From the NCBI RefSeq assembly GCF_037392515.1, contig NC_090290.1, positions 54,944,753 through 55,008,752 of the forward strand: 64,000 nucleotides of DNA, in the 5' to 3' direction. The notes under the pieces are model-generated. The model ran no database searches. It had not been told where the DNA came from and saw only the letters and a program-made list of their open reading frames with translations. Below are positions 1 to 64,000 of this stretch, in pieces. The translations under genes were made by a program, and so were the position numbers. How positions within the stretch are numbered: the first letter of the stretch is position 1; every line of letters begins with the position of its first letter. This stretch comes from Haliotis asinina. Taxonomy: Eukaryota; Mollusca; Gastropoda; Lepetellida; Haliotidae.

Positions 1-39
1 CGGGCCGGTTCGGTGAACGTGTTATATTTATTAGAATTA

Positions 40-95
40 TTTCAAGGGTTTAAGGTTAGGTTTAGGTCTAGGGTTAGCCTTAGGGTTAGGGACCT
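40..95 (+). repeat. Degenerate telomere-like TTAGGG patch
   Basis: Several imperfect TTAGGG/TTAGGT units occur in a row (gggttag, ggttagg, ttagggttaggg). TTAGGG is the usual mollusc telomere unit, so this may be a tiny decayed interstitial telomere patch. It could also be chance low-complexity sequence. Confidence 0.35.
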
Positions 96-664
96 GATCC
101 AATGTAGTAGGTAGATAAATGAGTACCAGTTGTTTTCCTTTTCCATTTCTTTTTTTAATACTTTGTTCACCAAAAAGGATGAAATGTGTTAATTGGAAAA
201 TTTGAGCTGATGGAAATCAGCCTCGAAACTTGCACTCCAACTTTCACCTCTAGATCTACATAGTCTAACTCACACTCGTGCCGTCATTAGACATGCCCAC
301 GTCTCACTCACTCCTTAGCACGATCCACATTATCCTTACTGTGTTCCCGACAACACTTTTCTGTCACGAAAGCACACAATGATTTTAATACAAGCACGAC
401 ATTCATGCATCCACCATGATATCGACGTCTGACGTCTGACGTCAACAACCGTTTTCAGTTTGAACCATATCGGCTCATTCCACATAACATGTTATCATGA
501 AGATTACGGAATTGTACAATTGTGCCAAATGATATCAGGGCACAAGACACTAGTCTACCTGTAACCTTCGTAATTGTCCGCAACCAATTCGACTCTTTCC
601 GTTCATCACACAGGACAGTGACGTCTCAGGAATGACTAGCTAAATTTGCACAATGTGCAACAAT
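96..664. other. No gene seen
   Basis: AT-rich sequence without a convincing reading frame or splice-flanked exon. The only notable motif is a stepped GACGTC direct repeat at 424-444 that ends in a perfect CRE palindrome TGACGTCA at 437-444. Confidence 0.5.
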
Positions 665-955
665 GTGGATGTAGCTCAGTCGGTTAGCTGTTGGGCTAGC
701 TATCTAAAGGTTGCGGGTTTGCGTCCGACATGTTCTCACAAACTGGTTGCCTGTCTCAGTGACATGTGACCTACAGCTGAGAACGTCCTCACAAGAAATT
801 GTGTTGCTGAATTCGAAAGGTGCTCCCATTTTACCACCAAAACAAGGGTTTGCAGACTTGATTTTCACTGTGTACATACGAACTGGTTCAGCCTCTGAAA
901 ACAACATCTCCCACTGGGGACACATCACTTATGATCCCTGCTGGAGGCTGTGAAT
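665..955 (+). mobile_element. tRNA-headed SINE-like repeat
   Basis: An A-box-like TAGCTCAGTCGG follows the start, and a decayed B-box-like GGTTTGCGTCC lies about 40 bp on, as in a tRNA-derived pol III promoter. The following body contains a block around 785-815 (cctcacaagaaattgtgttgctg) that recurs near 32709-32740, so it is a dispersed repeat rather than a tRNA gene. The short ORFs on both strands here are not convincing. Confidence 0.45.
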
Positions 956-2332
956 GGGCTGAACTCATTGGTGAATAGCTTATTAAGCATCATAATTAAT
1001 TCTGTTACATTTATCTGACAAATGGCAAAGCAATGCTGTAAATATTGTTCAATATAGTAGTAAATGGTGGGTAGTCAGTAGAGACTTTAAAAAAAAGGTT
1101 CCGTGTATTGCTTTAAACGGTTCAGGGCATCAATGCACCCATACCCACTCTTTCAAGACAGGCATTGTTGACGAACTTGTACTACATAAACAGTTGATAC
1201 AATTCAAGGAGAGAGTGCAACACTGTCAGTATCAGCAATGGTACAGCCCATATTTACCGTAAACCATGCTTCTTTACAGCTTACCTTGATCTCGATCAGT
1301 TTCTGTTGATGTGCATTAACATCTACATCCGAGTCACGCACACAATATCCAGCTAATAACATGTCAAACAATTACCTAACAATGCATATTCGTTATTTTT
1401 AAATAGTAAGTTATTTCGGTCTGAACAATGCGTTCGCTCATGTTATAATTCCTGGACCTGCTGTCACTATCGACAGAATGATGGCTATCAACGACGCCTG
1501 TTCCACTAAGAGGAAGAAATTTTACCTGACATCCTTTTTTGTGATGAAATCCAATGACCACAACATGCAAAATAGGACTGTCTTCTGCAACCTTAGAATC
1601 TGCCATATTTCAGACGCTTCAATTTATAGATTTTCGCAACATTATAGCTAACTTCCACCCCTCTGAACTTGGGGAACGTTGTTGCGAATCGTCTATATAC
1701 ACGACGTCGTGTATATTGTGGTACAATATACACGACTGGATCATTTCCATCCCCTCTTTGCAAGACGCGTTGTGATTGGTAGATTCCTTTAAACTGGTTA
1801 TAGGCCCTTGTACCGCCGGAGGACTAGCGTTACAGTAGGTGTCATCATCCGGACCTTTTAAGGGTTAATTTAAGGCATACTCTTCCCCGTATTTTCCCAC
1901 AAATTATGAATCGCTGTCACTGACAGTTGTTAGAGGAATGCTCATATTGTGTTAATGTTCTGTTAGAATAGTTTGCAAAATCAGTTCCGCGAATACCAAG
2001 TTAACTTACCTTCAATATTTATTACTTTTTTTTCAACATTCTCGTTCTGTATGTATTGGGTATAGCAATGATAAATGGGTTCGAAGGACATATCCATTCA
2101 CACAGTCTACAAAGGCCTGTTACCTTTACATTATGACATCGTTACTTCTATTTTCGTAACTGCATAATGATCACAATCATTCTTGACAATACTTCTTTTT
2201 TTTTGCGTTACTAAAATGACATAATATAACTACTCTTGTGTTGTGTTTTCTTTACGTAGTGCTGAGTGTTACTTCGAAAATGCGAATAATTCTGTATGAA
2301 TCAGTTTACAGTAAACCAATATAAAAATATTG
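956..2332. other. No gene seen
   Basis: AT-rich intergenic or intronic DNA. It holds the nested palindromes listed at 1695-1734. Short ORFs near 1376-1775 show no domain or codon signal that I recognise. Confidence 0.5.
1695..1734. repeat. Nested palindromes
   Basis: A perfect 22-bp palindrome at 1695-1716 is centred on ACGT. Its right arm is re-used in a second hairpin, cgtgtatattg paired with caatatacacg, at about 1708-1734. The two hairpins compete for the shared arm. Confidence 0.7.
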
Positions 2333-2492
2333 ACGAATAGAGAATCTCACCCAAGGGTCTACTGATACCAATTATATCAACACGAGTTAATAAAGTTAAA
2401 AATATCCGATGCTTGGAGGAGATATTTATACTTTCATCAGTGTTGATATAACCAATATCACTAGACACGAGGGTGAGATTCTATTTATCATA
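2333..2492. mobile_element. Small foldback MITE-like element
   Basis: Terminal inverted repeats of about 50 bp: the left arm begins gaatagagaatctcaccc and the reverse complement of the right arm begins gataaatagaatctcaccc, with matching blocks (tgata, ttatatcaacac) further in. Total about 160 bp with no ORF, as expected for a non-autonomous DNA element. The superfamily is not clear. Confidence 0.65.
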
Positions 2493-2585
2493 ATAAAATA
2501 ATTCTTCATTAGTTTTCAGTGAAAAATGTTCATCTCCCAACACTGAACTACCTTCGACTTGCAGTGCAGCGATATCGTAGAAATG

Positions 2586-2745
2586 TGACGTCATCAAGTT
2601 CCTGGCGTCATATCAATGTTCAGACATTGTACCAAATCTACTCCCAAAACGATATCTCAAACACGGGTTGGCTACCCGCCATCGTCGCACGTAGAACGCA
2701 ACGTCACAGAAGAACCGTGACGTCATGGCATTGTTCATTACGTCA
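2586..2745. promoter_or_regulatory. Cluster of CRE-like sites
   Basis: Perfect TGACGTCA at 2586-2593 and 2718-2725, TTACGTCA at 2738-2745, and half-sites near 2608 and 2701. TGACGTCA is the CREB/ATF binding palindrome. No supported gene starts nearby, so a promoter role is inference only. Confidence 0.3.
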
Positions 2746-3029
2746 CGTTACCATGGCAAAGTGATATTTTGCCTAGGGCACCGTATGAAAAATATGAACC
2801 TGATATGTTTACCCTCGATAGTAATAAAAAACTATATTTTGTAACTGTATTGCCGACGGTTTGACAGTACCTTGACACAGCCATAAATCGTCGTTGGGTA
2901 AGTCATTCACTTCTTCCGTATTGGAAGTACAGTGTTGTTTACACGGGAATATTACTTTTCCTCTTATCAGTTTACTGATGGAGCAATAATCAGAAACATT
3001 ACTGTATTTATAGGATATTAAACGAGCTT

Positions 3030-3142
3030 CCCCTTTCATATCAAGTTTATGTCCCTCGTGAAATAAATTATGGTTTGTCACGAGCTTTTGAGTGACAAAC
3101 CAAAATTATTTCACGAGGGACATAAACTTGATATGAAAGGGG
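3030..3142. repeat. Near-perfect 113-bp hairpin
   Basis: Arms of about 51 bp (left starts cccctttcatatcaag, right ends cttgatatgaaagggg) surround a loop of about 10 nt at gagcttttga. The arms are almost identical, which points to a recent foldback insertion or an inverted duplication. Confidence 0.85.
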
Positions 3143-3994
3143 ATAATAAATGTAACTTTTCACCTTTAAATCAAAATGTCACAACCGCAACGACGGCCAT
3201 AATAATGTTTTTGGAAAACCAAGTCACTTTTGCTTAAAAACTTCTATGAAACATAAAGAGGCGTCACATGTGTGGCTATTCATAAGTATATGTTTGCAAT
3301 GATTGCTCCTTCTTCTAAATTTACAAGATTCTAAATTGTTGCGATGCATTAATGATTTGATTAATTTTTGGCATGAATGTAAACATAATAACTGAGGCAA
3401 CAATAGCCCTTCTCTCAAACATTTATCAGAAAAGTATAAAGCATGAAATTCCTTTGACACTCCCAGAAGTTATACGGCTACAAAAATTAATTGGTTGTTT
3501 TATCACAAACAGTTGGTTAGTAATGACATTATAACTGCGATAGTGACATGTCATTGTCGTAATTACGTGTACACAAATTTACGAATAATATTAAACAACA
3601 TTCTTTTCCAAGCAATGTACTTGTTACACAACGTTAGATTTATGAACTTAAAGGTCACACGCAACCAAAAGAACAGACGTATTTAAGCAACAATTATCAC
3701 TTGTTCATGACACATACTATACACTGCTGATTGGGGAAAAAACAAATTAATAAAATTAATAGCGGATAATCACGAATGAAAAGTGCTCTATTTTGCACTT
3801 GGGCTTACTTCCCTCGAAACGAAGCACCCGGAAGACCGAACCCGGTCAGAGCGGGCGGGTGTGCGCTAGAGTGTATCAAAGATTTTTCATTGACTGGTTC
3901 ATTTCCCGATACGCGGAAGGCTCATTGTGTGTACATATAGAGATGATCCGTTTGACTGGCATTTTAGAAGTATAATGAGTAATAATATAAGAAA
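3143..3994. other. No gene seen
   Basis: AT-rich DNA with only short unconvincing ORFs. A block around 3799-3830 (cttccctcgaaacgaagca) recurs in inverted form near 58840-58870, so it belongs to a dispersed repeat. Confidence 0.45.
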
Positions 3995-4148
3995 TTAATT
4001 TTTTTATGGATAACGACTTCTTTTACTGCATATGCGACGTTTTGGAGTGGATTCATATACCGTTGTCAAGCAAGAGTGGCAATGGTATACGGATCCATAC
4101 GGAAACGTCGCATCATATACAATAGAAAAAATTGTTATCCATGAATAA
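3995..4148. mobile_element. Foldback MITE-like element
   Basis: Left arm ttatggataacgacttc and, further in, gcgacgttttgg and atataccgttg pair with the right arm (gaaacgtcgcatc, gttatccatgaa). The arms diverge by roughly a quarter, so this is older than the hairpin at 3030-3142. No ORF. Confidence 0.65.
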
Positions 4149-4295
4149 TTCACATAGAGATGTTGAGTTTAGTGACACATGTCATCACCGCAACGACAGT
4201 GACATATTTGTTCAAATTAAACTCTCCTGATCTTCCATATACTTAATTATAAGCTCCTCAAGATGTATATTTGTGAAAAGTGTTCAGTCAGGCAT

Positions 4296-4500
4296 GTCAG
4301 TGATTACACGATGCCATTTAGAAAGTGGTCAAATGCAACATATGTCATATTTGGGATTTCACTTTCTTAGTAAAGTACAAATCCTAGTACTTTTTTTCGG
4401 TTGAGTCCCATCCGGGATTCGAACCCGCACCCTCAGAGTCAGGCACCTAATCGCCAGCACACAAAGTCAGCCGCCTAGCCCGCTCAGCCACCGCAAAAAA
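4296..4500 (-). mobile_element. tRNA-Leu/Ser-like SINE (family A)
   Basis: Reading the - strand, a tRNA-like head (GCGGTGGCTGAGCGGGCTAGG, B box GGTTCGAATCCC, long variable-arm spacing) is followed by a body with the actttactaagaaagtg block and the atgacatatgttgcatttg tail. The same head, body and tail recur at 19013-19208, which shows this is a dispersed SINE and not a tRNA gene. Confidence 0.8.
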
Positions 4501-5315
4501 ACCAAAAAAAAACGTTTGAGGTTGGGACATGCATAAATATCGTGATTGCCCACCATCCCTTCTAGAACGTATGTGGTCTCTGATATGACATGCAGGGTAT
4601 CTACATCATTGTAATCTGCATTTTGTGATGAATAAAATCACTGGACATAAAATGTGTTTTAGCCTTTTTCTTACATATAGTTTGGCTTCTGTTTTATCTC
4701 CAACAGTTTATGTGACGATTTACATGTAATTTCAAAAAAAGGTCATGTGAAACTTTCTTTTTCTTCCTTCTATAGGTAACACTGCATTCAATATGATAAC
4801 GTAATGCTAAGAGTAATAGTCATTTTACTCTGTATTAAAGATGGTATACAGTCTGTTTGCAGTGAAAACGCACCGATGAATTGCACTTTAAACAAAAAAG
4901 TAAAACCAATACAGTTAATTTTAGATTCCGAATCCTCATAATTCTTCCTTGCCATTGAAAATTTAAGTCTCATGATTTAATTCAACTCAAGATAAAACTT
5001 GTTTAACAAACGATCACAGATTCAAATCGTTATGATTGGTTTCCATTGCAACGGTAAGCGCAGTAGTTGGAACAGTGAAACAATGCACGTGCGTGATAAG
5101 CGTTAACATAGACAACACTACTTGTTCTCGGTGTTACATTTAATGTGCATACCCCCTAGTAATACAAACTAGTAATAGCGATTTGAAATTATGATCATTG
5201 GTTAAACAACTGTCATCTTAAGTTGAATAAAGTTCTGTGATTAAAAAGTTCAGTTGGCAATAATGAGGATTCGCATTTCACAATCTTAATTTCACTTTAT
5301 TCGATTTACTTTTTA
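4501..5315. other. No gene seen
   Basis: AT-rich sequence with scattered short ORFs only; no splice-flanked exon or domain recognised. Confidence 0.45.
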
Positions 5316-5828
5316 TCCCGCCGGCATGTAATGCATTTAGTCGTTTGGGGATATAGTCGACGCCTCGTCTGTCTGTCCACCCGTCCGTAATCATTTGTTT
5401 CGGGCGCATAACTTTAAAACCGTTCGGTCTTTTTCCACGAAATTGGCACATATATCAAACAACACCTAACTTGGTGCCTTTTGCTATTTCCAGATTTTTG
5501 TCATTTTTATATTTCTTGTTTTTCATGGAAACGATTCGGACTTTGTCTCAAAAGGGAGGGGTGACGTACGTTACCGGAGCACAACTCAAAAACCTCTTAA
5601 CATCTTTCAGTAAAACTTGCAGAAATATGAGACAGATCTTGAAGTGGTGCCTTTCGCTGTTTACAAATATATATATGTCATTTATTTTTTTCATGATTTC
5701 CATGGACACGATTTGAGTAAAAAAAACCAGAAAAGCCCCAAACATCAAGTAACTGTCAAATGATTTGTCCTTTCAAATATGTGTGGGCCGGGAGGATATG
5801 TCATCTTCTGATGACTCTTGTTTGGTTT
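5316..5828 (+). mobile_element. Terminal-hairpin repeat with ~165-bp core monomers (copy 1)
   Basis: Three parts in order: a head with an imperfect palindrome (gccggcatgtaatgc) followed by ggatatagtcgacgcctcgtctgtc; about two monomers marked by the gtggtgcctttcgctgtttac block; and a tail ending in the hairpin GTCATC-TTCT-GATGAC at 5800-5815. The same head, monomers and tail recur at 28888-32190. The architecture resembles mollusc pearl/HINE (Helentron-associated) elements, but I could not test that assignment. Confidence 0.6.
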
Positions 5829-6517
5829 AGTCGGGACCTTTACACTGCAAACAGAATATGTCAGTGAAATACGGTACGATTAATATCACTCGATAACAGC
5901 CTAAAGAGCAGACTGAGAATGCATTGGGGCATATTCGGATAAATTCTGTTGCTTCCCGGATATTTCCGACATTAAGCCAGCGACATCACATGTCAACAAT
6001 CCGAGTCGAACAAGGCTTTTCATTCATGGAAGATAACTTCACCGATTTGAGATTTATCTAAGCCAAGCCAAACCGCATGAAGCGCAATAAAAGGTTTCAA
6101 CACAATCCACAGGTAAGACGACATACCGAATAGTGAAGTTTTCACTTGTGTTTTCAGTGTTCGCCTTATAGTGCGGGGTTAGATATATTTCCATACTGCA
6201 TGAGTGATGAAACGGCACTGTGACTGGCAATTTAAAACCAAGATGCAAAGATATGTTCACTTTTAGTATAGTACGTAACTTATTTCGTGCTTATGTTTTC
6301 TTGCAGATTGATACAATCCCACGTGAAATTTATTTTTATGAATATGTGACAAGATGGCGACATGGAAATTTATCTTGTAGCTGGCTCGTGGTTAAAGCGT
6401 TCGATCGTCACACCGGACTCCCATTACGGGGGTGCCCTGCCACAACATCTCTGTGATATTACTAAAAGCGGCGTGAGCAATACGTGTATGCATGCTGTAC
6501 AGTTCCCAATATGCATG
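5829..6517. other. No gene seen
   Basis: No supported exon. ORFs near 6054-6260 and 6220-6456 lack recognisable domains. Confidence 0.4.
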
Positions 6518-7330
6518 ACTTGCTGTACCTACAGACAAAACACCTGGTATTGTAATATTACTTGCTGTATCTAGAGACAAAACACCTGGTATTGTAATAT
6601 GACTTGATGTATCTGCAGACAAAACACCTGGTATTGTAATATGACTTGCTGTATCTACAGACAAAACACATGGCATTGTAATATGACTTTCTGTACCTAC
6701 AGACAAAACACCTGGTATTGTAATATTACTTGCTGTATCTACAGACAAAACACCTGGTATTGTAATATGACTTGCTGTATCTACAGACAAAACACCTGGT
6801 GTTGTAATATGACTTGCTGTATCTACAGACAAAACACCTGGTGAAGTAATATGACTTGATGTATCTGCAGACAAAACACATGGCATTGTAATATGACTTG
6901 CTGTATCTAGAGATAAAACACCTGGTATTGTAATATGACTTGCTGTATCTAGAGATAAAACACCTGGTATTGTAATATGACTTGCTGTATCTAGAGATAA
7001 AACACCTGGTATTGTAATATGACTTTCTGTATCTACAGACAAAACACCTGCTATTGTAATATGACTTTCTGTATCTACAGACAAAACACCTGCTATTGTA
7101 ATATGACTTGCTGTACCTACAGACAAACACCTGGTATTGAAATTTGACTTGCTGTATCTAGATATAAAACACCTGGTATTGTAATATGACTTGCTGTATC
7201 TAGAGACAAAACACCTGGTACTGTAATATGACTTTCTGTACCTACAGACAAAACACTTGGTATTGCAATCTGACTTGCTGTACCTACAGACAAAATACCT
7301 GGTATTGTAATATGACTTTCTGTACTTTGT
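6518..7330 (-). repeat. 42-bp minisatellite, about 19 copies
   Basis: Unit of about 42 bp (tgctgtatctacagac + aaaacacctggtattg + taatatgact) repeated about 19 times with point variants such as gtacc/gtatc and tctaga/tctaca. Because 42 is divisible by three, long stretches stay open in several frames; one - strand frame reads as a 14-residue repeat VLSVDTASHITIPG. No initiation context, splice site or flanking coding sequence was found, so I treat it as a non-coding minisatellite. Confidence 0.85.
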
Positions 7331-7499
7331 TGAACACTCTTGAGAAAGTTTTCACCTCTATTGTGGAAACTAGAATTAGAGTAAGAATTGGCTCGAATTA
7401 AACACTACCATACATGTATCACAGACAGGTGTCAGGAGCGAATATCATACCGTGGATAATATATTCACCCTGCAGTCTCCGTGTCATAAATATTAAAGA

Positions 7500-7756
7500 A
7501 ACCAAAACATCGTTTACATATTGCATTTACTGATTTTCGGGAAGCTTTTTGATAATATAGATACAAACTATTATGCATTTTAGATAATAAGGGTATTTGC
7601 GGTAAACTGCACAATGTTCTCAGTAATGTATATTGTAAGGTTAAAGTTTGCGTTAAAACTAACAATAATAGGTGAAAAATATTTGAATCATAGTGTGGTG
7701 TTAGACAGGGTTGCTCGTTAAGTTCGGTTTTGTATATTTTATTCATCAATAAATGA
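7500..7756 (+). mobile_element. LINE reverse-transcriptase middle block, inverted relative to its neighbour
   Basis: The + strand encodes recognisable RT blocks of a non-LTR retrotransposon: DFREAF, then NKGICGKLHNVLSNVYCKVKV, then GVRQGCSLSSVLYILFIN. Stops and shifts interrupt it, so it is dead. These blocks belong between the two RT blocks that lie on the - strand immediately to the right, so this piece has been inverted or comes from a second, oppositely inserted copy. Confidence 0.65.
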
Positions 7757-8945
7757 GTGTCAGTCAAGTCTTTTATTTCGTACGAAGGCCTTTTAAAATC
7801 ATACATTAAAAGTATTAAAAGCTCTAGCACATTTGTATATAACTGCACTCCAAATCTTCCGTTTTGTGTTATTTCTAATGACAATGAAAAAGAAAACGAG
7901 AAGAGGCGCGGGATAGGGACTGCTTCTGTACATTTTAACATTTCAATAATGATATCATCATTTCCTGGATATTTCCCATTCTTTAAGTGCTGAATTGCAT
8001 CATGAATTTTTGAATCAGTTATAGGTGATTCAAGAATATCTAAATCAAGATCTTCAAGTAGTTTATCGTCTTGGACGGATGTATCATTATGAGTGGCCGG
8101 TAAATCTATGCCTTGGAAAACATTCTTAAAATGATCCAACTAGCTATCAAGTTGAATGGTAGAGGTATTCCTCAACTCCTTCCAAACTCTAGAGGAATTA
8201 TTTACGGTATCTTTAAGAATCTTTCTTTTTCTATTACTTTGATATTCGAAAACATTTATATATTTGTTTCTTATTTTGCAGTAGGCACGTTTACTTTCAC
8301 ACGATTTATGGCGTCTAAATCGTCTCAAATGCTATCGTGCTTCCTGATTAGTTTTTAAACATTTCAGATTATAAAAGCCTATTTCAACACCAACTGACCC
8401 ACTTTTAAAGGGTTTTTCAAACATTCAGATGCGGAAAGAACTGCTTCCACAAACATATCTAAACAGTTATTAAGGTTGTCGTCAACTCCATCAACCATAT
8501 TTTGTAGTGAAGGACATGAGTTACTAAGGGACATAAACAAATCCGAAGCCATATTATCAGTCCACGTGTAAGTAAAACTACCTTTGTTATGTGATATGGG
8601 CTTAAGAGATATATCATCCCAGAGTTCATGGATAAGAGCTAATCAACACAAAGAATCACAAGCATACGTTTTGATTCGACTCTAGAATCGACAATAAGAT
8701 CATGATGCACATAGAATAAATCAGCAGTACCAATAAAGTAGTAATCTACAACCTTGTCGCGATATATAAGTAAACTCTCCTTTATTGTCACTAAGGGTTC
8801 TACCGTTTAAAAAAATATAAAAATTATGAGAAAAGCAAAGGTCAGTCAGTTTACGACCAAAGGTGTTTACAAAACTGTCGCATGATTGTCTCTCATTAAC
8901 TGGCACAGGGGCTTCCTCTGGGAACGCAGCTTCCTCTAGACCGCG
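7757..8945 (-). mobile_element. Decayed non-LTR retrotransposon (LINE): endonuclease end, linker and start of RT
   Basis: On the - strand from right to left: the end of an endonuclease domain (SFVNTFGRKLTDLC, LNGRTLSDNKGEFTYIS), a linker region containing HLRRFRRHKSCESKRAY and WKEL, then the RT start (ITDSKIHDAIQHLKNGKYPGND, EMLK), then a degraded catalytic region (GVQLYTNVLELLILL followed by a damaged YADD box). The order fits CR1/L2- or RTE-like LINEs; the clade is not resolved. Several stops and frame changes show it is inactive, and both ends are truncated. Confidence 0.7.
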
Positions 8946-9742
8946 ATGGTCTGTTTAGACAATAGTAATGTAAACTGTGTTTAGAAATGGCGGAATGTTA
9001 GGGGTGAGGAAAGGTTCCACTCTGAAGTTGAACTAAAATGTGTTACATTCATATTTCAGTAGAAAATGCAATACGTCCATTAACAAATATTAATATCATG
9101 TAAACATTGCATCCTCAAAGCCTCGTGTCTTCCATGTCCGTCAATAATTAAACATTCGTCAAGCACTTTCCATTTGTTAAAACTTTGTGGGTCATAGAGC
9201 TCATAGAGCATTCTGACTTTCCCTGTTCCTGCAAGGATGTATCATTAGCAACCACGGAGAGTTCTCAGCGGTATGTCCCGTATCTGACTGAACAGTAATG
9301 ACAAATGTATTAGCATTGAGAAATCGATCTAGGGTATATGTAATGTTTATCAAAATAGATCTAATACAAATGTTTGATGTGATATGTAACGTATTCTGAG
9401 GTAAATAAGCTTGTTTCCCTCAAAGAAATCCCTCAACATTCCATGAACGTATGATAGGGACTAGGACTGTGAATATAGGCATATATATACAGAGCCACGG
9501 TTTCATGCACTTGTCTGTGGCAGTGTACTGTTTCATAAACTACCATTACATATTAGTTGGTCAGTTATATTGTATGTTCATCTCACTGGCAAGTTCGTAT
9601 ATAGGCTGAGTTCATTTCCGGAGCGAGGTCATGTAACAGTTGTTTCCCTTGGTCCCTTGGTTACGTCGGATCGTCAAACACGAACTTGACTTTTTCGATT
9701 TGAAAGGAAATATTTCTAAACATTATAATTATTTTTCTTCAC
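8946..9742. other. No gene seen
   Basis: AT-rich spacer between the LINE fragment and the minisatellite. No supported exon or repeat family. Confidence 0.45.
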
Positions 9743-10872
9743 AAGGTTAGGGGGAGAACAGGCCTTCATCAACCCATGCTTGACTACCAGTAAAAGTCAG
9801 GGGGAGAACAGCCCTTCAGCAACCCATGCTTGACTACCAGTGAAGGTCAGGGGTAGAAGAGGCCTTCAACAACCCATGCTTGTCTACCAGTGAAGGTCAG
9901 GGATAGAACAGGCCTCCAGCTACCCATGATTGTCTACCAGTGAAGGTCAGGGGTAGAACAGGCCTTCCACCACCCATGTGTGTCTAACAGTGAAGGTCAG
10001 GGGTAGAACAGGCCTTCAACAACCCATGCTTGTCTATCAGTGAAGGTCAGGGATAGAACAGGCCTTCAACAACCCATGTGTCTACCAGTGAAGGTCAGGG
10101 ATAGAACAGGCCTTCAACAATCCATGCTTTTCTACCAGTGAAGGTCAGGGCTAGAACAGGCCTTCAACAACCCATGTGTCTACCAGTGAAAGTCAGGGAT
10201 AGAACAGGCCTCCAGCTACCCACGATTGTCTACCAGTGAAGGTCAGGGGTAGAACAGGCCTTCAGCCACCCATGTGTGTCTACCAGTGAAGGTCAGGGGT
10301 AGAACAGGCCTTCAGCAACCCATGATTGTCTACCAGTGAAGGTCAGGGATAGAACAGGCCTTCAACAACACATGTGTCTACCAGTGAAGGTCAGGGATAA
10401 AACAGGCCTTCAACAATCCATGCTTTTCTACCAGTGAAGGTCAGGGGTAGAACAGGCCTTCAACAACCCATGTGTCTACCAGTGAAAGTCAGGGATAGAA
10501 CAGGCCTCCAGCTACCCATGATTGTCTACCAGTGAAGGTCAGGGGTAGAACAGGCCTTCAGCCACCCATGTGTGTCTACCAGTGAAGGTCAGGGGTAGAA
10601 CAGGCCTTCAGCAACCCATGATTGTCTACCAATGAAGGTCAGGGGTAGAACAGGCCTTCAACAACCCATGATTGTCTACCAGTGAAGGTCAGGGGTAGAA
10701 CAGGCCTTCAACAACCCATGTGTGTCTACCAGTGAAGGTCAGTGATAGAACAGGCCTTCAACAACCCATGTTTGTCTACCAGTGAGGGTCAGGGATAGAA
10801 CAGGCCTTCAACACCCCATGCTTGTCTACCAGTGAAGGTCAGGGATAGAACAGGCCTTCATCAACCCATGCT
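9743..10872 (+). repeat. 46-50-bp minisatellite, about 23 copies, derived from the head of SINE family B
   Basis: Each unit reads about gaaggtcaggggtagaac + aggccttcaacaacccatg + attgtctaccagt, with 46-bp variants that lack a few bases before gtgtcta. The unit matches the first ~45 bp of SINE family B read in the same direction (compare the reverse complement of 37035-37082: gaaggtcccggggtt, ggctttcagcaacccatgcttgcca). The array runs directly into SINE B body at 10873. Higher-order blocks recur: variants around 10080-10320 are repeated around 10375-10620. Confidence 0.85.
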
Positions 10873-10950
10873 TGCCAAAAGAGTAACGGGATCGGGTGGT
10901 CAGACTCCCTGACTTGGTTGACACGTGGCACTGGCGGATCGAGAAGTTGA
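10873..10950 (+). mobile_element. SINE family B body fragment joined to its own amplified head
   Basis: After the last array unit the sequence continues gccaaaagagtaacgggatc, ggtggtcagactccctgact, tggttgacacgtgg, which is the next part of SINE B in the same orientation. The copy then loses similarity, so the 3' half is missing or diverged. Confidence 0.7.
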
Positions 10951-11342
10951 TGACGTACGGGAATAGGTGCCCATGTCTCCGCCCCAAAACCCTCTTTCTC
11001 CCTCGCCACGCAGAGGCACTGGGGAGCTCGGGGTGTGGGTCAGGTCAGGTCAGTATGCGACTTGCAAAGTTGGCACGCCACCGCTCTCTGAACCTCTCTA
11101 TCAGTGCATAACCGAGATTTACACTAAACAAAAACCTTCATGTCAGGAGATGAATAGAGGGTCACCGTTGTTGTTCAAGCGAGACTCGGAGCAGGATTCA
11201 AATTACGACATGTTAGCAACGCAATGTTTGTGCGTGTATACATATAGTCTGGTTCATAATTATTGAGAATTTTTCTTCTTACTTTGAGCTATCCTAACAC
11301 CTCAACTGATTCACTGATACTTAAAACTAAGTAATGGTATAA

Positions 11343-11395
11343 GGGAGGTAACTCATCTTGGCCTACTGAGTATAGTACAATTAGAGTTACCTCCC
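11343..11395. repeat. 12-bp inverted repeat in the transposon 5' leader
   Basis: GGGAGGTAACTC at 11343-11354 pairs perfectly with GAGTTACCTCCC at 11384-11395, about 40 bp upstream of the transposase ATG. It may be a sub-terminal transposase site or an RNA hairpin in the leader; the sequence does not decide. Confidence 0.6.
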
Positions 11396-11437
11396 CTGAA
11401 TTTGTAGCAGACGTCATTTTCCTCAGCACTGTCAACA

Positions 11438-12418
11438 ATGTCTGCTGAAGATAAAAGAAGGTTGATTTTTGAGTTGTGTAATCAAGGAATTGATGATGTA
11501 AATACATTGGCAGAGAGAACAGGAACTCCTCTTTCTACTGTGTATAGGATTAGGAAGAATTTTAAAGAGGGAAAGGATTTTGGGCACCAGAAAGGAGCAG
11601 GGAGACCCAGAAATTTGGACTTCTCAGATCGCGTCCGGCTGGGAGTTTTAGCGTCTAAAAATCAAAGGGCAAGCATCTCCAACATCAGGTATGGAATGAT
11701 AGAAAGGGGATCAACAGTTGTATCAAAATCTACAGTTAGAAGAAATTTGATTGATCTTGGAGGGGAGAAAAAGACTGGAATTCCTTCTCCTCTCATGAAA
11801 CAAGAACATAAAGACAGGCGTGTTGAGTGGTGTTTGGCACATGAAAACTTTGACTGGGAAAATGTGATTTTTACTGATGAAAGCTCAATATGGGTATATC
11901 CCAATAATGTGAAAATATGGACAAGGTCTGCGTCAGCACCGTTGTATCGACGACCTAAATACAGCCCAAAGTTTCATGTATGGGGAGGGACATCCTTATT
12001 AGGAACGACCCCGCTGTGTGTGTTTGAGGGGAATCTGACAAGTCAACGCTACACTAACATATTAGATAATTTTCTTCTTCCAAGTGCACATGTGTTTTAT
12101 GGAAATGACTGGATTTTGCAGCAAGATAATGATCTTAAACACACCGCAAAACATGCCAAGCAGTGGTTTCAGGAGGAAAATGTGACTGCATTACCATTTC
12201 CTGCATATAGTCCTGACTTAAATCCCATTGAGAACATTTGGGGGATGATGAAGGAATGTGTGAATCAAAAGGGGTTGACAAAAATTGAAGACATGAAGAG
12301 AGATGTGATCCGATACTGGGACAGCATAACTCACGAGACACTAACCTCTCTGATAGGAAGTATGCCTACCCGTCTTAGACTGTGCCGTGAAGCTCAAGGA
12401 GACTTGATAAAATATTAA
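11438..12418 (+). CDS. Tc1-like DD34E transposase
   Basis: This 326-residue protein would cut and paste its own element in the nucleus. The N-terminal part (about 1-110) has the paired helix-turn-helix DNA-binding layout, with a GRPR linker motif at 55-58 that usually contacts the AT-rich minor groove. The catalytic triad is visible: D147 in FTDES, D230 in QQD, and E265 in SPDLNPIENIW, with 34 residues between the second D and the E. Length and motif order match full Tc1-like transposases, and I see no stop or frameshift. The ATG at 11438 (ATGTCTGCTGAAGAT) is the natural start, inside the terminal repeats. An intact ORF with good terminal repeats suggests recent activity, but mobility cannot be shown from one copy. 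Confidence 0.95.
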   Translation: MSAEDKRRLIFELCNQGIDDVNTLAERTGTPLSTVYRIRKNFKEGKDFGHQKGAGRPRNLDFSDRVRLGVLASKNQRASISNIRYGMIERGSTVVSKSTVRRNLIDLGGEKKTGIPSPLMKQEHKDRRVEWCLAHENFDWENVIFTDESSIWVYPNNVKIWTRSASAPLYRRPKYSPKFHVWGGTSLLGTTPLCVFEGNLTSQRYTNILDNFLLPSAHVFYGNDWILQQDNDLKHTAKHAKQWFQEENVTALPFPAYSPDLNPIENIWGMMKECVNQKGLTKIEDMKRDVIRYWDSITHETLTSLIGSMPTRLRLCREAQGDLIKY

Positions 12419-12543
12419 ATTGTTACCTAGACAACATGAAAAGGTCAGTTCACTTTCACAATACATTCAATTTTATCTGATTTGTTCTCGTTTAATAATA
12501 TGAAATGCTTTAGCTATTCTCAATAATTTTGAACCATACTGTA

Positions 12544-12961
12544 CTAGCGACAGTTGATGAAAACATGACCACCTACTATCTGAACCTCATATATTTGTTG
12601 CGTCGATCAGGCTGTCGTACAATCAGGAAGTAACTCGCTGTTGTTGGAGACGGTAGCACGGCTGGCAAGGGGATAAACAAGTAGAACTGGGAAAAGGTAA
12701 GAAGACTTTTTGCAAACAACCCGTGACGAATCGGATTGAATTTTAGCAACCTATGTTTGTGGTTAGAGACTACTAACGTGACGTGACATCTTATGCCGTA
12801 CGTAGTTTGATGGCCATGTCGTCCCTCACTGGATTGATTGGTCCAGATTCGATTATTTAGCTGTATAACCGTTGAGAAAATACCTCGAGCGTCGTAAAAC
12901 AAGAAGCAAACAAACACTTAGATACAGACTTCACAGACATATATCAAAAGGGAGCGAGTCT
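12544..12961. other. Spacer with a SINE B fragment
   Basis: Within this stretch, 12823-12905 reads cactggattgattggtccag, attcgattattta, tagctgtata and ends gcgtcgtaaaac, which is SINE family B (+ orientation) with an internal loss. The rest shows no gene. Confidence 0.55.
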
Positions 12962-13022
12962 AGATTACGCCGCTTTTAGCAACATTGTAGCAATATCATG
13001 GCGGTGGACACCAGAAATGTTG
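12962..13022 (-). mobile_element. SINE family C tail fragment
   Basis: attacgccgcttttagcaac, attgtagcaatatcatggcg, gtggacaccagaaat matches the tail half of SINE family C (compare 48340-48390). Only about 60 bp remain. Confidence 0.55.
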
Positions 13023-13504
13023 TAATTGTAATTGTAATATTCATGTAATATTTGAACGCAAACTGCCGGGCAAAACAGGCGCGTAGCAAGGCATTTTTTC
13101 GTGTAAGCCCGATAGGTTGCAAACCTATAAATGTAGGTAGTGTTGAGTATTTTCCCAACCTTTCTACACACAATCACGTGTATGCCTGGGCTTTATTCAT
13201 AATGGTAGTTTCGCCCAATGAAAAGAAAGCATAGACTGAGTACATATTTTTGTTTTAATATTAAATTTGACGTGCTTCTGTGGCTGCTTTCATGCAGTCT
13301 CGAAGCATTTTAAATGGTTTCTGCAGCTCATTTTTCCAAGTGTATACTTCTCTTTTCCTGCAGCGTGTGTCTTCCAGGTATACATACCACTGTTTAGGAC
13401 CCGAAGCTTGTCAAATATTTGCAATAAACACATACGCTACATTGTTTGAATGTATGACGTTAGGGCCTGTACGTCCTAACGGCCGCTTCACCTCTGTGTA
13501 ACAG
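13023..13504. other. Spacer or intron upstream of the STPG exon
   Basis: No domain recognised in the short ORFs. The end of the stretch (cttcacctctgtgtaacag before 13505) looks like a splice acceptor, so at least the right part is probably an intron. Confidence 0.4.
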
Positions 13505-14197
13505 ATGAACTTCAAACAATGGTCGACCATCAAGGAGATGAGGAAAGCTTGCTTGGCTGAGAAAAGACGTCTGGAGAGGGAAGGGCTTCTCCCCGACTAT
13601 GACTATCCCGACCCGAAGGGAACACACAGATCCTCAGGACAGAAGAGAAGACCAATCACAGTCCTCAACGACAATCCAGGGCCGTGTTACTACCCCATTA
13701 CGTTTTCACCTCCTGGAGTGTCTATTTGCGGACGATCTTCTCTTAGGAACCAGGTGATGTTAATGGACGGGGATGACCTCAAAAGCAACGGCAGGAACTA
13801 CAACGATGGTGGCCATGTATCATGTCTCCCCGTTGCTACAACTGCTGGCTGGAATGAGAACAGACACAGGAAGGAGAGTGTGTATCAAAGCACCCATAAT
13901 GCTCAAGCTCTAACAGACAAGAAAATAAAACCAGAAAGAAGGATTGCGTTAAAGAAGCGGAGCTTTTCTCCGGAAAATGAACAAAAGTATGAGGGAACTG
14001 GTGACACTCCTTCTGAGCGTCTTTTGCCGTCTGCTAAATTTCATTCAAAAAGCCCTGGGCCTGGCGCGCACTCCCCCGAGCACAGCAGGGGACACTTTCC
14101 TAGTTCGCCGTCGTTTTCCATCACCGGGCGTCCCCGTCCATTCCTCAATAATGGCAGTCTTCAAGTCACTGACGCCGGTATCGTCGTGCATCAGTAA
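13505..14197 (+). CDS. Sperm-tail PG-rich (SHIPPO/STPG) repeat protein, large 5' exon
   Basis: The 230-residue open frame encodes a basic, highly charged helix-prone N-terminus (residues 1-35, KEMRKACLAEKRRLERE) and PG-rich repeats: NPGPCYY at 57-63 and SPGPGAHSPE at 183-192, followed by SFSITGRPRPF at 203-213. This PGP-x-Y ... FSI.GR pattern defines the sperm-tail PG-rich repeat family (ODF3/CIMAP, STPG1), proteins tied to ciliary and flagellar microtubules. An acceptor-like cag precedes the ATG, so this may be an internal exon whose ATG is not the real start. Candidate donors lie at 14178 and 14194; neither gives the frame needed for the exon at 21494 directly, so either an exon between them is unseen or the frame truly stops at 14197. 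Linkage to the two downstream exons is inferred. Confidence 0.7.
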   Translation: MNFKQWSTIKEMRKACLAEKRRLEREGLLPDYDYPDPKGTHRSSGQKRRPITVLNDNPGPCYYPITFSPPGVSICGRSSLRNQVMLMDGDDLKSNGRNYNDGGHVSCLPVATTAGWNENRHRKESVYQSTHNAQALTDKKIKPERRIALKKRSFSPENEQKYEGTGDTPSERLLPSAKFHSKSPGPGAHSPEHSRGHFPSSPSFSITGRPRPFLNNGSLQVTDAGIVVHQ

Positions 14198-15159
14198 ATG
14201 CAGGCTGTCCAGCTTGACCTGATCAAGTGAATACTAATACATTGCGGGACCGAGTCACAACTCTTTGAGTCTCTTTATTGTGAAGGGGTGCATCTTTGTC
14301 TGTTGATTGTGAACATTTCCGAAGGTCGCTGATTCGCGAAATCGTCAGTAATGTCCCAACTTTCTTTAAGCAAGAAGCTACAGATGGTTTCATGTCGCCG
14401 ATTCAGGTTTTTAGGCAGCGAGCAGCAGCAGCAACTGGTGTTTCCAATGATAATTGAACTGGGTGAAAAGAGTGGGAGTGAATCTGATTGTGAAAGTAAC
14501 TGACATCTACCAACCAAACGAGAGCATGTGGTCGTACAAACACTTATATTAAACATAAAATGGTTGTGTTTTCAGAAGTGTTGGTTTCAGGGACAAGTTG
14601 TGTAACGAATCGATGTATCCAAACATGGCACGGACGCAACGTTAATAACACTCTCTACTCTCCTATTTAATGAAGTAAACTCGACCTGCCGTTCCTGCCA
14701 TTTGACCTCCCGGGTCATGCATATGTAGATTAGCTCAGGTCAAGCTGTCACGATCTCAGTGTAACCGTGACATTGTATATCAACAACTGCTTTCTTGGAG
14801 TTCACAAAAACTGAAGAAAAATAACTCTTAGACTAACTGGACGATACCCACTGAGAGAATTGTAAGAAGAAGTCAACATCAACCACTGGTATGCCTATCC
14901 GGATTGTTCACAAGCTGATTCTACATATCTGGAATATTACAGTCCAGTCTAGACAATACTCGGTCCTGTCAGATGATTGTGTACTTTTAGATCAATGATT
15001 AACGCATAGGGACAACATGAGTCGAGGGTTAATAAAGCATAATGATATTTCCCCCCTTGTAAATGTGTTACGATAATAAACCGTTTGGACTCTGCCATGA
15101 GTATTTGTATATTGCTGACATCACACTTACATGTAACTACACCCTACATAGTCCAATGT
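14198..15159. other. No gene seen
   Basis: Probable intron or 3' flank of the STPG gene. ORFs on both strands here have no recognisable domain. Confidence 0.4.
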
Positions 15160-15300
15160 CAGCTATCCACACAGGGACTGAGTTTAGTTTTATACCGCTC
15201 TCAGCGTCTGCATGGGGAAATGGGCTTCACACAATGTACCCATGTGGGAAATCGAACCCGGGTCTTTGGCGTGACGAGCGAACCCACCGCCCCTAGTCCT
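15160..15300 (-). mobile_element. SINE family C copy
   Basis: The right end, reverse-complemented, has a tRNA-like segment with B box GGGTTCGATTTCCC; the left end carries the gagtttagttttataccgc tail. The middle caccatgtgggaaatcgaac block equals that of 48318-48482. Confidence 0.7.
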
Positions 15301-15411
15301 TAGATAAACGATCAGAAACCATGCAATATCGTTTCAATACCGTAGTAACTTTATACCGCAACAGGATTCGACTTCATGGGCTATTCCACGACAATTATCA
15401 GTCAAACCTCA

Positions 15412-15598
15412 TGATGTGAACTTTGATGTGTCGAAATGATGGTTGTCTCGAAGGAAAGGTTTGAACTTTGATGTGTCGAAATGATGGTTGTCTCGAAGGA
15501 AAGGTTTGAACTTTGATGTGTCGAAATGATGGTTGTCTCGAAGGAAAGGTTTGAACTCTGATGTGTCGAAATGATGGTTGTCTCGAAGGAAAGGTTTT
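15412..15598. repeat. 45-bp minisatellite, about 4 copies
   Basis: Unit of 45 bp (gtttgaactttgatgtgtcg, aaatgatggttgtctcgaag, gaaag) repeated about four times with only one or two differences, so the array is young. A multiple of three keeps - strand frames open, but the peptide repeat is only four units long and has no coding context. Confidence 0.9.
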
Positions 15599-18500
15599 TT
15601 CTCGCATATTCCTTATTTAACATATATTACTGTACATGTAGTAGTTCCGGGTCCCGATCCATAAAACCTTAGCACTACGATATGCGCACGTCTATGATAA
15701 ACTAAAGTGCAGTCGGAAATAGAAAAAAGCCTGTGTTTTCATGATTATCTCTACAATTTATGTAGTTGATACGCACACGTGTGAAGTATCTGTTTAAATA
15801 AGTTCAACCTCACTACAGTTCCAGTGGTAGGGAGATGGGAAACGTTTAAATAGGACTTCACTGAGGAGAGATTAGTTCCGGAATGAGAAATGCGATTTTT
15901 TTTTCGAAGTCCAAGGCCACTTATTTGAACCGACTATGGCTTTATGCAGATTAGTGTGCCATGATATTGTGTTATAAAGGGCACTTTTTAAATGTCCATT
16001 TAGTCTTAGCTTCATTATAAACGATAGGTGTTGTTTAAAAAATAACTTTCAAGAAACGGGTAGGAGTAATCGTCTCAAAAGCAAAGCCAGGAAGGGTGAA
16101 GCAGACGATAATTGGGGTCGGGCGAGGGGATAGAGGTATCAGTGAAGATATGATAATCCTTCAGGGGAATTAAAGTAGGGCATTACAAGGCGCATGATAA
16201 CAGTTTACAAATAATATCCAATTATGTCGATCTCCGGTGGTCATGCCATCTGTATATTTTCAGACATTTTAATACGATGCTTTTCTATGGGTATCATGCA
16301 TAATAGTCTTGTACATAACGTAACATAAACGTCATTACAGAAAGACGCGTAAGAAGTTGATCAATAGATGAGACATATTCAACTCTCATGAAAAAGCACA
16401 AAATACCTTTGAGGTGACCCCTTGCATTTCATGCCAGGAGAATCGACTTTACTCTACCGGGTTTACTCTACCGGGTTTACTCGTCGAGGTTGCGACGACT
16501 TCGGAACTAAGTAGGGGATGTAATCGCAGGGTTCAATTACAGTCGGCAACGGGTGAACTCTCATTCGTCTCCCAAAAACAAGAAGTTTCTAAAACGGGAT
16601 TATATTCAACCAGTATTGTTTATATTGTTTCAAACATAATTGGGTTTAGTAAACATTTTGAGGAAACTGTTAAATTTTTATTACTTTGACATCATAACGT
16701 GCCGAATGGAGTCCTTTTTGTAGGCTTACTTTAATGCGGACCTTTGAACCCATTTAGATAACAAATCAGAATTGTACTGCTCGACAGGATTGTTGTGTTG
16801 CTGTGTTAGGTTCCCCGATGTTTGTATCAGTAGCACATATTTCATATCCGGGTGCATAGCCGTGGCTACCTTTATGATAAAACTCGGGCTTACGCAAGAT
16901 TATTTCTAAAAGGCTTGGTCATCTCCTCAATACTATCTTAATATATAGCTATGCTACCTATCGGAAGAAAAATAGCTGGCTACGCAGCAGGGGTGGTGTC
17001 CAGACAGATTATTCCTCCGCCATGCACCAGAATATTGACACCACAATACTAAAGCCAACCAATTCAGAAGAATTCAATACCGTGTCTTTTACAAAACAGT
17101 GTTATACATTACAAGGGACGATACAACACAGGACAAACCTATTACACCTTACATCGAGGCGCGCATGGCGACATCTATGGAATCCTAGACAGGACATTGT
17201 CGCGGTGTTGGCTTTAAATAATCAAGAGGCCATCCGTCCATTTAACCACAGCGCGATGGTGCAACAATGACATACTTTAACAAGATGTCGCACTACTCCT
17301 CTGTCGTGGTTTTAAAACCAGTTGTTTCTGTATATAACTAAAATGTGAGGACGCGATAACGTTCCTTTAATGTTTCCATAGATTGCTCGATCCACGTGTG
17401 ACGTCACCGACACCATGTTATCTGTAAGGAAGGCATTCAGCCGTCTTAACCAGCGAATATATTGAACACGCCACGAAAGAAGTAGCATTTGCAGTGGGGT
17501 GTATGGGCACCACCAACAAGGTTAGTTACCTGTATAGCTAGTGCCAAAGTAAGATGAATCTGGTCCCAGGCACAAGTATTTGTATATACTGGAAACTAAG
17601 GGATATCGTATGAACACAGCCGAGGGGAATTAATTCCTATGTTTGTTATAAAAGATATGAAATTACAGGATTTTTTGTTAGTAGTTGTTATGCAGGTAGT
17701 CAAATAAACAAATAACAGGTCAAATAAACTTGCATACCAGTAATTAGGGAAGTGACATGGTGGGCTGCCACTGTCAGCATGGTGTGTACCTGGCACATGA
17801 CACATGCAGCTTTCACCTGAGTACACAGACAACAGGAGCACTATGTACCCAGGATGTACCCGCCGACAGCCAGCTCAGCTGTATGGTAACCTGCTAAGGA
17901 CAAAATTGTGAATTTGTGATTGGTGCTGTGACAACCATCAAAACGTTACTGGGAAAGAGCAACCGAAATAAAACTTTGGTTCCAAGGGACACATGAAGCT
18001 GTGAACGCCCTCAGAGGTCTTATAGCACAGTCTTCAAAACCACGAGTCGCAGTTGTTGACGGGTGACATCATAAAGCTGACAGAATCTACCATCAGCATC
18101 CACCCAACCACAAGTGCACGTCGAGGTCATGTTCGATGTAGAGAATACCCCAAGGAACCAAATCTGGAAATCTGTTCAGCTATGATCCTTAAAGCAGGAT
18201 GTTTATGTGTTGACATGTTGTGTATAACATACCTGCATCAAACTCGTCACCTTCAAATACCCATTTCTTCGTTGTTTGTAGCCACTATCAATCTCTGGTG
18301 GATACCATCTTTTCTCCCTCAGTTCATGTCAACAACGTTGGTGACTATTAAATTATTTTCCTGAGGGGTTACCTTTTCACGGAATACAATCCATTTGAGA
18401 ATTTGTTAAATGATGTATGAAGAGTAATTAGAATAAATGCCGGTGGCAGCGAGCCACTTCCGGTCAGATACAACAGAAGCACTGTTTTACAAGTGCAGTT

Positions 18501-18843
18501 CTATTTTGTACTGCCAAAGTGATACGCTGTGCTTATATGTACTCATTTGTGAACTTTGTGGTCATTTTAGAATACAACTATTAATTAAATCAATTTCTCA
18601 TGGCTTCACACCTAGTTCTCTTACAGGCAGATACCCGGGTCACTGTTTAGTTTCAGCTTGAGAATATGCACCTCGTGTTATATATATGGAGATTTATATT
18701 GTGCAAAACATCTTGCAGACACTCCGTGATGACCACACCTGAAACGACACATCACAAGGACGGCCCACCTGGCTCAGATAGCGCAGCAACGGCCAGGGAG
18801 GGATACACAAGGCGTATGGAATATGCAGATTTTCTACAAAGAG
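15599..18843. other. No gene supported
   Basis: Long stretch, possibly intronic to the STPG gene. Short ORFs at 16414-16689, 17022-17270 and 18053-18364 have no domain that I recognise. A short direct repeat, ctctaccgggttta, lies at 16452-16480. No rRNA or tRNA seen. Confidence 0.4.
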
Positions 18844-19220
18844 TGGATGGCGAAGTATGCCATATTTGGGATTTCACTTTCTTAGTAAAGTACGAATTCT
18901 AGTACTTTTTTCGGTTGAGTCCCATCCGGGATTCGAACCCGCACCCTCAGAGTCAGGCACCTAATCGCCGCAGTCTAGACTACCAGTTGTCCGACTTTCA
19001 TTTTTGTGGAAGTCGCGGTGGCTGAGCGAGCTAGGTGGCTGACTTTGTGTGCTGACGATTAGGTGCCTGACTCTGAGGGTGCGGGTTCGAATCCCGGATG
19101 GGACTCAACCGAAAAAAAGTACTAGAATTCGTACTTTACTAAGAAAGTGAAATCCCAAATATGACATATGTTGCATTTGACCACTTTCTAAATGGCATCG
19201 TGTAATCATGGATGGCGAAG
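18844..19220 (+). mobile_element. Head-to-head pair of SINE family A copies inserted as one unit
   Basis: A full SINE A copy on the + strand (about 19013-19208; tRNA-like head with B box GGTTCGAATCCC) faces a head-truncated copy on the - strand (about 18858-18970). The shared arms are about 110 bp and nearly identical. The whole pair is flanked by a 12-bp direct repeat, TGGATGGCGAAG, at 18844-18855 and 19209-19220, the size expected for a LINE-mobilised target duplication. Confidence 0.8.
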
Positions 19221-19604
19221 ATTTATATTTTTGGGTTTATTTTCAGTCCTCTTGGCAAATTCAAACAAATCGTGACTGGAACACCAGGTAGTGTCTTGGT
19301 TTTCGTGTGTAAACTGCCCGATAAGATATACAAACCTTGTTTTTGGTTCTGAGTGTGGACAACCCCCAGCAATAATTCATCTGTAAGTACTATACGGGAA
19401 GATAGGTCCTGAATATTGACATATTACACAAAACACCGTGAGAGGGACATGTTCGGTTGTATGAAAGCGCAACACCTGCCCAATTGGTGATCAGAGATGA
19501 TAGTCTTGTACACGACAACCTCGCTGCCTCTATAGTTTCTTACTAAATGGACCCCTTTTGTTGGTAGACGTTCCCAGAGAGATTATGGTCCGTTCTGGCC
19601 TTTC
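19221..19604. other. No gene seen
   Basis: Spacer between the SINE pair and the next MITE; no exon recognised. Confidence 0.4.
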
Positions 19605-19764
19605 TGGGGTTTCTTTCACAAAGCAGCTTTACTAAGGTTAACCTTAACTCCCATTCTTTAACACTGCACTAAGGCTACCTTAAACCCAGTTTACCTCAGT
19701 GCAGTGTTATAGAATAGGAGTTGAGGTTAACCTTAGTAAAGGTTGCTTTGTGAAAGGAACCCCT
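19605..19764. mobile_element. Palindromic MITE, family P, copy 1
   Basis: Arms of about 75 bp: left ggggtttctttcacaaagc then actaaggttaaccttaac; right arm pairs (ccttagtaaaggttgc, tttgtgaaaggaacccc). Almost the whole element is a palindrome. A related copy lies at 22625-22753. Confidence 0.75.
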
Positions 19765-20742
19765 GGTCAGGACGCCGCAAGTCATACTCGGTGAGACACA
19801 GACTGGAGAATGCTGCAATGTTGTGAATCACTATAGTAAACAACTCCCTGGATTCATGGAGCCCGTTATTAGAAGACAGCCTTTGCTTCTTTCTGGTCCC
19901 GATTCTCGACTGTTCGTGACCACTTCACTGTGGGTATTTTAGAGGTTTTAGAGGCCATCTTACTTGTACCGCCGTATTTATCTTAAATGCGAACTGGTCG
20001 CGTATGAAATTTTAGACAACTGGCTCCCGGTAGATTCCTACATTCAATCACGGTATGACTTTCAAATCATGATAGGGCCATGGATTCTTCAATTTGAGCC
20101 ATTTTTGTGTAAAATCTACTTATTGCCGAAATGAAATGTTAATTTCATTGACTGTTTTGTAAAAATAATACCATCTACGATTCTGAAACCGTTTTTCGAA
20201 ATATACGTTTGAAAATATAAAGTAGTGATCTGGCGACAATTATATTAAGATATGTGAAACAAATCATCACCGTCATTGCTGTTTAAAATTTAGAATTAGT
20301 GTTGTTTTGTGTGAAGTAGTGCCGTATGTTCATATGCCAGTGAAACATCTCAGAGATGCACGAGTCGTTTGTCGCCGATAGAAGGGCGATCGAGTCTGTT
20401 TTAAGGTTACGGAAAGTTGAAAAAAATGAATTCCCGACTATTTGGAGTTGATGACAAAATGGTTGTCTATTCACTTCTAGTCTTGGCATCGCCGCCCTGG
20501 CCCAAATTGGTATAGTCCAGCACCACCATCATGGCGAGATCACGGGCCCATCTACTCCTTCGGGTCAGCTCATCGGGATTTATACAGCTCGGTGAGAGTG
20601 CATGAGACTCCTGTATATAAGTAAATAGATAACATGTACCTGCACAGATTTACAGGATCCTCTTTGACTACAACCATAACATTTTCGATCCTGGTCCGAT
20701 GTGATAACATGTTGTAAATCGTGTTTAAAAACGTTTAAAGTT
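19765..20742. other. No gene supported
   Basis: A short open + frame at 20531-20594 starts ATGGCGAGATCACGG and ends at a donor-like gtgagag, but nothing links it to a gene. The rest shows only AT-rich spacer. Confidence 0.35.
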
Positions 20743-20828
20743 TTCTACCTGGGGAGACCATTGATAACGATGGCGGAATGTCTTGTTCTACCTGGGGAGA
20801 CCATTGATAACGATGGCGGAATGTCTTG
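20743..20828. repeat. 43-bp tandem duplication
   Basis: Two identical or nearly identical 43-bp units (ttctacctggggagaccatt, gataacgatggcggaatgtc) at 20743-20785 and 20786-20828. Confidence 0.9.
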
Positions 20829-21493
20829 CCATCTTATTATTCTCCATTGAACTGTGCGTAATCCAGGAACTTAATAATATCCAACCTAATGTTAGGACTC
20901 ACATACCGTCAAACAGAAGATCTTGAAATCCTCCCTCTCGGCAGAAGCCCAGGTAAGCTGAGTATCTGGGCAACATATGCATAGAAAATTTTCAAAATTG
21001 AAAAATATTACACACTAAATTCGTAGCAATCGCTTGCGTATATTCAAAGGCATCGATTGTTATCATGTTGTACGGAGGGTATAGAACTAGTGTTGCACTG
21101 TCAGTATAGGATGAGTAAACATTTATGAAATCATGTCCATAATTTATATTTAAGTTAGTTTTCATTACGTATGACATAAAGCAGTACATGCCGGCATAGT
21201 AAACTTACTCAATGACATTATACTTAGCTCAGAAGAAATATGCAAAGATTTGAAAGCAGTGGGGAGCAGAAAGTGAAATACTCACTCAACATTAATAATA
21301 CCCACTCTCAAAAAATACAGCGGGCACTGTACCCAGTATGTCCCTATCTTTGGTATCACAACCTCTCGGGGCTTGTGAGAAAAACAATGTGCACATGTTT
21401 TGACCTTTTTTCTTTGCCAATTGTCACAAATCCTTTTCGTTATTATTAACACAAGCTTATATGTATTTAATGCATTTTGTTGATTTTACCCAG
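20829..21493. other. Intron upstream of STPG exon a
   Basis: No coding signal. The right part (about 21360-21493) is repeated upstream of the exon at 22889, showing that the exon was duplicated together with its flanks. Confidence 0.5.
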
Positions 21494-21592
21494 GATTCCC
21501 CAGGCCCTTGTTATTTTCCACCGTCTCCAACACAGCTGAGTCCGGGACCCAAATTCTCTATCACCTCAAGACGCAGGCCACCCTTTCTTATA
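21494..21592 (+). CDS. STPG-repeat exon a
   Basis: A 99-bp exon of 33 codons, bounded by acceptor ttttacccag and donor gtacgt. It translates as DSPGPCYFPPSPTQ then LSPGPKFSITSRRRPPFLI, carrying two PGP cores and the FSI.SRR signature of sperm-tail PG-rich repeats. Length divisible by three means it can be skipped or duplicated without frame loss. It is similar to the exon at 22889-22993, including intron flanks. Confidence 0.8.
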
Positions 21593-22624
21593 GTACGTAT
21601 TAATGGATGGAAACTGTTTGGACGATGTTATTCAAGCAAATCCAGGGTTACATATCCCAGTCTAAGAGGTTTACTAACTAATGACTGGCCATCATTCGTA
21701 ACCTGCCTTTGCACACCCGATCCTTTCCAACAACCGTCAATTAGTGATGCATGTTAGGGAGGTGAGATTGTTTTCAGTCTAGAGCTAGTATACCTGTGGC
21801 TTTTAATTTGAATTTGGAACCGAGCGCATAGTATCTTCAAATGTGCATTTTGTTGACTCTACCTCTGCATAAAAATATTTCAAAAGACTTGTCCGAAAAC
21901 GACTGTGAAAGAGCAGTGTACGGTGTTCTTCAATCAATAGCAGCTTCCGCAATGATGCTTTTTGTGTTTGTTGTTTAACGCAGTATTCGGCAGTTATAGA
22001 TCTATTAAACATTGGTCTGTAAATAATTGATTCCGACAATCCAGTGAGTGACATGATGAGCAGCGGGGCTCCTTCTGCTCCGGAGCACCGCTAGAATATT
22101 GTTGTGGAACGATATGGGATTCTTCCTTCTCCCACAGACAATGTTTGTGGGCTAATGAGATTCATTCTCCTTCTCCATTACAGGTTATAAGTGTACAGAC
22201 ACGTATGCCACTTAACTATTCAAATATTCTCTCTTCATTAATATTTCCATTTAAATAATTTTTTGAAAGAAAAGTGTTTCCTGTTTTCTGATTCATTAAT
22301 TCAGATGATATTACATCAATAGCAGATGTTCATTTGGCATGTATTTAATCTCCATCGGAATGCGAGAACATCAGGAGTCTAAATATGTCAACCAAAAGTT
22401 AAGACTTCCATATCCTCAAACAGTTTATGTTGAAATCTCGTCTTTTGAACAATTCACCCCAGGCGTGTGTGAAAGGCAATGTGCACATGACCTTTTTTTC
22501 TTTTCCAATTAAGTTATCAATTATCACAGGTCTTTCCCGTCATTAACGCTAACCTAGATTGGCATACAGACCCTGAGGCAGATTATCCAAGAAAGCCCAC
22601 GCAAGTCAAGAAATTGTAAGTCCA

Positions 22625-22753
22625 GTACCTCCTTTCACAAAGCAACATTTCTTAAGGTTAACCTTAACTCCCATTCTTTAACACTTGGATTTGGGTAATC
22701 TCAGTGCAGTGTTAAAGAATGGGAGTTAAGGTTGCTTTGTGAAAGGGGCCCCT
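22625..22753. mobile_element. Palindromic MITE, family P, copy 2
   Basis: Ends ctttcacaaagcaac and, on the right, gttgctttgtgaaaggggcc; the inner aaccttaactcccattcttt block is shared with 19605-19764. The right arm is shorter than the left. It sits in the intron between the two duplicated STPG exons and is absent from the other duplicate, so it arrived after the duplication. Confidence 0.75.
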
Positions 22754-22888
22754 GATTTCCACAGCTCAGGGTTATATTTTTTACTATGAACGTTTTTAGG
22801 TGTAAAATATGTTTATTTTAGAGACTTGTTGTTAGTCTAACGCTAACCTTTATGTATTTTCTATGATATATTTCTTCTTTTCAACCAG

Positions 22889-22993
22889 TACTCCCCAGGT
22901 CCTCGTTATTTCCCACTGTCTCCATCAGAGTTGCGTCCGGGACCCAAGTTCTCTATCACCTCAAGACGCACGCCATCCCGCTTTGCCATCACA
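22889..22993 (+). CDS. STPG-repeat exon b
   Basis: A 105-bp exon of 35 codons between acceptor ttttcaaccag and donor gtaagc. Translation YSPGPRYFPLSPSE then LRPGPKFSITSRRTPSRFAIT matches exon a (21494-21592) residue for residue across most of its length. The two exons lie 1395 bp apart. The frame is open through both splice sites. No later exon of this gene was recognised to the right. Confidence 0.8.
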
Positions 22994-23504
22994 GTAAGCA
23001 TTGATAGGTGGAAACTATTGGACAAAATTTAAACAAATCCACTCCTATGTCAGTATAAGATATTTACTAATCCAAAACTGCCTATCATTTGTGATCTGAT
23101 TCTGTACAACTGTTAGTTAGTGCTACATATGAGGGAGATGAGTGTATTTTCAATCTAGAACGTTATTGTCATTGAATTTTCAACCGAGGTCACAGAAACT
23201 TTAAATGAACATTTTGTCGCCTCTACCATTACATAGAAGCAACAAACCCCTACCAGATCCATACGAAACTTCTGCTTAAATCATAGCGGACTGTGCGGTA
23301 CTGACTATATCGTGAGTATTTGTTTTAAACGTATGACAGCTTCGCGGTGTTACTCAGCAATACAGTCGTTTTTAGTGTTTGTCCGAAGAAGCAGTTCTTT
23401 GGGATTTTGTTGTTTTGTTGTTTGATAACATTAGCTTCCACGTTGATAGATTGTCTGTTTGTTGTTTGTCGGCCATTTTTCAGCTATAGGAGTGTGTGAA
23501 TGAG

Positions 23505-23580
23505 TGATTTAGTTTCACGCCGTACTCATGCAGCAATGTGCAAGGTATGTGGCGGTGGTCTGCAAATAATCAGATCAGCG
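23505..23580 (-). mobile_element. SINE family B, tail half (interrupted copy)
   Basis: gagtgatttagtttcacgcc, gtactcatgcagcaatgtg and ggcggtggtctgcaaataat match the tail half of SINE B. The copy resumes at about 24059 after a 480-bp insertion. Confidence 0.7.
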
Positions 23581-24058
23581 TCCCGTTCTTCAAAGCAATC
23601 GTAGCGTTAACATGGCTAAGATGATCGCAACTTCCATACTTTAACATAGAAGGTCGACTGTCTTAGCGCTACGATGATCGCAACTTCCATACTTTAAGAT
23701 AGAAGGTCGACTGTCTTAGCGCTAAGAAGATCGCAACTTCCATACTTTAAGCTAGAAGGTCGACTGTCTTAGCGCTAAGATGATCGCAACTTCCATACTT
23801 TAAGATAGAAGGTCGACTGCCTTAGCGCTACGATGATCGCAACTTCCATACTTTAACATAGAAGGTCGACTGTCTTAGCGCTAAGATGATCGCAACTTCC
23901 ATACTTTAAGATTGAAGGTCGACTGTCTTAGCGCTAAGATGATCGCAACTTCCATACTTTAAGATAGAAGGTCGACTGTCTTAGCGCTAAGATGATCGCA
24001 ACTTCCATACTTTAAGATAGAAGGTCGACTGTCTTAGCGCTACGATGGCTTAGAGGAA
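23581..24058. mobile_element. Insertion with palindromic ends and an internal 53-bp array of about 8 copies
   Basis: The ends are inverted: ccgttcttcaaagcaatcg with gtagcg on the left, and cgctacgatggcttagagga with acagg on the right. Between them the 53-bp unit (gatcgcaacttccatacttt, aagatagaaggtcgactgtc, ttagcgctaagat) repeats about eight times with very few differences. I read it as a small inverted-repeat element whose middle expanded in tandem after insertion into the SINE. Confidence 0.7.
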
Positions 24059-24127
24059 CAGGGCCGTGGACCAGACAGTCCAGGGATCAACAACATGAAC
24101 ATCGATCTACACAATCAGGATACAATG
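24059..24127 (-). mobile_element. SINE family B, central part (resumed)
   Basis: tggaccagacagtccaggga, tcaacaacatgaacatcgat, ctacacaatcaggatacaat is the SINE B segment that follows the aataatcgagtc point at which the insertion occurred. Confidence 0.7.
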
Positions 24128-26611
24128 ACTTGAAACTTGAAATTTCTGACGATTCTTCAAAAACGTTATTACTTTGTGCTGGGAAATCCCATATTTACAT
24201 TGTCCTGCATAATGATATACTTTCCTTATGTTTGAGTCTGGATTCCAACCACCTGTATAGGTTTTATTGACATACTATTCCTTTTAGACTTCACTGTCGG
24301 TCTCCCAAACCAAAGAGAATGTAGTAAGAAAGGAGACGAAATACATGAGTCTAGCAGCTGCATTCTGGACTGTAACCTGGTGGGCAGATCCTCGTTCATG
24401 TTCCCAAGCAAACTGTTACTGCAGTAAATAAATAAAGTCTAGACTGGTTGAGCAAGTCTCGATCACCATAGGTCTAGGACTGTAACTGAGAATTCTACTG
24501 GGTGTCTTTTGGAATTTTATTGTATTTATTTTATTTTATTTTATTTTATGTGGAGACTGAATTTTTGGAGGAGACGACGTTATTGCTTGGAATAAAAATG
24601 AGTCAAACTCAAGAAGTGTTTCATTTGATCTAAAGTTTCAGGCATATCTTTAAGGGACTGGAATATGCTGTTACATTTTCCCAGGTGGAAGAGGAATAGA
24701 GTTATGTGCGCCATGGGTGCACCGGCCCTAAAGAAGTCGGACCGCACTAACCTGAATTGTCCAGTTTGACGAACCGTTATCAAGTCCAAAATAAACATGT
24801 AACCAGCAAGCGGTTAGAACTTCAAAGAAGATTTACAAAACACGTGTATTCTGTATGAAGTGAAGGCTGAAGCAAGGAACCTTGAGAACTGTAACTGTTC
24901 ATTCAGTTAAAGAGAGAATATGTCCCTTAATAGTCTATGTTTTCATGTAATTCCTATTCGTTGAATTAAACATGTTTAACTGAATTTTGAGTTCTCTGAA
25001 GGCCGTTCACAATGATGAACAGGAGTGAAAACTACATTGGACATGTACCAGCTGTGACCTACTCGTGATGTAATACATGTCGTTTCAGTGGCCCACTCAT
25101 CGTGATGCCTAACCTTTTTTATTTAAATGTTTTTTAAAGGAATGGCCTACTCGATAAAGGCGCTTCCGAAAGATGCTTTTGGCGCTCCACCGCAAACCTA
25201 AGCATGTGGGATCGAACCGAGGTTTTCTTGATAATGTTTCTGGCATCACATCCATTCTTGTGGCATTCGCCAGCGTGGTATGTGTCTGTGACCTGCACTG
25301 CTTCAACAAATGTACTGATATCAGTGTATGAAACTCCTACAGAATGACAGGAAGCCCACAGGGCTGATAACTAACTGTCGATATCCGTGCCTTGCACACT
25401 TAAAATGTATAAAGGATATCATATGAGTGCTCAGGCTATATTATGTTTATGACACGAGCCCCTATGTGTTGGGATTTCCCCGAGCGAGAGAGAGTGGTAT
25501 ATACCGACATTTAGGCACGAGTGTCGTAAACATAGCATGGCGTGGGCACAAGTGTAATATTCTGTTTATCACCGACGTCGTCATATGCATGAAAAATAAG
25601 CCCAAATCTACTTTCAAATATAGACTGGCTACAACTACCGTATGTAGAACGCAGCCTCGGTCAAAGTGTAATCCATGCGATGTAATCAACGTGACCTCAT
25701 TCCCAGAGCAGCATTTTTTCCCGTTCTCGGGCAAGACAGTTTTATGGGTCTGAAGTTATGGCATGAACTTTTTTGAACATTAAATAATTAGTTACTTTTT
25801 ACATCGCTTATCATTGCTGATATTCTACATAAAGCTAAACAGGTAACGTGATTGCATTTTGGGTGACTTTTACTGCGCTTCTGTATTGTCGGTATTTTAA
25901 ATAATGAACGAAACGAAGAAACTGGTAACCGCTTGTGCATCCTTCAATGATACTCCGTGCAGTATAGAAATGTTTTACCAGTCATTTTTTTCTAAATTTC
26001 TACTTTGATATTTGTTATGGTGACGTCGATTACAACATTTGTAAGTTGTGTAATGGCCAGATATGTTCTAAGAACAAAATGACTTATTGCTAAGAAAGAA
26101 CTTTATATTTTTTACCATTGACAGTTACCAGTTGATGCACATTTCGTGAGAATAGATTTTTAATTCTCACATATATTTACTTCTTTTTTATCACCAATGC
26201 CACGTGAATTGTTTTGTGTAAGTATGAACCACGAAAAGACAACATCGACACAGCGTGCTATAGACAGTACACAGTACTAGTTCGGGGTGGGATATGTTCC
26301 ATCAGGGAGCCTATATGGAGGGGGAGAAGAAACTCCTCGAAAAGCCGCTGAACATATGTCTCGGGTCGTTACGTAACCAGCGTTGACAATATGGTGGCAG
26401 CGTAGTATTTAAGATTGAGCCCGGTTTATTTTCAACACCTAATTAAGTTCGCTGTGTGTTGTAACAACTGAAATCCAACATGTAGAAGATAGGTTAACTA
26501 TTCTGTCACTTCAGTTAAAGTCAAATAATTGGTATTAGTGTCCGTATTAGGACAGTAGATTTGTAGTAAAATTTCAAGTCGGTAAGTCATAGCTCACTGG
26601 CTTCTATTCTC
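24128..26611. other. No gene supported
   Basis: A (TTTTA)n run lies at about 24528-24548. A tRNA-like B box on the - strand near 25201-25220 (GGTTCGATCCCAC) hints at a decayed SINE. 25427-25753 is open on both strands (108 and 90 residues); the - strand peptide contains NEVTLITSHGLHFDRGC and ARGNPNT, but I cannot assign it. Confidence 0.35.
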
Positions 26612-26955
26612 GATTCAACTTTTGCAAGTAATAGTGATAATTTCATAATCTGAAAAAGAATGTTAGGTTGTATTTGAGGTGTGTGAAAAATGTGACATAT
26701 CGCCGATCTGCTCTGATCCGCCATTGACATACTATACACCGTTGTTTGAGTGTTTCCAGTTATCACACCAAAAACATCTTTCATATACACCTTTAAGACC
26801 TATGAGGGGAATATACTATCAGGTGAAATGTGTTTGCAAGTAATAGTGATAGTTCCATAACCTAAAACAAAATGCTAAGGTGTATTTGACGTGTGTGAAA
26901 AATATGACATAATGCCTATCTGAAGTGATTCGCCGTTGATGCTTGAGGGTTATAG
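26612..26955. repeat. Diverged direct duplication of about 125 bp
   Basis: The block tttgcaagtaatagtgata ... gtgtgtgaaaaatgtgacat ... gccattgac at about 26618-26735 is repeated at about 26830-26945 with roughly 15-20 percent differences. Confidence 0.7.
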
Positions 26956-27830
26956 TTCCATAACTTCTTTCTTTCCTGTTGATCTTATTATTTAACAAAA
27001 CTGGAAGGGTGTTTTAGAACGCTTTGTGAGAGTTTTACACTTTATTTTTGAGGGCAGCGTGACAGTGTCAGTTAACATTTTGTTAATGTCCATTCAATTC
27101 CCCACATGCAATAAGATATCTGAATTAATTATTAATGTAAACAGAAATGTTTCAAAGTAGATTTTTTAAAAGGACGGCTATTGTTAACACGTGTTCTCGC
27201 GATACTTTTGCGTTCTTTAACATGTTTTGGGAGGGAAGGCCGCGGTGTATCATTTATTCTTGCATTCATTCACATATGTACTTCTTTCTTTTATTCTTTT
27301 TCTTTGTTTCGTTCATTCATTCACACAATTCTTGCTCTTAATTCTTACTATAATTTATTCATTCATTGTAAAATTCCGACTGATACAATAAACTGGCTGA
27401 AGTTTTGTTAAACCAGGGATAATCTAAAACGTATATACTCTATATAGTCTCCCCGGTTAAACACAACTGTGTTAGTTAGTACAAGTGGTAAAGAAAGCAA
27501 GCGTGTGACCTGTCCCTGTTGTAGAGTATCCCTTGTTCCATATAATTGCAGGGAATAGGAGTAAATGTTGTACATAAAGCTGGGGTGTTCAATGACAAAC
27601 AGGTGCATCCATTGAACACATGCTTCATGCATATTCTACGCTGTAACAGCTGGTCGATCGCTGAAAATGTTATTAGAGGCAAGGTAGTTTTGAGTTATTG
27701 TGAATTGGGCAGATAAAAACATATAACATTTTTAGATGTTGTAACTGAATTAAGAGCAGATATTTAATTTGTTCATAAATTTCCTTTCCTGAACAGCAAC
27801 GTTGTTGAACGTTTGCGATGATGGTATGAA
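26956..27830. other. No gene seen
   Basis: AT-rich; contains TTCATTCA-type simple sequence at about 27258-27370. No supported exon. Confidence 0.4.
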
Positions 27831-28085
27831 TCAGTGTTGTGACCAGACAACCACCTTTTCCACTGTTTCCTCATACTCATATTTCAGCCAATGAAGAGCA
27901 AGTGTGGTATTCACTGCAGAGACGTAAACATAGACCATGGAACCGGTGACGGTGGCTCGAGCATTAGGAATGATTCTCCATTCATATTTCGTGTTGTGTA
28001 TAATGTCAGTATTATCTGCTGCTGATGAGTGTGTCAAGGTTGACTCATGTACGTGCAAGACATCAAAACATACTATAAACCTGCA
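27831..28085 (-). CDS. Candidate orphan terminal exon
   Basis: On the - strand an open frame of about 83 codons follows an acceptor-like ataacgggtgcag and ends at a TGA near 27831. The peptide (FIVCFDVLHVHESTLTHSS then NTKYEWRIIPNARATVTGSM then VYVYVSAVNTTLALHWLKYE then YEETVEKVVVW) has balanced composition and a hydrophobic pattern like a real beta-rich domain. I recognise no family and found no partner exon. It could be a pseudogene fragment or a chance ORF. Confidence 0.25.
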   Translation of the reverse strand, partial: CRFIVCFDVLHVHESTLTHSSAADNTDIIHNTKYEWRIIPNARATVTGSMVYVYVSAVNTTLALHWLKYEYEETVEKVVVWSQH

Positions 28086-28324
28086 CCCGTTATCAGCAGA
28101 TCCAGGCCCAAGGTAAGGATGTAGGACACACGATCACGTGCTTGAAACTTGTCACGAGACCCGTGGCTTGAGGTTGCAGACGACTATTCTGATAGCTTAC
28201 GGAAATCAGTAAACCTTACTTATTAGCAACCTCTTCAACAGTAACATCAGCATTCTACAACCGGAAACAATTTTTGACGAAACATAGTTGTGTTACTTAT
28301 GTAACGAAAAACGGGTATATCATG
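28086..28324. other. No gene seen
   Basis: Spacer left of the palindromic micro-insertion. Confidence 0.35.
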
Positions 28325-28376
28325 TGTGAGGCCTAGCCGAGAGCCGCGATGCGGTGCTCTCGGCTAGTGTGAGGCC
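28325..28376. mobile_element. 34-bp palindromic insertion with 9-bp direct repeats
   Basis: TGTGAGGCC at 28325-28333 is repeated exactly at 28368-28376. Between them lies a 34-bp sequence whose outer 11 bp (TAGCCGAGAGC / GCTCTCGGCTA) are perfectly inverted, and the core CGC-GAT-GCG also pairs. This is the layout of a transposon reduced to its terminal inverted repeats with its target duplication still present. Confidence 0.75.
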
Positions 28377-28887
28377 CTGTTTGGGTTCTGAAAACCATTA
28401 TATTTTCACTAATTTCAGTTGTACGTGTAGAAGCCTCAGTCAAGTTAGTGGTGACTGACCCCACCCTAAGATTCACCAGCGCTAGGTGGACCAAGGTCTC
28501 ATGGTTATAATTGTATAAAGTCTTTCTACTCTTTCTCTCTAAATAACTGAAGCTGGACACATATTTCAGTCTTGTTATCAAAGAAACTTAACTGTCATTC
28601 CCTAACACATGATCTGAGCTACAGCTGCATGGTGTTAAAAAGCTTATTAGTTCTGTCTCTTTAGGGAAAATTGCTTTTTGTGAGGAATTTTTGTTTTTAT
28701 CACAACATAACATAACTCAAGTTTCTTTTCATTATTCAGCATTGTTAGGAATATTTGATATGTACTGGTTACAGAACAGTTATTGCCATATTTTTAGGGA
28801 TATTTACAAAATTAAAAAGAAAGTTAAATTAATGAAACTGAATTAATTATGGAGCTTAATTCACTGCAGTCGATCATGGTTATCCCC
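28377..28887. other. No gene seen
   Basis: AT-rich spacer; the - strand ORF at 28333-28581 has no recognised domain. Confidence 0.4.
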
Positions 28888-31800
28888 TCGGCATTTAATG
28901 CGGGGGGATATAGTCGATGCTTCGTCTGTCTTTCTATTCGTCTGTCATCATTTTGTTTCTGAAGCATAACTCAAAAACAATTCAATATTTTTAGACCAAA
29001 ATTGGTAGACATAATAAACTGAACTTATTGTTGTGCCCTTTGCTATTTACAGATTTGTGGCATTTTTATTTTTACTCCCCTGGCATGTAATGCCGGGAAT
29101 ATAGTTGACGCCTCATCTGCCCTTCTTCAGTCGGTCCGTCCGTACTCATTTTGTTTCCGGAACATAACTCAGAAAACGCTCTGTATTTTTAGACCAAACT
29201 TGATAGATATAATACTCTCAACCTATAGTTGTGTCTTTTGCTATTTACAGCGTTTTGGCATTTTTGTTTCTTGTTTTTCCATGGAACATTGGTGGGGTGG
29301 GCTTCGTTTCTGGAGCAGAATTAAAAAACTGTTCAATATTTTTCTGCAAAACTTAGTAGATATATCAATGAGAACCTGAAGTGGTGCCTTTTGCTATGTA
29401 CAGGTTTTTCTGATCGATTTTTTTCTCGGTTTCTATGGAAACGTTTCAGATATAGTCTCAAAAGTGAGAGGTGTGTTTCGTTTCCGGAGCACATCTCAAA
29501 AACTTTGTAATATCTGTCAGCAAAAGTTGTTAGATATGTGTGGCAGATCCCAAAGTGGTGCCTTTTGCTATGTACAGGTTTTTGTGATTTATTATTTTCA
29601 CGGTTTTGAAAGGAAACGTTTTGGACTTAGTCCCAAAATGGAGGGATGGGCTTCGTTTCCTGAGCAGAACTCAAAAAACATTCAATATTTTTCTGCAAAA
29701 CGTGTTACATACATCAGTCAGAACCTACAGTAGTGCCTTTTGGTACTTACAGGTTTTTTGTGATATATTATTAAGTGAGAGGTGTGTTTCTTTTCTGGAG
29801 CACATCTAAAAAAGTTACTATTTTGTCTGTCAGCAACATTTGGTAGATATATGTGGCTGACCCCAACATGGTGCCTTTTGCTATTTACAGATATTTGTGA
29901 TTTATAATTTTCTGGGTTTCCATTAAAATGTTTTGTACTTAGTCTTAAATTGGAGGGATGGGCTGCGTTTCCGGAGCAGAACTCAAAAACTTCCAAATAT
30001 CTTACTGCAAAACTTGGCAGATATGTAGAGGAGACCCTAAAGTGGTGCCTTTTGCTATTTACAGCATTTTGTGATTTATCATTTTCCCAGTTTCAATGGA
30101 AACGATTCTGACTTAGTCTCAAAATGGAGGGATGGGCTTTGTTTCCAGAGCACAACTCGAAAATTATTCAATATCTTACCAGTCTAAGTAAACTTATCCT
30201 CAGTACTTTTCGTTACACTCCACCACTGAGTCTAACAAAACCTTATGGGAGGTTGTGTCAGGTAACCTTTGAGATTGACCAATCAGAACACAGCTTACCA
30301 AATCGCGAAAGTGCTAATTCGCACATCCCTTATGAACTTTTTGTACCCGAACTATTCAGAATGCTATTTAGCGTACGATCGCTTCCGGATGATGCACACG
30401 GCGTACGTGCTGCCATGACAACGGTGAGTAAACAGTCTCTGAAAATAGTGTTTTGACAATATTCAAGGATGTTAATTTGCGGAAATATTAGCTAATGGTA
30501 ACAAAGTCAACAGAAACCCCAAAGCCTATATACTGCAGGCCAATTAACTGTGTTATATGCAGATTTTTGTTTGTAGAGAGATCTGTGTCGGTGACCTGAA
30601 TATTTTGAAAGGCCCTCCGATCCCTAAATAGTAGCCGTTGTCTGATTGGTTAAATCTATTTAACCGTCTTGCATTTGATTGGACCGTTGTTGGTTGCTCA
30701 AAGGTTACCTGACGCGACCTTCTACTAGGTTTGTTAGACTCAGTGGTGGAGTGTAACGAAATACACTGAGACGAAGTTTACTTAGACTGATATCTTACAG
30801 CAAAACCTGGCAGATATTTGAGACAGACCACAAAGTGGTGCCTTTTGCTATTTACAATGTTTTGGTATTTATATTTTTCCTGGTTTCCATGGAAACAATT
30901 CTGACTTAGTCTCAAAATGGAGATATAGGCTTCGTTTCCAGAGCACAACTGGAAAACCATTTCATATCTTTCAACAGATCTTGGCACATATATGAGACAG
31001 ATCTTAAAGTGGTGCCTTTTGCTGTTTACAGATATATGGCATTTATATTTTTCATGACTTCCATGGAAACGATTCAAACGTAATCTAAGAAAACATCAAG
31101 CAACTGTTAGATGATTTGTCCTTCCTAATATGTTGGGGCCAGGGGGATATGTCATCTTCTGATGACTCTTGTTTTGTTTTTCCATGGAATGTTTTGGTCT
31201 TAGTTTAATGGGAGGGGTGGGCTTCATTTCTGGCCATAACTCAAAAACCATTGAATATTTTTCTGCTAAACTTTGTAGGTATATCACATTATCAGTGAGA
31301 ACCTTAAGTGGTGCCTTTTGCTGTCTACAGGTTTTTGTGGTTTATTATTTTTGGGGTTTCCATGGACTTAGTCTCAAAAGTGCGAGGTGTGTTTCGTTTC
31401 TGGAGCACAACTCAAAACTTCTTAATATATGTCAGCAAAAGTTGGTAGATATGTGTGGCAGACCCCAAAGTAGTGACTTTTGCTATGTACAGTTTTTTGT
31501 AATTCATCATTTTCTGGGTTTACATGGAAACTATTCAGACTTTGTCTCAAAATGGAGGGATGGGCATCGTTTCCGGAGCAAAACTCGAAAACTTCTTAAT
31601 ATCTTTCATCAAAACTTGACAGATGTGTGAGGTAGACCCTAAAGTGGTGCCTTTTACTATTAACTGATTTTAATGATTTATCATTTTCTTGCTTCCCATG
31701 AAAACGATTCGTACTGAGTTTTGAAAGGGAGGGAAGGGCCTCGTTTCCAGAGCACAACTTGAAAACTACTTGATATGGTGGGGTGGGCTTCATTTCCAGA

Positions 31801-32190
31801 GCAGAACTAAAATATATTCAGTATTTTTCTGGTAGATATATCAGTCTGAACCTAAGGCGGTGGCTTTTGCTATTTACAGGTTTTTATGATGTATTAGTTT
31901 GTCGGTTTCCATGGAAATGTTTCGGGCTTAGTCTCAAAATGGAGGGATGGGCTTCATTTCCGGAGCACAACTTGAAAAACCATTTCATATCTTTCAACAG
32001 ATCTTGGCAGATATATGAGACAGATCTTGAAGTGGTGCTTTTTGCTGTTTACAGATACCTGGCTTTTATATTTTTCATTATTTCTATGGAATAAATTCAA
32101 ACTTCGTCTTAAAAAACATCAAGTAACTGTCAGATGATTGTCCTTTTGAATATGTTGGGGCTATGTTGTCTTCTTGTTTTTCATGGTTTC
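28888..32190 (+). mobile_element. Composite array of ~165-bp monomers with head and tail modules (copies 2 and 3)
   Basis: Two heads (palindromic ggcatttaatgcgggg at about 28888; cctggcatgtaatgccggga at about 29077, each followed by ggatatagtcgacgc-like sequence) lead into about 12-14 monomers. Each monomer has a catggaaacgtttcg start, a ggagggatgggcttcgtttc block, and a gtggtgccttttgctattta end. Monomer marks fall near 29383, 29557, 29731, 29869, 30041, 30833, 31007, 31305, 31470, 31642, 31856 and 32030, a spacing of about 140-215 bp and most often about 165-175. Tails with the GTCATC-TTCT-GATGAC hairpin occur at 31151-31166, and a degraded tail near 32105-32180. ORFs here are frame accidents of the repeat. 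Confidence 0.75.
30180..30789. mobile_element. 610-bp Mutator-like MITE inserted in a monomer
   Basis: Terminal inverted repeats of about 95 bp (left cagtctaagtaaacttat; then ttcgttacactccaccactg and gtcaggtaacctttgag; right end the inverse, ending aagtttacttagactg). An exact 9-bp direct repeat ATATCTTAC flanks it (30171-30179 and 30790-30798). Removing the insert restores a normal monomer. Long terminal repeats with a 9-bp target duplication fit Mutator-like elements; no transposase is encoded. Confidence 0.85.
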
Positions 32191-33029
32191 CATGAAAACG
32201 ATTCTTACTAAGTCTCAACAGGGAGATCTGTCGCAAAATTTTTAGAGTAATATCCATATGATCTAATTTTTAAATCTCTTGCCTCTAAATTTGTTTATTT
32301 ATCATGTTTATGTCGAACATTTCCAAAATCCAGGTAGTTTTACTGCTTTCACAATGGCAGCATGACCGCTGTCTCAGTGTCAACACAACTGACCCAGAAA
32401 GCTGATTGATTGACTGGCTTGTCGCGTAAACAATATGACTTGTATGGACAATACCTTTGTCTTTTGGACAATAAAATATGTGTAAAATACCCACTGTAAC
32501 CTGTATGTGGCCGTACAACTCAGAAACACACATGCACACAAAGTATGTCCAGTGTGAGTGTATTTGTGCTCAACTCAACTGTGTCTCTGTTAATTAAATC
32601 TGACCTACCTTTATTATGCAGCCCCACAAACTTTAAAAACATGTCATAATACTCTTTTATGTAATTTTACGTGATCAGGGTTAAAGTTACGCTAACCTAA
32701 TCCTAACGTCTTCACAAGAAGTTGTGGTGCTGTATCAAATTCAATATCCCATGCTTGGTGTAAGAACTGAGGAAAATGGGATGAGGAGTCATCTCTGAGT
32801 TAACTTCTGCTAATAGGCAACGTCTGGCCTAGTGTGAGTAGTCACCTTGGGTTATCAGGCTGTTCTGTCAACTGATCTAAGTGCTGACACATTAAGAAAC
32901 TGGTGTTTAAGTTTGGGAGGTAAAGGGGCACTGGTGCGGTGCGATTAATGTTTCTCGCCAGCGGTATAATAACGAAACCAAGCTGCAAGCTGCTCAGCAC
33001 CTGCTGCCTTGATCATGACAGATACGAGG
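32191..33029. other. No gene supported
   Basis: The segment 32705-32745 shares a block with the SINE-like repeat at 665-955. Otherwise AT-rich spacer. Confidence 0.4.
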
Positions 33030-33540
33030 ACTGGGCAACTGTCCACATCGGTGGGGCACGGGGAGTAAGCTGGCTAAAGCGCCAGGCTAGTGATCCAGTG
33101 AGGTTGAGGTGTCCGCATCGACCCCCATTGTGACCTGCTGTTAAAACCATGGGTCAAGTTTGTATGCAGATTATTTCCGTGTTGTCACAACCCCTAGTGT
33201 ACAGTACACAACCCTGTGCACTTAAAAAATACCACAAATCTGTTAGTATATGACCAGATGGTGGCCACATGAATATGTGCAAACACTTAGTTGTGGGTAC
33301 AGCAACGTGCAGTAAACTTGGACAAAGTACTGCGACAGTGTCCTAGTCCACCCAGCTGTGAATGGGTACCTCGATAAGATACAGCTGCAAATTGCGTCTA
33401 GAGGCTGCAAGAGTTACATACTCCCCAGGGAGTTGAGACCGAGACCAGGGCTGTTGATATTGACCAGTGATCAAGGGAAATATATGAGCAAACACTAATT
33501 GCCTGGATATGTGCGTGATGTAAATATCCTGTAACATATA
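33030..33540 (+). mobile_element. SINE-like repeat abutting the truncated ORF
   Basis: A tRNA-like start (gtaagctggctaaagcgcca then gttgaggtgtccgcatcga) is followed by a body containing cctagtccacccagctgtga and atgggtacctcgataagata, a block common in mollusc tRNA-derived SINEs. Its right limit is not sharp; the coding frame of the next ORF becomes open only from 33542. Confidence 0.45.
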
Positions 33541-33541
33541 T

Positions 33542-34974
33542 GAATTCACGCTGACACCAAGAGCATTCTTTTCTCTGGATGGCATGTTGTTGCAATGTAC
33601 AACAAGTCAAAACTCATCAGTTGCCTTGAGGAAATGGGAAAAAGCCATACGATCAGTGATCCAGAAACAGCCCCTCAACTTACCCAAATTGACTCTACAG
33701 TGCTTATGATTGCTGTAGTTGATGGTATGGTTCTTCTTCAGAAGATGACACAGTTACCTTCAGCAGTGGAGACGGTAAGGGATTTAAGCTGGTGCTTCAA
33801 TAACCGACTGATGAGCCTTACAAGAAAATTTGACGAAGTTTTTCTTGTGTTTGATACCTATAGACCTGATTCACTTAAATGGGCAACAAGAGAAAAGAGA
33901 TGTCATGGCAAGGATCCAGTCCAGTACCAAATAACTGATGGAACAAGAATCAAGCACATCACATTCAAACGATTCTTATCTCATGACCAAACTAAGAATG
34001 ATCTTGCAGAGTACCTTGCAACAAAGACCATTGAGTACAACAAGGATTCATCAAAGGTCTTCATCACTGCAGCATCGGGTAACACAAGAAGTAACCGCAG
34101 CATCAACTTTGAGTCAAACAACCATGAAGAGGCTGACACACTCATGATCTACCAAGCCATGTGTTCATCTCAGCGAAACCCATGTGACTCCGAACTTGTT
34201 TTCTTCTCTCCTGATACTGACGTCCTCGTGCTAATCATAGCAAATTATGATCACCTGCCAGTAAAGACATCTGTCTGCATGGCATCAGGTGAAGTACAAA
34301 TAGAGCCTATATGGAAATCACTTGGGGCTGAAAAAGCCAAGGCTCTACCAGCCTTCCATGCTTTTTCTGGAGCTGATAATACAGGTAGATTTTCTCGCGT
34401 TGGGAAGACAACTTGGTTCAAGACATTTGTAACAGCCACCAGAGACACCTTTGAAGCTTTACAGCAGCTATCTTGTAGGGAAGATCTTGCTGAGGAAACA
34501 TTTTCAACATTAGCTAGATTTGTATGTGCTGTGTATTGTCCAAAATCAATCACCCTGAATGAAATTCCTGAACTCAGGTGGTACCTCTTTTGCAAACACA
34601 TGGCTGAAAGTGATAGGCTCCCTCCAACAACTGGTGCCTTGAGACAGCACATTCACAGGGTTCAGATGCAGGCATGGGTATGGGCTCAAGCTCATGTTAC
34701 CAAACAAGTCTTCTTGGACCCAGTGAGATATGGGTATTACAGGGATAAGGATGTTCAGCTTAGACCAGTCACCACAGATGTTCTTCCAGCTCCACAGGCT
34801 ATTCTTGAGATGGTTCGATGCCAGTGCAAGACAGACTGTTCAACTCAGCGGTGTACATGCAAATCAAAGGACTTACTATGTACTGAACTTTGTCAGTGCA
34901 GTAATCAGTGTGAGAATGAAGAGTCTCAAGTTGAGGAAACAATTCCTGATGATAACTTTGATGAACTGTTGTAA
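33542..34974 (+). CDS. PIN/FEN-like protein with C-terminal CXC zinc motif, intronless, 5'-truncated
   Basis: The ATG at 33595 opens 459 residues, but the same frame is open back to 33542 and reads protein-like (HADTKSILFSGWHVVA before the Met), so the true N-terminus is probably lost upstream. Numbering from the Met, acidic positions follow the FEN/XPG plan: D43 (VVDGM), D87 (VFDTYR), E178-E179-D181 (HEEADT), D207 and D209 (SPDTDVLVLI), and D261 in FSGADNTGRFSRVGKTT, which resembles the GsDY..GvpGiG turn of FEN nucleases. Residues 325-405 (ELRWYLF, LPPTTGALRQHI, LPAPQAILEMV) are a block I associate with multi-copy invertebrate proteins of unknown role. Residues 409-439 hold nine cysteines in CxC-x3-C-x4-CxC-x6-C-x3-CxC-x3-C order, a tesmin/TSO1-like CXC motif that normally binds zinc and DNA. 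A nuclease role is inferred from layout only. Lack of introns and a SINE at its 5' edge suggest a mobile or retrocopied origin. Confidence 0.75.
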
Positions 34975-36806
34975 ATATGTATTATGATGAGTGTTCCTGA
35001 ATGATCTCTCATTTGGGGACATTGTGGATACTAGTATATAATTACATGATTAATGACAACTTTTCGATTGGAGATATGATGACATGTCTGAAATGGAAAT
35101 CATGATGACATTGATGACTAGCTGTAAACAGTGTTGTGTATTTGGTGCTGACACTGTCTACAACATCTGAGGATAGACATTAACCTATCAATACTGTGAC
35201 ACTGTGGACATTCATGTTCTGATCTTCAACCTGTTGCGACGATTGCACAACTGATCAAGTTAGTAATTTAATTGGTTATCATAACATTCATAATATTCTT
35301 GTTTAAGTATATATACACGTATATACAAGTATCTGTGAGTTCAGTGCATAGATATATATCATAAATAGTTGATATGAAATATATAATGTTCAAATGTTGT
35401 ATATAATAACACATTTCCACTTCATGTATACACAGTAATAGTAGCCTTGATACTTGGTTGTATACAAGTAACCATTAACAGCATACAAATTTCAAATATA
35501 TAGTGAAAATAGATGCACAATAGCAGTTAAAAGTGAAAAAAAGGTGGCACATTGCTGAATTTGGCAGCCATTTTGAAATCCAAGATGGCCGCCAATGGGA
35601 TTGTGTGAAAATTTGGAAACATTGATTTTCACATTAAGTGTAGTGAGTGGTTTATGAATATGCATAATTTTGCTAATCTCCATTTTTTTTGAACGATGGA
35701 CTTATAGCACATTGGCAGAATTTCTTCACTCTGTCGTTTTTTGAAAAAATCCCTGGTATTCCTTTTCTGGTTGTAATAAGTATTCCAGCAGTGTAGTTTA
35801 TTTCCTTTTCTAATGCCTCGATGGTATTGTGATTGATCCAATTTGATCCTATTTCTGTTTTTACCTCGACATTTATCCATATGATGTCTACAGACACATA
35901 GCAAGCCATTTGTTTTGTGAATGTCCGATAGATTGCAAAGCTTTATATTTTTATAGCACTGAGGTTTTGCCCTCTTTCATAGCACAAATCTTATGATTTT
36001 TGGTAGCTGTGTACCTATTACCTCTGATACCAAAAACACTCATTTGATATATTTGAATCCATGAAAATTAATAACGACGACTTTGCCTTTGGTAGAAAAA
36101 TCTGAAAAATTTCTGAGTTTAAACATGATTTATCCATGCAAATTTTGGTGGCAGATGTGCTATCTTGGGTAAGCAATGAGAAAAACATGAAACAGTGTAT
36201 CGCTTTTTGCATATTAGGCTATTGAAGGACACATGACATAGAGCAGGATTATTTACCAGCTGCAGGTGAATGGCATTTTGTGGATATTGATTGATGCATT
36301 CCTGAACAAGGTAATAGCCTGACGTTGTTTCAGTTACTTTAGTCACTTTTTAACTTGATGTTTTCATTTTATTTCATTTGTTTTCATAATGATGAAGTAA
36401 AATGACTTCATCTTTGTTAATTAGTCTATATATACTTAAACTGTCAATTGTGTATATAGATGGCGCAGCAGAGGTCATGAACCTGTCATAAATTCTAGGA
36501 TATCATCCGGGTACTCATTGGAGAAAAACAATAATGAAAGGAACAACCAGTCCACAGAAATTGCTCTGCTCTAATGCCCCTTGAAGATCACTTCAGGCCA
36601 AGGTTACTTTATGGTTCACCTGGTTCACACTGACTATAAAAAGCCAGAAATTTCGACGGTAAACCTTGAAAAGTGTTTAATTGCCAGTGTTGTGCCATAA
36701 ACACCCTAAAAAGGCCCAACATTTGTCACGCATGATTTTACAGGAAACAAAACTGTATACAGTCTTTGTCCAACGCAGAAAACCTGAATTTAGAAACTTC
36801 CGCCTT
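34975..36806. other. 3' flank of the PIN/CXC ORF; no other gene supported
   Basis: Tandem ATATAC-rich sequence lies at about 35300-35400. At 35561-35595 a block agccattttgaaatcc then aagatggccgcc contains a YY1-type AAGATGGCCGCC sequence and may belong to the 3' end of the same element as the ORF. The - strand frames at 35629-36346 are open in pieces but match nothing that I recognise. Confidence 0.4.
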
Positions 36807-37082
36807 CTTTGAGCGAGCGAGCGAGTTTAGTTTTATGTCACACTCAGCAATATTCCAGCTATATGGCAGCGGTCTATAAATAATCGAGTCTGGACCAGAC
36901 AATCCAGTGATCAACAACATGAGCATCGATCTGCGCAATTGGGAACCGATGACATGTGTCAACCAAGTCAGCGAGCCTGACCACCCGATCCCGTTAGTCG
37001 CTTCTTGTGACAGGCATAGTCGCCTTTTTATGGCAAGCATGGGTTGCTGAAAGCCTATTCAACCCCGGGACCTTCACGGGTC
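36807..37082 (-). mobile_element. SINE family B, nearly full copy
   Basis: The left end carries the (GAGC)n/gagtttagttttatg tail, followed by aatattccagctatatggca, tggaccagacaatccagtga, gcgcaattgggaaccgatga, and the head caagcatgggttgctgaaag, gggaccttcacgggtc. Orientation is set by the simple-sequence tail shared with the tRNA-headed family C, so the element reads on the - strand. Confidence 0.85.
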
Positions 37083-37734
37083 GCGCGCTCTTCTTTGAAG
37101 CTATGCTACTTGACCCTTAATTCACTTAATCTAAAGTTATAATTTGCAGTTGTTTAAAACTACTTAGTTTAATGCTTGCCAGTTAGCTGCTCAATCACAG
37201 TTGATGTCTTGATAAAAGTTCCAAACTGAAGTTGACATGTCCATGACACCATCTCATGACACCGCGAGTCGTGATGACTCCTAAATTTTTATGCCTAGAG
37301 CAAACACTATAATAAAAAGAAAACATTGCAGTGACAGTAGGTTTTTTAATTAACCTCTGTCGAGAGGCGAAACTTTCCAAGTGCAACCATTGTAGATGAG
37401 AGTTATTTCCCTTTGGTGGTCCCACATTTGACCAAACTTGTGTGTATTCAACTACTTGTGGGTCAGATGTGTTTTACAGTTCCTTAAAAAATGAATAAAC
37501 TCAATATATTATTGACCCCCGCCTTGCTTCCAAGAGTGAAATTTTTATGTTATGAGCAATTTCATGTAAAATCCTAATGACCATCAATAAAATACATATC
37601 TACTACCAGTGAAAAGTAATTTTGATTTTGTAAGTTGCTGAAAACAAATAGCATTCATCCTCAGAAAAGGCGCCGTCATTTTTGAAAATCGTGAAGTCTG
37701 TTAGAATTATTGAGATTATGGTTTGTTTTCATCA
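37083..37734. other. No gene seen
   Basis: AT-rich spacer; no exon recognised. Confidence 0.4.
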
Positions 37735-38007
37735 AGTTAAAAAAATCAAAACTACTTTTTACGAGTAGTTAAATATGTATTTGAATCATAGCCAAAAGGA
37801 TTTTGCATGACAACTTGTAACAAAGTATCTTCCACGGAAGCAAGTGGGGGTTGAAGTGACATTAATATTGCAACATCAAGGTAGAAAATCAAAATTACTT
37901 TCTACTAGTAGTTAAATATGTATTTGAATCATGACCAAAAGGATTTTGCATGACACAACCTGTAACATAACATAAGCAAGGTGGGGGTCGAAGTGAAAAT
38001 ACTGCGC
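37735..38007. repeat. Tandem duplication, about 142-bp unit, two copies
   Basis: The block aaaatcaaaactacttttta ... gtagttaaatatgtatttga ... aaaaggattttgcatgaca ... agtgggggttgaagtga at about 37743 recurs from about 37885, with about 10 percent differences and small indels. Confidence 0.8.
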
Positions 38008-39387
38008 TTGCTCAATTTACTTGGTTTGTAATGTTCACTCACCAGTATGTAGACACTTGTCAATATACGTCTTTATATTCGGTCTCATAATCCTAATTAC
38101 TTTATATTCATACTTGTGTGCATTTTGAAACTTAATAAAAAGAAACAATGTGCGAATGTATAACAGGAATGTATTGTCTAGACATTTTATAGTTTGCCTG
38201 TATGAATCATAATTTGCATGCACGCCCTAGTGTATGTCGTCTGTATCATTACACTTAACGACGAAAACAATGATTCTGTTGAAAGCTACAACAACTTTAT
38301 AAAAACAAAATGCAAACATTAAAATTACAATATTAAATTTAAAGGTGCAGACTGTTACCTTGTTCAAGGAATATATCCATCTATATCCACAAAATTGAGT
38401 GATATATACTTCATCCGCAGATTTCCCAGGTGATGTGTCTCAACAGTCTAATATACGAAGACGTGATGTATCATTTCAGGTTTTTCTCAACTAATTGCCC
38501 AATGTGTGTCATTCTTTTAAAAAAAGTAATTTAGTTCTCCGATAATGAGCAATCAATCAGTGTATTGGCGGTTAATCCTTTGAAAGAAGGGTGTTGTTTT
38601 TACGTAGCCACAGACACAACAGAGAGTATTCAGTACAGATTGGTAAATGTACATACATAAACACTACCTTTTGACAAATCCCCATTGACAAATCTGCATA
38701 AAAGTAATTAATCAATCATCATGTTAACGGTTAATCCTTTGATCAATCCAGACACAAGAAATGCCAAATGGGGACCTTTGTCGGGTAGTCTAAGTGACGT
38801 CACCACTAATAAAAGCTGTAATAAATTCAATAACTGAGCATCAAGTGAATGATGACAGTTAAGGTGTAGGTTTATACCACCTAACGTATTAAAACCTATT
38901 GACACCAAGCGATTTTGACAGAATTGTCTGTCAAAACAAGGGTTGTAACTCAGAAAAACAGGAGACAAAACTAAATGATAGTAGACTGTGAGAACATATG
39001 GCATTCATTTTTCACCACAGCTGTTGCTATTTCAGGTTTGTACAAACCTGTAAGCGAAACAGTTTATCCCCTGAAATGTAGATGAATTCTGCATAGACCC
39101 TCATATCTATACCTACTATTACGTCACGGAGATGCGCCGCTCTGATTGGTTGAAATTTTGTTTGTGGCTGTGAATTGTGTACTGTTGTCAGAAAAGTCGA
39201 TTTAAGGTAATTAAAGATGAGCAGTTTTAATGACGGGGTTTCATTTATAATGATGTCGATAAGTGATTTATGCATTTGCACCTCCAAGACTATATGTGAT
39301 CTTTTTTAAATCATTGATTGGGTATTAAACAAATGTTGAAAGCCTTTGTAAAGGCCTTAGATTTGATGGCTGACAACAACTTTTCAG
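38008..39387. other. Upstream region of the M6PR-like gene; 5' exons not found
   Basis: The first recognised exon begins in mid-protein and needs an upstream exon that leaves two bases of a codon. No signal-peptide exon could be identified here; it may lie further left or be too short to see by eye. Confidence 0.4.
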
Positions 39388-39469
39388 GTTCACAGCACTT
39401 GGTAAAAGCAATGACAAGTACTTCTACAATCCATGCAAAGATTTCACAGAAGGAACCGTATCTGGTGTG
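39388..39469 (+). CDS. M6PR: M6PR-like exon (MRH, NPC motif)
   Basis: Acceptor aacttttcag, donor gtaagt. One base completes an upstream codon, then 27 codons read FTALGKSNDKYFYNPCKDF then TEGTVSGV, the conserved NPC stretch near the start of MRH domains. It ends on a codon boundary. Confidence 0.8.
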
Positions 39470-42400
39470 GTAAGTTGGCTGCAAGTTTTTGTTTTGCCTT
39501 TGTCATGTTTATGTTTGATACGGAAACAGTAGGGCTGGGACAATACACACTGTCACAATATATTATTTTTTTTATTATATCGCAAGATTTTACCTGCGAT
39601 ATGATGCGTATCATCATGTGTACACCTTGAAGGACTGACACAGTATTAAGATTTAAAATGATGTATTTCAAGGTATTTGTGTATACCATTATGCACTACT
39701 GTTGTAAGCAGGCAAGTAATCCTGTCATTCTTGCATATTTTTCTCTAAATAAGTACTTTAACATGCTTAAGATAATATTGTTTTGGAAAATTTTGTGTAT
39801 CATTTTGTATTGATACACCATTCGCCAATACAATAGCTGTATGAAACTAAAATGTATTACAGTGAAGCGTCCCAGCTCTATGAATGAGAGATAAAGCTTT
39901 ATCATGTTTAGTGTATACAGATGTGCCTTCCAGAGTTTCAGTGTTTTAGTTATTGAAAACAAATGTTACCCTGGTATTTAACTGAATGGGAATGAAGTTT
40001 ACAGTTTGATGATTTCTGGGACCTCATCAATTGTGTTGACGTAAGTATGGATACTACATGGTCTTAGTTCGCGGTAAGTTTTATACGAGTACATGCAGAT
40101 ATAAAATTATAAATATCTTATCCAAATCTTTCGTGTGTGAAATTTTCATTACAATCCTATTTAAAAATTTATTGCTTGTTTTTAATGTGTTGCTGTTTTA
40201 AGTTACTTTCTAAAATTAAGTAGATCTGAATCTGTGCTTCCAAAACACACATGCAACATGCACACTGATAATCCCTCCCTCTCTCTCTTTCCCCTCCCCC
40301 CACCTCTTTCTCCTAACCCAACCTTCATAAGATAAGGACACTTTCTTGTGACTAATAAGGGAGGGCCCAGGGAAATTAACTCTGACCTTTGCTTTCTTCA
40401 GAGTTTTGCCTAGACTTATTTATCTAGTAGGCTCCAATGAATAAATTTTATGAGTCCTTTCAGATAACATGAAGGTCCTGTAAAGGATTAAAATAGTGTA
40501 GTGTGTAGTCAGATAATTTGTGGTCATGTGGACAGAAGTCAACACTGATGAGTGAACTTACAGACACAGATAACTACTTTACATGCTTTCATGTGTCTCT
40601 TGGGATGCAGTATTTTGGATTTTCTAGAAGTCCACTCTCTGCGTATGTGTGTTGTGGATGTACATTGTGCATCATGTAAAACTCTGTGTCATACATGTTT
40701 GTTCAAGGCTGCATGGTTTGCTCTCAACCACATAACCATAAATATTTATTCCTGGTACTGGCATACGACAAATATGATACATCACAATACTAAGATTTTA
40801 GTCACATGAATCACAATGACATATTGTCAAAGTGTTATGCATTTAAGCTGCGATACGATGTGAATCCTGTTGTAAGGGTGGTGATACTAGAATATTTAAT
40901 TCTAACAGCAACACTAGAACACTATGAGATAAAAGCAAACCAAGTTTCTGTCTAATTCATCAAATTCAACTAGTACAATGTTCATTTTGAAACAATATAA
41001 ATAATTGCTTACTTAGCGAATGTTACATACACGTGAGTGCTTAGTCTGAAACAGTTCTTGACACTGGTGTTTCTGAGGAGTAAACCGTTACTTCTGAAGT
41101 GAATCTAAGTCGACATATATTTCATCAAACACGAGTATGTTTTATTTCTAGATAGATACCACGATTCAGCAGTATTCCAAGTTAAACATTGATGTATCAT
41201 GGTCCATTTGAAGTATCATATCGGGATACATGACAGCGTAAAATTTTGTATCGATTCACTTTATCAGCAGCCCATGGATTGGTGCTTCAATGAATGTTGA
41301 TAAATTGTCACACCACAAGTAACATCATAACAGTTACGACTCCTTTCCCAACAAATGTATGTGCATGCTACGTTAAAAATAACCAAAGTCAGGTGAGCTG
41401 CAGAATCTTGTTGCTCTAGTTTTTGTTTAGAAATTTACACTAATTAATGCTATTTTCAAAATGCCGCTTTCTGAAAAAGCAATTCTGTTTCCTTACCTCT
41501 AAGAGTTTTGATGGCCTGAAATGCACTAGGTCACAACCTGTAAGGGAAATGTATGAAACTAATGTTTGAGAACAAACATGAAAATTAACACTATTGATGA
41601 TTCGTTCAACAGTGATCAGCTTCTTAACTCTTCCTCTGGTTAGATATTTACGGAGGCACATAAATCTTTATGGAAACATTGCATCACGTGAATTTAGAAT
41701 TTCCTCATCAATGAAGTTTGCCCTAATCTAACTCTCCAGTGTGTACCACTGTTGCTCAGACAGTCAAAGATGTCTTCCTCTGGTTCTTCAATCAAATGAG
41801 CTTCATACTAACTTTCTGTGTTAGATGGTCTCTCAAAAAGGAATATACTCAGGCCTACCATACAAACGGTGAAGGAATCATCAAAACTGAACTCTTATAC
41901 ACCAAAACAGAACTCATATGCACCAAAACAGAACAAAAATCACCAGAAACTGCCACAATATCTTCTAAAAACAAAACAAACCGCCTGTAATGGAAAACTA
42001 ATTGTTTGGAATGGAAACAAAACTTGCGTATCGGTTATAACAGCAGCTGAGAACGGTCGCTGAGCGCACAAAATGGCAGTCACAGCATCCAGAAACGGCA
42101 ACCATAGCATCCTGAAACAGCATAAGTATCATCAAAGATGGCAGTCAGGGGAGATGAACGGGCTGTAGTCCATAATTTTTTTCGTCACCATGAGTCTGAT
42201 TTTGAAAAATTGATATTGGAATGTAGCACATCACCCCCCTATTGTATTAAGCTTCAAACCTATGTTCTGACTTCTCAGAGTCAGGCTTGCAATTCTGCAC
42301 AGTTTGGTCCCCTGTTCGTCTGAAACTTACATGATTTTGTAAAGCAAACAAATCAGTATTTTCAAGTAGTTTTGTAATATGACTGGTGTTTCCAATCATG

Positions 42401-45400
42401 GAAATACCATTGTAATATAAACAAGATTGTTAGCAATATTGCGAAGTCGGCGTTAAACAACCAACAAAAACTACATTATAGTACATATGTGCTGTGATCT
42501 TAAGCTTGACCTTAATCCCGATTTCACTTCACCTATTACAAATGGATAAAGTATTTAGAATTTAAATGTGTATTTAACAGAAATCCTGTTACTGATGTTA
42601 TCAAACGAATATTAAAATTTGAACAACAGGAATTCATTTTGTACTAAGCTAGTGTTATATTTTTTTGCCTACATGACTCTGGTTATGCCATTACAAGATG
42701 GATGTCTATTGTCTCAATGTGGATGACAGAACAGCAACCTTGAGTTGACTATTGTCCTCGACCCTAGCACTGTTAAGTGACCTGTCTTAATACTTTTTCT
42801 GTTTTGACACAGGTCATTCAAGAACAAGCCGGAGTTTACTATATCAATGGGGATGACAATACCGCCACCTTCAGTGGTGACCCTGAGCTTGGCACCTTGC
42901 TCCTGACCTATCAACACACTGATGGTTCGCTCATCAGGTGGGACATTTTAACATACACTCACACACATACAAATGCACTCGCACAAGCACACACCTTTAT
43001 GAAACATCAGGTGAGGTTCCCCTCAAACCCTCATGATCGTGCCTTAGAAAATACAATATTGGAGAGATTGGTACTGAATTGTGCACACTGGTCCGTTAAT
43101 GAGTATTACTAGCGTAACACATGGCATTACAAAAGTGGTCATAATGACATTTGTATATTTGGAGTCTGTCAGTCTGTTCCTGAATCTGTTTCAGATTAAC
43201 AAGTTGTAACTTGTATATTAATAATCGAAGATAGGTCGCAGTGGCCAAACGATCACATTTTCTCATAGTTGAAAACAAACCATTTTGCAACAGCTGTCTT
43301 AGTGTTTGAGTCACTAAATGATGGAACATATTTTCGAAGTTGTTAGGGCCTGAAAACGTGTTTATTTCTTAGAAATTTTACTTTACTAACTAAAAAGTCA
43401 TGAGTGAATATTTCTTTAAGACTCCAGGAAGTTCATGATATGTTAGTCATCACGTTAAAGTATCAAGTTGCATCATTTTATACGTATCTGCAATAACAAC
43501 CTGGATAGGAAAATCTGAAAAATGATGCCAATAATCAATTTTTTCTGTGATTGTTCATTGGCAATGACAATGGGATATTTCAACCAGCTCCCAACACCTC
43601 CCTAATTGTTTTCAGTATTCTCTTTACTTCTGGTATCCAGTATGTTCTGTTAAAACAAGCTGTTTGAATATTATGTGTTTGTTCAATTATACTACGAAAA
43701 AAGTGTTAACAAAGACAACCTACAATGGGAACAATTTCATAACCTTTCATTACAGATTAACTATAGAACTCAGGTACTGGAGAATTTCCTTTGCATACCG
43801 TACTAGTTTGTAATGTGTCTGTATTCTTGTGTTTCCAGACATTCAAAAATCAGGTTATTGTGCAAGGCAAATACTGATGAACTGGTCTTTAACGAAGAAA
43901 ATCCAAAAGTTAATTATGTAAGTATACATCACAAGAGTCTAGCAGATGGTCTTTGCTTTGATGTTGTTTAGTCCTAGTATTTAATGGAGCCATGCTTGAC
44001 CCAGTCTTCCAAGTTATTACAGAGCTGCCTCCCTTCATAAGCACAACACAGTATGATAGAATTATATGTGATGGTACAAACACCAGGTTAGTGTGCTTAC
44101 CCTAATGTTTGCTTTGTTTCTCTCACATGTTCGTATGCTGATATTGTGTGTACAAGTATGTTAATTATGTGTAGACAATTTATATGTTATTGATCTGAAA
44201 CTATAATTCTCTGGGAATTTTTTTTTGTTAGACTAGCTGTTTGATATTCCAATCAGAATCAAGTGATTCTGTAATCGAAAGCATCTGGTAGTCCGGAAAT
44301 GACAACTTACTTTGGTAGTTCACATGTTCTGGTTCATCTTCTGTTAATACAGTTTTTTATTTACCTTACCATAGGTCTATAGCAAATTACCTCAAGCTTC
44401 ACTTAGTAGGAGATCTGACAGAGTTCAATTGCTATTCAATCTTGAATGGCTACCTCACAATCCACGACTGTCAGAATACGGAAGTATCTGGATCTCCCCA
44501 CTGCGCATGCGCGCTGATTCCACGAAAAACTTCACTTTTACTTCAAGTGTCGTCTGATCTAGACGTGTTTGAGTTGCTCTACTTTTGTTTTTCAGAACTA
44601 ATAAAGTTTCATCTTTCTACTTTTTACACTAATTCCTTTCAGGGGTTTTGTGCGTGGTATGTATATTTTTCAATGTTTGTGTCGATTTCTAACGTATATT
44701 TACGTTATTGTTCACTTGTCGGCTACCTCATACGAGGCACGTTAGCATGTCTCCTATTTCGTTGTTGCCTCCGTAATTTGTTACCAGTTCGGTTTCATTT
44801 GTTAATGCACTGCGTCTACTGATATTTTTGTCCGCGGTATCTAAGTTTTATATTACTTAGCGCGATATTTAGTGTATATTTCGCTGCTCTTTTTCAAGTG
44901 GCACCTATTTTACTTGTCTATTGCAAGCATGCTGTTGCACGGAGAGTGGAACATTCCATTACGTGGTAAGGGGTGTTTTTCTTCTACCCTTATTATCACA
45001 CGGTTATCTCGATTTGTTACAGTTGTTGTGCATGACACATCTCTTTTGTGAGCTTTCAAAAGGCTTGAAGGCTGGCAAGGTCCCGTACCCGTACTGCTCG
45101 GACTGCTCCCTACTGCAGCATTATGCAGTGTGCTCGAGTCTGTCTATTCCAGAATTCTAGGCATACTTGGCATCAGTGAGGAGGAGGAAGTCACAGATCT
45201 CCTGCTTCCTCGTCTGGTTCGAGGTGTACTCCGGAGATTCAGTCTACATTGGAGATACCTGGAGCAGCGTCAGACACTGCTGCTCAAGTGGAGGCATCAC
45301 TGAACCAGAATCATACCAATACCAACGCCTATGCCTATTCTTACGTCGATGCCTATACCTGCGCTGACGCCTATGCTTATGCCTGCGCTGATGCCTATGC

Positions 45401-48400
45401 CTATACCTATGCCTATGCCTATGCCTGTACCAATGCCTATGCCTGTACCGACGTCTATGCCTCTGCCGACGCCTCTGCCGACACCTATGCCTATACCGAC
45501 GCTGACCCTTACCACCCAGCTGGGAAGTCGGGTGGATTTAGCGAGACCTCGCGCTACATTAGTGACACCAGGCGCATCTCTAAAACAGGCTGCACCTTCG
45601 ATTTGGGCTCCCCTGGTAATCCCGGACGTTACAGGGACGACACAGAAGGAGCAGCGCATCCGTTTGCCGGCCCATCCCAAGCTACTGTCACTCCTAGCTT
45701 AGAGAAGTCAGCGCCAGGTTTGGGCGCACTAGCATTTGGAGCGCCATGGGGCGCTGTGACTGCGGCTAGTGATAGGATGAGAACAGGACGATTAGGCGTC
45801 AGGTCTTGATCCAGAAGTCCATGGAGTAGTTCATCCAGTTTTTTGTCGGTGCTGTCTGTAGACTTAACGTAACTTATCGAGTTCCAATTGGAACATCTGT
45901 TGTCACTATTCCTATGGCAAGGCAATGTGTTACATGACCTGTTAGGACATGTCCGGACAGTGCTGGCAATGATGACAGTCGTGCGCAGGATGGGGTTTTT
46001 TGGATGTGTGTTTATGGCAGGAAGTGTTTAAACAGTGTCTGATTAGAACTTTCTCCTCATAAGCCTTCTTCGGGAATGCCATTCCTGAGGTGTTCAAGGA
46101 ACATGCTGTATTTATGAACACAGAGGTATCTTTGTCAGCATTTGAAGCCTTCTTATCTGCCTTACGTGATAAAATGGGAGTGCACGACAGAGGCAAGAGA
46201 TGCCCCCCTCCCCTGTTCAAGACGTTGGGGGTGTTACCTGTCACGACTGGAACCTCCCGCCACCAACAGTGCCAGTTTTTCCTACGCTGGTAGGCGGGAG
46301 ACTGGGCATCTTTTGGAGGAGCTGGTCCATCCTCGAAGATCCTTACAATGCAATTTGTCTACATCGGCTTAAGTGACGAAAGTTTTTTCGCGCACATTAC
46401 TCATCTACACACGTGCTCGCCAAACAGCCTGGCTGCGGACAAGCCTAAATGTTAGCAAGGTCATCATCATGAACAAGATTTCACGATGATCAGTTACCTG
46501 CTACACCGGTGATGTCACATCTACAATCTGGTCTCCAGTACCAGCGGTTGTGGCGAAACTCAGACTCATGGCTAGAATCCGTCTGCTTTTGGTCATGCCC
46601 TGGTGGCCAGTGAGGACGTGGTTCCCAGAGTTATGCCGCCTCGCAGAAAGAGATCAGCTCTGACTTCCAGAGTGGGATCAGTTGCTGCGCCATCCCCACA
46701 GTCGGACACTGCAACCAGACCTGGCGCGATTGCATCTATGCGCCTGGACCATTTGCAAAGGACTTTGAGGTCAAGAGATGCTCATCTCAAGTGGCAAAGG
46801 TCATTGCCTGGGCACACAGAGCTTCCACTCGATCACTCTGTGATGACAAGTGGACTACTTTTGAGAAGTTCTGTGCCCAGAAGTCGCAAGACCCGTTGCT
46901 GGCGTCACCCCAATTCCTGGCGGAGTGTTTACATTACTTGCGGTGTTCAAGGAAGCTCAGACCCAGTACTATTGGGACCTACCTGTAAGCAATGAATTCA
47001 GCTTTAGCTGCCAGAGGAGATAGGAAGGTCTCAGAGATCCCCAAATTAGTCACTATGTTAAAGCGTTTAAGCTGGAGGACGAAAGGTTAAATTCTGACTG
47101 CCAGCGTGGGACCTGAACACCTGAGAGGTCGCCCTTACGAGCCGCTGGATAGGGCATCGTTTGACAATCTAACTAGGAAAACGGTGTTTCTGTTGGCATT
47201 AGCGACAGTGTCGAGAGTGAGCGAGATTCACGCGCTGGATGTGACCAGGATCCAATTTGAACAGGCCAGACCGTGCTGTACACTTGGGCCTCCTCTGGGA
47301 TTTCCTGGCAAAGAACCAACTGACAGGTCAACCAGACAGATTCACCATCCTGCCCCTTATGCCCATTATCGGACCATAGGATTGGGAGGAGCAGTTGCTT
47401 TGTCCAGTTCGGGCTCTCAGGTTCGGTCTCTCAGTCCTCTCCTCATTGGGGATCTAGGAACAGTTCCTGCTTTATTCTACAACCGCTAAAGGGGAAGTCA
47501 CCAGGAACACAATAGCCTTAGTTGAGGCAGACCATCCTGGTGGCTTGAGACGCACAGAATCTAGCTCACCCGTCGTCTAATAACCTGAATGTGCTTCGGA
47601 CGTTAGTCTCGACTATGGCCCTATGCATTAACTGTACTGTTCCTGACATTATGGCTGGGTGCTTCTGGCGGTCCTCGACAGTTTTTGCAAGCCATTACTT
47701 GTGGGACTTAGCCATGGAAGATTTGGAGGGGCTGCAGTCTGTTGGACCACTAGTAGTTGCGTAGCAACTCACTCATCCGTCAAGGTATGATCTTACTTAC
47801 CTTGGTCTATAGGGGTCTTGCACTTACATGAGATAAGATACCGTACCCCTCCGGTGGTTAGTACGTGACCTACTACTCTGATTCTGGTTCCAGTGACCTT
47901 CATGAGAGATCGTTTCGGCAGATCAGCATGCAGAGAGACCTATGGTAAGGTAAGTAAAAAATTTGTTAAAATATAAATATTTTGAATATTTAAATACTTA
48001 CCTTACCACAGGACGTTCAGTACCTCCCAATGCTGGATGCTCCTCCCCACTATGGACTCTTTGGACTGTGAAGTTTTTCGTGGAGTGTGCGCGCATGCGC
48101 AGTGAGGAGATCAGATACTTTCGTATCCTGACAGTCGTCGATTGCGAGGTAGCCATTCAAGATTGAATAGCAATTCAGCTCCATCAGATCTCCTACTAAG
48201 CGAAGCTTGAGGTAATATGCTACAGACCTATGGTAAGGTAAGTATTTAAATATCTAAAATATTTAGATTTTAACATTTCTACTACCTGCTTCCAGAAACT
48301 ATTGACGTGCATGCATTTGTGAGTGAGTGAATGAGTGAGTTTAGTTTTACGCTGCTTTATCAAAGCAGGGGACACCAGAAAATGGGCTTCTCACATTGTG

Positions 48401-51400
48401 CTCATGTGGGGAATTGAACCCGGGTCTTCGTAAGGTCTTCGTTGTGACGTGCGAACGCTTTAACCACGAGGCCGCCCCCTGCATTTGTGATAAAAAAGAT
48501 CAGTAGCTCCATTTGCTACTTCACAAAAACAGCACATTTCTGTCCATTAAATTCAATGTAAAGAGTTCTTTTCTTGTGTATATTGCTCTTTGCAAAAATA
48601 TATATTGACAATCACACAATTTACTGTCTTTAGTGCAATTTCTTGTTTGTGTATATACGTTTACAATTCATAACAGTATCAATATTTACTGTATTTTCCT
48701 GTCTTCAGTACAAATTTTTGTTTGTGTGTATACGTTTACAATTCATAAGAGTATTAATATTTATCCTGGCTTAATTGGTTTTCGATCGGATAACGATAAA
48801 ACATTTTGTGAACGAAAAATAAATACAATCTTTTAATATTGTTCAGCCTACCTTCAGACAAGGTGAAGTTTATTTCATAAACTATTATATTTACATGCAT
48901 ATCACCATGCATATCACACATTTTCTATCGTTAAGCCGCCAATTCTATCGAAGCAATCTCAAAGTTTTGCCGGACGTGATGTCATATGTTTTCGATCCTT
49001 TCGTTGGCTGAATATTTTTAGCAATGTTGTGATAGTACGACATGCCCCATGTATCAAATACTCTCACTATACAGTCAAACATTTCAGATTGCAGAGATAA
49101 TAAAGAATTTCCCTCTCTAATTTGCTCTAAAACAGTTTTAACTGTAGCTGGGAACAAAACACCTGCGTAAGTAGGTTTCCCATGTCATTTATCATGGTGT
49201 GTACCATATGAGATGGAAAGTCATAGGATTCCCCGTCCAGCTACCCCTTATCATAATTATCTAGAGCCTAATAATTACACTGCCGGTATCTGGCCTTTTT
49301 GCGTTGATAGCCTTCATGGGCCAAAATAATTTAAGCGACACTTGTATCTGCTTGAAAATCAATTTTGCAATTCTATTCCAATTTTACGTTGGCGAGCCAT
49401 GAAAATAAATCTAGCAGCGTGGTCATATGACTAGTAACGTGATCTTGCAAGGTAGTATGTAAACCATGCAGGCAAAACATGAATGGCATCTTTGGAGTAA
49501 AGATTTAGGATTTTTATGCATTTGATTATGAGGTAGATATTGCATTCACGATTCCCTAGTTAAAATAAATCTTTCGTTGAATTTTTACTGTTGTTGACGC
49601 ATAAGCTTTGATTCAGAGTATATTTATGTCCCACCAATATCGGGGATCGTGTTGTTGACATGCAGGATGCTTCTCATGGATTTTCCCGCATTATCGTGCT
49701 ATATATGGGAATCATAATGGCCGATCGAAAACATATGGTGATCGGAAACGTATGATGCAGCGATACTGTCTTTTACTGTCTTTGCGTATATAAGTACAGC
49801 TCATAACAATATTAAGTGTGTGAGTGAGGTTAGTTTTATGCCGTACTCAGCAATATTCCAGTTATGTGGCGGCGGTCTGTAAATAATCAAGTCTGGACCA
49901 GACAATCCAGTGATCAACAACATGAGCATTGATATGCGCAATTGGGAACTGATGTCAACCAAGTCAGCGAGCCTGACCACCTGATCCCATTAGTTGCCTC
50001 TTACAACTTGCATAGTCGCCTTTTATGGCAAGCATGGGTTGCTGAAGACCTATTCTACCCTGGGACCTTCACGGGTCCATAACAGTATTAAACTCATTGT
50101 TCCATTTTAGCCAAGAATGAGGTTTATCAGTGATTTCGTTCAGGTTATAGTATACTCTACAACCTTTACATTCAGAGCAAGCTCATTAATGGTTTCAGTA
50201 ATTTTAAGTTCAAACACGGCAGGGTGTTCATTGTTTTTCCATCTCCAATCCGGAGGAAGATTATCCAATAAACTTTCAAAATGAACAAACGTACCTTTAA
50301 TGTTGTAGGTCTTCTTTGGGGATAGTTTCAGGTATTTAACCCACTCCATATATAGTGGAATAAGTGTAGTGTGACTGTGAGCAATCCATTATGGTGTCCT
50401 CCTTCTTTATATTACTATCTGCCCAGGGTTTAGTATTTCAAAGGAAGAAACGAACATGGAATATGCAGCATGTTGTAATGCCCCTTCTGTGTCATTTTCA
50501 GCACTTTACGTTGTACACACAACACTTGTGCTTTGGAGGGCAAGGACAGTCAGGGGGCCTCAGTACAGGATCTGTGCTTGTAATTATGTGAGTATGACCT
50601 GGCTGGTTAAATTTCAGTTTGTGTGACACTGCAGAATTTCTGCAATATGGACTGGCCTGTGAACATTTGAGTATATATCAGACACACCAGTGATTGATAT
50701 CATGAGGAACAGTTCATGGAATCCAGATTCAATGACTCATAACTAAGTCTCTAGTCTGAACTGTTGATCATTTCACTTCTTTGAATACCATTTAGAAACC
50801 GGAATGATGATGAACAATTATTTATGCATAGACAACTTCTTTATTACAATAAAAGCGGATGGTCAGCCTCTATTGCTCTAAAGAAATTGTCTGTCCTTAT
50901 TGAAAAGTTCTTCTGCTGATTATTTAGTCCCACAGCCATCATCATAGGCACATAGGTCAGATTTATTTTCAAAAACTGACTACTTTAGTAAATGTATCTT
51001 AAAGGCATCTTTCATACATGTATCAGGGCTGACGAGCGGTCGGAGGAAAATATGTATGTCTCAGTACAGTGCCACACCTATGTCACTATGTGCGTTCGTA
51101 TATGTGAAAGAATTCTTAAATGATGTAATTCTTTGATGTAAATCAAAGTAGGTGACCTAGACAATCCTACTTGTGTTATTGCAGAAGCCTTGGTGGCTAA
51201 GTGGGTGATAACACTGGCTGTGTAATGATGGTGATTGACACCATCACTTTTACAGAGTGGGTTCTGTTCTCTGATGGGACTCACCACCCTCTAAAAGTAC
51301 AAGAATCAGTACTGTTCTTATAACATATTGTTCCAGTATATCATCTTACATTTCATAATTTTGTGAAAGGTATTGCATACTGACTTCACAGGCTGCTGGA

Positions 51401-53233
51401 TCTGGTTGGTTACACAGGTACCCTGGCCAGGTAGTGGTGTGTTGGTCTGGAATACTGATTGGTCACGCAGGTACCCTGCCAGGTTGTGGTGTGTCCGTCT
51501 GGCGTACTGGTTGGTTACACTATTACTGTGGCCTGGTACTGGTGTGCCAGTCTGGAATACTGATTGGTTACAGTAGTACTGTACCTTGGTATTGGTGTGC
51601 CAGTCTGGAATAATGAATGGTTACAGTGGGACCCTGGGCTGGTATTGGTGTACCAGTCTGGAGCACTGGTTGGTTACATTGGTTTACTTACGTTGTATTG
51701 GTCTGCTGGTCTGGGCTACTTGTTGGTTACACTGGTACCCTGGTCTGATATGTTGGTCGAGAATGTTTGTCAGGTATGCTGATTTGTACTGGTACTCTGC
51801 TCTCCTATGCTGGAGTGTATGTGTAGTATGCGGACTTATACAAATTTGAGTACCGAGATAGAATTAAAGAAATAAACACTGCAAAAGTGTAGGATTACAG
51901 GAACATTCCATTCACAGACTCGTATTATGTGGGTATGATTCTGCTGAATGTTCTATCAGCAAACAAAGAAACCTGTGCCGGGATAGCCCAGGGGTGGAAA
52001 AGTGGCACATATAAAACCATTTGCACTGATCATTTTTCCACTATACCTGCTGATTTTCTTGTTGAATTTTTAAAATAAGCACCATGATTAACATTGGAAA
52101 GTTTTAAGTCCCTGCATTGGCTCCCAGTTTTGAAGAGAATCCATTTCAAAGTCCTGACACATACTAATGTGTCACTGGAACAGAGTCAAGCTACCTTTGT
52201 GAAATGTCACCAAGTACTATCCAGCCAGAAGAGTCAGATCCTGTTCATGACACCAAAATTGAAAACCTTTGGATGCCGGTCATTCTAAATTGTATTGGCA
52301 CAACTCTGGAACGCTCTTCCATTGGAAATAAAAACTTCATCAGTGACCCAATTCTGATGTCAGCTGAAAACGTTTTTATTTATCTAGCAATTTATGTTCC
52401 ACCATTGCATCTCTGACAAGCTTTCCGAGAAGATGTGTATGGAATTAAGCGCTGTACAAGCATCCATCCTTATCCTGATCCTTAAAGTCTGCTGGACTCT
52501 GGTGCAACATGATAAATGAGATACAAATTTGCGTGCCCAATAGAAAAAAACGCTGAACTGGGACATCAGACAGTGCTTTATTTCCACCCTTGAAGCCATT
52601 GATTGTTCATAAGCCACAAGGTTAAAGCAATTAAGAAGATTCTTTTCCTTTGTTTTACAGATTTTTTGTGTCCTTGTTGGTGTACTTGATAGCTGGAATC
52701 ATGTTCCTGAAGTTTGTCCGAAAAGCCGAGGGAACAGAAATGATTCCGAATTACGAATTTTGGACAGCCATGCCTTCCTTAATACGGGTAAGACTTAACC
52801 ACATAGACAGAGAATGTGGTAGTGGCACAACATCTTAACTGATATACTACAGTGCCCCCCCAAAAATATTCTGTGAGTGAGTGAGAGGTCATTGCTAGGT
52901 GCGCCTATTACAGCAGGGGGCACCTGAAATGGGCTTCTCACATTCTGCCCATGTGGGGAATAGAACCCAGACCTTCAGCCTGATGAGCAAATGCTTTATC
53001 CACTAGGCTACTCCACTGTCTCCAGAATATTCAAGAACAATACATTTTCTTGTTGGCACCATTTAGGCAAACTTTTATCAGAAGGGCAGAGTGGCTATGG
53101 CACTTCCTTCAGAATTTTAAACTGCTGTTTGTTATGGCATTCAATCCCACTCTTTTCTTATTATATATTGCAGGAAGGAGTGTATTTCACATTCCGAGGA
53201 TTCAAGACTGAAGCGACATATGAGAAGATTTGA
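39388..53233 (+). CDS. M6PR: Cation-dependent mannose-6-phosphate receptor-like protein (MRH domain, type I membrane), six 3' exons
   Basis: Exons 39388-39469, 42813-42937, 43839-43917, 50502-50587, 52661-52787 and 53174-53233 join with matching phases at every junction. The joined C-terminal ~186 residues give most of an MRH lectin domain (YFYNPCKDF, VVIQEQAG, GSLIRHSKIRLLC, FNEENPKVNYHFTLYTQHLC), then a membrane segment (LSTGSVLVIIFFVSLLVYLI), then the GTEMIPNYEFWTAMPSLIREG tail block. Human CD-MPR aligns well by eye over its last ~110 residues (SEERGKV, LSVGSILLV, GMEQFPHLAFW). The four mannose-6-phosphate contacts of that family (Q, R, E, Y) have plausible counterparts. The product should carry ligands between Golgi and endosomes. 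The tail ends YEKI, a YxxPhi adaptor signal, in place of the vertebrate acidic-dileucine end. Atg27 is the alternative relative. The 5' exons are missing from my reading. Confidence 0.85.
39470..42812. other. Intron of the M6PR-like gene
   Basis: About 3.3 kb. It has cgatacgatg/atcatatcg-type low-complexity repeat sequence near 39570-39620, 40840-40860 and 41210-41250, and no further exon that I could support. Short peptide-like frames at 41739-42063 are built on caaaacagaact repeats. Confidence 0.5.
42813..42937 (+). CDS. M6PR: M6PR-like exon (MRH core)
   Basis: Acceptor ttttgacacag, donor gtggga. Reads VIQEQAGVYYINGDDNTATF then SGDPELGTLLLTYQHTDGS then LI plus two bases; the codon is completed as Arg by the next exon. 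Confidence 0.85.
43839..43917 (+). CDS. M6PR: M6PR-like exon (MRH core, Cys)
   Basis: Acceptor gtgtttccag, donor gtaagt. One base completes Arg, then HSKIRLLCKANTDELVF then NEENPKVNY. It contains the conserved Cys and the Glu that family members use to bind the sugar. Confidence 0.85.
44358..48250 (+). mobile_element. DIRS-like tyrosine-recombinase retroelement fossil
   Basis: Inverted terminal repeats of about 175 bp bound the element (about 44358-44535 and 48068-48250; both carry aagcttcg/acttagtaggagatctg and gcgcatgcgcgc). Inside are a low-complexity Pro/Met-rich coding stretch typical of a first ORF, a short remnant of the region before the recombinase (WWPVRTWFPELCRL-like), and tyrosine-recombinase sequence (STRSLCDDKWTTFEKFC; PYEPLDRASFDNLTRKT; RVSEIHALD). 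A second inverted pair near 47936-48012 (ggtaaggtaagt / acttaccttacc) fits the internal complementary region of DIRS elements. It is broken in several places and internally shortened. It lies within an intron of the M6PR-like gene. Terminal repeats about 10 percent apart suggest moderate age. Confidence 0.7.
45321..45515. repeat. GCCTAT-type hexamer array inside the fossil
   Basis: Hexamers gcctat/gcctgt/acctat repeat about 30 times. As the unit is six bases, all frames stay open (Met-Pro-Ile/Val, Tyr-Ala, or Gly-Ile on the other strand), which explains the overlapping ORFs. Confidence 0.8.
48318..48482 (-). mobile_element. SINE family C copy
   Basis: Left: (GTGA)n and gagtttagttttacgctgct tail. 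Right end reverse-complemented: GCGGCCTCGTGGTTAAAGCG with B box GGGTTCAATTCCCC, a tRNA-like promoter. The copy sits just outside the DIRS-like fossil. Confidence 0.75.
48637..48775. repeat. 74-bp tandem duplication
   Basis: aatttcttgtttgtgtatat then acgtttacaattcataacag is repeated 74 bp on with a few changes. A weaker related stretch occurs at 49775-49812. Confidence 0.75.
48776..49802. other. Intron of the M6PR-like gene, no exon seen
   Basis: AT-rich; - strand ORF 48945-49157 has no recognised domain. Confidence 0.4.
49803..50098 (-). mobile_element. SINE family B copy with target duplication
   Basis: SINE body at about 49817-50087 with tail gtgtgagtgaggttagtttt on the left and head gcatgggttgctgaagacct, gggaccttcacgggtc on the right. 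Near-identical flanks cataacaatatta (about 49803-49815) and cataacagtatta (about 50087-50098) look like a 13-bp target duplication. Confidence 0.8.
50099..50501. other. Intron of the M6PR-like gene
   Basis: No coding signal until the acceptor ctgtgtcattttcag at the end of the stretch. The - strand ORF at 50140-50349 is not supported by any domain. Confidence 0.4.
50502..50587 (+). CDS. M6PR: M6PR-like exon (end of MRH, start of membrane segment)
   Basis: Acceptor tgtgtcattttcag, donor gtgagt. Reads HFTLYTQHLCFGGQGQSGG then LSTGSVLVI plus two bases completed as Ile by the next exon. The Cys closes the MRH fold; LSTGS-VLVI parallels LSVGS-ILLV of human CD-MPR. Confidence 0.8.
50588..51182. other. 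Intron of the M6PR-like gene
   Basis: No exon or repeat family recognised. Confidence 0.4.
51183..51300 (+). mobile_element. Old SINE family A copy
   Basis: ccttggtggctaagtgggtg ... gagtgggttctgttctctg ... atgggactca follows the family A tRNA-like head in order (ggtggctgagcgagct ... gcgggttcgaatccc ... atgggactca) with many changes. Confidence 0.6.
51406..51760. repeat. 53-bp minisatellite, about 6.5 copies
   Basis: Unit about tggttacactggtaccctgg, cctggtattggtgtgccagt, ctggaatactgat, repeated every 53-54 bp with 15-25 percent variation. The open frames here are by-products. Confidence 0.8.
51761..52081. other. Intron of the M6PR-like gene
   Basis: No exon recognised. Confidence 0.4.
52082..52490 (+). 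mobile_element. 3' end of a CR1/L2-type LINE
   Basis: The frame from about 52094 reads ESFKSLHWLPVLKRIHFKVL, the hallmark LHWLPV..RI.FK block at the C-terminal end of CR1/L2-like reverse transcriptases, followed in shifted frames by FGCRSF and WNALPLEIKTS-like remnants, and a 3' tail with aattaagcgctgtacaagca. It is 5'-truncated and decayed. Confidence 0.7.
52661..52787 (+). CDS. M6PR: M6PR-like exon (membrane segment and cytoplasmic block)
   Basis: Acceptor ttgttttacag, donor gtaaga. One base completes Ile, then FFVSLLVYLIAGIMFLKF (membrane span), VRKAEGTEMIPNYEFWTAM, PSLIR. The E..P...FW spacing equals that of CD-MPR. Confidence 0.9.
52873..53025 (-). mobile_element. SINE family C copy, diverged
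   Basis: ctgtgagtgagtgagaggtc tail on the left, cacctgaaatgggcttctca and cccatgtggggaatagaacc in the middle, and a tRNA-like head in reverse on the right (tttatccactaggctactcc). Confidence 0.65.
53174..53233 (+). CDS. M6PR: M6PR-like terminal exon
   Basis: Acceptor tatattgcag. Reads EGVYFTFRGFKTEATYEKI then TGA. The final YEKI fits a tyrosine-based YxxPhi sorting signal. Confidence 0.85.
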   Translation, partial: EGVYFTFRGFKTEATYEKI

Positions 53234-54160
53234 TTGGTACTCCATGTTTTTGTTGTTTGTGTGTGCAAGGAACTCATATTTCACCATTCTATGTGACATT
53301 TAAATCATAAAATCAAAACCTCATGTGTGAAATCAGTGTTATTTATGCATATGTTATTTTTGAAAAATATTCCAGAAAATCTTTTTTATATTTATCAGGG
53401 ATAAATGGAACTTTGTGTGATGTGGGTCATTTAGAGATATTTTTGTGTAGAGATGATGCTTTGAATAACTACATAGAGTGATATCTTCATCATGGCATCC
53501 TTCATCTTTCACTTTGTGGCAGTCTGATATATACATCCTTTGGACGTAAGAGATGGAATGTCAGCAGTATCAGCACCAAGTTGTCAAGGGAATGGGTGAC
53601 CGAGGTGTGGGGGTACAAGGGATCCAGTTGTCTTGAGCACAGCTGACACTGTTCTTTGGAATATATGAGACTTGGTTGTCAAGGATACAGTTGATGCAGG
53701 CGTCTTGGTTAGATGATCCAGGAAGACCTTATACTTCACGGTGCAGAGCTTGTCCGACTGCCAAGCCAGAAACCTTTGTCTTTGGTTTTATTGATTATGG
53801 TGCTGTTTGAGAGCTACACACTTGAGTTAAATGTATACTGTATGTGACACTCAAATACTGATAACATAATGTTTTCTATGATCTCTTCGAGTAGTTTCCA
53901 GTCAGGGACAGGGGATATGGTGGACAGTGTAGTGGAACGCAGTGGGTGGCAGATTATATGGGTGCAAAGTGTTCAGTTGTCACACCAAACATCAGGTTTC
54001 ACTTCCCTAAATATGCACAGTGTGTGAAATCCAGATCTTGCAATGATATTGCTAAAATTAATCAAACCCAAGCTGGCAAGGGGAATGGAAGCAAAGAACG
54101 GTCTTATATACCATGAGTTGCCCTTAAAATGTTGAATAAAAATATATTTCATGGGAGTAA
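53234..54160 (+). other. Probable 3' UTR with poly(A) signal
   Basis: The first clear AATAAA downstream of the M6PR-like stop is at 54135-54140. No other exon lies between, so the 3' UTR may extend to about 54160. This is inference; an unseen earlier variant signal is possible. Confidence 0.4.
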
Positions 54161-54609
54161 TTATTCAACATGGGGTTGGAAATTTGAGAGCACAGTCCAG
54201 TGAAGAAATGGATGTATACCTTTAAAGATGGTGATATTTTATTTTGACATGAAAAGTATTTTTCAAACTGAGGCGAGGGAAGTATGTTGACAACATTTGC
54301 TCGCTTCACTTGCATATAAGAAGACTGTTCATATTCTCTAAGCTGTACAACCCCCATTTGTGGTACAGTTTGCCTCTGGTTGATGTTCCCTGAATCTGTT
54401 TGTTCATGAAGGGTAACATAAACATCGAAAGTACATCGACCCATGGGCTCCAACGGACCAGTGAACAACGCATTTATCTTACCGAACACCTCAATGTTAA
54501 TGTTGAAATGTTTGAAGCACGTGTACAAAACTTTTTGTAGCCAGAAGATTTTGCAGATGACAACAACAGACTTGGAGTTATCTTCCTTCCACCAATTTTG
54601 CATTTGCAA
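54124..54609 (-). CDS. Hypothetical 161-residue ORF, weak
   Basis: One of the longer simple - strand ORFs in the window outside repeats. Parts look protein-like (FNINIEVFGKINALF, PMGRCTFDVYVTLHEQ, SPQFEKYFSCQNKISPS), others do not. I recognise no family. The - strand frame at 54981-55175 (MQAMWRNKYDLTEFCPEERF) could be another piece of the same decayed gene. It overlaps the probable 3' UTR of the M6PR-like gene on the other strand. Confidence 0.25.
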   Translation of the reverse strand: MQMQNWWKEDNSKSVVVICKIFWLQKVLYTCFKHFNINIEVFGKINALFTGPLEPMGRCTFDVYVTLHEQTDSGNINQRQTVPQMGVVQLREYEQSSYMQVKRANVVNILPSPQFEKYFSCQNKISPSLKVYIHFFTGLCSQISNPMLNNYSHEIYFYSTF

Positions 54610-55350
54610 AACATCAGTAATTTCTGTACATCATACTGATTTAGTGTTATAGAGATAAAGAATTACTACCACTAAGTACCATATCAGTTCGGTATTCCCC
54701 CGGGACACTACGAAAATGTTACTTGCTTTTAAGCTAGGTACATTGGAAATCATAGAAGAGTTCTCAGCCAATCTGAAAGCAACATTTATGTGAGGTCAGA
54801 TAAAGGTGTATGTTCATATCTGATGAGAAAGATTCTGAAACATTTAAGGAGTTTTGCCATTGATTGTTCCATATGTAATATATTGTCAACCTTCATGTGT
54901 ATCATTCTCTTCCCACAGTGGTTACTTGTCGTATCCTATGTAACCTCTGGTCTAATAAGACCCTTTCATGGTGCGAGTGTTCAAGACTCGTGATTTGAGG
55001 CAGTCAGATTTAGTAGTGCAATCAGCGACCTTGTTTCAAAAGTGATCGTTCGCAAGATCTCGGTAATTTCCGGATGCATCGTGAAAACTAGAACCTCTTC
55101 CTGAGCTCGATACTCGAATCTTTCTTCTGGACAGAACTCAGTCAAGTCATATTTGTTTCTCCACATTGCTTGCATTTGTCAAGTTGAATCTAGGTTGATC
55201 TAACACGTGTTCTGGTTGGACAGAAAAAAGGGAGATAAATCTGCTGCCACTTTTTTGCCGCTAGGGGATTATGAGAACCGCGAAATATGGGCGCATTGGA
55301 ACAGAGGTTCGTAGGAAGATATGGCAAGTAGCCTCTGAGGGAAGAGAATG
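54610..55350. other. No gene supported
   Basis: Spacer left of the tandem duplication; see the weak - strand frame mentioned for 54981-55175. Confidence 0.35.
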
Positions 55351-57730
55351 CATTTGTATAGGCTCATCAGATTAGTTTGTGTTGGAAGATATATGATATA
55401 TGTATCAGTTAGATCTGAAGTAGATGTATATCCATGAGACTGTTCCTCCACAAAGCTGTTCCGAAGATGATATATTTCCTAGAGTGGCAACGATTAACTT
55501 CATTTCATCAAAAATTGAATCCGGCACCTTAGTTTCAATTTTAGATTTTTCACTCCAACTTGGGCAGTTTTGAGCACTGAAATAAGACGCAAAATGTGAT
55601 TGTTTGACGCTTGGCTAATCATCCAAGGAGAATTGTTACTTGCAGACATTGCCAAGTCGACAAGGGATTTCAAGCTAAAAAAGCTGACTCTGAGAGTTAA
55701 ATGAAATCTGATGTTTTTTGCTTGTATGAAGAGTCAAATCGAAAATGATAGGGTGCAATATCGAAAATCAGTCATGGTCTGGGTGATACGTTGCAGGCCT
55801 AATATTTCCAGCCAGCTTTTGGATGTTTAATCCGATTCTGTTGTTTTGAATTATGTATTAGGTGTAGATTTTCTTACATTTGTTAGATGTGAATCCATGA
55901 ATATTTCAGTACCGCTTTGTGTACCGCTGTGTCTCAGTCTGGTCACATTTTGAAGTAGATGTTGATCAAGATGTATTTGATTTTTTATGCTCTCAGCCCA
56001 CGAGGGAAGATAGTACATTTTGGCTCTAAGATCTGAAATAGATATTGTTCCACATGTATTTATTTCATGAAACTGCCTGTGCCCTAGGAGATGCAAAGTT
56101 TTGGTTTTGGGATGTGAAGTGGATGTTGACCCTCATATATTTAGTACTTTAAACTGTCATGCTACTGAGAGATGCTAAATCTTGGCTATTAGATCTGAAG
56201 TTGGCGTTTGTCTTCATGTATACTGACACTACCTGCAAGATGCCCTTTCTGGAATGTATCTTGAAAACTTTGTTTTCCCCTAGGAAATTTCCATGCCTTT
56301 GTTTTGTTCTCACTGAGTGTCAGTCTGAAGCCCAAATGTGTACAAAGTCTGGATGATGAAATGTTCTGCAAGTCATGTAATTAACATAGGCGTCACTGGT
56401 GTTCCTTGCTTGAATTAACAAAGTTTTGCAATAGAATCTTGAAATGTTAAACTCTCATGAATTTATGGAATGAACTAATGTATATAGTCAACTTTCATTT
56501 GTATAGACTCGTCAAATTAGTTTGTGTTGGAACATATATGATATATATATATTGGTTAGATCTGAAGTAGATGTATATCCATGAGACTGTTCCTCCACAA
56601 AGCTGTTCCGAAGATGATATATTTCCTAGAGCTGCAACGATTAACTTCATTTCATCAAAAATTGAATCTGGCACGTTAGTTTCAATTTTAAATAAGTATT
56701 ATCACTATTTCGATTCTATATTTGAATACCTATTTAATTTTCCACACTGCCAGAACGTAATTTTCACTCCAACTTGGGCAGTTTTGAGCACTGAAATAAG
56801 ACGCAAAATGTGATTGTTTGACACTTGGCTAATCATCCAAGGAGAATTGTTACTTGCAGACATTGCCAAGTCGACAAGGGATTTCAAGCTAACAAAGCTG
56901 ACTCTGAGAGTTGAATGAAATCTGATGTTTTTGCTCATATGAAGAATCAAATCGAAAATGATAGGGTGCAATATCGAAAATCAGTCATGGTCTGGGTGAT
57001 ACGTTGCAGGCCTAATATTTCCAGCCAGCTTTTGGATGTTTAATCCGATTCTGTTGTTTTGAATTATGTATTAGGTGTAGATTTTCTTACATTTGTTAGA
57101 TGTGAATCCATGAATATTTCAGTACCGCTTTTGTCTGTGAGCATATACAGTTATATCATTTGTGGATTTAAATCATCCACAGAGCACCACTGTGTCTCAG
57201 TCTGGTCACATTTTGAAGTAGATGTTGATCAAGATGTATTTGATTTTTTATGCTCTCAGCCCACGAGGGAAGATAGTACATTTTGGCTCTAAGATCTGAA
57301 ATAGATATTGTTCCACATGTATTTATTTCATGAAACTGCCTGTGCCCTAGGAGATGCAAAGTTTTGGTTTTGGGATGTGAAGTGGATGTTGACCCTCATA
57401 TATTTAGTACTTTAAACTGTCATGCTACTGAGAGATACTAAATCTTGGCTATTAGATCTGAAGTTGGCGTTTATCTTCATGTATACTGACACTACCTGCA
57501 AGATGCCCTTTCTGGAATGTATCTTGAAAACTTTGTTTTCCCCTAGGAAATTTCCATGCCTTTGTTTTGTTCTCACTGAGTGTCAGTCTGAAGCCCAAAT
57601 GTGTACAAAGTCTGGATGATGAAATGTTCTGCAAGTCATGTAATTATTAACATAGGCATCACTGGTGTTCCTTGCTTGCATTAACAAAGTTTTGCAATAG
57701 AATCTTGAAATGTTAAACTCACAATTTATT
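55351..57730. repeat. Tandem duplication, ~1.15-kb unit, two copies
   Basis: Copy 1 (about 55351-56460) and copy 2 (about 56497-57730) are nearly identical; agatctgaagtagatgtata begins at 55411 and 56558, an offset of 1147. Copy 2 has two blocks, each about 50-60 bp, that copy 1 lacks (near 56695-56760 and 57130-57180). Inside each copy, a block beginning gatctgaagtagatgttga ... catgtatttatt ... aggagatgc recurs at 55950, 56031, 56112 and 56193, an exact 81-bp step. The - strand frames at 55851-56096, 56705-56971 and 57168-57359 are open but unassigned. Confidence 0.85.
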
Positions 57731-57789
57731 TAATGTAATGAATTTATGTAATGAACTGATAACATATAATGTAATAACAGGCTAAGTTA

Positions 57790-57915
57790 GACTCTTCCTA
57801 ACAAGTTCAGGTAAAGCATTCCCTCATGATACTGAACACCTCAAGTTTGATTCCCCACATAGATACAATTGCTGGAATATTGCCCAAAGTGGCATAAAAC
57901 TCAACTCTCCCTCAA
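57790..57915 (+). mobile_element. SINE family C copy
   Basis: tRNA-like head (aggtaaagcattccctcatg with B box AAGTTTGATTCCCC) then caattgctggaatattgccc and the tail gcataaaactcaactctccc. Orientation is opposite to the copies at 48318 and 52873. Confidence 0.65.
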
Positions 57916-58996
57916 ACCTATACAGTTCTGTGTCAAATTTCTTTACACAAGCTGATCCAGTAATTATGATTGCTGACAACTGTGTATGACAGCATCTGAG
58001 TTTTGAGGGACTTTTGTCAGATTATCTTATGCTTACAGGCAAAGTCATAGTAAACATTTTCATGGTAGTTCTGTCATGCATCATCAGAATGAAGTGTGAA
58101 GATAACATGCATATCATTATTGCTTTTGTGCTTATGCTTTTGGTGTCTGCCATCTTTGCCTCTGAGGTTCAAATGTGATACATGTTTCATGACAGAACAC
58201 CATTTTTTGTTGAAGGTCACATGCAATGAAAAACACAACTTTGCAGATTCTGATACCTTTCGATGTGCTTTTACCGAAACAAATAAAAAAATACCAATGT
58301 AACCTGTAAGGTTGAAAAAAAACATGATGAAGGAAGACTGCATAATTGGAGTTCAAATGATTCACTAATTTTCTCCCAGCGCTGGGTGAAAAGTGGTTTC
58401 AACAGCTACCAGTTTGCTGTGCTGCATTGCGCTCATAATGCATGTGCAGTGATTAAGTTCGCAGAGCTTGAAGCAGTAAGCGTGCCTAAAAAATGAGGTC
58501 GCGAGCAGTAGTCTAATCTTGGTTGTGTACACAAACAAGTAAATAATCTACTCATTACATTTAAAGAAAACATGTTGATTGTGATATGCAGAGTCTTTCA
58601 CAGAGAAAACGCAGTTCTGATTTATTGACACCTTTATGTCTGCATGGCCTGTCTGCTAATGAAAATATGCAATGCACAACTTCAATCATTGACCACATGC
58701 CATTTGAAATCAACACCTATCAGGCTTATAAGCCATAAAGAGTCACCTGAGCGTATTGACAAATGAACCAGTGGCCAATGACAAGGCTTCGTTACACTTG
58801 ATTGCACATCCATTGACTCTTGACTGAGTTTGTTATCGCAGCTGCTTCGTTTCAAGGGAGGTAAACCCAAGTTCAAAATATTGCACTTTTGATGATATCA
58901 AATAAGTGATAACTGTGTTTTAATAATGTTTTTAATTTTTTTGTTGCATGTGACCTTTCAGAAATGAATTAAGGCTGTATTTGTTTTGTTAGTTAG
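57916..58996. other. No gene supported
   Basis: ORFs at 58074-58365 on both strands lack domains. The cgtttcaagggaggtaaacc block near 58846 is shared with 3799-3830 in inverse orientation. Confidence 0.4.
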
Positions 58997-59097
58997 TTTC
59001 TTGTTTAATGCTGCTCAGTAATATTCCAGATATGATAATGGTCTGTGAGTGAGTGAGGAACAGACAATCCAGTGATTGGCATAAGGAGAATCAACAT
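58997..59097 (-). mobile_element. SINE family B fragment
   Basis: tgctgctcagtaatattcca, gatatgataatggtctg, gaggaacagacaatccagtg is a rearranged SINE B tail half, with a gtgagtgagtga run in the middle. Confidence 0.6.
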
Positions 59098-60419
59098 AGC
59101 TATTTCAGATATAATAGGCATCATCATGTCCTATGTGTGTTCTTGCTATGTCGCTTCACGCAGTTGTATACCGTTGTTACTTTATACTTCCATTAATGCA
59201 ATAAACATTGAAATCTATCCTCAAACCTGTTCAGGCTTGCTATCAGTCAATTGTTAAACCTTCCTTTTGGAGTGTTATCCTGAATTCAATTGGTATATAT
59301 AGTATATGTTCTAGTCAGATTGTGAAATGATGAAGAGGGTCAGCCATTTTGTGTAACAGCAATATGCAAATGTACTTCAGTCATTTCATGAAATTTCACT
59401 GAATACCTTAGTCAACAAAAGCGGATCACAATTCAACATCACGTCACTAAAAGTTAAAACTATTGTGGCAGTGACTGTTGCACTTCAGCATGGTTTTGAA
59501 GCATTGACACCTGTTTGTTTGACACTTGCTGTGTCCAGAGTAGCCGTACCTCACAAACCCCTGTCCACCACATATAGATGAAATGACTTAAGTATATTGA
59601 TTGCTGTTATACAAACTGAAGCAAAATGGCTCACCTTCTTATTCATGAAATGACTGATTTCACAATTCGACTGTAATTTATATAACATGTTTATGGTAGG
59701 TGTGTACGTCCACTTTTTGCAGATATACAGTTTACATTATTTATCATGGAGAGAAAGAAATATGTATTCTTTAAATTGATAATTCTTCATGGATGTTTGA
59801 AGTGAGGCTCTTAAATCAGGATATCATATTCCAAGGAATTACCAGTTTATCTAATGCACAACATGAAGACTTTTTGTGTATCTCTATGTATTGAGTTTGC
59901 TAATCATGATAAGTTAATGATGGTTGCTTGTTTCTTTTCTGAATGGTGTGTTGGTTTTTAGGATATTTCTTTACACAAGAGTTTGCATATTAGATGACCT
60001 AAATAAAATTCCTAACTTTTTACTAAACAATTTTCATTGTCATTTGTAATTCGCTATCAGTTGTCTATACCTTTTTCTCCATCATTCTCAATGGATAGAT
60101 TTGAAGTGGATAAACACATGTGTATTTATTCCATGTAGGGGATTCCAAGTGCAGCTGGCAAATTCAGAAGTTACGCTGATGGACTTTTATGTCCAAGAAA
60201 TGGCTAATGTTTTGAAGTATAGGAACAGAATGGTGTTTTGGTCTTTCGGGTTTTCGTTTTGGGATATGTGTATTGGGAACATATAGACCCCTCAGATGAG
60301 TCTGCAAACAGTCCCGATTGGTTTGGGAACCCTTCATTTTGTCAATGATGATCGCTGTTAAGTACCTGATTTTGTTGCTTCTGACTTGCTGTTATTTTTC
60401 TCATTTTCAACCCACAGCT
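59098..60419. other. No gene supported
   Basis: AT-rich. A stretch near 60095-60140 (gatttgaagtggataaacac, atgtgtatttattccatg) resembles the 81-bp unit of the 55.4-57.7 kb duplication, suggesting a further decayed copy. Confidence 0.4.
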
Positions 60420-60725
60420 TCTCAACTTAAAAAAACTCATCTGCAGGATATAAGGAGCAAATGCCAATGGCGTGATTGCTGCCTCCGACTGATTGCCAGC
60501 TCCTCAGCTGCAATAAATACATCCACAGGGCATATGAGCAGACGCCAATGATTTGCTTGCTGACTCCTCCTGACTGACAGTTCCTCAGCAGCAATAAATA
60601 CACCCACGGGGTATATGATCAGACGCCCATAATGCGCTTTCTGCCTCTGACTGACTGCCAGCTTCTCACCACAAATAAACACACCCGCAGGGTGTAGGTA
60701 AATTTCCTAGCAGACGCCAATGATG
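60420..60725. repeat. 82-bp minisatellite, about 3.5 copies
   Basis: Unit about gagcagacgccaatgatgtg, cttgctgcctctgactgact, gccagctcctcagcagcaat, aaatacacccacagggtata; starts at about 60455, 60537 and 60619 with a partial copy at about 60710. Confidence 0.85.
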
Positions 60726-62589
60726 AGCATCAGTGGGGATGTCACGGCTCTGTGGACACATGCCATTATCAGTGTTGCAGTCCTAAATCAATAGTGCAAT
60801 TATCGCCTGTAGTAGAATACGTATTAGAATCCACAACTAGTGGCCCGATCCAGTTAAAACTGTTTTTGAGTAATAAAACCAAACCCGCGTTGAACCAGAT
60901 ATCACAGTAGTCAGAAGGCTAGGGGTTCAGTGAACAAGGGCAGATAATTTAAAAGTAATTGATTTGACATTGTTCTAGGGCCTCGTCCGTTTTAATATTT
61001 CATTTCCTTTTATCCTTTATAATGCATAGACTTCGAAGTCTGTAATGGGCGCTGGAAATTATTACAAACATCTATCCTGGACAGAACTGTTGTATTTCCC
61101 ACACCCCAGTTGCCCATTGTGTTTGGTTTGGAAAGCCAACAGCTAATAATGATGTGTAGTGTTCTCCGAAAAGTCCTCAACACAATGTCTGCTCATCCAG
61201 GCTAAAGATTTTCACCCAGTATCACTTGTGTGTCTGGTCCAGGGACCATAGTTGTGTTGGGGTCCATTCTAAATTAGGATCGTGGGTAATAATCCTGAAG
61301 ATGGCTAATTGTCAAGGTTCTCTATCCCAATCCCTGTATACAGGAAATAAGATTCAAACGTTTTGACTTCAGACTCGATCACTGACATTTGGGGTAACGA
61401 GTGAACACTGTTAACTTGGGTGTCCCCATTTATATAGAATCTCTAAGTTAGTGGTCAGTTGTAAGTTTTGCATAAGCTCAGTGTTATTGAACGGGAACTC
61501 GGTGAATTCTCAGTGGTTTCTTCCAAGTTGCCGCGAAATAAACTCCATAAAATAATTTTTTCTGTGTTGGTGACTGTTGCGTTAAACTCTTTAAACACAA
61601 ACGGTAGATAAGAATCCCGATTTTGGTGTAATCACTCCTCCCACTCCTCACACGCACGCACGCACACACGCACGCGCACACATACACACCTAGTGAAGAA
61701 ATAGTTATATCGTCATTGCCCTCCAGTGCGTGCGTGAGACAACAACCGATGGTAGCCTGACTGATCCTCTTGTTTTCAGTCCTGATGGCACGAGTTCAAA
61801 TATTGTTATCAGAACGTGTCTGCCAACTTTACTTGTGGGGCATTTATGAAGACGATAACACACAGACCAATATATCATTCACGTCCCATGAGGTCCTTCT
61901 CTCGAGCCTCTGAAAGGGGTACAAGATGAATCGAGAAACCGGAAAAAGGACAATATTTAGGAATTTTTCAGTACAGGTTCATCACTGAGCGTTCTGGAAA
62001 GACGACCTTTAAGGGTGCATCAAACATTACGTGTTTGTCTTTTGTAAATTGAAAATTAATAATATCTCGTAAAGAACGCCTCTGGTAGGCCAATGGCGCC
62101 ATGACACGTAGGCTCAGTTCAGCATAATCTTTAGAGCATATACCCCTCATTTACCCAAATTTATTCTCTGAATACTCAGACTCAGCGTAGCTTGTGATCT
62201 GAATTATTGATTGCTAAGTGCACGGGATTAGTTGCGTCATACCTTTCTATATCTCTTTACAGACTCGATGATTATAAACTGCAACACTTTTATTCACCAA
62301 AATAATTCATATAAGCAGACGTTTTCAATAAAAGTGATTAAAGCTCCCATAATAGAACATGTGTTTGCTAACGAATGCAACCGTATCCCGCGCTATCGGT
62401 ATCATCCGTCAGAAACACACGCAAAGGCAGAACAATCAAAGGAATATCAATTGCCTCTCTAAATTGGGCATTGCCTCTCATACTGATCGATACTCCTGAA
62501 GCAACAGTAACTTCAAACACATGCTATCAATGATTCATCTCCAGCAGCCCGTCATCCGTGTGGGACTTGGCCTTCTCCACCCATGCGAG
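60726..62589. other. No gene supported
   Basis: A CA/GC dinucleotide run (cacgcacgcacgcacacacg) lies at about 61648-61690. A TTTATT at 62289-62294 would be a poly(A) signal for the - strand receptor gene to the right. Confidence 0.45.
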
Positions 62590-62788
62590 TCGTATAAACT
62601 CGACTAACGGGATCGGATTGTCAGACTCGGTGACTTGGCTGACACATGTCATTGGTTCCTCGTAGAGTAGTTTGATGTTGTTGATCACTGGGTTGTTTGG
62701 TCCAGACTCGATTATTTACAGACTGCCGCCATATAGCTGGAACATTGCTTAGTGCGGCGCAAAACCCAACTCACTCCCTCATTCATTA
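62590..62788 (+). mobile_element. SINE family B copy, head-truncated, next to a stop codon
   Basis: actaacgggatcggattgtc, tgacttggctgacacatgtc, cactgggttgtttggtccag, ccgccatatagctggaacat, then tail gcggcgcaaaacccaactca, ctccctcattcatt. The tail ends within one or two bases of the - strand receptor stop codon at 62790-62792. Confidence 0.85.
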
Positions 62789-62789
62789 C

Positions 62790-64000
62790 CTAGTAATATA
62801 AGTTCAATCCAATGTAAATCAATGTTGCTGGAATTCCCAAAAATAAGGGAATACACAACAACCAGAAGAAACACAGATCCACAGCTTTGCTGACCCGTTG
62901 CCATGTGACGGGGGGAGCAGAAGGTTTGGCCGAAAGCTCCTGTAACTGTCCCGATTCCTCGGTTGGAGGGTTTTCGCGGATTCTACACCGCCCGGCTGCA
63001 TCTACCGTTTCAACCCAAACTGTGAAACGCTGTAATGTTTTACTAATGGGCCTCGAGTCGCTCCGCCCGCAGAACCGGACGCTGAAGATGCTGACGATGA
63101 CAAATACTGCAGACATTGTAAGTGTGAGTCCAAGGAAGATGACAAAGGCTGAGATGCCGTGCGAGCTCTGTGGTACCATGTCTGTCAGAAATCCCATGTA
63201 GACGCCGTATGACAGTGGAATTGTGATAGCAAACGATATCTTTTCTCCAGAATCTGCAGGAATTAGAAACACAAACGTCCCAAGGACAGACAGAATTAAC
63301 ACAGGGAGGATGAAGTTGAACACAAAATTTACCGGGCGTCTCTCCAGGGTGAGGGTTATGATCACATGTGATGTTGGCTTGTTGTCAAAGGTCTTTTCCT
63401 TTGATGTGATTGATGTTGGTTTCAGATTCCACTGACCGCCAATGCTTGAACTGGAGGTACCTGCCTCTGACTGCCTGGCTTTCAGAGTTACCTCTGACGT
63501 GGAATATGACCACACCACTGCCTCAATGGAACACGAGAGACTATCAAATGGATACACCGTGACGTCTGTCTCACAATGCAGGTAGAATATGTCTCCTGGC
63601 ACCCACTTCACGCTTCCATTAGAAAATACCTGCAGAGAAACAAAATCTCCTCCAAGGCGATCAAGCTGTTGGAAGGAGTTGGCCACAACAATATCAGGCT
63701 TCCAGACGTAGCTATCTGGAGGTCTGATGAACTCAAGTCCGTCATACATCTCCGAATTCCAGGTTAGAAACTGATCCTTCCATGACACGGTAAACCAGCC
63801 TGTGCATACGAGCTGTTGTTGAGATTCAATGTATTGGCTTACAGTCCGTAAATGAAAGTCAAATTCAACTGTAATTGTGTCCGATTTGTTGTAGATGGGC
63901 CTTTCGTATGGGTTGTTGTTCCAGATGATGTCATTGTAGAGGCGGGATTCACCCGTGGAATACCTGTGTGATTCAACCGAGACAAAACCAACAACCAGAA
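62790..64000 (-). CDS. Cys-loop ligand-gated ion channel subunit, nicotinic acetylcholine receptor-like (partial, intronless)
   Basis: About 402 codons are open on the - strand from the right edge to TAG at 62790. The first visible residues (LVVGFVS) look like the end of a signal peptide, so the start lies just outside the window. The extracellular domain follows: ESRLYNDIIWNNNPYERP, TVEFDFHLRTVSQY, WFTVSWKDQFLTWN; then the Cys-loop with Cys at 142 and 156 (CETDVTVYPFDSLSC, 13 residues between). Four membrane spans sit at about 224-246, 252-273, 282-305 and 372-397. Span 2 is preceded by SGEKISFAITI; the Glu there is the usual mark of cation selectivity. No adjacent Cys pair occurs in the loop C region, so it is a non-alpha-type subunit. 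The M3-M4 loop is short (~65 residues). Such channels pass cations across the plasma membrane on agonist binding. Mollusc genomes have many such subunits; the ligand is not predictable here. Confidence 0.92.
   Translation of the reverse strand, partial: LVVGFVSVESHRYSTGESRLYNDIIWNNNPYERPIYNKSDTITVEFDFHLRTVSQYIESQQQLVCTGWFTVSWKDQFLTWNSEMYDGLEFIRPPDSYVWKPDIVVANSFQQLDRLGGDFVSLQVFSNGSVKWVPGDIFYLHCETDVTVYPFDSLSCSIEAVVWSYSTSEVTLKARQSEAGTSSSSIGGQWNLKPTSITSKEKTFDNKPTSHVIITLTLERRPVNFVFNFILPVLILSVLGTFVFLIPADSGEKISFAITIPLSYGVYMGFLTDMVPQSSHGISAFVIFLGLTLTMSAVFVIVSIFSVRFCGRSDSRPISKTLQRFTVWVETVDAAGRCRIRENPPTEESGQLQELSAKPSAPPVTWQRVSKAVDLCFFWLLCIPLFLGIPATLIYIGLNLYY

Follow-up and report, generated by a model that had tools for sequence, protein, structure and literature searches.

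A FEN-like nuclease reading frame in Haliotis asinina is a fragment of a DNA transposon, probably of the Academ kind

A stretch of 64,000 nucleotides from the abalone Haliotis asinina (the window) contains a large open reading frame (ORF) whose product combines motifs of a FEN-like nuclease with a cysteine-rich tail. By the window's ORF listing, the stop-to-stop frame extends over 476 codons (33544-34974), with its first Met at 33595. Does this frame specify a self-standing protein belonging to an undescribed system, as an earlier note on this DNA proposed, or is it part of something larger? The acidic motif series in FEN/XPG order and the nine CXC cysteines described in that note are indeed present in the frame: VVDG starts at 33715, FDTYR at 33850, HEEAD at 34123, SPDTD at 34207, FSGAD at 34363 and GKTT at 34402, and the cysteines extend from 34819 to 34909. 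However, the frame corresponds only to residues 1166-1622, i.e. the last 28%, of a protein of about 1,620 residues encoded by another copy in the same genome (L033). Thus, a large and seemingly free-standing nuclease ORF is exposed as a piece of a transposon. We consider it likely, with a probability of about 0.82, that the window holds what remains of a cut-and-paste DNA transposon from the Academ group (AcademX lineage), a copy now dead and without its 5' part.

A multi-copy family with common ends

A tblastn search of the host genome (1.14 Gb, 159 contigs) with the window protein gives at least 93 matches; the closest are 95-96% identical to this protein along almost its entire length, and the most distant reach 25%. 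These are matched stretches rather than copies, several of which belong to a single copy, and the count is a lower bound. In 13 of the 93, the matched stretch is free of stops and sits in an open frame of more than 1,000 codons. Among viral contigs, eight pattern matches yielded no relative of the window protein.

Sixteen 10-kb stretches around tblastn matches were taken for comparison. Copies L032-L038 have common ends, with homology spanning the whole element; the right end is the same throughout the family of the window copy, and the longer copies also share the left end. Three copies are near-complete (L033, 6,839 bp; L034, 6,790 bp; L036, 6,785 bp), and three more (L032, L035 and L037) have both ends and lack internal parts. 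All six of these start with TAGTCCATTG and end with CAATGGACTA (the same ten end bases). Alignment of L033, L034, L035 and L036 reveals imperfect inverted repeats of about 110-120 bp, starting with TAGTCC. Exact 3-bp target duplications (att, caa, cat, tat and aat) flank five of the six copies with both ends; the flanks of L036 are unequal, differing in one base (caa/cac). Inverted repeats together with 3-bp duplications mark a DNA transposon of the cut-and-paste type. The multi-copy mobile family suspected in the earlier note is therefore real, and the copy search with comparison of flanks that it had suggested is what delivers the common ends and duplications.

The family extends to eight more distant loci. 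At seven of them, inverted repeats spanning 77-119 columns enclose the frame; the repeat of L043 is weak (61%, E 0.017), and a search around the frame of L039 found none. L040 begins with TAGTCC and has a tta duplication (by eye), making it the sole distant locus with an evident 3-bp duplication; at the other six loci with inverted repeats none is evident at the printed arm ends, the exact ends there being unfixed. A related element is present as two copies, L041 and L042, whose outer flanks are identical over ten bases on either side; they therefore look like products of a larger segmental duplication rather than of separate insertions. Separately, fourteen places match the left end of the element over its first 83 bp and no further (83-95% identity), thirteen of them on one contig (C4) and one on another (C34). 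Four of the minus-strand matches on C4, for example, lie at 44808605, 45141643, 45476952 and 45810521; their spacing of 333.0, 335.3 and 333.6 kb hints at a very large repeated unit.

The truncated copy in the window

In the window, homology to the 6,839-bp copy L033 extends from 33539 to 35696 by blastn. Beyond this point some 15 bases are lost before the right repeat tip, TGGACT(T)A, which, judged by eye, reaches ~35704. The 3' part of the Academ-like transposon, from L033 position 4634 to the end, accordingly occupies 33539-35704 of the forward strand (95.2% identity over 2190 columns). It includes the right terminal inverted repeat with its small deletion near the tip (35607-35704, forward strand; bounds drawn by eye from the L033 repeat alignment). 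The 5' two thirds of the element are gone. The left breakpoint is the 3' end of a high-copy SINE-like repeat (33053-33539, forward strand), which agrees with the earlier view of a copy that had lost its 5' part next to a SINE; the label "SINE-like" comes from inspection by eye and from that note. The repeat occurs at 39 other places among 40 scored, these 40 being drawn from 5,697 first-look candidates, and most of the scored places end at window 33480-33539. Elsewhere in the window, the left end of the element had no match with up to 3 mismatches, and blastn gave no further match to other element parts within the 64 kb.

The coding remnant is itself broken. Positions 33539-33601 (forward strand) encode L033 residues 1145-1165 in a frame other than that of the transposase-nuclease remnant at 33601-34974 (forward strand), from which a 1-bp deletion near 33600 separates them. 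This in-frame remnant comprises L033 residues 1166-1622 and the stop codon (tblastn, 95.4% over 457 aa). Because of this deletion, the open stretch ahead of the first Met does not belong to the original frame, a point on which the earlier note needs correction; nor is the product a self-standing two-domain protein, being instead the C-terminal part of one transposase-nuclease protein. Since the window copy has neither the DDE core nor the left repeat, it would be unable to transpose, and it is taken as dead.

Could the remnant nevertheless have been domesticated, so that the host uses only this C-terminal part as a gene for a FEN-CXC nuclease? The window copy does retain an open frame of 457 codons together with the invariant residues. 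In addition, the changes private to this copy within the ORF comprise 6 synonymous and 7 nonsynonymous changes and no stop, when gapped codons, and codons at which the other copies show no clear majority, are left out and with the first 17 codons of the window frame out of register. Without constraint, about 10 of these 13 changes would be reckoned to be nonsynonymous, so that a slight synonymous lean may be present. However, private changes occur at similar densities in the frame (13 of 1,428 bases, ~0.9%) and in untranslated sequence (8 of 716, ~1.1%). Furthermore, the sequence belongs to a multi-copy element with inverted repeats and duplications, is truncated 5' at another repeat, and bears a 1-bp deletion. 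Since the anatomy is that of a transposon and private changes accrue at nearly equal rates in both parts, the idea of a host gene was rejected as highly improbable. Against six other copies, the window ORF shows 96.5-97.9% identity.

The window also contains other elements. An open Tc1/mariner-like transposase frame of 336 codons lies at 11408-12418 (Pfam DDE_3, E 8e-16); a frame sharing its first and last 30 residues adjoins one of the Academ copies (L035:8864-9871). Diverged repeats, 72-93% identical and mostly direct, are located at 29288-32161, upstream of the SINE-like repeat.

The FEN-like domain and the CXC tail

The FEN/PIN-like nuclease core, defined by invariant columns and by comparison with an archaeal FEN1 profile, lies at 33715-34413 of the forward strand and includes D60, D104, K112, R119, EEAD198, D224/D226, D278 and GK287-288. 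Invariance was judged across eight sequences from the host genome, namely that of the window and seven others at 25-92% identity to it, two of which, L041 and L042, are near-duplicates. Residues D60, D104, K112, R119, A197-D198, D224, D226, D278 and G287-K288 are the same in all eight, which argues that the motifs are not due to chance; both glutamates of HEEAD vary, with SD in L045 and L046. In FEN1, K93 and R100 are seven residues apart and D181 and D233 are 52 apart, and the same distances separate K112 from R119 and D226 from D278. The domain thus resembles the FEN1/XPG (Rad2) nucleases in the order of its acidic motifs, in the LK...R pair after the second aspartate, and in the GxD...G(I/V)GK block. 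It differs in that identity in the HMM alignments is 14-17% and that, in the window family, the domain is fused to a transposase and a CXC tail. The FEN1 exons of the host itself (in L048) show EAEA, DMD and GCD...GIGPK blocks.

Profile comparison was used to evaluate this likeness. The domain profile started from 34 Academ domain hits. A minimum length of 220 residues reduced these to 28, and removal of near-duplicates to 20 (hhalign kept 10); in this set, the window's own locus was replaced by the window sequence. The archaeal FEN1 profile contained 70 proteins, 10 of 80 loci having been dropped for want of a frame longer than 250 aa with the motifs. The local HMM-HMM score was 32.6, compared with 25.7 for the best of 59 column shuffles and 18.7 for the reversed profile, and the alignment falls in the GxD...GIGK block in the expected register. 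In global mode, using hand-trimmed parts that both end near this same block, the score was 26.9, compared with at most 12.7 for 59 shuffles and 1.6 for the reversed profile. In either mode, then, the score lies above all 59 shuffles. The probabilities given by hhalign were 11% (local, full), 2.8% (local, trimmed; score 23.9, unshuffled) and 42% (global). The global alignment pairs VVDG, VFD, LK...R, DTD and GAD with their FEN1 counterparts and EEA with GEA; D198 is paired with no FEN1 residue and hence does not face the second FEN1 glutamate. The Pfam XPG models did not match the window protein or the members of its family, and PDB sequence searches returned 3 and 2 hits, all with E >0.1, none of them a nuclease of the FEN/XPG kind. 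The structure prediction called for in the earlier note was run, although the single-sequence AlphaFold2 model (mean pLDDT 34.4) provided no usable fold. Nonetheless, motif order and profile-profile comparison bear out the assignment of a FEN/XPG-like domain, and at the level of sequence its relation to FEN is well supported.

A variant that overlaps with our preferred explanation is that the FEN-like domain acts as a non-catalytic, DNA-binding module within an ordinary transposase. The loss of the EEAD glutamates in L045 and L046 would be consistent with such a role. However, D60, D104, K112, R119, D198, D224, D226 and D278 are invariant in all eight members, down to 25% identity, as would be expected of residues that serve catalysis, and we regard the non-catalytic variant as unlikely.

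The CXC motif occupies 34819-34911 of the forward strand, as delimited by conserved columns together with a weak Pfam TCR match. Seven of its nine cysteines (428, 432, 439, 446, 450, 452 and 456) are invariant in the eight sequences; cysteines 426 and 437 are not. The consensus of the Tesmin/TSO1-like CXC (TCR) motif comprises nine cysteines in a set spacing, and tesmin-type proteins carry two repeats. The window family has its nine cysteines in nearly the same spacing, but in one copy rather than two. The tail and its cysteines stand as the earlier note had them; the Pfam TCR match of the window ORF is weak and reaches 11.9 bits, under the cut-off of 23.5. The model matches five of the eight members, with a best E of 0.28.

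The full-length protein and its superfamily

In L033, a single frame of 1,622 codons fills most of the element. N-terminal Cys/His motifs are followed by a DDE-like core, the FEN/PIN-like domain (VVDG at 1204, VFDTYRP at 1248, HEEAD at 1340, SPDTD at 1368 and FSGAD at 1420) and the CXC motif (from 1571). This block order is observed; catalysis and folds are putative. The L033 protein was compared with five relatives from the same genome, L042-L046, in which L042 consists of two frames set end to end. Conserved in this comparison are the N-terminal Cys/His motifs and aspartates in the settings DNxD (526 on) and FDxxLY-like (696 on), and a DxxxE motif is present from 951 on. The first D and the E are kept in all six proteins, and the second D in all five that hold that stretch, L042 being without it; hence this residue is seen in five of six sequences. 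In L043-L046, as measured by script, the D-D spacing is 157-173 residues and the D-E spacing 203-269 residues. The core may be read from these residues as a D, D, E triad.

A mechanism can be proposed for such a protein. The DDE core would cleave at the element ends and insert them, staggered by 3 bases, into target DNA; flaps or branched ends arising from excision or gap repair may be removed by the FEN-like domain, and the zinc motifs could bind the inverted repeats or the target DNA. To our knowledge, what a FEN-like domain does inside a transposase is untested; the host genome, with its diverse relatives, some of them long-framed, offers material on this role.

The element shares with Academ/AcademX transposons its inverted repeats, its large size and a nuclease encoded together with the transposase. 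The superfamily and its AcademX lineage are reportedly due to Kapitonov and Jurka in 2010 and Kojima in 2020, and the AcademX nuclease is of the XPG type. Among the papers available, a search for Academ together with XPG found none. In L033, transposase and nuclease are held by the one 1,622-codon frame, and the FEN/XPG character of the latter comes from motifs and profile comparison. According to one report, AcademX elements encode a nuclease and have 3- or 4-bp duplications, compared with the 3 bp here, AcademH elements have 9- or 10-bp duplications, and duplication length is tied to the encoded nuclease and helicase (PMC10045372). A bivalve survey lists 100 curated Academ elements averaging 5,565 bp in length, checked for inverted repeats and duplications, and finds Academ seemingly confined to bivalves among the molluscs surveyed (PMC10294476). 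The element thus appears to fit Academ by duplication length, nuclease and element size, a likeness drawn from described features. The window copy differs in being a fragment.

The Kolobok transposons have TTAA as their target duplication. KolobokE, D and P are also DDD/E transposons with an added nuclease, but the nucleases are of other types (PMC9587614). As a rival to the Academ assignment, the family could constitute a separate, undescribed DDE superfamily that acquired its FEN nuclease by fusion independently of Academ. The Pfam search of the 1,622-aa L033 protein matched no transposase or XPG family, and the relative L044 touches only DUF6589, below the cut-off; moreover, the comparison with Academ was made by description, not with a reference sequence. 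However, duplication length, encoded nuclease and element size all fit Academ/AcademX as printed (PMC10045372, PMC10294476), and a separate origin seems improbable to us. Equally improbable is that the element represents a DDE lineage separate from the Academ groups in print, its fused FEN nuclease freeing it from host flap or gap repair; if this were so, one protein would do the cutting, the joining and the clean-up. The undescribed system of the earlier note is not supported and probably does not exist at this locus, given the fit to the described Academ superfamily; most likely the window holds a broken, previously undescribed member of a known transposon kind.

The match of L044 to Pfam DUF6589 is weak (E 1.5e-5, 24.3 bits, below the cut-off of 27). 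The host genome contains 16 matches to DUF6589 itself. Among them, L050-L052 belong to a separate DUF6589 family with DNVN, GDQL, FHLQM and DMLMEH motifs. By eye, these motifs and their D and E settings look similar to the Academ core, so that DUF6589 could represent a related lineage of DDE transposases.
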